DNA of 36,027 nt from Nanobdellota archaeon (GTDB lineage: Archaea; Nanobdellota; Nanobdellia; Parvarchaeales; Parvarchaeaceae). Below are positions 1-36,027 of this stretch, piece by piece. The stretch spans positions 1 to 36,027 of the forward strand of contig JAJZNK010000032.1 in the NCBI GenBank assembly GCA_021811735.1, written 5' to 3'. The translations under genes and the position numbers were made by a program. Every line of letters starts with the position of its first letter. Within the stretch, counting starts at the first letter, position 1. The notes below the pieces were generated by a model. That model had not been told where the DNA came from and did no database searches. It saw nothing but the letters and a program-made list of their open reading frames with translations.

Positions 1-175
1 CCGCCTTGAAGGACTTGTCCGAGGAATGACTGACACACTGTATTAACCCAGATGGGTCTCTAAGCATTATAAATGAATTGTTTTTACCAGCCCTTATGCT
101 GTTAACGAATCCGTTTATTGTTACCTCTTTACCGTCAAATATCTGCGTTTTTATATCCTTTATGTACAGTTCCAT
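1..175 (-). CDS. Aspartyl/asparaginyl-tRNA synthetase, N-terminal fragment (partial)
   Basis: This is the first 58 codons of a gene that runs off the left edge, read from an ATG at 175. The reverse strand gives an N-terminus containing RDPSGLIQCV after a short beta-rich stretch. That is the OB-fold anticodon-binding domain of class IIb synthetases, which matches AspRS and AsnRS best (a LysRS is less likely). The enzyme would charge tRNA-Asn or tRNA-Asp in the cytoplasm. The catalytic domain is outside the window, so the exact amino-acid specificity cannot be decided. It is divergent to the large surface-protein gene on its right, with about 70 bases between them. Confidence 0.7.
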   Translation of the reverse strand, partial: MELYIKDIKTQIFDGKEVTINGFVNSIRAGKNNSFIMLRDPSGLIQCVSHSSDKSFKA

Positions 176-214
176 TTATTTTTTAAACATTTCTCCTATT
201 TATTTCAGATAAAC

Positions 215-224
215 TATTAATAAA
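215..224 (+). promoter_or_regulatory. Putative TATA box for the large repeat surface protein
   Basis: An AT-rich TATTAATAAA lies 23-32 bases upstream of ATG 247, the spacing expected for an archaeal leaderless transcript. It supports the ATG at 247 over the TTG at 229. The whole region is AT-rich, so this is suggestive only. Confidence 0.35.
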
Positions 225-246
225 GCATTTGCATAATATTAAATGT

Positions 247-3200
247 ATGCATGCTACGAAATCAAGGCCTAACTCTAATAGAGGGTCGTTTCACAAAAAC
301 GTGCTGGCTCGAAAGAATAAGAGATTAAAGGTATCCCAGGCGGCATTGGATTACCTTATGAGTTGGGGTTGGGTTCTGATAATAATAGTACTGGCTATTT
401 TTGTAATGTATTCGCTAGGGATATTCCATATACCATCTGCTCCAACAGTAATAAGCGGATTTCAAGGAATAACGATGCAGGCGGCCCAGGCAAATTCCAC
501 GATGATGGTGGTGAAGTTAACGAACAATTACCATCAAGTTGTAAACATTACCGGTGTAACTGTAAGCATAAGCGGCAGGAGTTACTCCAATCTTGACTGT
601 CAGGATAGTATAATTCCAAATGGACAGACTACATTATGTAGGGTGCCAGTGAGCATATCAACAAGCAGTTACCTTTCTAATATACAGATATCTTTTACAC
701 CCTATCGATCACAGATATACGAAGTCTCGAACGGTACGGTTTCCTCAACATTAGTGAGTGGCACAATTCCTATAAATAGTCAGACTACATATTTCTTAGA
801 AAAAGGACTATTATACGGCAGCACATTTGTAGTAAACTACAACACCTCAACGAAGTCAGTATCAGTTTCGGCGACGGTGGACAACGTTTCTTTCAGTTTT
901 CCATTTGGAAATTATGCTTTTTCAGTTCCATCAGTTACTTATCAAGGATGCACCAGTACTCCTTCTCCTTCTTCAGGTAATCATCCAACAGGCGTCGAAG
1001 AGACGATATTCTTTAAATCTAACTGTGTAACAACCTTTTTAGAGAATGGTTTACCGTCAAATCAACAGTGGCAATTATCTTATAATGGTACAACTGCAAG
1101 TAATCAAACTGGGTCTTCAATAAGCATACCTACCGATAATGTCGCACAAGCACAAGTATATTACATTGTAACGGCAAAAAGCAACACTTTAGCATGTGTA
1201 TCATCTCTAACGCCCTCAATAAGACTGGGCGGAAACTACACATTCAATGATTGGAACTGTACAACAACTTTTTCAGAGACAGGGCTGCCAACAACTTCTG
1301 GCTATAATCAATGGAATGTAAATAGCTATGATTCTTTAGCCTCAAGTAGCGTTTCTACAGGTTCAACAGTAAGTATTTTTCAGGCTTATATTACAACAAT
1401 AAGTAGTTATACAGCAACCTCAAAAAGTAATGAACTTAATTGCGTTTCTAACCCTACACTGTCTGTAGAACAAGGTTCAAGTAGTAATACCTTTAGTTCA
1501 TGGCAATGCACGACTACATTCGCAGAGACTGGTTTACCGTCAAATCAACAATGGTATGCAACGTATAATGGCATTACTCTGCCTACAGTTTCAACCGGTT
1601 ATTCAACAAGCAATACTCAAACTGGGATAGCAACGGTTTCAGTTTATACTGGGGAAGGGTATAGTAGCAACTTGGCATGCGTTTCGTATAACACTCCTCC
1701 GTTATATCAGGGTTCATCTTATACGTTCAGTGCGTGGAACTGTACAACAACTTTTTCAGAGACTGGTTTACCGTCAAATCAACAATGGTATGCAACGTAT
1801 AATGGCATTACTCTGCCTACAGTTTCAACTGGTTCATCGACTTCCATACTACAAACAGATATAACTTCTCCAACCAGTCAAAATTCTGTAGGAAGCAGCG
1901 CAAGCTTAAATTGTCGGTCTGCCAACACTGCAGGAGTCATAGAAGGAGGATCTTATACTTTCGGCTCATGGGTCTGCACGACTACATTTACAGACCAAGC
2001 CTATCAAACTATCTATCCGCAGAAGATTGTATCACAATGGACTATAAAATGGGATGGAATACGTGGAACAAGTTACAATAATCAGATACAATTTACCAAT
2101 ACAGTTACCAGTGTTGCATCTTATTCATTTCAGGATCCATTTACTGAAGGAGGAGTTCTCTGCGTTGGGCCTTCAGGAACGGCACAGATGGGTTCTACTG
2201 TCAATTTACCTCAGAACTGGGAATGTTATACGATGCTTGTTCCGGGTACAAACAATGTAGATGTAATTTCTGAGTTATATTCTCCTAGCATTATTGATAA
2301 AATACCTATATCTAATCAAAATGGGAATTCAATAAATACTAATGGAAATAGCGTCGTAACTTACGACCCACAGACTAATGAGTTCTTCGTAGCTGATTCA
2401 GGTGTAGGAAAAGTCCTGATAATAAATTGTTCAAACGATAACTTGGTAACATCCATTTCAGATCCACATGCTACTTTTGTAAAATATGAGAACGGTTTTG
2501 TTTTTGTGGTAAAAACTAATTACGGGCCCGACAGTTTTATTAATGTTATAGGTTCCAATAATCAGTTAAATGGTGTGAACACTTTAATCGCGGGAAATGT
2601 CTCGGGAATAGGCTATTATCCAACCACGGGTTATCTTTGGATTCCTAACAGTTCAGGTACAATTTCAACTATTTCCACGGTAAAGGCCACGGCTTCGGCA
2701 CCGTTTGATAACACTTTGGCTAACCCTTATGGTAATCATGGACTTTTTGGCGGTTCTCCAGCATACGACCCGAGTAATAATTACATGTATATTACATCTG
2801 ATTCTAACGGCCAGTTCTATGTGTATTCATATAATTCCACTGGAGGACTTGTAGGGAATCCTGTCGATATTTTCACAAATGAACTCGGGGTCGCTCCAGG
2901 CCAGTCAATTTTTGTTCCCCCGCGTGATGTGGTTTTTGCAGGTGTATATCCTCCTTCGAATGTTCTTTCCTGTGGCCCAATTTCCATATATCTAGACGAT
3001 GTCACTAATGTGGGGTACGACATTTGCCTTAATCCATTTGCGAGTGGTGCAATATTCTATGGAGGTTATCAATTGTACGCAATCGATTGCACAACCAACG
3101 CCGGAGCAATTTGTGATTCTACAAGTAAATTGAATTATCTAAATGGAAATGCCTTCTTTAATGATGGTTCTAATAGTATACCTGTAGGAGACAATGCGAC

Positions 3201-3519
3201 TGGTATAGGAGGTGTAAATGCTAATCTCGCACAAGGAACTTTCATAGAGTCAGGGTTCCCTGCTGGTTCTTCATGGACATGGTCTGTAAGTTCCTACGCA
3301 GGTTATCCTTGGTATTCCACTGGAAACACAATAATAGCGCCAGTCGCTCCAGGTAATTCTTACTCTTATACAGTTCCATATGCTTGTGTCACAAAAAATA
3401 ATGTTGTATGGCAGTTTTCACCTACAGGTTCGATTAATGGGGAAGTCAGCGGTAGTTTGGCTGCAGGTAGTTCCGTTACTATCCAATTCACTAATACAAG
3501 TTCAAATAGTAATTGTTAA
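247..3519 (+). CDS. Large secreted/surface repeat protein with type IV pilin-like N-terminus and beta-propeller-like segment
   Basis: Likely a cell-surface filament or adhesin component; its ligand is unknown. A basic leader is followed by SQAALDYLMSWGW and a hydrophobic helix ending in MYSLGIF, the class III (prepilin peptidase) signal type. The ectodomain begins with divergent copies of a module starting TTFxETGLPSNQQW, with four clear copies between about residues 255 and 580 and weaker ones before, after and near the C-terminus. Most modules carry two cysteines, which suggests one disulfide each. About residues 690-900 contain YVTN/NHL-like blades (VVTYDPQTNEFFVAD, SPAYDPSNNYMYIT). Many Asn-X-Ser/Thr sequons fit an exported glycoprotein. 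The ORF track opens at TTG 229. ATG 247 has a TATA box at the right distance, and GTG 301 would give a shorter 11-residue leader, so the start is uncertain. Two modules share a 73-base identical stretch. Confidence 0.75.
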   Translation: MHATKSRPNSNRGSFHKNVLARKNKRLKVSQAALDYLMSWGWVLIIIVLAIFVMYSLGIFHIPSAPTVISGFQGITMQAAQANSTMMVVKLTNNYHQVVNITGVTVSISGRSYSNLDCQDSIIPNGQTTLCRVPVSISTSSYLSNIQISFTPYRSQIYEVSNGTVSSTLVSGTIPINSQTTYFLEKGLLYGSTFVVNYNTSTKSVSVSATVDNVSFSFPFGNYAFSVPSVTYQGCTSTPSPSSGNHPTGVEETIFFKSNCVTTFLENGLPSNQQWQLSYNGTTASNQTGSSISIPTDNVAQAQVYYIVTAKSNTLACVSSLTPSIRLGGNYTFNDWNCTTTFSETGLPTTSGYNQWNVNSYDSLASSSVSTGSTVSIFQAYITTISSYTATSKSNELNCVSNPTLSVEQGSSSNTFSSWQCTTTFAETGLPSNQQWYATYNGITLPTVSTGYSTSNTQTGIATVSVYTGEGYSSNLACVSYNTPPLYQGSSYTFSAWNCTTTFSETGLPSNQQWYATYNGITLPTVSTGSSTSILQTDITSPTSQNSVGSSASLNCRSANTAGVIEGGSYTFGSWVCTTTFTDQAYQTIYPQKIVSQWTIKWDGIRGTSYNNQIQFTNTVTSVASYSFQDPFTEGGVLCVGPSGTAQMGSTVNLPQNWECYTMLVPGTNNVDVISELYSPSIIDKIPISNQNGNSINTNGNSVVTYDPQTNEFFVADSGVGKVLIINCSNDNLVTSISDPHATFVKYENGFVFVVKTNYGPDSFINVIGSNNQLNGVNTLIAGNVSGIGYYPTTGYLWIPNSSGTISTISTVKATASAPFDNTLANPYGNHGLFGGSPAYDPSNNYMYITSDSNGQFYVYSYNSTGGLVGNPVDIFTNELGVAPGQSIFVPPRDVVFAGVYPPSNVLSCGPISIYLDDVTNVGYDICLNPFASGAIFYGGYQLYAIDCTTNAGAICDSTSKLNYLNGNAFFNDGSNSIPVGDNATGIGGVNANLAQGTFIESGFPAGSSWTWSVSSYAGYPWYSTGNTIIAPVAPGNSYSYTVPYACVTKNNVVWQFSPTGSINGEVSGSLAAGSSVTIQFTNTSSNSNC
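1523..1595 (+). repeat. 73-bp exact direct repeat, copy 1
   Basis: The segment beginning CAGAGACTGGTTTACCGTCA is base-for-base identical to 1757-1829. The two copies start 234 bases (78 codons) apart, one protein module. Synonymous positions are identical too, so duplication or gene conversion was recent. A shorter relative lies near 1039. Confidence 0.85.
1757..1829 (+). repeat. 73-bp exact direct repeat, copy 2
   Basis: Second copy of the repeat at 1523-1595. Just upstream, the stretch TGGAACTGTACAACAACTTT and the bases after it also recur near 1251, so the copied block joins sequence shared with a different module. Confidence 0.85.
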
Positions 3520-3648
3520 GAATTTTTTGAGTTGGCGATTTAGTATTGTAAAGTATAGAGGCTCAGAATATGTTCGTTAAGATTAGAAGTAGTAGAGATT
3601 TGTAGCGCTCGTAAAAGTTCGTTTCAAATGAAAATTCAAAAGAAAAGA

Positions 3649-3656
3649 TTTAAATA
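3649..3656 (+). promoter_or_regulatory. TATA box of the EF-1A gene
   Basis: TTTAAATA preceded by a purine-rich AAAAG (BRE-like) places the transcription start near 3680, giving a leader of about 40 bases. The 200-base gap upstream (3520-3719) shows no other gene. Confidence 0.6.
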
Positions 3657-3704
3657 ATAAACACTTCTTTATAGTATATCAAAAATTTGATAAATTAGTG
3701 AAAA

Positions 3705-3709
3705 GGAGG
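3705..3709 (+). promoter_or_regulatory. Strong Shine-Dalgarno of EF-1A
   Basis: GGAGG lies 10 bases before ATG 3720. It is one of the better ribosome-binding sites in the window, fitting a highly expressed gene. Confidence 0.7.
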
Positions 3710-3719
3710 ATTAAAAATT

Positions 3720-4994
3720 ATGGCAGAAGTAAAACCACACATGAATTTGATTTTCATAGGGCACGTAGACTCTGGTAAATCTACGACAGTAGGAAGATTG
3801 CTTTATGAAACAGGTAGTTTCAGCGAGCAGGACAAGGCTAAAATCCAAAAAGATATTGAAACATTGGGAAAGGTGGATTTTGAGTTCGCCTATTTTTTAG
3901 ATACTTCCGGTGAGGAGCGAAAGAAAGGAGTAACCATTGACCTTAGTCACGAGAAATTTGTAACTGACAAATATGAATTCACGATAATCGATGCACCTGG
4001 TCACGTTGACTTTATTAAGAACATGATAACAGGCGCTTCCGAAGCAGATGCAGCGGTACTCGTTGTAGACGCAAAGGAAGGCGTGATGCAGCAAACTAGA
4101 GAGCACGTTTATCTTGCAAGGGTTTTCGGAGTAAAGAACCTTATAATTGCATTGAACAAGATGGACCTTTTGAATTATGATGAGGCCAAATATAAAGATG
4201 TCAAGGATTCTGTAATGAAGGCAGTAAAGGCTTCTTATCAGAATGCTGAGAGCCTTAATTACATACCAATATCGTCAAAGAACGGTGAAAATCTTAAATT
4301 AAAGAGTGAAAAGATGGCATGGTATACAGGGCCAACTTTATTGGAAGCACTTAATAACCTCCCACTACCAGACAGACCAACACAGTTGCCTTTAAGAATC
4401 CCTATAGAGGATGTTTATTCAATACAGGGTGTAGGTACAGTTCCAGTTGGTAAAGTGGTAAGTGGGGTTATGAAACCTGGTGACAAGATAATATTCGAGC
4501 CATCACATGTTACAGCAGAAGTAAAATCCGTGCAGATGCATTACCAGAACTTGGATCAGGCGCAGCCTGGTGACAATATTGGTTTCAATGTTAGAGGGGT
4601 TGAAAAGGAACAAGTAAAAAGGGGAGACATTGTAGGTCTGGTTTCAGCACCGCCTACAGTCGTAACTGAATTTACCGCACAAATAATAGTTCTTAACCAC
4701 CCTACCGCAATATCTGCTGGTTATAGCCCAGTATTGCACGCACATACTGCACAGGTACCAGTTAAATTCAAGCAGATTTTGAAGAGATTGGATCCTAAGA
4801 CAGGTCAAACTGCAGAAGAGAATCCTGCAACTATTAAGCAAGGTGATGCAGCAATTGTTGTATTGGAGCCTCTTAAACCGCTTTCGATAGAAAAATCAGA
4901 CGTTATACCTCAGCTTGCAGGATTTGCAATAAGAGATATGGGTCTCACTATTGCAGCAGGCAGATGTATAGATTTAGTAGCTAAGAAAGATTGA
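3720..4994 (+). CDS. tuf: Translation elongation factor 1-alpha (aEF-1A)
   Basis: The GTPase that delivers aminoacyl-tRNA to the ribosome. All G motifs are visible: GHVDSGKST (residues 14-22), the GVTID switch I region, DAPGH (about 90), NKMD (about 145) and a serine-rich G5 near IPISSKNG. Domains II and III follow (VYSIQGVGTVPVGKV; LNHPTAISAGYSPV). The length of 424 residues is normal for archaeal EF-1A. It has its own TATA box and Shine-Dalgarno. Ribosomal protein S10, often next to this gene in archaea, is absent; the next gene is convergent. The call is secure. Confidence 0.97.
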   Translation: MAEVKPHMNLIFIGHVDSGKSTTVGRLLYETGSFSEQDKAKIQKDIETLGKVDFEFAYFLDTSGEERKKGVTIDLSHEKFVTDKYEFTIIDAPGHVDFIKNMITGASEADAAVLVVDAKEGVMQQTREHVYLARVFGVKNLIIALNKMDLLNYDEAKYKDVKDSVMKAVKASYQNAESLNYIPISSKNGENLKLKSEKMAWYTGPTLLEALNNLPLPDRPTQLPLRIPIEDVYSIQGVGTVPVGKVVSGVMKPGDKIIFEPSHVTAEVKSVQMHYQNLDQAQPGDNIGFNVRGVEKEQVKRGDIVGLVSAPPTVVTEFTAQIIVLNHPTAISAGYSPVLHAHTAQVPVKFKQILKRLDPKTGQTAEENPATIKQGDAAIVVLEPLKPLSIEKSDVIPQLAGFAIRDMGLTIAAGRCIDLVAKKD

Positions 4995-5015
4995 GTGAAC
5001 ATTCACTCCTTTTTT
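4993..5015 (+). terminator. Hairpin plus T-run between convergent genes
   Basis: GAGTGAA-CA-TTCACTC is a 7-bp inverted repeat overlapping the EF-1A stop codon, followed almost at once by six T residues. The 2-base loop would open to a 5-bp stem in practice. Archaeal termination mainly needs the T-run, so the hairpin may be incidental. Confidence 0.5.
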
Positions 5016-5060
5016 CGTGCTATTATTCGAGATTTAGTTTTGTCTGATTGTGCGAAAGAA

Positions 5061-6221
5061 TCAACTTAGGGTTTTAAGTTTTTTCTTAAATGCATATATC
5101 TTATTAAGCAAGGTTTTGTCATCGTATATCTGCATGCAGCTTTTAACAGTTACGTTTATGGTTTTTTTGAGGACTTCAAGTGCTTCTTTGGATCCGGAGG
5201 CATCTCGAAATTCATCAGAATGACCAGGAACATTTTTTTGTGTTATTTTCATATCTATATGCCCGGTCGGCACCACACGGCTGACATTCGCTTCATCCGT
5301 TGCACCAATCTGTAAATTTTTTAAAGAATATAATTTTTCAGGAACTATTCTCAATTCTTTGAAATTTTTAAATAGTACTTCGTCTATATCAACAGAGTTT
5401 ATATATTGCTCATAAATCGGAGTAGTATCTTCTATTTTTACCTTAACACCGTAAGCTCTTCCTATGGAATGCGCTGCTCGTATAATTTTGTTATAAACCT
5501 GTTTGAAATACTTTTCATTAGTGCTTCTAAGGTCTATTTCAAGTATAGATTTTTCTGGCACAATATTCGCTGCCTGACCTCCTTCCTTTATGAACATGCC
5601 TGCAAGAACGTGTTTGTATTTCGGGGATGCGGCGACTATATTCCGTATGGTATTATAGACAGTTACGAGCGCATCCAGGGCATTTCTTCCCATATCAGAT
5701 TCTTCTAAGTGAGATGATTTTCCTATGAATGTCATTTTCATGTCTACATCTGAAGGAGATTGGCAGCCAACATTCCATTGGGAATATGGGTGAAAACCAA
5801 TCACAAAATCCACATTGTCAAATGCCTTTTCTTTTACAAGTTTATCTTTGCTTCCTGCATAATTTCCGATTCCTTCTTCAGATGGAGTTCCGATAACAAT
5901 TATTTTTCCCTTATATCCAGAATCCTTTAATTTCACCGCGGTTCCTACAGCCCATGCAGCTATAAGATTGTGTCCGCAAGAATGTCCATTTGGAAGTGCA
6001 TCTTCCTCCGCTAAGAAACAGACAGATGGTTTACCTTTTCCATATTCTGCTCTAAATGACGTTTTCATGCCTTTGTAAGGAATTTTGGTAACGAATCCTT
6101 TTTTTCTCAGAAAACTAGAAAGAAGTTTTGAAGTGCGAAATTCCTCGCTTCCTATCTCTGCAAATGAAAACACTTTTCTAGAGATTTCAAATATTTCCTC
6201 AAAGGATGAGTCTTTTATCAT
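5061..6221 (-). CDS. M20-family amidohydrolase/dipeptidase (PM20D2/AbgB-like)
   Basis: Predicted cytoplasmic metal-dependent hydrolase of an amide or dipeptide bond. The di-metal centre is recognisable: HSCGHN (Cys82, His84), GTPSEEG (Glu115/116), GFHPYSQWN, and a late HSDEFRD. The sequence around ALPNGHSCGHNLIA and the ATDEANVSRVVPT block resemble the Xaa-Arg dipeptidase/aminobenzoyl-glutamate hydrolase branch of M20 rather than carboxypeptidase G2. The dimerisation domain lies between, near MTFIGKSSHLEESDMGRNA. At 386 residues it is full length. It sits 38 bases after topA on the same strand and may have its own promoter there. The substrate cannot be inferred from context. Confidence 0.85.
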   Translation of the reverse strand: MIKDSSFEEIFEISRKVFSFAEIGSEEFRTSKLLSSFLRKKGFVTKIPYKGMKTSFRAEYGKGKPSVCFLAEEDALPNGHSCGHNLIAAWAVGTAVKLKDSGYKGKIIVIGTPSEEGIGNYAGSKDKLVKEKAFDNVDFVIGFHPYSQWNVGCQSPSDVDMKMTFIGKSSHLEESDMGRNALDALVTVYNTIRNIVAASPKYKHVLAGMFIKEGGQAANIVPEKSILEIDLRSTNEKYFKQVYNKIIRAAHSIGRAYGVKVKIEDTTPIYEQYINSVDIDEVLFKNFKELRIVPEKLYSLKNLQIGATDEANVSRVVPTGHIDMKITQKNVPGHSDEFRDASGSKEALEVLKKTINVTVKSCMQIYDDKTLLNKIYAFKKKLKTLS

Positions 6222-6259
6222 ACTATTAATTGTCTGTTCTTTTTAATAACAGTTTACGG

Positions 6260-8335
6260 TTAACTTTCAGTATTTTTCACGGCATTTTGAGCAATCTTTA
6301 CCTTTTTCTTGCCATTTTTCTCATCCTTTGGCGGTTTACATGCAGGGTTGACACAAAATATGTATGTCCTTTTGCTTTCCTTGCTTCTCCATTCTATCAT
6401 ATGTATACCACACTTCGGACAGTTTTGTGGCGATATAAAAATATATCCAGATTGGGGTAACGGCATACCAAAATGGCATTTGGGGTAATCACTGCAACCT
6501 ACAAATCTTTTATGCGTTTTCCGTGATATTACCAATTTAAGCTTGCCCTTGCTTTTTGGACATGTTCCAAATATGTATTGCTGGAGAAGTGCCTTATGCA
6601 TCAGCTCTTTTACCTCAGCTCTTTTACTTTGGAGGTCTTTAAGAACTTCTTTAATCATCTTTCTCGATTCATTTACTACTTCTTCCTTTTTCTTTTGCCC
6701 TTCTTCTATTTTTTTCATCTCTTTTTCGATAGTTGCAGTAAGTTCAGGTCCAGTAATGTTCTTAGATACTTTTTGCATGTTCTCTATCACTGCAAAGGCG
6801 ACTTCGCTGGGTATAAGGGATCTACTTGCAGAAATATATCTTCTATCCATAAGCTTTTTAAGTATATCAGGTCTCGTAGCTTTAGTCCCTAAATTTAGCT
6901 CCTCCATTACTTTTAATATGCCACCTTGCGAATAGTTTCCAGGTGGTGTTGTTAATTCTTCACTTTCATTTATCTTATTAACTTTTAGTAACTCTCCTGT
7001 TTTTATCTCTGGGAGAATAGTTTCTTCAAATTTTGAGAAGGTGTATATTTCTCTCCATCCAGGAGTTATTATGCGGCTTCCCTTGGCTATAAATTCATTG
7101 CCACCTATATCAAACTTTATCGTTACCGTTTCTTCTTCAGACTCATCGGAAAGTGTTGCAAGGAATCGTTTTGTTATGAGGTCAAATATACGGGCTTCTT
7201 GTGGATTAAGTTTTTCAGACGGTAACTTTACAGGATGTATTGGAGGGTGGTCTTTTGCTTCTTTTCCCCTAGTTGGGTGCAGCGGTTTGCTCAATATACT
7301 ATTTGCAGCTTTCTCATAAGCTTTTGAGTTTTTCAACTCATTAAGTATCTCGTTTAAATCTAACGTTGGCGGATAAACTTCGCTGTCAGTCCTCGGATAA
7401 GAAACGTAACCCTTCATATACAACCCTTGGACTAATCGCATTGCATTTGGAACAGAAAATCCTATTGCAGCAGCACTTCTTAAAAATGCAGTAGTATTAA
7501 ATGGTTTTGGAGGAACTCCTTTCTTTTCCTTTATTTCTACTTCTTCTACTTTGGCCTTCTTTTCGCTTTTTATTTTTTTCAGATTGCTTACTGTTTTTTT
7601 GTCAAATATTCTCCCTTCTTTGTATTCTGCGACAAACGTTTCTCCATTTTTTTCTATGTCTACAATGAATCTCCAGAATTTCTCTGGTTTAAATGCTCGT
7701 CTTTCAGCATCTCTTCCTACTATAAGTGCAAGAGTCGGCGTTTGGACTCTTCCTACAGATAAAAAAGAATTCCCAAGTCTTTCCGCCGCAAGGGACATAA
7801 ATCTGGTAAAAACAGCACCTAATATCAAGTCTATCTCTCTTCTTGCATCTGCGCTGTCGGATAAGTTTTTGTCTGGTTTTTGCAAATTTTTAAAAGCCTC
7901 GCCTAATTCCTTTGCAGTGAGTGAAGAAAATATGCTCCTGTATATCTTAGCGCTTTTATTCTCTTCCTTTACAATATCTATTGCCTCGAAGCCTATGGAC
8001 TCTCCTTCGGTATCATAGTCTGTTGCTATTATAACGCTGTTCGCACCATTCGCGAATCTTTTAATAACTTCTATATTTTCTTCTGCAGTATTCTCATAAA
8101 CAAGTTTTGCATCAACCATCTTCATCAAAGTCTTTTCATTCCACTTTTTGAAGGTTTCAGGATATTTTACATTCTTTATATGGCCTTTTAAAGGGATTAC
8201 TGTAGTTTCTTCACCATTTATCTTTGTAAACCACACTTTCACAGGTCCGAATTCTTGTGTCTTTATTTTTGTTTCTGCAAGATTTTTTGCTATAGTCTCA
8301 GCAGCGGTGCTTTTTTCTGCTATAATCAGTTGCAT
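6260..8335 (-). CDS. topA: DNA topoisomerase I (type IA), archaeal
   Basis: Relaxes negatively supercoiled DNA through a 5'-phosphotyrosine intermediate. The Toprim domain opens the protein (IIAEKSTAA; DYDTEGE at 106-112). The catalytic tyrosine is Tyr313 in GYVSYPRTDSE, and the FTRFMSLAAERLG and FLSVGRVQTPTLAL blocks are conserved. The C-terminus holds two zinc-ribbon units: the first, around TCPKSKGKLK...GCSDYPKC, shows only three cysteines, and the second (CPKCG...CVNPAC) has four. The length, 691 residues, fits archaeal TopA. The gene starts 32 bases after the UMP kinase stop and a TATA-like element lies in between. Confidence 0.95.
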   Translation of the reverse strand: MQLIIAEKSTAAETIAKNLAETKIKTQEFGPVKVWFTKINGEETTVIPLKGHIKNVKYPETFKKWNEKTLMKMVDAKLVYENTAEENIEVIKRFANGANSVIIATDYDTEGESIGFEAIDIVKEENKSAKIYRSIFSSLTAKELGEAFKNLQKPDKNLSDSADARREIDLILGAVFTRFMSLAAERLGNSFLSVGRVQTPTLALIVGRDAERRAFKPEKFWRFIVDIEKNGETFVAEYKEGRIFDKKTVSNLKKIKSEKKAKVEEVEIKEKKGVPPKPFNTTAFLRSAAAIGFSVPNAMRLVQGLYMKGYVSYPRTDSEVYPPTLDLNEILNELKNSKAYEKAANSILSKPLHPTRGKEAKDHPPIHPVKLPSEKLNPQEARIFDLITKRFLATLSDESEEETVTIKFDIGGNEFIAKGSRIITPGWREIYTFSKFEETILPEIKTGELLKVNKINESEELTTPPGNYSQGGILKVMEELNLGTKATRPDILKKLMDRRYISASRSLIPSEVAFAVIENMQKVSKNITGPELTATIEKEMKKIEEGQKKKEEVVNESRKMIKEVLKDLQSKRAEVKELMHKALLQQYIFGTCPKSKGKLKLVISRKTHKRFVGCSDYPKCHFGMPLPQSGYIFISPQNCPKCGIHMIEWRSKESKRTYIFCVNPACKPPKDEKNGKKKVKIAQNAVKNTES

Positions 8336-8355
8336 TTTAGTATAATATATATAGT

Positions 8356-8364
8356 ACTATTTAA
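8356..8364 (-). promoter_or_regulatory. Putative TATA box for topA
   Basis: The reverse strand reads TTAAATAGT about 21-29 bases before the topA ATG at 8335, placing transcription start at or near the start codon. It lies in the short gap after pyrH, so topA can be made independently of it. Confidence 0.4.
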
Positions 8365-8367
8365 GTT

Positions 8368-9012
8368 TTATTTGCTATTTGTTATGACGGTGCCATTTAT
8401 CTCCTTGTGGGCTAAATATCTTCGTATATCGTTTACATCACTTGTTACAACGACTTCTATCCCGTTTTTCATGCATATTTCCGCGGCGAGAGGATCAAAT
8501 ATAAAGTTCATCCCTGGGATTCTTTTTCCTCTTGTAAGAGTGTAAAGCTTTTTGAAAGTTATCTTCTTTAGCAAGTTTACGTCTTTAAATTTCCTAGGAT
8601 CTTTATCGTATACTCCTTTTTCTTTCGAAAGGTTGAATATCACTTTAGAGTGTGTGGAAACGGCAGCATAGGCTGCACATGTATCAGTGGTCCATCCGGC
8701 AAGATATCCTCCTGTAAGCGTTATTTTTTTGTTTGCCTTTATTTTTCTCGGATCGGCTGTGGTATACTCTGCATTAAAAGCTTTTGCAATTACAAAGGCG
8801 TTCGTGTGGGTACATTTTATTCCTACTGAATGTAAATCTTTCTCTTTCAATTTGAACTTCTTAGCAAATTCAATGTAGTCTCTTGCAATTGGGCCACCAC
8901 CAGTTATTACTATAAATTTTTCATCTATTTTCTTGATTTCCTTAAATACGTTAGATGTTTCCAAAGGTCTATCAAAAAGAAAGGATCCTCCCAAAGATAT
9001 AACCGAAGTCAT
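8368..9012 (-). CDS. pyrH: Uridylate kinase (UMP kinase), archaeal type
   Basis: Phosphorylates UMP to UDP in pyrimidine nucleotide synthesis. It is an amino-acid-kinase fold protein: ISLGGS at the N-terminus and ITGGGPIARDYIE are the phosphate-binding glycine loops. SVGIKCTHTNAFV and GGYLAGWTTDTCAA match the archaeal UMP kinase signature blocks (equivalent to GGTTPGQSTDA). The C-terminal FDPLAAEICMKNGIEVVV block is also typical. At 214 residues it is slightly shorter than usual. It heads a leftward group with topA and the M20 hydrolase, and is divergent to the initiator tRNA. Confidence 0.93.
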   Translation of the reverse strand: MTSVISLGGSFLFDRPLETSNVFKEIKKIDEKFIVITGGGPIARDYIEFAKKFKLKEKDLHSVGIKCTHTNAFVIAKAFNAEYTTADPRKIKANKKITLTGGYLAGWTTDTCAAYAAVSTHSKVIFNLSKEKGVYDKDPRKFKDVNLLKKITFKKLYTLTRGKRIPGMNFIFDPLAAEICMKNGIEVVVTSDVNDIRRYLAHKEINGTVITNSK

Positions 9013-9031
9013 AGTGATTATAAAACAACCA

Positions 9032-9041
9032 AATTTAAATA
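9032..9041 (-). promoter_or_regulatory. TATA box of the UMP kinase gene
   Basis: TATTTAAATT on the reverse strand lies 20-29 bases from the ATG at 9012, implying a leaderless or nearly leaderless mRNA. It is back to back with the tRNA promoter. Confidence 0.5.
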
Positions 9042-9061
9042 ATTTTTAATCCATAAAAGTT

Positions 9062-9069
9062 ATTAAATA
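9062..9069 (+). promoter_or_regulatory. TATA box of initiator tRNA gene
   Basis: ATTAAATA lies 25-32 bases upstream of the tRNA 5' end at 9094, the standard archaeal distance. Confidence 0.5.
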
Positions 9070-9093
9070 TGTGGAGTCTATACAATAGATTAA

Positions 9094-9169
9094 AGCGGGG
9101 TAGAGCAGCCAGGAGTGCTCGTTGGGCTCATAACCCAAAGGTCGTGCGGTTCAAATCCCACCCCCGCTA
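9094..9169 (+). tRNA. Initiator tRNA-Met (CAU)
   Basis: Full cloverleaf. Acceptor AGCGGGG/CCCCGCT, D-stem GAGC/GCTC, anticodon stem TTGGG/CCCAA with loop CTCATAA (anticodon CAT at 9129-9131), T-loop TTCAAAT, discriminator A at 9169, no encoded CCA. The A1-U72 pair and three consecutive G-C pairs at the base of the anticodon stem identify the archaeal initiator rather than elongator or Ile2. The 5' strand of the T-stem is GTGCGG, one base longer than its CCCAC partner; removing the C at 9147 restores perfect pairing. No intron. The methionyl-tRNA synthetase gene begins 19 bases downstream. Confidence 0.93.
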
Positions 9170-9188
9170 TTAAGTTGATTGTTGTAAC

Positions 9189-10640
9189 ATGGGAAAATTT
9201 TACGTAACTACTCCAATATATTATGTGAATGATAAACCACATATAGGTCATGCTTATACGACAGTGGTGGCGGACATTTTTGCAAGATGGCACAGGCTGA
9301 TCGGTGATGATGTTTTCTTCCTTACTGGAACAGACGAGCACGGTGGAAAGATACAAAAATCTGCGTCTGAAAAGAATAAGACTCCAAAGGAGCTTGTAGA
9401 CGAAAACAGCCAGAAATATAAATTAATGTGGGAAAAACTCAATATATCTTACGATAAATTCGTAAGAACTACGGATGATTACCATGAAAAAACTGTAAAA
9501 CAGTTTATAGAAAAAGTCTGGAAAAGCGGAGACATTTACAAGGGAGAATATGAAGGATTTTACTGTTTACCAGACGAACGATACGTGTCAGAAAGCGAAC
9601 TTGTCAACGGAAAATGTCCGGATTGTGGCAGAGATGTTCAGAAAATAGCAGAGGAAGCTTATTTTTTTAGGCTTAGCAAATATAAGGAAAGGATACTATC
9701 AGCAATAAAAAATGGATTAATAGTTCCGGAAAAAAATGCAAATGAGATTCTCGCAAGACTTGAGGATGAGTTGAAAGATTTGGATATAACGAGGAAAAGC
9801 GTGTCATGGGGCATAACTTTTCCATTTGATAAAAAGCATTCAGTTTATGTTTGGTTTGATGCATTGCTTAATTATGTTAGTGCTCTAGACTGGCCTGATG
9901 GCAAACTCTTCAAAGAATTCTGGCCAGCAGATATTCACATCGTAGGAAAAGAAATAGTGTGGTTCCATTCAGTCATATGGCCGGCCATGTTGATGTCAGC
10001 AGATTTGCCTCTTCCAAAAAGGGTTATTGCTCATGGTTGGTGGACGGTAGATGGTAAAAAAATGAGCAAATCAATAGGAAACGTTGTGGATCCTATGGAA
10101 ATGTCTGATAAATATGGGGTCGATTCTTTTAGATATTTCCTTATAAAGGAGAAACCAATTTGGGAAGATGGAGATTTTTCTGAACAGGCATTGAAAAGTC
10201 GGATAAATGGAGAGTTGATGGCTGACTTGAGCAATCTAGTCGCAAGAGTCCTAACTTTGGCGGAAAGGTTTGATGGAAAGATAGAAGGCAAGCGTGAACT
10301 CGAAGGGTTTATCGACAAAAAAAGAATAGAAGAGGCATTCGATAATTACAATCTGTACGCTGCAATAAATCTAATATTTGAAGGAATACGGAAAGTAAAC
10401 AAATATTTCAATGACATGGAACCTTGGAAACTAAATGGAAATGCACTTTCTAATGTGCTTTATAACGCATTGGAGTCTATAAGGATAATCGCGATATTTT
10501 TAAAACCATTTATGCCATTGACAGCAGATAAAATAGAGGAAAAACTAGGCATAAACAATCAAAGTATAAAAGACGCATTTTTTAAGGAGTTTACAGGTAA
10601 AGTTGTAAGAGGAGAAAATCTATTCGACAAGATAAATTAG
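9189..10640 (+). CDS. metG: Methionyl-tRNA synthetase, short bacterial-like form
   Basis: Charges tRNA-Met, including the initiator encoded just upstream. Class I signatures are clear: PHIGHAYTT (residues 17-25) and KKMSKSIGN (about 290). At 483 residues it has no C-terminal tRNA-binding (Trbp111-like) domain. The connective insert reads FYCLPDERYVSESEL then CPDCGRDVQ, a single-knuckle form resembling bacterial/mitochondrial MetRS (WYSVSDE...) rather than the longer archaeal type with two knuckles. The EDGDFSEQAL and ADLSNLVARVL blocks are also bacterial in flavour. The ATG at 9189 is close to the tRNA end and co-transcription is likely. Its stop overlaps the convergent aIF1 gene by 4 bases. 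Confidence 0.95.
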   Translation: MGKFYVTTPIYYVNDKPHIGHAYTTVVADIFARWHRLIGDDVFFLTGTDEHGGKIQKSASEKNKTPKELVDENSQKYKLMWEKLNISYDKFVRTTDDYHEKTVKQFIEKVWKSGDIYKGEYEGFYCLPDERYVSESELVNGKCPDCGRDVQKIAEEAYFFRLSKYKERILSAIKNGLIVPEKNANEILARLEDELKDLDITRKSVSWGITFPFDKKHSVYVWFDALLNYVSALDWPDGKLFKEFWPADIHIVGKEIVWFHSVIWPAMLMSADLPLPKRVIAHGWWTVDGKKMSKSIGNVVDPMEMSDKYGVDSFRYFLIKEKPIWEDGDFSEQALKSRINGELMADLSNLVARVLTLAERFDGKIEGKRELEGFIDKKRIEEAFDNYNLYAAINLIFEGIRKVNKYFNDMEPWKLNGNALSNVLYNALESIRIIAIFLKPFMPLTADKIEEKLGINNQSIKDAFFKEFTGKVVRGENLFDKIN

Positions 10641-10939
10641 GAAAAAGACGCTTCTGAGAAACCTTCTTTTAAAAGTATCTCTTTTACTTTATCCACATGT
10701 TCACCTTGTAGCTCTATAATACCGTCCTTAAACGTTCCTCCACAGGCTATTTTTGTCTTTAGTTTTTTTGTTAGTTCTTTAATATTTGTGGTTTTTGAGT
10801 CAAGGCCATTTATTACGGTTACTATCTTTTTGAAAGAAACTTTTTTCGTATATATTCTTATTTTCTGCGTTTCCTGTGAAATGGTTCCGCAGATACAAAG
10901 GTCTTTAGGGAGACCGCAAACGGGGCAAACTTCTGTCAT
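10637..10939 (-). CDS. Translation initiation factor aIF1 (SUI1 family)
   Basis: Promotes accurate start-codon selection on the small subunit. The N-terminus carries the archaeal CPVCGLPKDLCIC cysteine cluster. The SUI1 core follows, with TVINGLDSKTTNIKELTKKLK and KIACGGTFKDGIIELQGEH, the block that binds near the P site. At 100 residues it is normal. In many archaea this gene lies inside the ribosomal cluster beside rnp1; here it is separate and convergent with metG, sharing 4 bases at the stop codons. Confidence 0.95.
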   Translation of the reverse strand: MTEVCPVCGLPKDLCICGTISQETQKIRIYTKKVSFKKIVTVINGLDSKTTNIKELTKKLKTKIACGGTFKDGIIELQGEHVDKVKEILLKEGFSEASFS

Positions 10940-10992
10940 TTTATCTTTTTATTTGATCCTCACAAAATTATAGTATATAATAATAGGGCAGG

Positions 10993-11000
10993 TATATAAA
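10993..11000 (-). promoter_or_regulatory. TATA box of aIF1
   Basis: The reverse strand gives a perfect TTTATATA 54 bases before the aIF1 ATG, allowing a leader of roughly 28 bases. A second element, TTATATA, lies nearer at about 10974-10980. The rest of the 176-base gap between aIF1 and the PolD gene shows no ORF or RNA that I can recognise. Confidence 0.45.
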
Positions 11001-11067
11001 CTTTTCTCGTTGTAGTCGAAAACCATAACTCATCTAACAAGTGCTCAAATTGATCATTAAAACATCA

Positions 11068-11077
11068 TTAATAAATA
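11068..11077 (+). promoter_or_regulatory. TATA box of PolD small-subunit gene
   Basis: TTAATAAATA is 39-48 bases before ATG 11116, giving a leader of about 18-20 bases. The leader contains the Shine-Dalgarno AGGAG at 11103-11107, 8 bases from the ATG. Confidence 0.5.
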
Positions 11078-11115
11078 TCTAGGGCAATTAGTATGTTTGA
11101 TTAGGAGATAATACT

Positions 11116-12552
11116 ATGAATGAAAATCAATTAAATATCCTTTTTTCTAATGGAATACTCGTAGATTCCTCAATAAAGGATATAAATATTTTGGACCTGG
11201 ATCTTCTTATCAAATCTCTAAAAGGGAAAAATATAACCTTCCTAGATATGGATACTTTTCATAAAGTATATTCTGGGGAGACTGCAGATGATTCTAGTGT
11301 TGAAATAGTTAAGAACTACGAGGGAGAGATATCTGAATCCAAACCAGTCAATTGGGTAAATTATTTTAATGATAGATTCTCAAGGATAAAAAATATTTTG
11401 ATAATGAAGGATCGGAGCGGATTGATGTCTCTATCAAACATAAAAAACATGCCACAAAGTTCAGATGTAAAGACAATAGCCATGGTATCTTCCGTTTCAG
11501 TGAGTCCAATTAAAAAATATACAATACTGGATATCGAAGACAATACTGGGACTTATAAGGCAATAATAACAAATTCAAATCAAGAAATCTTGGAAGATCA
11601 GGTCATTACTATAACTGGCAGAAAATACAATGATGCAATATTTGTCAAAGATATTGTGCTTCCAGATATACAGATGAAAGAAAAAACAAAACAGGAAATG
11701 GATGATGCCTTCATACTTTTTATTTCTGATATACACATAGGATCAAGGCTTTTCGTTGCCGAGGCATTCGAAAAATTCATAAAATGGATAAATGGCGATA
11801 TCTTAGAATATTCAAATATAGCTAAACTCGTAAAGTTCATCGTTTTAAATGGCGATTTAATAGACGGAATAGGAGTTTATCCTGACCAGGAAAAAGAACT
11901 TGGAATAAAGGATCTAAAAGGGCAATATGACAAGCTTTATGAGTATCTCGATAGAATCCCAAAACATATTAAGATTCTGATCTCTCAAGGAAATCATGAC
12001 GCTACGCATATCGCAGAACCACAGCCAAAACTGGACAGAAGTTTCGCAGGCAGCTTGTATAATCTTAAAAATGGGATTTTTCTGTCAAATCCTTATCAAG
12101 TAAATCTTACAGTCAGCAAAACAAAAATAAATCTCCTTTCTTATCATGGATTTAGCATTCCTTATTATGCCAACAAAATACCCAAATACAGTAAGATGGA
12201 TGCTGAAGATATAGAAAGCATAATGAAGATAATGCTGAAGTCAAGACATCTGGCACCTTCACATGGCTCAACACAGCTTATGCCACTTCCTATGGACTAT
12301 TTAGTTATTGATGAAACTCCAGATATATTTGCTACAGGCCACATACACAAGACATTAGCCTCAATTTACAAAGGGACAGTCCTTATAAACTCATCCTGCT
12401 GGCAGCACCAAACATCATACCAAAAAAAGTATGGTATGGTTCCGGATGTTGCAAAGATACCTATAGTAAATCTGCGTGATAAAAGCTTCCAGATACTAGA
12501 CTTTTTGGGTGACAAGGTGCAGATTTACAAAAAAGGCTTGAAGGAGGTTTGA
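11116..12552 (+). CDS. polB: DNA polymerase D small (exonuclease) subunit DP1
   Basis: Proofreading subunit of the archaeal replicative polymerase PolD. An N-terminal region of low conservation is followed by an OB-fold (KKYTILDIEDNTGTYKAII, about residues 135-190). The calcineurin-like phosphodiesterase domain carries SDIHIGS (about 205), NGDLIDGIG (about 250), SQGNHD (about 292), SYHGFS and TGHIHKT (about 408), so all metal-binding motifs are present and exonuclease activity is expected. The length of 478 residues is typical. The large subunit is not in the window. It starts a tight run with two nucleotide kinases; its TGA shares one base with the next ATG. Confidence 0.95.
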   Translation: MNENQLNILFSNGILVDSSIKDINILDLDLLIKSLKGKNITFLDMDTFHKVYSGETADDSSVEIVKNYEGEISESKPVNWVNYFNDRFSRIKNILIMKDRSGLMSLSNIKNMPQSSDVKTIAMVSSVSVSPIKKYTILDIEDNTGTYKAIITNSNQEILEDQVITITGRKYNDAIFVKDIVLPDIQMKEKTKQEMDDAFILFISDIHIGSRLFVAEAFEKFIKWINGDILEYSNIAKLVKFIVLNGDLIDGIGVYPDQEKELGIKDLKGQYDKLYEYLDRIPKHIKILISQGNHDATHIAEPQPKLDRSFAGSLYNLKNGIFLSNPYQVNLTVSKTKINLLSYHGFSIPYYANKIPKYSKMDAEDIESIMKIMLKSRHLAPSHGSTQLMPLPMDYLVIDETPDIFATGHIHKTLASIYKGTVLINSSCWQHQTSYQKKYGMVPDVAKIPIVNLRDKSFQILDFLGDKVQIYKKGLKEV

Positions 12553-13166
12553 TGGTAGGAAAAATAATTGTGATAGAAGGGATAGATGGCGCTGGAAAGG
12601 CGACCCAGGTCAAGCTTTTGAAACAAGAGTTGGAGAAGGCAGGCAGAAAAGTTTCAACTTATTCCTACCCAGATTACTCCTCAGTATATGGTGAAAGGAT
12701 AAAATCATTTCTTTATAAAAAGATCGACATAAACGTTGATGAACTCTTTTTGTTGTATCAGATTGACATGGTAAAAGACCGCTCAAGAATACTCAAGGCG
12801 ATAGAAGAAGAACAATACGTTGTAATGGATAGATACGTTTTTTCAACGATAGCCTATCAATCTGCGGGCGGATTTGATTATGAGACTGCTAAAAAACTTG
12901 TCAAGTTTATTGGCATGCCAGTTCCGGATGTAGTTTTTTATGTAGATATCTCAGCTGATATTTCTATGTATAGAAAAGAGAAACAAAAAGGCAAAATAGA
13001 TATCGACAAATTTGAAAGCAACAAATCCTTTCTCTCAAGGGTTTCTTCATATTACAAAAAACTTCTCGATGAAAATTTTTATTCTAAAAAATGGGAACGA
13101 ATAGACGGAAACCTAAATATAGAGGAGATAAACGATTTAATTACAAAAAAATTAAATGAATTATGA
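12552..13166 (+). CDS. tmk: Thymidylate kinase 1 (catalytically intact P-loop)
   Basis: Phosphorylates dTMP to dTDP. The P-loop GIDGAGKATQ is complete, and VVMDRYVFSTIAYQ is the DRY block. The region after strand 2 reads YSYPDYSSVYGERI, the eukaryote-like (FPxxxxxxG) form, not the bacterial TKEPG form. Length is 204 residues. The ORF track opens at TTG 12549, but ATG 12552 follows GGAGG at 12543-12547 and overlaps the polB stop by one base, so it is the better start. It overlaps the next kinase gene by 4 bases (ATGA). Confidence 0.92.
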   Translation: MVGKIIVIEGIDGAGKATQVKLLKQELEKAGRKVSTYSYPDYSSVYGERIKSFLYKKIDINVDELFLLYQIDMVKDRSRILKAIEEEQYVVMDRYVFSTIAYQSAGGFDYETAKKLVKFIGMPVPDVVFYVDISADISMYRKEKQKGKIDIDKFESNKSFLSRVSSYYKKLLDENFYSKKWERIDGNLNIEEINDLITKKLNEL

Positions 13167-13783
13167 AAGGCAAATTTATAGTTATAGAAGGGATAGACAA
13201 TGCTGGTATAGGCACGCAATCTGTCTTTCTAGCCGAACATCTAAGAAAAAACGGCCTTAAAGTGCTGCTTACAAAGGAGCCTACAAATGGTTTGTTAGGC
13301 GGCATATCAAAAGCTGTACTCAACAAAGAAATAGACCTATCCGGCAAAGCATTGCAGCTCCTTTTTTGTGCAGATAGAGCTCATCATCTGGCCTCTGAAA
13401 TAGAACCAGCAATGAACGCCGGTTCAAACATAATCTGTGACAGATACTTTTTTTCTACACTGGCATACGGATTTGCATCAAATATAAATTATAAATGGTT
13501 AAGGTCCGTCAACATAAGCTTCCGCAAACCGGATCTCGGTATATATTTAGATGTAGATCCAAAAACCGCATTATCACGTATGCCAAAAGGGGAGGACAGA
13601 TTGCAGCTTTTTGATAATCTACAGAAACTTTCAAAAGTAAGACAAGCGTACATTTCTATTTCAAAGGAATTTCACTTGAAAAAAGTAGATGCAAATAAGA
13701 GTATAGACGAAGTAAGCCAAAGAATAAATAATATCGTTGATAAATTCTTGAATATAAAGGACTCACACCCTTATGCAAATTAG
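13163..13783 (+). CDS. Thymidylate kinase-like protein 2 with degenerate P-loop
   Basis: Clear thymidylate-kinase family member: FIVIEGIDNAG, TKEPTNG, CDRYFFSTLAYG, IYLDVDPKTALSR, and a LID-like GEDRLQ. The P-loop reads GIDNAGIGTQ where the family has GxDGxGK[ST]TQ, so the ATP-phosphate-binding lysine is isoleucine. The TKEP block makes it the bacterial-style subtype, unlike its neighbour, so this is not a simple recent duplication. It may be inactive, use another lysine, or act as a partner of kinase 1; none of these can be shown here. At 206 residues it is full length. It overlaps kinase 1 by 4 bases and the next gene by 11 bases. Confidence 0.85.
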   Translation: MKGKFIVIEGIDNAGIGTQSVFLAEHLRKNGLKVLLTKEPTNGLLGGISKAVLNKEIDLSGKALQLLFCADRAHHLASEIEPAMNAGSNIICDRYFFSTLAYGFASNINYKWLRSVNISFRKPDLGIYLDVDPKTALSRMPKGEDRLQLFDNLQKLSKVRQAYISISKEFHLKKVDANKSIDEVSQRINNIVDKFLNIKDSHPYAN

Positions 13784-16700
13784 ATCAAAAAGCCAGTCAT
13801 CATTGGAATACCTCATAGTGATGGGTGTAGCGATATTTATCCTTGTTACTGCAATTTCATATTCAATTTATTATCAAGTAGGTTATAACTCAGCAAGCAC
13901 TTCCCAAGATCTTCAACTCGCGGCTACGAGTATATCAAATGCAGTAACGGCAGTATCGGGAGGCGAAATAGGTTCTTCGCAACAGTTTAGCTTCAGTTCT
14001 CCAGGATTATCGCTCACATCATCAATCTGCAATACCTCTCTATCCTTGAATTTTGCAGGTGAACAAGCATCCCAATCACTTTCGATGTATACTACAGGAG
14101 AGCTTCCAGTTAACTCCGGCACATATCAAGGCAATGTAAAATTGGTGAAGGAAAACGGGCAGTCACAAGCTCAATTAACCATGGACCTTCCTATATCATA
14201 CATATCGACATCCTACACTTACAACCCTTCAAGCATATTTTATAACGTATCCTTTTTAGATACGTCTGGTAATTTAGTTGGGGATGTAAATTTTACCGTT
14301 ATAATATATAACAATAATAAAATAGTTGCAGAACAAAACGAAACAACAATTTCTGGTTATTATTCTGGTAGCATAATACCTACAAATGGTCAGTTCTCTT
14401 CTAATTCAATAGCGGAGATTTATGTGGAGGATTTGGGGATAATAAGTCCTTCTTGCTTCCTTCCCCAAAAACTGCTTTTTGTTCCGGGCAATGTTTTAAA
14501 TTTTCTTCCGCTAGAAATTTCTAATAATCAAAATTTATCCACCTCAAATCCTTTTCAGCAGGAACTTACAATAAACTCTGCTAATTATCAGCAGTACGAA
14601 GCTTCAAACCTGCAAAATGTTGAGTTCTTTTTTCCAAATGGAACAATTATTAATTCATGGTTAGAATCGGGAAATTCAAATACTGATACCAGTACCGTGT
14701 ACTGGTTAAAGATAGCTGGAATACCTGCTCATTCATCAGAAACAATATATATGGGATTTGCATCGAAATCATCGAATATTTTCAACACGACAAATGATGG
14801 CGAAGCTCCACAATTGTCTTCAACATATGCACAGTATGATAACGGGGCGAATGTATTTCTTGATTATTTTTCGGGTGATTCATCTGCTGGATGGACAACA
14901 GCTGGAACAAGTGGGCAGACCACTTCAGCTCCGTCCGGATCTCCTTTCGGCACAAATGCGCTTTATGCGCTGGATTCTGGGGGAAATTATATGTACACTC
15001 ACGCAACAGGTCAATCTACCAATATGGTAATTGAATATTATACTTATATTAACAATTTAAATGATGTTTTCTTTTTGGTTAATTCAGCAGGGACTGGACA
15101 ATTAGCACGTCAGGGCAGTGGTGGGGGCTGGTACGGAATTGCATCAACTTCATCCTGGACGGCTTGGAACGCACCTCCAGATACGGGAGTATGGAGCGGA
15201 GAATGGGTTTTATCTGCTGTGGTAGTATCAGGCGGCATTGCACAACAATACCTTTCCACGACTCTTGGAAACTACGGAAGTGAAATCGGCCAGAATCCTT
15301 CAAATTCATATACTGTTGCAAATAATGGTAATTATCTTGGATTGATCGGTGACAGTGCGAGCTCTTCCGATGAATATTGGAACGGGATAATAGTGCGTGC
15401 CTACCCTCCAAACGGTGTGATGCCTTCTGTAACAGTAGGAAGTGTGCAACCACAGATAACAGTTTTTGTAAATGGAGTTAAAGACGGAAATAATGGTATA
15501 GCGCAAAGCACTTCGATGAATATAACTGCTTTCGGCGTACATGCTAGTCACATAGGATTAATAATAAATGGTTCTGTTGTAGTTCCTCTAGGTTCAGCCA
15601 GTTTATCATATCAAAAAAGCATGCCAGCTGGATTATATAATATAACTGTATTTTCCAATCAGTCAAGGCTAGCGAATCAAACATATTGGGAAGCGGTTGC
15701 CAACATACCAAATGGTGTAACCAATTTTGTTCCCATCTCAATAACCAATCAGCAATCTTTGGCAACATCTTCTCCCTTCCAGCAAAATATCTCGATAGAT
15801 TCGTTTGCGTATAAGAAATTCGAAAATCAAAGTTTGACCAATGTAGAGTTTTTCACCCCAATTGGAACGGTAATACCCTCATGGCTCGAATCGGGAGATA
15901 TGGCTAAGTTTAATGGCAACTCCTATGCAAACCTGCCTGAAAATTTCCCTTTTGTGGCCGCAGGATCATTTACAATAAGTGTCTGGTTTAAGACCACTAG
16001 TGATGGAGTGGTATTATGGAATGGGAATACTGAACAGGCTTCAACTGCAGGCACATATTCACCTATTATATATGTAAACACGAATGGAGATTTGGCAGGT
16101 GGTGATTGGGTTGGAAACCAGCCGTTCAATACGAACGATTTTGTTGCAAATGGGCAATGGAATTTCGTTACCATAACCCAAACTTCTAGTGAACAGATAC
16201 TATATTTGAATGGAAATGAAATAGCCTCCCATTCTAGTTCTTCTGTACAGGCTGTAAACCCAGTTTATTGGACTATAGGGGAAGGTTATGCTGGTGGGTG
16301 GTCTAACACAAATAATAGTAATTTTTATTTTAATGGGTATATATCAAATATACAGTTCTATAACCAAGTGTTTTCATCATCGAAAGTAGCTTTGCTTTAT
16401 GATGAGGGAATTGCAGGGTCTCCATTAAACAGTTCTGGGCTTATTGCGTGGTATTTGCTTTCTGGTAATGGTAATCAACAAAATGGTAACAATAACCTTC
16501 TACTAACTAACGTTCAATTTAAAGGAGTCTCCTCAGTAAGTACCTCTACAAATTATTGGTTGAAGTTGGGAACCATTAACCCACAGCAATCATATATAGC
16601 GTTTATGGGCTTTGTCCCGCCTAACAGAAATCTATTCAACACGACAAATGATGGTGAAGCTCCAAAACTGTCCCCTATTTATGGAGAGTATAATGATATA

Positions 16701-17363
16701 GGTAATGTAATGGATTCAGGGCTTATATATCAAATCTATTTTGATAATAGTGGATCATGCAACTCACAATCTTATCAGACCCAATTATATAATGCTAATT
16801 TAGGCGATGGAACGACTGTATCAGGATGCGCTAGCATGGTGTCTAGCACAAGTCCATTTACAACTCTACTTTCAGGGACTACTCAAAGTGTCAACGGAAA
16901 CAATCAAAACAATGTTATAATAAACTATCAATCAGGTTATAGTGGTGGGTCCCCATATCCTAACCCACCAGTTTCAAACGTAGGAAATTCTTGGGATATA
17001 AAGGCAATCGGTTGGGCTGAGTTGTCTTCATCGACTACATTTTCTGAATTTTCAGACGACGGAATAACACTCAGTTATGCAAATTTATCAGTTTCCGATA
17101 GCAATGGTCAAAATTGGTTGGGAAGTACATCAAGTCCAAATAATCTTATTAGTGGCTGGGTTCCACAGGGCGGCACACAATATAACAGTGCAGCTGTTCC
17201 CGAAGGAGTGTACCGTTTGGAGATGGACTATTTCGAATATGGGGGAGGATCATATACAGCTTTATGGTCGAATAATCCTGTGAACTATTATCATGCGGCA
17301 TATCCTCCAAATGGAGTAATGCCATTAGAAATAGTAGGTCCTTTTAATGGCAAAGTAAGCTAA
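13773..17363 (+). CDS. Large surface protein: pilin-like leader, two DUF2341 units, lectin-like domains and PA14-like C-terminus
   Basis: Probably an exported carbohydrate-binding or adhesive filament protein. The short leader MQIRSKS is followed by QSSLEYLIVMG and a hydrophobic helix. DUF2341 unit 1 spans about 242-360 (NVEFFFPNGT, SWLESG, YWLKIAG, FNTTNDGEAP). A jelly-roll, concanavalin-like region follows to about 545, ending in IIVRAYPPNGVMPSVTVG. An Ig-like segment covers about 555-645. DUF2341 unit 2 starts near 649 and is interrupted after SWLESG (about 705) by a LamG-type domain (SFTISVWFKT; FNGYISNIQFYNQ). It resumes near 925 at YWLKLG and FNTTNDGEAP. A PA14-like region (SDDGITLSY; VPEGVYRLEMDYFEY) ends the protein. 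The start overlaps the kinase gene by 11 bases, so it may be translationally coupled. Sequons are abundant. Confidence 0.85.
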   Translation: MQIRSKSQSSLEYLIVMGVAIFILVTAISYSIYYQVGYNSASTSQDLQLAATSISNAVTAVSGGEIGSSQQFSFSSPGLSLTSSICNTSLSLNFAGEQASQSLSMYTTGELPVNSGTYQGNVKLVKENGQSQAQLTMDLPISYISTSYTYNPSSIFYNVSFLDTSGNLVGDVNFTVIIYNNNKIVAEQNETTISGYYSGSIIPTNGQFSSNSIAEIYVEDLGIISPSCFLPQKLLFVPGNVLNFLPLEISNNQNLSTSNPFQQELTINSANYQQYEASNLQNVEFFFPNGTIINSWLESGNSNTDTSTVYWLKIAGIPAHSSETIYMGFASKSSNIFNTTNDGEAPQLSSTYAQYDNGANVFLDYFSGDSSAGWTTAGTSGQTTSAPSGSPFGTNALYALDSGGNYMYTHATGQSTNMVIEYYTYINNLNDVFFLVNSAGTGQLARQGSGGGWYGIASTSSWTAWNAPPDTGVWSGEWVLSAVVVSGGIAQQYLSTTLGNYGSEIGQNPSNSYTVANNGNYLGLIGDSASSSDEYWNGIIVRAYPPNGVMPSVTVGSVQPQITVFVNGVKDGNNGIAQSTSMNITAFGVHASHIGLIINGSVVVPLGSASLSYQKSMPAGLYNITVFSNQSRLANQTYWEAVANIPNGVTNFVPISITNQQSLATSSPFQQNISIDSFAYKKFENQSLTNVEFFTPIGTVIPSWLESGDMAKFNGNSYANLPENFPFVAAGSFTISVWFKTTSDGVVLWNGNTEQASTAGTYSPIIYVNTNGDLAGGDWVGNQPFNTNDFVANGQWNFVTITQTSSEQILYLNGNEIASHSSSSVQAVNPVYWTIGEGYAGGWSNTNNSNFYFNGYISNIQFYNQVFSSSKVALLYDEGIAGSPLNSSGLIAWYLLSGNGNQQNGNNNLLLTNVQFKGVSSVSTSTNYWLKLGTINPQQSYIAFMGFVPPNRNLFNTTNDGEAPKLSPIYGEYNDIGNVMDSGLIYQIYFDNSGSCNSQSYQTQLYNANLGDGTTVSGCASMVSSTSPFTTLLSGTTQSVNGNNQNNVIINYQSGYSGGSPYPNPPVSNVGNSWDIKAIGWAELSSSTTFSEFSDDGITLSYANLSVSDSNGQNWLGSTSSPNNLISGWVPQGGTQYNSAAVPEGVYRLEMDYFEYGGGSYTALWSNNPVNYYHAAYPPNGVMPLEIVGPFNGKVS

Positions 17364-17365
17364 TG

Positions 17366-17372
17366 TATAAAT
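17366..17372 (+). promoter_or_regulatory. TATA box of pyruvate kinase
   Basis: TATAAAT lies 23-29 bases before ATG 17395, in a 31-base gap. It predicts a leaderless mRNA, and no Shine-Dalgarno is visible. Confidence 0.5.
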
Positions 17373-17394
17373 CCTGCCATATCTTAAGTAGTGT

Positions 17395-18738
17395 ATGGGT
17401 TCGAATAGTGTAAAAACAGTTGTTACGGTTGGGCCGGCGTGCGATTCCTATGAACTACTCAAAAGACTTATACTAGGTGGCGCGGATGTATTTAGATTTA
17501 ATTTATCACATGGCAACGAGGATTATTTTAGAAAGGCAGTGTCAAATCTAAGGAAAGCGGAAGAGGACACAAAAAGAAAGATTCTGGTGTTTTTTGATCT
17601 TCCAGGTCCAAAGTTAAGGACAGGGAAAGTTCACGGAGACAGGCTGGAGATAAAGGAAGGAACCGAATATACTTTTGGTAAACACGGCCAAATACAAATA
17701 TCAGATGATATACTTAAGATAATAAACATGAAAAGTAAGATATTGCTTTCGGATGGTAAAATTGAATTTAAACCCATACGAAAAGAAATGGGCCTACTAG
17801 TTGCAAGGGCCTTAAATAATGGTACGATGCTTGATGAGCAAAGCATAAACTTTAAAGGGATATCCTATCCTGGTAGATATCCCACAAAGAAAGACGAAGA
17901 AGGGATAAAATTCGGGTTAAGTCTGGGGATAAACGCTTTTGCCCTTTCATTTATAGCGAGTGCAAAGGATATAGCTTCAGCAAGAAAAATCGCAGGAGAG
18001 AACAGCACACTTATCGCAAAAATAGAGCGGATAGAAGCCGTAAAGCATTTTGATGATATCGTACACGAGGCAGACATTGTCATGATTGCAAGGGGCGATT
18101 TGGGTTTAAATATAGACATCGCAGATCTACCGGAGATACAGAAAAAATTATTGGCTATATGTAACGAAAACAGCAAGCCAGTAATCACGGCAACACAGAT
18201 GCTGGAATCAATGACTAATAATGTAATGCCTACTAGGGCAGAAGCGGACGATGTGTTCACTGCTATAAGCGAGGGTACCGACGCAGTGATGCTTTCAGAG
18301 GAAACCGCGATAGGATCTTACCCTTTGAAAGCATTGAAGATGCTAAAACGTATAATATCCAAATATCACTACTCTTGGACTTTAAAGCGATATAAAATAA
18401 CAGATGAACATGATGCTATTTTAAATTCAGCAATTGATCTTGCCATAAGCACAAAAATAAACAAGATAATAACTTTTACACCTTCTGGGAGAAGCGCCTT
18501 CCGTCTTTCAAGATATCATCTTCCTATCGAAATAGTCGCGGTTACAGATAATATTTCGACATTTTCCAAGCTTTTCTTCAGTAGAAACGTAAAGGGGGTT
18601 TTTGTAAAAAGCCTTAGGGATGAGGAGAAGAGACTTATGCAGATAGCCAAGGCACACAGAATCAAAAAGGCCATTATTGTCTCGGGTTTATCCCTAAGCG
18701 AAAACTCCACCGAGAATGTGAGGATAATAAGTTTTTAG
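17395..18738 (+). CDS. pyk: Pyruvate kinase
   Basis: Converts phosphoenolpyruvate and ADP to pyruvate and ATP, the last step of glycolysis. The family motifs are present: TVGPAC at the N-terminus, FRFNLSHGN, the B-domain start LPGPKLRTGKV, AKIERIEAVKHFDDI, ARGDLGLNI, and the signature region ATQMLESMTNNVMPTRAEADDVFTAISEGTDAVMLSEETA. A C-terminal regulatory domain is present (FTPSGRSAFRLS), giving 447 residues, near the short end of the family. It has its own promoter between the surface-protein gene and the ribosomal cluster. It implies that the cell keeps at least lower glycolysis. Confidence 0.96.
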   Translation: MGSNSVKTVVTVGPACDSYELLKRLILGGADVFRFNLSHGNEDYFRKAVSNLRKAEEDTKRKILVFFDLPGPKLRTGKVHGDRLEIKEGTEYTFGKHGQIQISDDILKIINMKSKILLSDGKIEFKPIRKEMGLLVARALNNGTMLDEQSINFKGISYPGRYPTKKDEEGIKFGLSLGINAFALSFIASAKDIASARKIAGENSTLIAKIERIEAVKHFDDIVHEADIVMIARGDLGLNIDIADLPEIQKKLLAICNENSKPVITATQMLESMTNNVMPTRAEADDVFTAISEGTDAVMLSEETAIGSYPLKALKMLKRIISKYHYSWTLKRYKITDEHDAILNSAIDLAISTKINKIITFTPSGRSAFRLSRYHLPIEIVAVTDNISTFSKLFFSRNVKGVFVKSLRDEEKRLMQIAKAHRIKKAIIVSGLSLSENSTENVRIISF

Positions 18739-18761
18739 TTACAAAATCAAAAACATTAATC

Positions 18762-18769
18762 TATTTAAA
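18762..18769 (+). promoter_or_regulatory. TATA box of the L3 ribosomal cluster
   Basis: TATTTAAA lies in the 77-base gap after pyk, about 47-54 bases before ATG 18816. It predicts a leader of about 25 bases without an obvious Shine-Dalgarno. Confidence 0.5.
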
Positions 18770-18815
18770 GCTAAAAAATCTATATCTGTAAATAAAACAC
18801 TTGTGACTAATACTT

Positions 18816-19766
18816 ATGGGACATCAGATAACAAAGAAAAGCACCCCAAGAAGGGGAAGTATGCAGTATTACCCTATAAAAAAGAGCAAAAGGGCCTATA
18901 ATACCTTCGGAAATATTCTTGGTTTAGAAAAAAATGAAATAGGTGGGTTTGCAGGATATAAAGTAGGGATGCTTCAACTTACTTACATAGACTCGGACAA
19001 GAATTCTCCTACTTTTAAGATGGAAGTTATGACGAATGCCACTGTTTTAGAAACTCCTCCTCTACTTGTTTGTGCCGCTAGATTCTACAAAAATGGAATA
19101 ACTCTTGGTGAGAGCTGGGGAAGTGGTCTTAATAAGTTTATAGCAAGAAAAGTAAAATTCAAGGAGAATAATAAAAATATTGATGAATTTAAGGATAAAG
19201 CTGAGGATGTGAGGCTTCTTGTATCAACACAGCCTTGGAAAATAGATTTAAAAAAGAAACCGGAAATATTCGAGCTCTCTATAGGAGGAAGCTTCGGGGA
19301 GAAATTTTCTTTTATAACAGGTTTATTGGGTAAGGAGATTGACGTTTCATCAGTCATAAAAGACGGTAATTTTGTTGACGTTGCTTCTATAACCAAGGGA
19401 AAGGGATTTACCGGTTCAGTAAAGCGTTACGGTGTAAAGATATACCCTGTTCACGCAAGTAAATCTAGGAGAAAGGCAGGTAACTTAGGTGCAGAAACCA
19501 TGGCCAAAGTCCAGTACACAGTGCCACAGCACGGAAGACTAGGTTTTAATTCAAGGGTTGAATACAATAAATTTGTTTTCAGGGTCATAAAGGATTCAGA
19601 AGAGGCAAATATACCAAGCGGTTACAAACGATACGGTAACATGAAAGATAGCGCAGTGATATTGAAAGGCTCCGTGCCAGGGAGTACTGGCAGACTAATA
19701 ATGTTAAGAAAGGCAATAAGGCCAACCAAAAAAGCAGAACCTGTAAAGATTAATCTTTTAAAGTGA
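18816..19766 (+). CDS. rpl3: Ribosomal protein L3 (uL3)
   Basis: Large-subunit protein reaching the peptidyl-transferase centre. The archaeal/eukaryotic N-terminus is present (STPRRGSMQYYPIKKSKR), then GFAGYKVGMLQL, and the conserved TKGKGFTGSVKRYGVKI and GNLGAETMAKVQYTVPQHGRLGFNSRVEYNK region (in parts). At 316 residues it is somewhat shorter than most archaeal L3. It is the first gene of the ribosomal cluster; L4 follows after one base. Confidence 0.97.
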   Translation: MGHQITKKSTPRRGSMQYYPIKKSKRAYNTFGNILGLEKNEIGGFAGYKVGMLQLTYIDSDKNSPTFKMEVMTNATVLETPPLLVCAARFYKNGITLGESWGSGLNKFIARKVKFKENNKNIDEFKDKAEDVRLLVSTQPWKIDLKKKPEIFELSIGGSFGEKFSFITGLLGKEIDVSSVIKDGNFVDVASITKGKGFTGSVKRYGVKIYPVHASKSRRKAGNLGAETMAKVQYTVPQHGRLGFNSRVEYNKFVFRVIKDSEEANIPSGYKRYGNMKDSAVILKGSVPGSTGRLIMLRKAIRPTKKAEPVKINLLK

Positions 19767-19767
19767 T

Positions 19768-20553
19768 ATGGTAAAAGTGTTTTCAACGGACGGAAAAAGT
19801 GAAGAAGAGATAAAGTTGCCAGAAGTGTTCAACACGAAGGTTAATTACGCTACTCTTAAGAAGGCTTTCCTCGCCGAGCAATCAGAAAAGTTTCAATTAA
19901 AATATACAGACCCAATGGCGGGAAAAAGAAAAGTTGCAAGGCTTACTAAAAGAAGAAGATCTTATAAGACCAGCTATGGAAGGGGGTTGGACAGAACACC
20001 TAGAAAGACACTTTCAAAAATCGGAACTAATTTTTCCTATGCAGGAGCAGTTGCACCTAATACTGTAGGTGGTCGACAAGCGCATCCACCAAAAGCAGAG
20101 AAAAATCTTATAAAAGAAATAAACAAAAAAGAGAGGCGACTTGCGGTGAAGATGGGAATAGCCGCTTCTGCAGATTTAAGCAGCGTTTCACAATTTCACA
20201 AGATTGAAGGAATCAAGGAATTACCTATAATAATAAGCGGTAATCTGGAAAGCATAAAAAAGACAAAAGATGCGGTAAAAATGTTTTCTTCCATAGGTTT
20301 AGGAACAGAACTTGAAAGAGTGATGGAAAGGAAAATAAGGAGTGGTAAAGGAAAGCTTAGAGGAAGAAAATACAGGAAAAAATTGAGTATAATAATCGTA
20401 ACTGGAAAAGGAGAAAAGGCATCCAAGGCGTTTTCAAACACAAATACGCTGATAAAAAGCTTTAACGAACTTACAGTAAGCGATGTTTCACAGGCCGGTA
20501 GACCGGGAAGACTGGTAATCTGGACAAAAGACGCAGTGGAAAAGATGAGGTAG
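19768..20553 (+). CDS. rpl4: Ribosomal protein L4 (uL4, L4/L1e)
   Basis: Large-subunit protein lining the exit tunnel. RRRSYKTSYGRGLDRTPRK and GGRQAHPPKAEKNLIKEINKKER are the archaeal L4 loop and helix blocks. The C-terminal LSVSDV-like element appears as LTVSDVSQAGRPGRLVIW. 261 residues, normal for archaea. It starts one base after L3 and is followed by L23 after two bases. Confidence 0.97.
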   Translation: MVKVFSTDGKSEEEIKLPEVFNTKVNYATLKKAFLAEQSEKFQLKYTDPMAGKRKVARLTKRRRSYKTSYGRGLDRTPRKTLSKIGTNFSYAGAVAPNTVGGRQAHPPKAEKNLIKEINKKERRLAVKMGIAASADLSSVSQFHKIEGIKELPIIISGNLESIKKTKDAVKMFSSIGLGTELERVMERKIRSGKGKLRGRKYRKKLSIIIVTGKGEKASKAFSNTNTLIKSFNELTVSDVSQAGRPGRLVIWTKDAVEKMR

Positions 20554-20555
20554 AG

Positions 20556-20819
20556 ATGGAAAAAAATATCAAGTATATATTAAGCGTTTTGAGCGGCGAG
20601 AAATCTACAAGACTAATGCAAATTGAAAATAAGCTATCTTTTATAGTTTCAAAGGATTCCAATAAAATTCTCATTAAAAAAGAGGCTGAGGATTTATTAA
20701 AAGTTAAAATCGAGAGCATAAACATAATCAACAGAATGGATTCGAGAAAGATTGCGATAGTGAAGCTGAAACCGGAATACCAGGCAATGGATATTGCAAC
20801 GCAACTAGGTTTAATCTAA
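20556..20819 (+). CDS. rpl23: Ribosomal protein L23 (uL23)
   Basis: Sits at the tunnel exit and forms part of the docking site for SRP and SecY. GEKSTRLMQIENKLSFIV is the conserved opening and KIAIVKLKPEYQAMDIATQLGLI the conserved C-terminal block. 87 residues, normal. In most archaea L2 follows; here the next gene is rnp1 after 50 bases. Confidence 0.95.
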   Translation: MEKNIKYILSVLSGEKSTRLMQIENKLSFIVSKDSNKILIKKEAEDLLKVKIESINIINRMDSRKIAIVKLKPEYQAMDIATQLGLI

Positions 20820-20841
20820 TTAGCGGCTCTCTGAAAACGTT

Positions 20842-20849
20842 TTTAAATT
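20842..20849 (+). promoter_or_regulatory. Putative TATA box at the L23/Rnp1 junction
   Basis: TTTAAATT lies 21-28 bases before ATG 20870, predicting a leaderless mRNA. It coincides with the point where the L2-S19-L22-S3-L29 block is missing, so the downstream genes may form a separate transcription unit. Confidence 0.45.
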
Positions 20850-20869
20850 AAAATATTATAAGATAGCTA

Positions 20870-21079
20870 ATGCTAATAGGGTTTGAAGTAAAGGTATTGG
20901 AAAGTAATGTGGGAGGAATTGTCATAGACGAAACGAGGAACACAGTTTCGATCAAAACAGATAAAGGCGTAAAAAGAGTTATAAAGGATGGAAACAGATT
21001 TATAGTAAATATGAATAACAAAGAAGTAAAAGTAATCGGAAACGATATAAAAATGAGGCCATGGGAATATGCTTTATGA
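20870..21079 (+). CDS. rnp1: Ribonuclease P protein component 1 (Rpp29/POP4 family)
   Basis: Protein subunit of archaeal RNase P, which trims tRNA 5' leaders. The Sm-like beta-barrel is recognisable from LIGFEVKVLES, GIVIDETRNTVSIKTDKGVKRVIKDGNRF and the closing VIGNDIKMRPWE. Only 69 residues, about the barrel alone, shorter than most archaeal Rpp29 because the terminal helices are reduced. Position upstream of S17 is the normal archaeal one. It overlaps S17 by 11 bases. Confidence 0.88.
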   Translation: MLIGFEVKVLESNVGGIVIDETRNTVSIKTDKGVKRVIKDGNRFIVNMNNKEVKVIGNDIKMRPWEYAL

Positions 21080-21380
21080 AGATTTGAAAGAACCGGAGAA
21101 TAAATGCACAGACAGGCATTGCCCGTATCACGGAGATCTTAGAGTTCATGGAAGGAGATTCGAAGGCATTGTTACTTCTGCAAAGGCTGAAAAAACAGTT
21201 GTGGTGAGCTGGACCGTTTTCAGGAAACTCAAAAAGTACGACAGATACACGAAAATAAGAACAAAAGTCTTAGCACATAATCCAGAATGCGTTTCCGCCA
21301 AACTGAATGATAAAGTTGTTGTATACGAAACAAGACCTATAAGTAGATGGAAAAGGTTTGTAGTGGTGAGGAAATTATAA
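21069..21380 (+). CDS. rps17: Ribosomal protein S17 (uS17)
   Basis: Small-subunit OB-fold protein binding 16S rRNA. The archaeal/eukaryotic-style N-terminus has CTDRHCPYHGDLRVHGRRFEG. The core TVVVSW and the C-terminal DKVVVYETRPISRWKRFVV block are conserved. 103 residues. The start lies inside rnp1, which suggests translational coupling. Confidence 0.96.
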   Translation: MLYEDLKEPENKCTDRHCPYHGDLRVHGRRFEGIVTSAKAEKTVVVSWTVFRKLKKYDRYTKIRTKVLAHNPECVSAKLNDKVVVYETRPISRWKRFVVVRKL

Positions 21381-21383
21381 ATC

Positions 21384-21815
21384 ATGGGAACAGGAAGAAA
21401 GGGAGCAGGTTTAAAGCCAATACGCGCAAAGATTGCAAAGTCTATAAACGTCGGAAGTTGGATAACAGTTGCTGACAATTCCGGTGCAAAGATAGTTAAA
21501 GTTGTAAATGTTAGGAATTATCACGGTGTAAAAGACAGGCAGCCAAAGTGCGGAGTCGGCGACACCATATTCGTAGTAGTTAAAAAAGGATCTCCGGACA
21601 CAGTACATAAAAAATTCCCTGCAGTGGTCGTAAGGCAGAGAAAGGAATACCGAAGACACGATGGAATCAGAGTATCATTTGAAGATAATGCATGTGCAAT
21701 AGTAAAGGACATAGATAAATACGAGCCTCAGGGAACAATAATCAGGGGGCCCATAGCCAGGGAAATATCAATACGTTTCCCGAATATAACAAAAATAGCG
21801 TCTAAAATTGTATGA
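21384..21815 (+). CDS. rpl14: Ribosomal protein L14 (uL14)
   Basis: Large-subunit beta-barrel protein at the subunit interface. ITVADNSGAKIVKVVNV and VGDTIFVVVKKGSPDT are diagnostic, followed by VVVRQRKEYRRHDGIRVSFEDNA (in parts) and the closing GPIAREI. 143 residues, slightly longer than usual because of the N-terminal segment. It overlaps L24 by 4 bases (ATGA). Confidence 0.97.
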   Translation: MGTGRKGAGLKPIRAKIAKSINVGSWITVADNSGAKIVKVVNVRNYHGVKDRQPKCGVGDTIFVVVKKGSPDTVHKKFPAVVVRQRKEYRRHDGIRVSFEDNACAIVKDIDKYEPQGTIIRGPIAREISIRFPNITKIASKIV

Positions 21816-22207
21816 ATAAAGATAATTTCAGTAGAAGTTGGGTTTCGAGTGTTTCGCCAAAGAAACAGAGAAAATACAGGAGAAACGCTCCTCTTCATAT
21901 AAAGAAAAAAATGCTTGCAGCCCACCTCTCAAAAGAACTTAGGCTGAAATATAAGACAAGAAATTTCGCATTGAAGAAGGGCGACAGCGTTTTGATAACA
22001 CGAGGTAAGTTCAAAGGACAGGAGGGCAAGATAGATAAGATATACATGAAGCAGCTTAAGGTAAGCGTTGATTCAGCCAAGAACGTTACAAAAAAAGGTA
22101 ATAAAGTACCATTTAAAATAAGGCCATCAGCCTTAATAATAACAGATTTAAATCTGGCGGATGTGAGGAGGGTGAGTAAAATAGAATCATATGGCAAGAC
22201 ACGGTGA
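21812..22207 (+). CDS. rpl24: Ribosomal protein L24 (uL24, L26 family)
   Basis: Early-assembly large-subunit protein with a KOW motif. SSVSPKKQRKYRRNAPLHIKKK is the archaeal/eukaryotic N-terminus and KKGDSVLITRGKFKGQEGKI is the KOW segment. 131 residues. Its last 17 bases overlap the S4e start. Confidence 0.95.
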   Translation: MNKDNFSRSWVSSVSPKKQRKYRRNAPLHIKKKMLAAHLSKELRLKYKTRNFALKKGDSVLITRGKFKGQEGKIDKIYMKQLKVSVDSAKNVTKKGNKVPFKIRPSALIITDLNLADVRRVSKIESYGKTR

Positions 22208-22853
22208 ATCAAAGCATTTTAAGAGAAGTGTTGTTACTAATTCGTTGGTCATACCACGTAAAAAATACAAATACTATAGCAAGCCATTACCTGGAAAGCA
22301 CAGTAGCAAATCTGGAGTTTCCATACTTGGATTTTTAAGGGATGTTATTAAGATTGCAGTGAATGCAAGAGAGGCAAGATATCTAATAAAGAATGGTTAT
22401 GTTTACGTTGACGGAAAGAAAATAAGTGAGGAAAAATATGTTGTAGGCTTTTCAGACATAGTAACCGTTAAAGATGATAGTTTTCTAGTCTGGTTGAGTG
22501 AAAACGGCAAGATAACAGCGATAAAACAGGAAGGAAAACAGGAAAGCAAGAAAATAAAAGTGATGTCAAAGCACAAAGGGAGCAGGGGAATAAATGTGAT
22601 TTTCACAAATGACGCAAGAAATATAGTTTATGACAAGGACGATATACAGATAAATGATTCAGTGACTTTTGATTTCGCAAGTGGCAAGGTAACTAGTAAG
22701 ATACCGTTCGAACAGGGCAAGAAAATCATAGTTTTCAGCGGAAAGAACGCTGGAAAAACAGGTACTATAAAAGAGATAAACAACCAGTCAGTTTCCATAT
22801 CTGGAAAAGACGGCGAGTTTGTTGCTTCGATCAAGTCATGTATGGCAGTATAA
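22191..22853 (+). CDS. rps4e: Ribosomal protein S4e (eS4)
   Basis: Small-subunit protein found only in archaea and eukaryotes. The N-terminus KHFKRSVVTNSLVIPRKKYKY, the S4-type RNA-binding segment AREARYLIKNGYVYVDGKKI and a late KOW-like FSGKNAGKTGTIKEI are visible. 220 residues, a little short of the usual 235-245. It overlaps L24 at the front. Confidence 0.96.
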   Translation: MARHGESKHFKRSVVTNSLVIPRKKYKYYSKPLPGKHSSKSGVSILGFLRDVIKIAVNAREARYLIKNGYVYVDGKKISEEKYVVGFSDIVTVKDDSFLVWLSENGKITAIKQEGKQESKKIKVMSKHKGSRGINVIFTNDARNIVYDKDDIQINDSVTFDFASGKVTSKIPFEQGKKIIVFSGKNAGKTGTIKEINNQSVSISGKDGEFVASIKSCMAV

Positions 22854-22855
22854 AT

Positions 22856-23362
22856 ATGGAAAACAAAATGAGGGAAATATTCGTGGAGAAGGTTACTCTG
22901 AATATTGGAGTAGGAGAGCCAGGAGAAAGATTGGAAAAGATAAAGGCTCTGCTAGAACAGATTTCTGGATCAAAGGTCGTGAAGACTGAAACCAAAAGAA
23001 GAATCCCAGAATGGGGACTAAGACCTGGTCTCGAAATAGGCGTTAAAACAACTCTAAGAAAATCAGAGGCAGAAGAACTTCTAAAAAGAATGTTCACTGC
23101 CGTTGAAAATACAATATCAAATTCAAACTTTGATAAAAGCGGAAACCTTTCCTTCGGTATAAAAGAATACATTCACATACCTGGAGCAAAATATGATTAT
23201 ACAATAGGTATAGTCGGTATGTCGGTAAATGTAACGTTGTCAAGAAGAGGTTTCAGTATATCTAAAAAGAGGAATAAATCTGCTGTAGGTAGATCTCACT
23301 TAATTAAAAAAGAAGAAGCCGCGGATTTCATAAAGAATAAATACAATGTAAAGGTTATTTAA
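22856..23362 (+). CDS. rpl5: Ribosomal protein L5 (uL5)
   Basis: Large-subunit protein contacting 5S rRNA and P-site tRNA. MREIFVEKVTLNIGVGEPGERL and RIPEWGLRPGLEIGVKTTLR are conserved archaeal blocks (quoted in parts), as is GIKEYIHIPGAKYDYTIGI. The ORF track opens at ATG 22838 inside S4e; ATG 22856 gives MENKMREI, which matches the family N-terminus, so I prefer it (168 residues). It shares one base with the S14 start. Confidence 0.95.
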   Translation: MENKMREIFVEKVTLNIGVGEPGERLEKIKALLEQISGSKVVKTETKRRIPEWGLRPGLEIGVKTTLRKSEAEELLKRMFTAVENTISNSNFDKSGNLSFGIKEYIHIPGAKYDYTIGIVGMSVNVTLSRRGFSISKKRNKSAVGRSHLIKKEEAADFIKNKYNVKVI

Positions 23363-23607
23363 TGAATCATATGGAAACACAGTTCGAAAAGATATTGAAG
23401 GTTCATGCATCAAACCCAGCTAAGAGAGCTAGATTTATCAAATTCAATAAACATAAAATGCAGCCACACGACAGGCGGGCTAACATGTGCACAAGATGTA
23501 ATAGACCAGAAGCTCATGTCAGTATTCACGGACTTAACTATTGTAGACAGTGCTTTAGGGAAGTTGCACAAGATCTTGGATTCAAGAAATATGGAAAGGA
23601 GGCTTGA
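23362..23607 (+). CDS. rps14: Ribosomal protein S14 (uS14), zinc-binding, with long N-terminus
   Basis: Small-subunit head protein. The C-terminal half is the archaeal zinc form: MCTRCNRPEAHVSIHGLNYCRQCFREVAQDLGFKKYG (in parts), with CxxC...CxxC. The N-terminal 35-40 residues are basic and longer than in most archaeal S14, which has about 55 residues in all; this one has 81. A second ATG at 23371 would shorten it by three residues only. It follows L5 with a one-base overlap and GGAGG near its end serves S8. Confidence 0.93.
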   Translation: MNHMETQFEKILKVHASNPAKRARFIKFNKHKMQPHDRRANMCTRCNRPEAHVSIHGLNYCRQCFREVAQDLGFKKYGKEA

Positions 23608-23609
23608 TT

Positions 23610-23996
23610 ATGGTAGATTCTCTCTCGACTATATTTAATACTATAAACGTTGCAAGAAGTGTGGGAAAGAAATCCTGCGTTGTCGGCCCTAGCAGCAAGA
23701 TTCTTATAAATCTTCTTGAAATAGTAAAAAGAAATGGATACATAGACGGTTATGAGATAATAAATGATGTTAGAGGCGGGTTTGTAAAGATAGAGATAAA
23801 CGAGCACATGAATAGATGTAAGGCAATAAGGCCGAGAATACCAATAAAGGCTGGAGACATAGTAAAATATGAGAAAAGATACCTACCTGCTCTTGGCTTT
23901 GGGATTATACTTCTTTCCACAAATAAAGGATTAATGACAAACGAAGAGGCAAAACAATTAATGATAGGGGGCAATCTTTTGGCTTATGTCTACTAA
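23610..23996 (+). CDS. rps8: Ribosomal protein S8 (uS8)
   Basis: Small-subunit platform protein binding helix 21 of 16S rRNA. VDSLSTIFNTINVARSVGKKS is the archaeal N-terminus, and the C-terminus GFGIILLSTNKGLMTNEEAK carries the STS/N-KG-LM motif. The ORF track opens at TTG 23604, but ATG 23610 follows GGAGG at 23597-23601 and is the likelier start (128 residues). It overlaps L6 by 11 bases. Confidence 0.96.
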   Translation: MVDSLSTIFNTINVARSVGKKSCVVGPSSKILINLLEIVKRNGYIDGYEIINDVRGGFVKIEINEHMNRCKAIRPRIPIKAGDIVKYEKRYLPALGFGIILLSTNKGLMTNEEAKQLMIGGNLLAYVY

Positions 23997-24507
23997 ATTT
24001 AAGGTTGATTTGTCCGCAGCTAATGTTGAAGTAAGCGATAAATCCATAAATGTTAAAGGGAAGGAAGGTGAACTTTCTTTGGAGCTAGTGCACCCTTTTT
24101 TAAAGATAGAAAGAAAAGATAAGATTCTTTTTATAGAGGCGGAAAAAGATAACAAATTTCAGAAGGCTATCGCAGGCACGCTTGCAGCAAATATAAAAAA
24201 CATGATAAAGGGTGTCAACGAAAGATATACTGCCGAATTGGAATTGGTCTATATGCATTTTCCAGCTTCGTTAAAGATAAACGGAAATAAAATTTCGGTC
24301 GAAAATTTCGTAGGCGAAAGAAAACCTAGGGATATAGTGATTCCAGAGGGCGTAAAAGCCGAAGTCAAGGGCAATAAGATAATGCTTTCAGGCACAGATA
24401 AATATAAAGTAGGTCAGCTTGCAGGCACAATAGAATCAAAGATACAGGTCAAAAACAAAGATAGGCGAGTCTTTAAAGATGGAGTATTCATAACTAAGAA
24501 ACCCTGA
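23986..24507 (+). CDS. rpl6: Ribosomal protein L6 (uL6)
   Basis: Large-subunit protein near the GTPase-associated centre, with two related domains. The first has VSDKSINVKGKEGELSLEL. The second contains MHFPASLKINGNKISVENFVGERKPRDI (in parts), the diagnostic archaeal block. 173 residues. It starts within S8 and ends 2 bases before L32e. Confidence 0.96.
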   Translation: MSTKFKVDLSAANVEVSDKSINVKGKEGELSLELVHPFLKIERKDKILFIEAEKDNKFQKAIAGTLAANIKNMIKGVNERYTAELELVYMHFPASLKINGNKISVENFVGERKPRDIVIPEGVKAEVKGNKIMLSGTDKYKVGQLAGTIESKIQVKNKDRRVFKDGVFITKKP

Positions 24508-24509
24508 TC

Positions 24510-24860
24510 ATGGAATTTACTAAACACGATGCTAGAAAATTGAAGAGAGTAGGTAACTCTTGGAGGAAGCCTACTGGCAAGAAAAATAAGACAAAGGTAG
24601 GTAAGAAAGGGCATAAAAAGATGCCTTCGAAAGGTTTTAGATCTCCAATTTCCGAAAGGGGAAAAATAGCCGGTAAGATACCAGTCAGAGTGTTCTCTCT
24701 TTTAGACACGGAAAAGCTTACGACAGACAATATTGTGATAATAGGAGGTTCAGTCGGTAAAGCAAAGAGAAAGTTAATATATGAAAAATGTAAGGAGAAA
24801 AAGATAACAGTGATAAATTATGCAGGGAAAACTGAAAACACAGAGAAGAATAGCGAGTAA
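24510..24860 (+). CDS. rpl32e: Ribosomal protein L32e (eL32)
   Basis: Archaeal/eukaryotic large-subunit protein. SWRKPTGKKNKTKVGKKGHKKMPSKGFRSP (in parts) is the basic signature region, followed by IVIIGGSVGKAKRKLIYEKCKEKKI. 116 residues, without the long N-terminal extension of some archaea. Its last 41 bases overlap the L19e coding region in another frame, the longest overlap in the cluster. Confidence 0.94.
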   Translation: MEFTKHDARKLKRVGNSWRKPTGKKNKTKVGKKGHKKMPSKGFRSPISERGKIAGKIPVRVFSLLDTEKLTTDNIVIIGGSVGKAKRKLIYEKCKEKKITVINYAGKTENTEKNSE

Positions 24861-25263
24861 TGTGCTCGGAGTAGGAGAAAGCAGAGTTTGGCTTGACCCG
24901 TCCAAGTTTAAGGATATAAAAGAAGCTATAACCAGAGCTGACATAGAGAGCTTGATTTCAAAGGAGGTTATAAAGAAGAAAGAACTCAAAGGGCAATCTA
25001 GATCGCGTGCGAGGGCTCTTCACAAGAAAAAGAGAAGAGGACATAGGAAGGGAATTGGGAGCAGGCGCGGTGAAAAATCTGCTAGGATGGCTTTCGAGTG
25101 GATAGATAAAGTAAGAGCATTGAGAAAAGAGCTTTATAAACAGAGGAAGCAGGGAAAGATAGAAAGAAAAGAATTCAGGGAACTTTACAGAAAAATAAAA
25201 GGAAATTCTTTTCACAGTGTCAATCACATGAGAAATTATATTGAAGGTATGAAGAAGGTATAA
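24820..25263 (+). CDS. rpl19e: Ribosomal protein L19e (eL19)
   Basis: Archaeal/eukaryotic large-subunit protein forming an intersubunit bridge. TQRRIASNVLGVGESRVWLDP and RSRARALHKKKRRGHRKGIGSRRG (in parts) are diagnostic. 147 residues, standard. No later ATG would preserve the conserved N-terminus, so the 41-base overlap with L32e appears real. Confidence 0.95.
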   Translation: MQGKLKTQRRIASNVLGVGESRVWLDPSKFKDIKEAITRADIESLISKEVIKKKELKGQSRSRARALHKKKRRGHRKGIGSRRGEKSARMAFEWIDKVRALRKELYKQRKQGKIERKEFRELYRKIKGNSFHSVNHMRNYIEGMKKV

Positions 25264-25265
25264 AA

Positions 25266-25775
25266 ATGAAAAAAGCTAAAAGGACCAATTATAGAAAGCG
25301 TTTAGATTTACTCAAATCTGGACTCCCTAGGTTAGTAGTAAGAAAAACCGACAGTGCTGTTATAGCCCATATAGTTGAATTTAATCAGGCAGGGGACAAA
25401 ACGATTGCGATGTCTAGGGGAACAGACCTAAAGAAATTTGGATGGACTTTTAGTGGAAAAAATTCATCTGCAGCCTATTTAGTCGGTTATTTGTTGGGAA
25501 AAAGGGCAAACGTTAAAGAAGCCATACTTGATAAAGGAAATAGAACATTAAAGCAAAATAGTTTCATATATTATGTCATGAAAGGACTTAATGACTTCGG
25601 TGTAGATGTACATTCAGATGATATAAAAATAGACGAAAAGAGACTTTATGGTGAGCATATCTCTTCATATTATGCTGACAGGAAAGGGAACCAGTTTTCA
25701 TTGGTAGGCGAAAAGATTAAGAATATAAGAGAGGACTTTAATAAAACACTGGAGAACATAAAAAATGGAAAATAA
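25266..25775 (+). CDS. rpl18: Ribosomal protein L18 (uL18)
   Basis: 5S rRNA-binding protein of the large subunit. TNYRKRLDLLKSGLPRLVVRKT is the archaeal L18 opening, with AAYLVGYLLGKRA and GLNDFGVDVH later. 169 residues, shorter than the usual 190-200 because the C-terminal tail is reduced. It overlaps S5 by 11 bases. Confidence 0.95.
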   Translation: MKKAKRTNYRKRLDLLKSGLPRLVVRKTDSAVIAHIVEFNQAGDKTIAMSRGTDLKKFGWTFSGKNSSAAYLVGYLLGKRANVKEAILDKGNRTLKQNSFIYYVMKGLNDFGVDVHSDDIKIDEKRLYGEHISSYYADRKGNQFSLVGEKIKNIREDFNKTLENIKNGK

Positions 25776-26514
25776 AGAACAGAATGAGACAAGTGCTGCA
25801 GCAGAGATAGCACAAGATGCAGGTAAGCGAACGTATCCGGAAAAAACTTATACTTTCAAAACAGAACTTGGCAAACAGGTGCAGAATGGCGACATAAAAG
25901 ACATTGATGATATATTGAACAAACACCTTAAGATACTAGAACCACAGATAATTGATTTCCTTATCCCAAACCTTCAGTCTGATTTTCTTTATGTAGGTCA
26001 GTCAAAGGGAAAACTTGGCGGTGGTAAAAGACGAATAGTAAGAAACACTCAAAAAGTAACCGCAAAAGCGAAGAGACAGCACTTTTCTGCAATGGCAGTA
26101 GTCGGAGACGGCAACGGACATGTAGGCATAGGAAAAGGTCGTGGATTAGAGTCAGTAGTCGCGAAGGAAAAGGCACTTAAGACGGCAAAACTAAACTTGA
26201 TAAAAATACCAAGGGGTTGCGGCAGCTGGGAGTGTGCTTGTCATGGTGGTCATTCAATACCTATCAAAATTTCAGGAAAATGTGGTTCAACTACGGTAAC
26301 GCTGTTTCCTGCACCAAAAGGTATAAGCTTCTGTGTTATGGATGACATAAAAATCATAATGAAATTGTCAGGGATAAAGGATGTATGGTCCATGGTTCAA
26401 GGTCAGACACATACAAGAATAAATGTAGGATACGCAACTTTCGATGCTCTCAAATCGCTTAGCTATTATAGATTTTTCGATAGGGAGAAACAAAATTTAG
26501 GGATAAAGGGTTGA
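25765..26514 (+). CDS. rps5: Ribosomal protein S5 (uS5)
   Basis: Small-subunit decoding-fidelity protein. It has an acidic low-complexity N-terminus of about 30 residues (ENKEQNETSAAAE), then the S5 core: FSAMAVVGDGNGHVGIGKGRG, and ECACHGGHSIPIKISGKCGS (in parts), and the C-terminal domain VTLFPAPKGISFCV. 249 residues, slightly long because of the N-terminus. It is followed by L30 after one base. Confidence 0.96.
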   Translation: MENKEQNETSAAAEIAQDAGKRTYPEKTYTFKTELGKQVQNGDIKDIDDILNKHLKILEPQIIDFLIPNLQSDFLYVGQSKGKLGGGKRRIVRNTQKVTAKAKRQHFSAMAVVGDGNGHVGIGKGRGLESVVAKEKALKTAKLNLIKIPRGCGSWECACHGGHSIPIKISGKCGSTTVTLFPAPKGISFCVMDDIKIIMKLSGIKDVWSMVQGQTHTRINVGYATFDALKSLSYYRFFDREKQNLGIKG

Positions 26515-26515
26515 A

Positions 26516-26965
26516 ATGGAAAAATTAGCGGTTATAAAGATAAGATCTGACATAGGGAAAAGTAGAGACATATCAGAGGGCTTAAGGGTTCTAGGCCTGA
26601 AAAAACTTCATTCTTGTGTGCTGGTTAATAATTCCCCTGTTAATAAAGGTATTTTAACCAAGATTGAAAGTGTTGTGACATATGGTGAGATAGATTCCAA
26701 GACGCTTTCAAAGCTCTTAATGAAAAAAGGAAAGATTAGTAACAAGAAAGACATTACTGCAAGCGAGCAAGAGATAAGTGTATTTAGTGATGCATTTTTA
26801 AAAAATGAAAAGAAATTAAGTGATATAGGTATTAAAAATATGTTCCATCTTCATCCACCTGTGAAAGGTTTCGAGAGAAAAGGCAAGAAAGTACCTTTTT
26901 CATTGAAAGGGGCGTTCGGATATAGAGGACAAGCGATAAATGAATTACTAGGCAGGATGATATGA
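26516..26965 (+). CDS. rpl30: Ribosomal protein L30 (uL30)
   Basis: Large-subunit protein; archaeal L30/L7e length. KLAVIKIRSDIGKSRDISEGLRVLGLKK (in parts) is the L30 core, and the C-terminal FHLHPPVKGFERKGKKVPFSLKGAFGYRG (in parts) is the archaeal extension. 149 residues. It overlaps L15 by 4 bases. Confidence 0.95.
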   Translation: MEKLAVIKIRSDIGKSRDISEGLRVLGLKKLHSCVLVNNSPVNKGILTKIESVVTYGEIDSKTLSKLLMKKGKISNKKDITASEQEISVFSDAFLKNEKKLSDIGIKNMFHLHPPVKGFERKGKKVPFSLKGAFGYRGQAINELLGRMI

Positions 26966-27363
26966 ACAGAAAACATCTAAGAGGCAGCTCAACTGGGGGG
27001 AGAGGATCTGGTAAAAGAGCCAGGCATGCTGGTAACCGCGGGGGCGTAGGAAGAGCCGGTGGAGGAAAAAGAGGCCAGCAAAAGCTAGTTTCATTCAGAG
27101 CAAATACACATACTTACACATATTCAAACCTAAAAAAGGTTCCGCTAAATTTAAACAGGGTGCCAGGCGTCATAGAATCGCTGAAGAAGAAAGGTAAACT
27201 TAAAACTGATAATGAAAGATACGAAATAAAACTCGCCGATCTCGGTTATTCAAAAATTTGCGGTAAATTCAAGGCAGAAAAGTTCAAGTTGGCCGTATAT
27301 GGCAAAGCGTCCGCAAGTGCAAGAGATGACATACTAGCAAACGGCGGCGAGATCTATGAATGA
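26962..27363 (+). CDS. rpl15: Ribosomal protein L15 (uL15)
   Basis: Large-subunit protein. The glycine/arginine-rich N-terminus (KHLRGSSTGGRGSGKRARHAG) and the C-terminal block YSKICGKFKAEKFKLAVYGKASASARDDI (in parts) are typical. 133 residues, a little short. Its last 8 bases overlap secY, suggesting coupled translation. Confidence 0.94.
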   Translation: MNRKHLRGSSTGGRGSGKRARHAGNRGGVGRAGGGKRGQQKLVSFRANTHTYTYSNLKKVPLNLNRVPGVIESLKKKGKLKTDNERYEIKLADLGYSKICGKFKAEKFKLAVYGKASASARDDILANGGEIYE

Positions 27364-28753
27364 GACATTGAAAAAGTTTATATCGAATCTTCCGGCAGTA
27401 ACAGTCCCGGAAAGAAAACTTGATCTTAATACAAAACTGAAGTGGACATTTGGAATAGTAGTCCTGTTTATAGTGATGTCATTTGTTCCACTTTTTGGGA
27501 TAAGCAGTTCTTACAGCCTTAATTTCGAGGTACTGCAAGTTCTTATTGCATCACATTTTGGTTCATTGCTTTCATTAGGTATAGGTCCCATAGTAAGTGC
27601 GAGCATAATAATACAGATGCTGCAGGGTACAAAGATAATAAATATCGATACTGCCACAAAGGAGGGGCGAGTAACGTTTCAAGGGATACAAAAATTATCG
27701 GCATTTGCGTTCATAGCGATAGAAAATGGGGTTTACGTTTTCAGCGGTGCATTGACACCTGCTGGGCCAGGTTTATTCTTCCCAGTCGTAATGTTTTTAC
27801 AACTTTTCGTTGCAGGTGTTATCCTTCTGTTTATGGATGAAGTTGTAAGTAAGTGGGGTATAGGCTCGGGTATAAGTTTGTTCATACTTTCAGGAATCGC
27901 ATTACAGCTCATAAATACTGCCTTCAATCCGTTTATAACTCCTGTCGGTGCAATTCCTTCAATAATAAGTGCCTTTATGGCAGGCATCCCTTTAAACGCA
28001 GTTTTTCCAATAGTGACTGTTGCATCTACAGTAGCTCTATTTGCCGTTGCAATATGGCTTCAATCAATAAAAGTTGAATTGCCACTTTCATTTGGAAGGC
28101 TGCGTGGTTACTCAATAAGATGGCCCGTTTCACTGTTTTATACGAGTATAATACCAATAGTTCTTATCGTGTCGATGGTTGCAGGGGTACAGTTCTTCGG
28201 CCTAACACTTTCGCATGCGGGTATAAACATTCTTGGTACCTTTACCACAGAGTCCACAGCCTTTGGCACGCAGGAGGTTGCTACCGGTGGCCTTGCAGCT
28301 TATTTATCTCCTCCAACAATACAAGAACTCTACACGAGTGCAGTGACTACAGGTATAACTGCTATCGAAATAGAATCTATGCTGCTCTATACAATTATAC
28401 TTGTAATAGGTGCAGCTGCATTTTCTTATGTTTGGATGTATCTCGGCGGCCAGGATCCTAAGTCAGTAGTAAAGCAACTAATGGAATCAGGTTTGTCAAT
28501 GCCAGGCTTTAGAAGAGATGAGAGGATACTTGTGGATATATTCAAAAGATACATAATACCTCTTGCGATATTAGGAGGGGCTTTGACAGGTTTAGTTGCG
28601 GCGCTTGCAACGTTTTTGAATACGCTTACAGAGGGTATAGGGATACTCCTTATTGTTATGATAATCTACCAGTTCTATTTCTCATTACAACAGGACAATG
28701 CTGAGGAATTCAAGCCAATAAAAGATAAATTGGTGGGAAATACGGTGGAATAA
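27356..28753 (+). CDS. secY: Preprotein translocase subunit SecY
   Basis: Central pore of the Sec translocon in the cytoplasmic membrane. About ten hydrophobic segments are visible; LGIGPIVSASIIIQMLQG is the TM2 signature region and KWGIGSGISLFI the second conserved block. The cytosolic loop containing FGRLRGYSIRWPVSLFYTSIIP (in parts) is archaeal in style. 465 residues. It is the last gene of the ribosomal cluster, as in other archaea. It must export the three large surface proteins in this window (inference). No adk gene follows. Confidence 0.97.
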   Translation: MNETLKKFISNLPAVTVPERKLDLNTKLKWTFGIVVLFIVMSFVPLFGISSSYSLNFEVLQVLIASHFGSLLSLGIGPIVSASIIIQMLQGTKIINIDTATKEGRVTFQGIQKLSAFAFIAIENGVYVFSGALTPAGPGLFFPVVMFLQLFVAGVILLFMDEVVSKWGIGSGISLFILSGIALQLINTAFNPFITPVGAIPSIISAFMAGIPLNAVFPIVTVASTVALFAVAIWLQSIKVELPLSFGRLRGYSIRWPVSLFYTSIIPIVLIVSMVAGVQFFGLTLSHAGINILGTFTTESTAFGTQEVATGGLAAYLSPPTIQELYTSAVTTGITAIEIESMLLYTIILVIGAAAFSYVWMYLGGQDPKSVVKQLMESGLSMPGFRRDERILVDIFKRYIIPLAILGGALTGLVAALATFLNTLTEGIGILLIVMIIYQFYFSLQQDNAEEFKPIKDKLVGNTVE

Positions 28754-28762
28754 GACTAAGCT

Positions 28763-28770
28763 TATTTATA
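28763..28770 (+). promoter_or_regulatory. Putative TATA box for the EMC3/Oxa1-like gene
   Basis: TATTTATA in the 39-base gap lies 23-30 bases before ATG 28793. It is part of the inverted repeat CTTATTTATAATAAG (28761-28775). A GGAG at 28775-28778 could act as ribosome-binding site for read-through mRNA from secY. Confidence 0.35.
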
Positions 28771-28792
28771 ATAAGGAGTTTAATTAAAGAAT

Positions 28793-29512
28793 ATGACTAT
28801 AGAAGCGATTGCTGTAATTTTGATTTCACTAGTTGTAGGAGTATCGGGACAGTTAGCCTATCTTCTGCTTGTAGACCATGAGATGGTGAGAAATAGTAAA
28901 CTCAGGATAAAAGAGCTACAGCGGAAAATGAAAGGCATGAAACCAGAACACCCCGAATTCAAACCAACCTACAGCGAATTAATGGGTGAGAACTCAAAGA
29001 TAATGAAACAATCAATGAAACCTACTTTTATAACGTTTGTGCCTTTTATTATAGTATTCCTTTTAATGTCTTCTTATTTTACTTATGCGCCTGTGTCAGT
29101 TGGATCGCCGATTTCAGCCGTATTCTCTGGAACTATTAATGGGACACTTTTTTCTTTCGATAATTGTGTGGTTTTCAATGGACATAACAACATATCTGTC
29201 TTTTCAAACAATACATCATTAAAGCTTAGCGCAAATGCCACGAAATCAGGAAGCTGTACCGTCGGTTTACAGACAGGAGGTAAAACTTACAATACCTCAT
29301 TTTCGCTTGTAGGGGTATCTCATACTTACACAATTTCCTTAAATTCTACAAAGATAGAATTTGTTCCGAACACATTTATAGTCGCAGATCTTCCGTTCAG
29401 TATTCCTCTAATAGGGAGTAAGCTTAATTGGTATTGGGCTTACTTTATAATAAGCTTCATGACATCAATCGTGATAAACAGAATATTAGTTCGTCTTAAG
29501 CTGATTGCCTAA
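28793..29512 (+). CDS. EMC3/TMCO1-type (DUF106) Oxa1/YidC-superfamily membrane insertase
   Basis: Likely helps insert membrane proteins beside SecY. Order of parts: TM1 (AVILISLVVGVSGQLAYLLLV, in parts), a cytosolic basic coiled-coil (SKLRIKELQRKMKGM to ENSKIMKQSMK), TM2 (FITFVPFIIVFLLMSSYFT), an external segment, and TM3 (WYWAYFIISFMTSIVINRIL). This topology and the coiled-coil after TM1 fit archaeal DUF106 proteins, which often follow secY. The external segment between TM2 and TM3 is about 105 residues, beta-rich, with two cysteines (DNC, GSC) and several sequons, larger than I expect for the family. 239 residues. The partner subunits are not in the window. Confidence 0.82.
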   Translation: MTIEAIAVILISLVVGVSGQLAYLLLVDHEMVRNSKLRIKELQRKMKGMKPEHPEFKPTYSELMGENSKIMKQSMKPTFITFVPFIIVFLLMSSYFTYAPVSVGSPISAVFSGTINGTLFSFDNCVVFNGHNNISVFSNNTSLKLSANATKSGSCTVGLQTGGKTYNTSFSLVGVSHTYTISLNSTKIEFVPNTFIVADLPFSIPLIGSKLNWYWAYFIISFMTSIVINRILVRLKLIA

Positions 29513-29513
29513 A

Positions 29514-30674
29514 TCATATAAGAGTAGTCTGGGTTCTCATCATTGTTATGATTTTGCTTCTTCTTTCGAAGTTCGCAGGGAAAAGCATGTTTGCTTTTGC
29601 CATAGAGATAGCAGTCAGTTTATCATAAGTGGTGGCAAACTCTCCCTGTATCGCCTTGCGCGCACCTTCTCTAACAACCCAAACACCGAGAGGAACGAAA
29701 TATTCTGGAAGAATTTCCCTTACAACCACAACAGAATATTGCATTTTCATTTCCATGAGCTTTTCAAGCACAGCAAGTCTTACTGCGTAATATGCTCCTG
29801 CAGTGTTTTTTACGTAATCTTTTCTCCCACCGTAAAACTCATAGTCTCCATTTCCCATGAATACACTTTCTTTATCCCTATTCCATGTCTCCAGAAGTTC
29901 AAATGACCACGGCCCCTTTAGAAATATAAATGTAAATCTATTGCCGAGAAACTGCCCAGTTTTTATCTTGTAATCCTCTCCTTTATTAAACATTTTTATT
30001 TTTTGAATATCATCTTTTCCTATAGAATCGTCGACAGCGGTTATGGACCATTTAGTTGGAACAAGTTTTCTCTTTATACCCATTGCGCCTACACTGAGCA
30101 TTTTGCTTATCTTGTTTTCATCAATTTTATGGTTGTAGAGCGATAGAATACCATCATTTGACTTCATATCCTTATCATAGTATATTTTTTCTATTCTATT
30201 ATCTATCTTGAAATTGTCCTTTATACTGAATTTTTCCAGTTTTGTCTTTATACCATGTTGATAAAAGTCATCTTTGTCTATTTTAGGCATATTTATACTG
30301 GAGACTTTTAGACCCACATTCAGTTGGTCTGCAGATATGACTGCCATCCTTATCCTTTCCAATTCCTCTTGGTTTATGTTGTTTACATTGAAATTCTTAG
30401 ATGCATTTACAAGCCTGGTTCTCAAAGAAAATATATCAGAAACGTTATAATTCTTTTCGGCCCACAGCCTCGGGGCATCGTATATCTGCGCTTTTTCGTC
30501 ATTCGTGAATACGACACCTACCGCAACGTTTGGGTAGTTATATTCTCCAACCAGAGCTGACGGTGGAGTAAATCCTTGTATATCTCCTCTTTTAACATAA
30601 TTCACTATGTTGCTTATCTCTTTTTTATGTTTTAAAATCTCATAGTAAACGGATTTTACGTTTGTTACTTTCAT
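29514..30674 (-). CDS. NreA-like archaeal DNA repair protein
   Basis: Nre proteins act in archaeal DNA-damage repair, and some bind the PCNA clamp through a C-terminal PIP motif. Conserved blocks here: ALVGEYNYPNVAVG near the N-terminus, GAMGIKRKLVPTKWSITAVDDSIGK (in parts) in the middle, and REILPEYFVPLGVWVVREGARKA (in parts) near the end. 386 residues. I see no N-terminal zinc finger. The C-terminus stops at TQTTLI, which looks like the first half of a PIP box (QxxLxxFF); the aromatic pair is missing. It overlaps the Nop10 stop by 4 bases and is the last gene of the aIF2-alpha group. Confidence 0.88.
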   Translation of the reverse strand: MKVTNVKSVYYEILKHKKEISNIVNYVKRGDIQGFTPPSALVGEYNYPNVAVGVVFTNDEKAQIYDAPRLWAEKNYNVSDIFSLRTRLVNASKNFNVNNINQEELERIRMAVISADQLNVGLKVSSINMPKIDKDDFYQHGIKTKLEKFSIKDNFKIDNRIEKIYYDKDMKSNDGILSLYNHKIDENKISKMLSVGAMGIKRKLVPTKWSITAVDDSIGKDDIQKIKMFNKGEDYKIKTGQFLGNRFTFIFLKGPWSFELLETWNRDKESVFMGNGDYEFYGGRKDYVKNTAGAYYAVRLAVLEKLMEMKMQYSVVVVREILPEYFVPLGVWVVREGARKAIQGEFATTYDKLTAISMAKANMLFPANFERRSKIITMMRTQTTLI

Positions 30675-30838
30675 GATTTGTTGAGTTCTTCTTTCTTTAG
30701 TTTTCTCCTATAATACGCAACGGTTTCATCCTTTGAATATTTTTGAGGAGCGTTTATTTCTGTTTCAAACCCGCATTTCTGGCAGGTTTTTTTAAGCGTA
30801 TATGTGTTGCAATTCCTGCAAAATCTTATCCTGTTCAT
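30671..30838 (-). CDS. nop10: Nop10, H/ACA ribonucleoprotein protein
   Basis: A 55-residue gene missing from the ORF track. Read from ATG 30838: MNRIRFCRNCNTYTLKKTC, then QKCGFETEINAPQKYSKDET and AYYRRKLKKE. This is the Nop10 pattern: CxxC...CxxC zinc ribbon, the PQKYS(P)KD motif and a C-terminal basic helix. It is part of the archaeal H/ACA pseudouridylation complex with Cbf5, Gar1 and L7Ae. It starts 2 bases after the aIF2-alpha stop, the normal archaeal arrangement, and overlaps NreA by 4 bases. Confidence 0.93.
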   Translation of the reverse strand: MNRIRFCRNCNTYTLKKTCQKCGFETEINAPQKYSKDETVAYYRRKLKKEELNKS

Positions 30839-30840
30839 AT

Positions 30841-31563
30841 TCACTGTCTTATCTCAGTATACTTAAAATCTACGTTAAGAGTTTTGCTTTTTTTTGCAAT
30901 TTGTTCGAGAAGTTTTTTGTTCTCATTTAGAGTTTTTTTGGTTTCACCCATGTCTATAGTCATTATATAAACCGGTGCTTTGATGTATTTTATCGAAACT
31001 CCCTTAGTTTTAGAAAAGTCAGTAAGTATCTCTTTTATCTTGTCTACTCCTTCGCTTTCGTATGTCTTCAGTTCTAATTGGTTTTTAATCACTATCTTCT
31101 TTTTAGTTTTTTCCACGAAATCTAAGATTTCGTTTATCACTTCTTTGTTAATTTTCATTGCGTCTAGTTCTTCCTTCCCATTCTTTATTACAGCCTCATA
31201 AAATTTGTAAGAGGAGCCATATTTTTTGATTATTTGTTCCTTTAGTTTATCTGTGTCTTTCTTGTAGAACTTTTCGATAAGTTTCAAAAGCCTGTTTTCG
31301 ATAGACCATTCCCTTAAAGCTTCTCTTTTTTCACTGTCAGTAACTCTTTTTACTGATAGTTCTGGGGATTGACCAAGTGTTATCACCTTACAAACAAGTA
31401 TGTCTCCTTCCTTTGCAATATCCTTCACGTCTCTTACCCATCTCTTACTCAATTCAGATATGTGTATAAATCCGTCTATGCTTTCGCCAACGGAGACTAT
31501 GATACCGTGTTGAAGAAGTTTCTTGACGCGGCAAATATATATGTCTCCTTCCTTTATTTCCAT
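30841..31563 (-). CDS. Translation initiation factor 2 alpha subunit (aIF2-alpha)
   Basis: Subunit of the factor that brings initiator tRNA to the ribosome. It opens with an S1-type OB fold (IKEGDIYICRVKKLLQHGIIV; GFIHISELSKRWV), then the helical domain and the alpha-beta C-terminal domain that binds the gamma subunit (VSIKYIKAPVYIMTID). The ORF track runs to 31662, but the extra 33 residues are hydrophobic and unlike the family; ATG 31563 gives MEIKEGD and 240 residues (ATG 31566 adds one Met). A TATA box lies 28-35 bases before it. Confidence 0.94.
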   Translation of the reverse strand: MEIKEGDIYICRVKKLLQHGIIVSVGESIDGFIHISELSKRWVRDVKDIAKEGDILVCKVITLGQSPELSVKRVTDSEKREALREWSIENRLLKLIEKFYKKDTDKLKEQIIKKYGSSYKFYEAVIKNGKEELDAMKINKEVINEILDFVEKTKKKIVIKNQLELKTYESEGVDKIKEILTDFSKTKGVSIKYIKAPVYIMTIDMGETKKTLNENKKLLEQIAKKSKTLNVDFKYTEIRQ

Positions 31564-31590
31564 CATTACCAAGCTAAATGGTTTTATTGA

Positions 31591-31601
31591 TATAAATATA
31601 T
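31591..31601. promoter_or_regulatory. Shared divergent TATA region of aIF2-alpha and endA
   Basis: TATAAATATAT sits in a 58-base gap and reads as a TATA box on both strands: about 28-38 bases from ATG 31563 (minus) and 21-31 from ATG 31622 (plus). The two initiation complexes would compete for the same site. Confidence 0.5.
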
Positions 31602-31621
31602 AATAACTTAATAGAAATTTT

Positions 31622-32152
31622 ATGAAAAAGAAAGAGTATATTGCAGTTTTTGCGGGGAACAAGGTCGTTGTGAATGATCAGGCAATATCCTCAACGTTGT
31701 CAAATAAAGGCAGTTTCGGATCTTTTGTAAATGGGAAGTTGGAACTTTCATTGGAGGAGGCAGTTTACCTTAACCAAAAAAAAGAACTTAAGATATATAA
31801 CAGTGATGGCAAACAAATCAGATTCCCTGAATTAGTAGAGCTTGCAAGACGGAAGCAAAAGAGGTTCTGGTTAAGGTACCTTGTGTTTACTGACCTAAGA
31901 AACCTTGGTTATATACCTAAGACAGCATTTAAATACGGTGGCGATTTTAGAGTTTATAACAAAGGAACGACTCCTGGAAAAGAACACGCAGAATGGATAC
32001 TTTACTGTTCAGATGAACATGAAAGCGTATCGATGCTAAATTTTTCAGCTATGAACAGGGTCGCTCATAGTGTTAGAAAAAAGCTTCTTATAGGCGTGGC
32101 GGACGACGAAGGTTCCGTTACGTATTATGAGATAAATTGGGTGAGAATGTGA
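31622..32152 (+). CDS. endA: tRNA-splicing endonuclease, short archaeal form
   Basis: Cuts bulge-helix-bulge introns from tRNA and rRNA precursors. The catalytic domain shows the Tyr-His-Lys triad: FKYGGDFRVY, GKEHAEWIL and VRKKLLIGVAD. An N-terminal mixed domain with ELSLEEAVYL and FWLRYLVFTDLRNLGY precedes it. At 176 residues it is the one-domain size expected for a homotetrameric enzyme, not the three-unit fused form reported from some ARMAN archaea. It starts close to its promoter without a leader. The presence of EndA implies intron-bearing RNAs elsewhere. Confidence 0.94.
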   Translation: MKKKEYIAVFAGNKVVVNDQAISSTLSNKGSFGSFVNGKLELSLEEAVYLNQKKELKIYNSDGKQIRFPELVELARRKQKRFWLRYLVFTDLRNLGYIPKTAFKYGGDFRVYNKGTTPGKEHAEWILYCSDEHESVSMLNFSAMNRVAHSVRKKLLIGVADDEGSVTYYEINWVRM

Positions 32153-32153
32153 T

Positions 32154-32264
32154 ATGGCAAATCTATTAAGGAAAAAACTTGCTTTGAAAAGAAAGCAGAG
32201 AAGGAAGGAAAACAAGGACGTAGACCGATTTAGAAATGCGTTGTCTGAATTTGTGGATAACTAG
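32154..32264 (+). CDS. Small basic protein of unknown function
   Basis: A 36-residue ORF too short for the ORF track: MANLLRKKLALKRKQRRKEN followed by KDVDRFRNALSEFVDN. The ATG lies one base after the endA stop, and the frame ends at TAG two bases before the convergent unknown gene, so it exactly fills the gap. The first 20 residues are strongly basic and the last 16 mildly acidic and helical, suggesting a nucleic-acid or ribosome-associated peptide. I do not recognise a family. Its tight placement favours a real gene, but chance is possible. Confidence 0.5.
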   Translation: MANLLRKKLALKRKQRRKENKDVDRFRNALSEFVDN

Positions 32265-32266
32265 TC

Positions 32267-32839
32267 TTAACCTATTTCTGCCTTTATTTTATGTATAAGG
32301 TTAAGACCTTCTATCTCCTTTGATTTTACTACTAGAAAAAGTAGCGTGCTACCTTTCGTGGCCTTTTCGTTGCTCCCTATCTTAAACTTTATCTCTTTCG
32401 TTTCACCGCTGTCTATAAGTCTTTCTTCGGAAAATTCATTAAAATAGGAATCCTGCATCTTGTCGTATATTATTGGTAGAAAATTATCTCTATCCTCGAG
32501 TTTGACTTCGAATATGAGTGGTATATCAAACTTGTTTGTTAATTTTATAGTTAGTATAAAGTTCTCATTTTTTGCCACAGTTATATCGCTTGAACTGGTT
32601 CCTATCTCCAATCTCGCGGATAGTTCATCATTTATTCTCTCTATTATATCCTTCATTTTTCTAGAATACTCACTTTTGCCAAGAAGATAATTTATAGTAT
32701 GTATAAGATTACTTGTTCTTTCATTTCTTATTAGTATAGAGTTATAAATTCTATCCCTGTCATCATCTTCAAGGTATTTTGATAAGGTTTCATGCACTAT
32801 TCTTTTTATGATTTTACTGTCGTTTATCGTAAGCTCCAT
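32267..32839 (-). CDS. Unknown protein: helical N-terminus plus beta-sandwich-like C-terminus
   Basis: I do not recognise this 190-residue protein. Residues 1-80 are charged and helical (IIKRIVHETLSKYLEDDDRD; MKDIIERINDELSARL). From about 85 on, alternating hydrophobic strands with VAKNENFILTIKLTNKFDIPL, and later SGETKEIKFKIGSNEKATKG, resemble the strand pattern of Ig-like/CARDB folds. There is no signal peptide or membrane segment, so it is probably cytoplasmic, which is unusual for such a fold. It starts 31 bases after aRF1 on the same strand and probably shares its mRNA. Confidence 0.75.
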   Translation of the reverse strand: MELTINDSKIIKRIVHETLSKYLEDDDRDRIYNSILIRNERTSNLIHTINYLLGKSEYSRKMKDIIERINDELSARLEIGTSSSDITVAKNENFILTIKLTNKFDIPLIFEVKLEDRDNFLPIIYDKMQDSYFNEFSEERLIDSGETKEIKFKIGSNEKATKGSTLLFLVVKSKEIEGLNLIHKIKAEIG

Positions 32840-32870
32840 AGTCTCTCTTGTATTTCGACATATTTAATCC

Positions 32871-33962
32871 TTACGCGCTGTACTGTCTAGAGGGTCTTTT
32901 TAAGAATGCTGCGAGGCCCCCTAAATTAAATAGCTGGAGACCGTCACTGGAGTCTTTGGAGATTATTTCAACTACAACATTTTTTCCTTTTCCAAGATAA
33001 TAGAATTCATTTTTTTTACTTTCATCTATGCCCGAAGATATCAATAATGTATCTACATTTTCATTTTCAAATTCTTTTCTTACAGCAGCTTCGCCGTATA
33101 CCGAAAGATTATCGTTTCTTGCTATGCTACTTAAAAGTTTTTGTACGAATTCTTTTTCTATAGTTATTCTTTCATTTACCAATAGATCTTTACTTTTTTC
33201 CACAAGCTCGCGTAATCCACTTTCATCAGTGTAGCTTATGCTTCTCACTCCCTTTATAAGGTTCTTTAAATTTGTAATGAGATAACCACTTTCTATAAAG
33301 TTCTCCTTAGCAGGTCCCGGGCCTCCGATAATTATGCCCTTTAGGTTCTTATTAAAGAAAAGATTCTTTGCAGTTTCTGCTATCTCCTTATAGAAATCTC
33401 TTATCAACCCTTCCCGTTCCCTCGAAAAACGCATTGCAGACTGGCCTCCCTTCGAAAATTTACCAGGGACTAGAGATTTAATGTGTTTTAGACTGTTTAT
33501 TCGTGCACCTTCAAGTGTACCGAATGTTGCTTCTCTTACGTCCAGTACTATGAGACCGTATGCATTTTCCTGATGATATGTTTGTTTCAATGGATCTGTT
33601 ATAAATCTCTGGTCACAACGGTAAAGTCTTATATCTGATTTTGTCGGCGGAACAACTTCCCATACCTTTATCTCGGGTTCACCCTCTCTTTCCGAAACGT
33701 TTCCACAGAACACGACCAATCCGTTTTCAGGAGTAGTTCTTATAAGTCTCAGTTCATTCATTATTTTTTCAAGGGCGTCTATAACGTTTTTACGGTTATT
33801 TCTATCCTTTATGTTTGTAGCAGTGCTTTTCTCATCTGCAAGCTGTGAGCGTATCAAATCAAGATTAAATCCACCAGGGACGTATACTGTTACTAGCTCT
33901 GTGTGTCTTCCTTTTATCCCTTCAAGGTATTTTATAAGATTAAGTGCTTCAAATTCTTCCAT
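32871..33962 (-). CDS. prf1: Peptide chain release factor aRF1 (eRF1 family)
   Basis: Recognises all three stop codons and triggers peptide release. Domain 1 holds STATNIKDRNNRKNV (NIKx motif at residues 50-53) and LYRCDQRF, matching YxCxxxF. Domain 2 has the catalytic KFSKGGQSAMRFSRER (GGQ near 175). Domain 3 follows (GKGKNVVVEIISKDS). 363 residues, a little short of the usual 400-415. The NIKS serine is replaced by aspartate. All three stop codons are used in this window, so no reassignment is evident. It lies 10 bases after the S-adenosylmethionine synthetase gene. Confidence 0.95.
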   Translation of the reverse strand: MEEFEALNLIKYLEGIKGRHTELVTVYVPGGFNLDLIRSQLADEKSTATNIKDRNNRKNVIDALEKIMNELRLIRTTPENGLVVFCGNVSEREGEPEIKVWEVVPPTKSDIRLYRCDQRFITDPLKQTYHQENAYGLIVLDVREATFGTLEGARINSLKHIKSLVPGKFSKGGQSAMRFSREREGLIRDFYKEIAETAKNLFFNKNLKGIIIGGPGPAKENFIESGYLITNLKNLIKGVRSISYTDESGLRELVEKSKDLLVNERITIEKEFVQKLLSSIARNDNLSVYGEAAVRKEFENENVDTLLISSGIDESKKNEFYYLGKGKNVVVEIISKDSSDGLQLFNLGGLAAFLKRPSRQYSA

Positions 33963-33972
33963 AAAAATCAGG

Positions 33973-35190
33973 TCAGCAAACAGTGAATTTGCCTTCGACT
34001 ATTTTTTCAGTTATGTTGCTTATCTTCGAAAGCTCCTCATTTATAAAGTTTACAATGTCTCTTTTTTTGCTGCTGTCTATTCTCTCTTCTGTTAGAAGAG
34101 AAAAGGCCAATGGCTTGCTTAAATCATTTCCTATTCTTCCGACCATTTTTATCTGGTTATTTAGAGAGAATTTTTCGTATATCTTTTTGGAGATATCAAA
34201 TGAAAATAGACTGTATATCTTTCCTATGTGATTTACAGGGTTCTTCCCAGCGGCTGCTTCCAATGTCATGGCCCTGTTTGGTGTGATAAGACCATTGACT
34301 CTGTTGCCTCTTCCAACAGCACCATCATCTCCGCTTTCCGCACTTAATCCCGTAACTGTCAAATAACATCCATTTATTCCTCTGCCTTTTTTATCCATGT
34401 TGTTTAATGAAATCTCCACATTTCTCTTTCTTTCTATCTTGTTCTCATTTTCCATTCTTTCATTTAAATTTATTATATATTTGTTTAAATCCAAAAAAAT
34501 CTCATTCTTCTTCAAGAAGTAATCTTTTTCGGAGGATACGAAGCGGTCTACAATTGCCATTGCTATCGTTATTTTTATCTTGTTTTTTATTCTTACACCC
34601 ATTATTTTTATATCTTCACCGGAAAACTGGAATCTATCTTTGAATTCTTTTGAGTTAAGATAATTTTCTGTCTTCAAAACAATATTTTCGAGCACGCTGA
34701 ATGGATAATATCCCACTGCGAAGGATGTATCATTAGAACCAGGTTTTCCACCCCTTTGAAATGCATCTATAAGGTTAACAGATCCATTGTTAGTCTCAAA
34801 TAAATATCTAATCTTATCAGAATCTAAAAACCGGATATTATTTTTTATCCACTGCTTTGCCGAGTTCTCAGCTATCTCTCTTAACGGTACTGTTTTACCG
34901 TCCACCACACCAGTGGCTCTTCCGGAAAACAAAACAGTTATCGGCTTTATTATTCTACCACCATTGAAAGAAGGTTGAGTTTCTCCCCCAATAATTTCAA
35001 GTTTGTCTACATTATGATGCAGTATCTTTTGAAAATGCTCGATATAATATTTTGAAAGGTTGACCGAAAAGTTTTCGGCGATAGAATCTGCCATGTAATC
35101 TGGGTGCCCCAAACCTTTCCTTTCAACTATTTCTATTGCTTGTTTTTCAATGTTCTTTGCACTATTTTTTTCTACCGCTACAAAATTCAT
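33973..35190 (-). CDS. mat: S-adenosylmethionine synthetase, archaeal type
   Basis: Makes S-adenosylmethionine from methionine and ATP. It belongs to the archaeal MAT family, distant from bacterial Met[38 protein letters not shown], the [18 protein letters not shown] region, [20 protein letters not shown] and [18 protein letters not shown] (quoted in parts) are family hallmarks. 405 residues, normal. It heads a leftward group with aRF1 and an unknown gene. The reverse strand has a weak CTTAAATC about 20-25 bases before the ATG, so the mRNA may be leaderless. Confidence 0.96.
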
Positions 35191-35403
35191 TTAAATTCTA
35201 ATTTTTCAGCAGATTTAAGCTTATTCTACAGCAACTTAATATGTTTTATAGTTTATACTAAAAATTTTACTGACCTACAATTTTGTCTATAAGTAAATTC
35301 TTTCTCCCAAATAACTGGTTTTCTCAGATCCTTCATCACACAAGAAGTGAAAATATATAGAGTTAAGAATTAAAATAAAATAATATAAGCCAGATTTTAT
35401 TAT
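35191..35403. other. AT-rich divergent intergenic region
   Basis: The gap between the S-adenosylmethionine synthetase start and the terminal pilin-like gene is 266 bases. Apart from the two promoter regions at its ends I see no ORF with family character, tRNA or clear repeat. Confidence 0.5.
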
Positions 35404-35412
35404 ATTAAATAT
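35404..35412 (+). promoter_or_regulatory. TATA box of the terminal pilin-like gene
   Basis: ATTAAATAT is 45-53 bases before ATG 35457, placing transcription start near 35432 and a leader of about 25 bases that includes the Shine-Dalgarno. Confidence 0.45.
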
Positions 35413-35440
35413 GCGAATCAACCAACATATAGATATACTC

Positions 35441-35446
35441 GAGGAG
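35441..35446 (+). promoter_or_regulatory. Shine-Dalgarno of the terminal pilin-like gene
   Basis: GAGGAG ends 10 bases before ATG 35457. Most other genes here lack such a site, so this fits strong translation. Confidence 0.6.
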
Positions 35447-35456
35447 AAATAATCCT

Positions 35457-36027
35457 ATGTTTACACTCGGAACTAAACAATCAACATCTTTCATAACCAA
35501 CTCGGGTCAGTCAGCTTTGGAGTACATGATGACTTATGGTTGGGCAATCCTGATCATAGTAATCGTAGCAGTAATCCTCTACAGTATGGGTATCTTCACC
35601 CCATCATCAAGCGTATCCTTCTCAAGCTCAGGCTTCTCTCCCTTCACAGTCTCATCCTCCTCATGCAACAGCATAGGCTACAAGATAGCAGTGATAGCAG
35701 GTCCAATACCAAACAATGCAAATTCCCTGCAGATAACCAAAGTATACGTTACCTCTGCATCAGGAGCAAATACCTCTAGTTCAGTGTATACTCTGCCATC
35801 ACCAATAACTCTCAAAAGCAGTCAATCAGCAGTCATAATAGTCCCAAACGTCGCCTGTAATGCAATAAACGTAAAGTATTCCTTCTCTGCAATAATACAG
35901 TATACTTATAACGTCCCAAGCATAGGAACGCAGACAATAAACACATCAGGCACAGTGGCAGGTACGTCAATAGCAGGAAAACCCTCCATCCTAACCTCAT
36001 ATGAGCCCTTGACGATAACCAATACCC
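35457..36027 (+). CDS. Type IV pilin-like surface protein, N-terminal part (partial)
   Basis: The frame is open from ATG 35457 to the right edge, so the ORF track shows only a shadow. The leader MFTLGTKQSTSFITNSG precedes QSALEYMMTYGWAILIIVIV and ILYSMGIF, the class III signal with a cleavage site likely before the Gln. At least 155 residues of Ser/Thr-rich ectodomain follow, with beta-strand periodicity and two early cysteines. The hydrophobic helix is closely similar to that of the 247-3519 protein (YSLGIF/YSMGIF). Codons such as ATC, TTC, CTC and ACC are much commoner than in neighbours, suggesting high expression. It may be a major pilin or an S-layer-like subunit; the full length is unknown. 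Confidence 0.8.
   Translation, partial: MFTLGTKQSTSFITNSGQSALEYMMTYGWAILIIVIVAVILYSMGIFTPSSSVSFSSSGFSPFTVSSSSCNSIGYKIAVIAGPIPNNANSLQITKVYVTSASGANTSSSVYTLPSPITLKSSQSAVIIVPNVACNAINVKYSFSAIIQYTYNVPSIGTQTINTSGTVAGTSIAGKPSILTSYEPLTITNT

Follow-up and report, generated by a model that had tools for sequence, protein, structure and literature searches.

The window, a 36,027-nucleotide stretch of DNA from a Nanobdellota archaeon, encodes two unlike thymidylate kinases (TMKs) in tandem, the second of which, K2, lacks the Walker A lysine. We consider it probable that K2 works as a housekeeping dTMP kinase and belongs to a widespread branch that is active without this lysine, and that the first protein, K1, is a second TMK, accessory or differently tuned. 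The features of the locus are as follows.

11116–12552, plus strand: DP1-like small subunit of archaeal DNA polymerase D, 478 aa (Pfam DNA_pol_E_B 2.8e-10, Metallophos 9e-11)
12552–13166, plus strand: K1, eukaryote-like TMK, 204 aa (TIGR00041, 123.6 bits)
13163–13166, plus strand: ATGA overlap of the K1 stop and the K2 start, read from the sequence
13163–13783, plus strand: K2, bacterial-type TMK without the Walker A lysine, 206 aa (TIGR00041, 153.6 bits)
13190–13219, plus strand: deviant Walker A motif of K2, GIDNAGIGTQ (residue 16 codon ATA at 13208–13210)
13271–13282, plus strand: TKEP motif of K2, residues 37–40 (Lys38, candidate stand-in for the missing lysine)
13773–17363, plus strand: large protein with an archaeal pilin/class III signal-like start (QSSLEYLIV); open reading frame with an 11-base overlap with K2

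K1 starts at ATG 12552, with an RBS-like GGAGG at 12543–12548; TTG 12549 is merely the mechanical start of its open reading frame. The DP1 stop codon TGA (12550–12552) shares one base with this start (junction TGATG), and the K1 stop codon TGA (13164–13166) falls in the four-base overlap with K2, the length of which had been given correctly in the original prediction. Translational coupling is expected at this overlap, and we infer that DP1, K1 and K2 are co-expressed as an operon. A genome-wide search of the window genome found K1 and K2 and no other PF02223 proteins. The large protein downstream, which is of surface type, adjoins K2 throughout the family.

Both kinases are full-length TMKs and scored far above the curated dTMP kinase cut-off of TIGR00041 (83.25 bits), and their PF02223 scores were 117 for K1 and 146 for K2 (cut-off 27). 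The Walker A motif of K1 is GIDGAGKATQ, with Lys16 present, and the protein carries the segment YSYPDY. In K2 the lysine position is occupied by Ile16, as had been noticed from the sequence at the outset, so that the textbook lysine is absent. K2 keeps TKEP, ADR (70–72), DRY (93–95) and LID Arg139, and the three arginines Arg72, Arg94 and Arg139 are invariant in alignment A1 of K2 proteins, which has 15 invariant columns including E9, G10, D12, G15, T18, Q19, D71, R72, H75, R94, S98, N117 and R139. The Ser/Thr that usually follows the lysine site is absent from both proteins (Ala17 in K1, GKATQ; Gly17 in K2, GIGTQ). The nearest relatives of K2 have an adenylate-kinase-like GKGTQ in their Walker A motif. 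Structures predicted with AF2 had a pLDDT of 95.3 for K2 and 94.0 for K1. The best PDB match of the K2 model was 2wwf, a TMK with dTMP and ADP bound (TM 0.88, rmsd 1.5 Å), that of the K1 model was P. falciparum TMK (TM 0.87), and the 50 best structure matches were all TMKs (best TM 0.87–0.88).

In a comparison set of 94 related genomes, the K1–K2 pair was found on the same strand in nearly all sampled species of the genus, a recurrence that far exceeds what chance would give. The spacing lay between −3 and +3 nt, other species showing the −3 register of the window or gaps of 2–3 nt; in G030 it was 59 nt. The order eIF1-like SUI1, DP1, K1, K2 and large protein was kept across the family, which bears out the earlier description of two unlike kinases in tandem beside the polymerase subunit. 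K1 has gone from the cluster in G007, G016, G023 and G031, where DP1, K2 and the large protein remain; in G029 (88% complete) K2 was not found and DP1–K1 remains. In G029 and G028 K1 was the sole PF02223 protein found. Tandem TMKs also occur in family f6 (G036), and Micrarchaeota have a divergent TMK pair (L204, L217). Adjacent TMK pairs were seen in Chloroflexi as well, namely L132 (G101), with one lysine-free and one lysine-bearing copy, and L261 (G117), with Arg at the lysine site in one copy. A Nealsonbacteria/Parcubacteria genome of 0.5 Mb (G113) has two K1-type TMKs, both lysine-free (L145 and L258; Val and Ala).

All K1 orthologues of the genus have the lysine. Residue 16 of K2 is Lys (AAA/AAG) in the ten species nearest to the window and Ile, Leu or Val (ATN/CTN/GTN) in the others. 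Of the two features that the original prediction had proposed to look for in relatives, the pair was conserved and the Ile was not. A conserved Ile as a signature of K2 was rejected, the site varying among L, I, V, M, Q and S, with K in the nearest relatives.

We then scanned GTDB representatives with the lysine-free Walker A pattern E-G-[LIVMF]-D-[GN]-[AS]-G-[LIVMF]-x-T-Q. The pattern occurred at no fewer than 116 loci (at least 116), and among the matches listed, 106 of 116 were in TMK homologues. The bacterial sources were Bacillota (Peptococcaceae, Desulfosporosinus, Gracilibacter), Chloroflexota and Paceibacterota-type bacteria, and the archaeal sources were ANME-1 and other Methanosarcinales/Methanophagales, Thermoproteota, Aenigmatarchaeota, Micrarchaeota and Parvarchaeota. 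In a tree of 188 TMKs, built with the lysine column left out, the K2 clade comprised 115 rows, of which 104 were lysine-free (50 Leu, 43 Ile, 8 Val, and one each of Met, Gln and Ser) and 11 had Lys; this ratio is not a frequency in nature because part of the sample had been selected with the very pattern that picks out lysine-free proteins. Members of the clade come from Parvarchaeota, Micrarchaeota, Aenigmatarchaeota, Thermoproteota, ANME-1, Bacillota and Chloroflexota. The K1 clade had Lys in 42 of 47 rows, the remainder having Cys, Val, Ala or Arg, and only six state changes were needed on the whole tree. Judged from this tree, the lysine-free TMKs are a large, old clade. Since absence of the lysine is normal in the K2 clade and those members score above the curated cut-off, the lysine does not define the family as curated, and K2 remains a TMK. 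We found no description and no assay of a natural lysine-free TMK in the open-access literature, and no natural chain of this kind among the PDB alignments inspected. The sole lysine-free chain in those alignments was a T. thermophilus variant, 5x8j, which carries Met there; the wild type, also present, has the lysine. K2 has relatives among phage TMKs, at about 30% identity.

The distribution of the lysine-free proteins bears directly on their activity. Of 29 whole genomes picked from among the scan matches, 19 had a lysine-free protein as their single PF02223 match, including those of A. acetoxydans, P. ferrireducens, CEB3 and AR5. The cultured Acididesulfobacillus acetoxydans has a complete chromosome of 4.5 Mb, its sole PF02223 protein is a lysine-free TMK, and it encodes ThyX and therefore makes dTMP. 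The gene for this TMK (L266) adjoins a spo0A-like regulator and not holB. Across 46 genomes of the family Desulfitobacteriaceae, 30 had only a lysine-bearing TMK of another, eukaryote-like subfamily, six had only a lysine-free TMK, none had both and ten had neither. Two enzymes that share one essential function would be expected to exclude each other in this way, but the six genomes do not all represent separate lineages. The ten genomes with no PF02223 match (G350, G356, G365, G366, G368, G370, G376, G378, G379 and G385) gave only weak P-loop matches with profile A2, and they are either incomplete assemblies or the carriers of an unrecognised dTMP kinase. If they are complete, another enzyme can make dTDP and the argument from sole TMKs weakens. 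On the strength of the sole-TMK genomes, A. acetoxydans among them, and of the mutual exclusion in its family, the lysine-free TMKs are most likely active dTMP kinases.

Substitution rates were compared between two loci. The lysine-free K2 proteins L047 and L059 differed by a dN of 0.002 and a dS of 0.257 (dN/dS about 0.01), which points to strong purifying selection, and the K1 proteins of the same two loci differed by a dN of 0.063 and a dS of 0.881. K2 evolves more slowly than K1. The original view that K2 is not decaying was thus sustained by its retained DRY and LID motifs, its invariant columns and the signs of selection.

An inactive, regulatory role for K2, which had been offered as one possibility on account of the missing lysine, was not supported. 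As a pseudokinase, K2 would form a pair with K1 in which its part was regulatory or structural. TMKs are dimers, the tandem with its four-base overlap is conserved across the genus and appears again in family f6, Micrarchaeota have their divergent pair, and K1 has its lysine throughout the genus, all of which would suit such a partnership; moreover, because a lysine-free K2 usually lies beside a lysine-bearing K1 in the window genus, K2 need not be active there. However, the lysine-free protein is not always accompanied by an active paralogue. It is the only TMK in many genomes, one of them complete and with ThyX, and the lysine is missing from both TMKs in G036 (L076/L075) and G056 (L107/L208), with Cys16 in K1 and Leu or Met in K2. 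Furthermore, K2 persists beside DP1 without K1 in G007, G016 and G023, it is the slower-evolving copy, the lysine is present in the nearest K2s, and neither eroding catalytic residues nor relaxed selection was found. We therefore hold a pseudokinase role to be very improbable. Pseudokinase status or decay of K2 was rejected as a candidate on the sole-TMK genomes, the purifying selection and the intact predicted fold. Catalysis by K2 is, in our reading of these comparisons, the probable state.

The Ile of the window has its own history within the clade. In a tree of concatenated K1 and K2, the window was sister to the lysine-bearing G020 (support 98/97 with DNA, 84/87 with protein), and both sat in a subclade of 11 genomes, the other ten members of which have Lys. 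The cheapest history starts from a lysine-free ancestor, has Lys appear at the root of the subclade and has it disappear in the window via AAA to ATA (two steps as against three). The window K2 has thus probably lost the lysine again by a single base change, and its Ile would be a local change, yet one that restores what the clade had of old. Relatives bearing the usual lysine had been named beforehand as a finding that would speak for a sporadic mutation, and such relatives do exist, being ten of the 11 in the subclade, while the wider clade is lysine-free; accordingly, the Ile is not conserved, nor is it simply a sporadic mutation. That Ile16 is nothing but a sporadic mutation or a single-base assembly error (AAA to ATA) in what would otherwise be a lysine-bearing K2 seems unlikely to us: the other members of the subclade, ten in all and the sister G020 among them, carry Lys, but hydrophobic residues occupy the site elsewhere in the genus and across the wider clade, so that the state is viable, and an error could account only for a single base of the window genome and not for the phenomenon. 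Because the nearest relatives regained the lysine and the window probably lost it again, residue 16 looks exchangeable.

Normally the Walker A lysine forms a bridge between the beta and gamma phosphates. Without it, ATP in K2 would be held by the backbone amides of the P-loop and by Mg2+, and the charge of the transferred phosphate would be balanced by other conserved basic residues, namely Lys38 of TKEP, residue 50, Arg72, Arg94 of DRY and LID Arg139. In the window subclade, the lysine would have been regained at the site and then lost again in the window species, and K1, a TMK of another subfamily, would be co-translated from the DP1–K1–K2 operon. The lysine-free clade keeps all the other charged residues and at position 38 prefers Lys to Arg. 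Lys38 was present in 100 of 109 lysine-free rows versus 23 of 79 lysine-bearing rows, which after correction for the tree amount to only 5–6 independent contrasts. The Cys16 K1-type proteins L076 and L107 also have Lys38; the exceptions have Ser38 (L066, L067, L187), Ala38 (L191) or Arg38 (L139, L215). In other TMKs (S. aureus TMK) a residue at this position binds the acceptor phosphate, and Lys38 may reach the transferred phosphate. Compensation for the missing lysine by Lys38 is suggested by this pattern, and simple dispensability of the lysine is equally open, given the few independent changes and the Lys38 exceptions. That a branch of essential P-loop kinases dispensed with the Walker A lysine and moved its role to Lys38, with one archaeal genus regaining and relosing it in a natural two-way swap, is a tentative and rather doubtful proposal.

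The base pocket sets K1 apart. K1 has IDM in place of ADR, that is, Met (residue 73) for the arginine that contacts the base, thymine, in characterised TMKs; in alignment A2 this arginine is replaced by Met, Ile or Phe in all paired K1s. A new substrate, one of the options in the original prediction, is conceivable, but the sequence hint of altered specificity sits in K1 and not in K2. Owing to this changed pocket and its faster evolution, K1 appears to be the accessory or differently tuned copy, and it may suit a different monophosphate or different conditions. Neither ThyX nor ThyA was found in the window genome (G000, 88.8% complete), so thymidine compounds are probably salvaged there, and kinases for salvaged monophosphates would matter. 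Likewise, no ThyX or ThyA was found in G002, G015 and G020, which keep the pair, and the presence of ThyX varies within the genus; this suggests salvage of thymidine from a host in these four genomes. Both kinases could then be active on different substrates, K1 phosphorylating a different, host-derived (d)NMP obtained by salvage, a reading compatible with our preferred one and favoured by the lost ADR arginine of all paired K1s, the expected salvage and the faster evolution of K1. It has to be set against the DRY and Tyr102 that K1 retains, its score above the TMK equivalog cut-off, the genomes G029 and G028, in which K1 as the only PF02223 protein may have to phosphorylate dTMP, and G004 (98% complete), which has ThyX and still the pair. 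We regard separate substrates as a serious possibility, if a little short of an even chance. As for the preferred reading, with K2 as the housekeeping enzyme, we infer a division of labour between the two kinases.

The Walker A lysine is taken as the mark by which P-loop NTPases are known, and proteins that have lost it are routinely classed as inactive. Here, the loss is clade-wide, deep and apparently reversible in an essential enzyme, and it extends to cultured, testable bacteria. The lysine-free TMKs would therefore be a natural experiment on what this lysine does, and they counsel caution against calling pseudoenzymes from one residue.

Among known systems, K2 resembles the bacterial/archaeal dTMP kinases (Aquifex aeolicus 2pbr, Thermus thermophilus 5x7j) in its full-length family match, fold, TKEP/TREP, ADR, DRY and LID arginine, but differs in that 104 of the 115 K2-clade rows have Leu, Ile, Val, Met, Gln or Ser at the lysine site. 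K1 shares the [FY]P[DNE] segment with the eukaryote-like TMKs (human 1e2d/1e9f, Plasmodium 2wwf, vaccinia 2v54), a type also used by most Desulfitobacteriaceae, and its best PDB sequence match is human TMK; however, K1 has Gly instead of Arg three residues before the lysine and Met for the base-contacting Arg. The WNK ("with no lysine") protein kinases are active without the textbook ATP-binding lysine, and relocation of their lysine is known; the likeness is one of analogy only, as their fold is unrelated and relocation (to Lys38) is here no more than a suggestion. Mycobacterial dephospho-CoA kinase (CoaE) is likewise a P-loop kinase that works with a non-polar residue at the lysine site, its Lys14Ala substitution (K14A) lowering kcat by only 19% and raising the Km for ATP by about half (PMC3019153), but that protein is a laboratory mutant, whereas the TMKs described here are a natural lineage.
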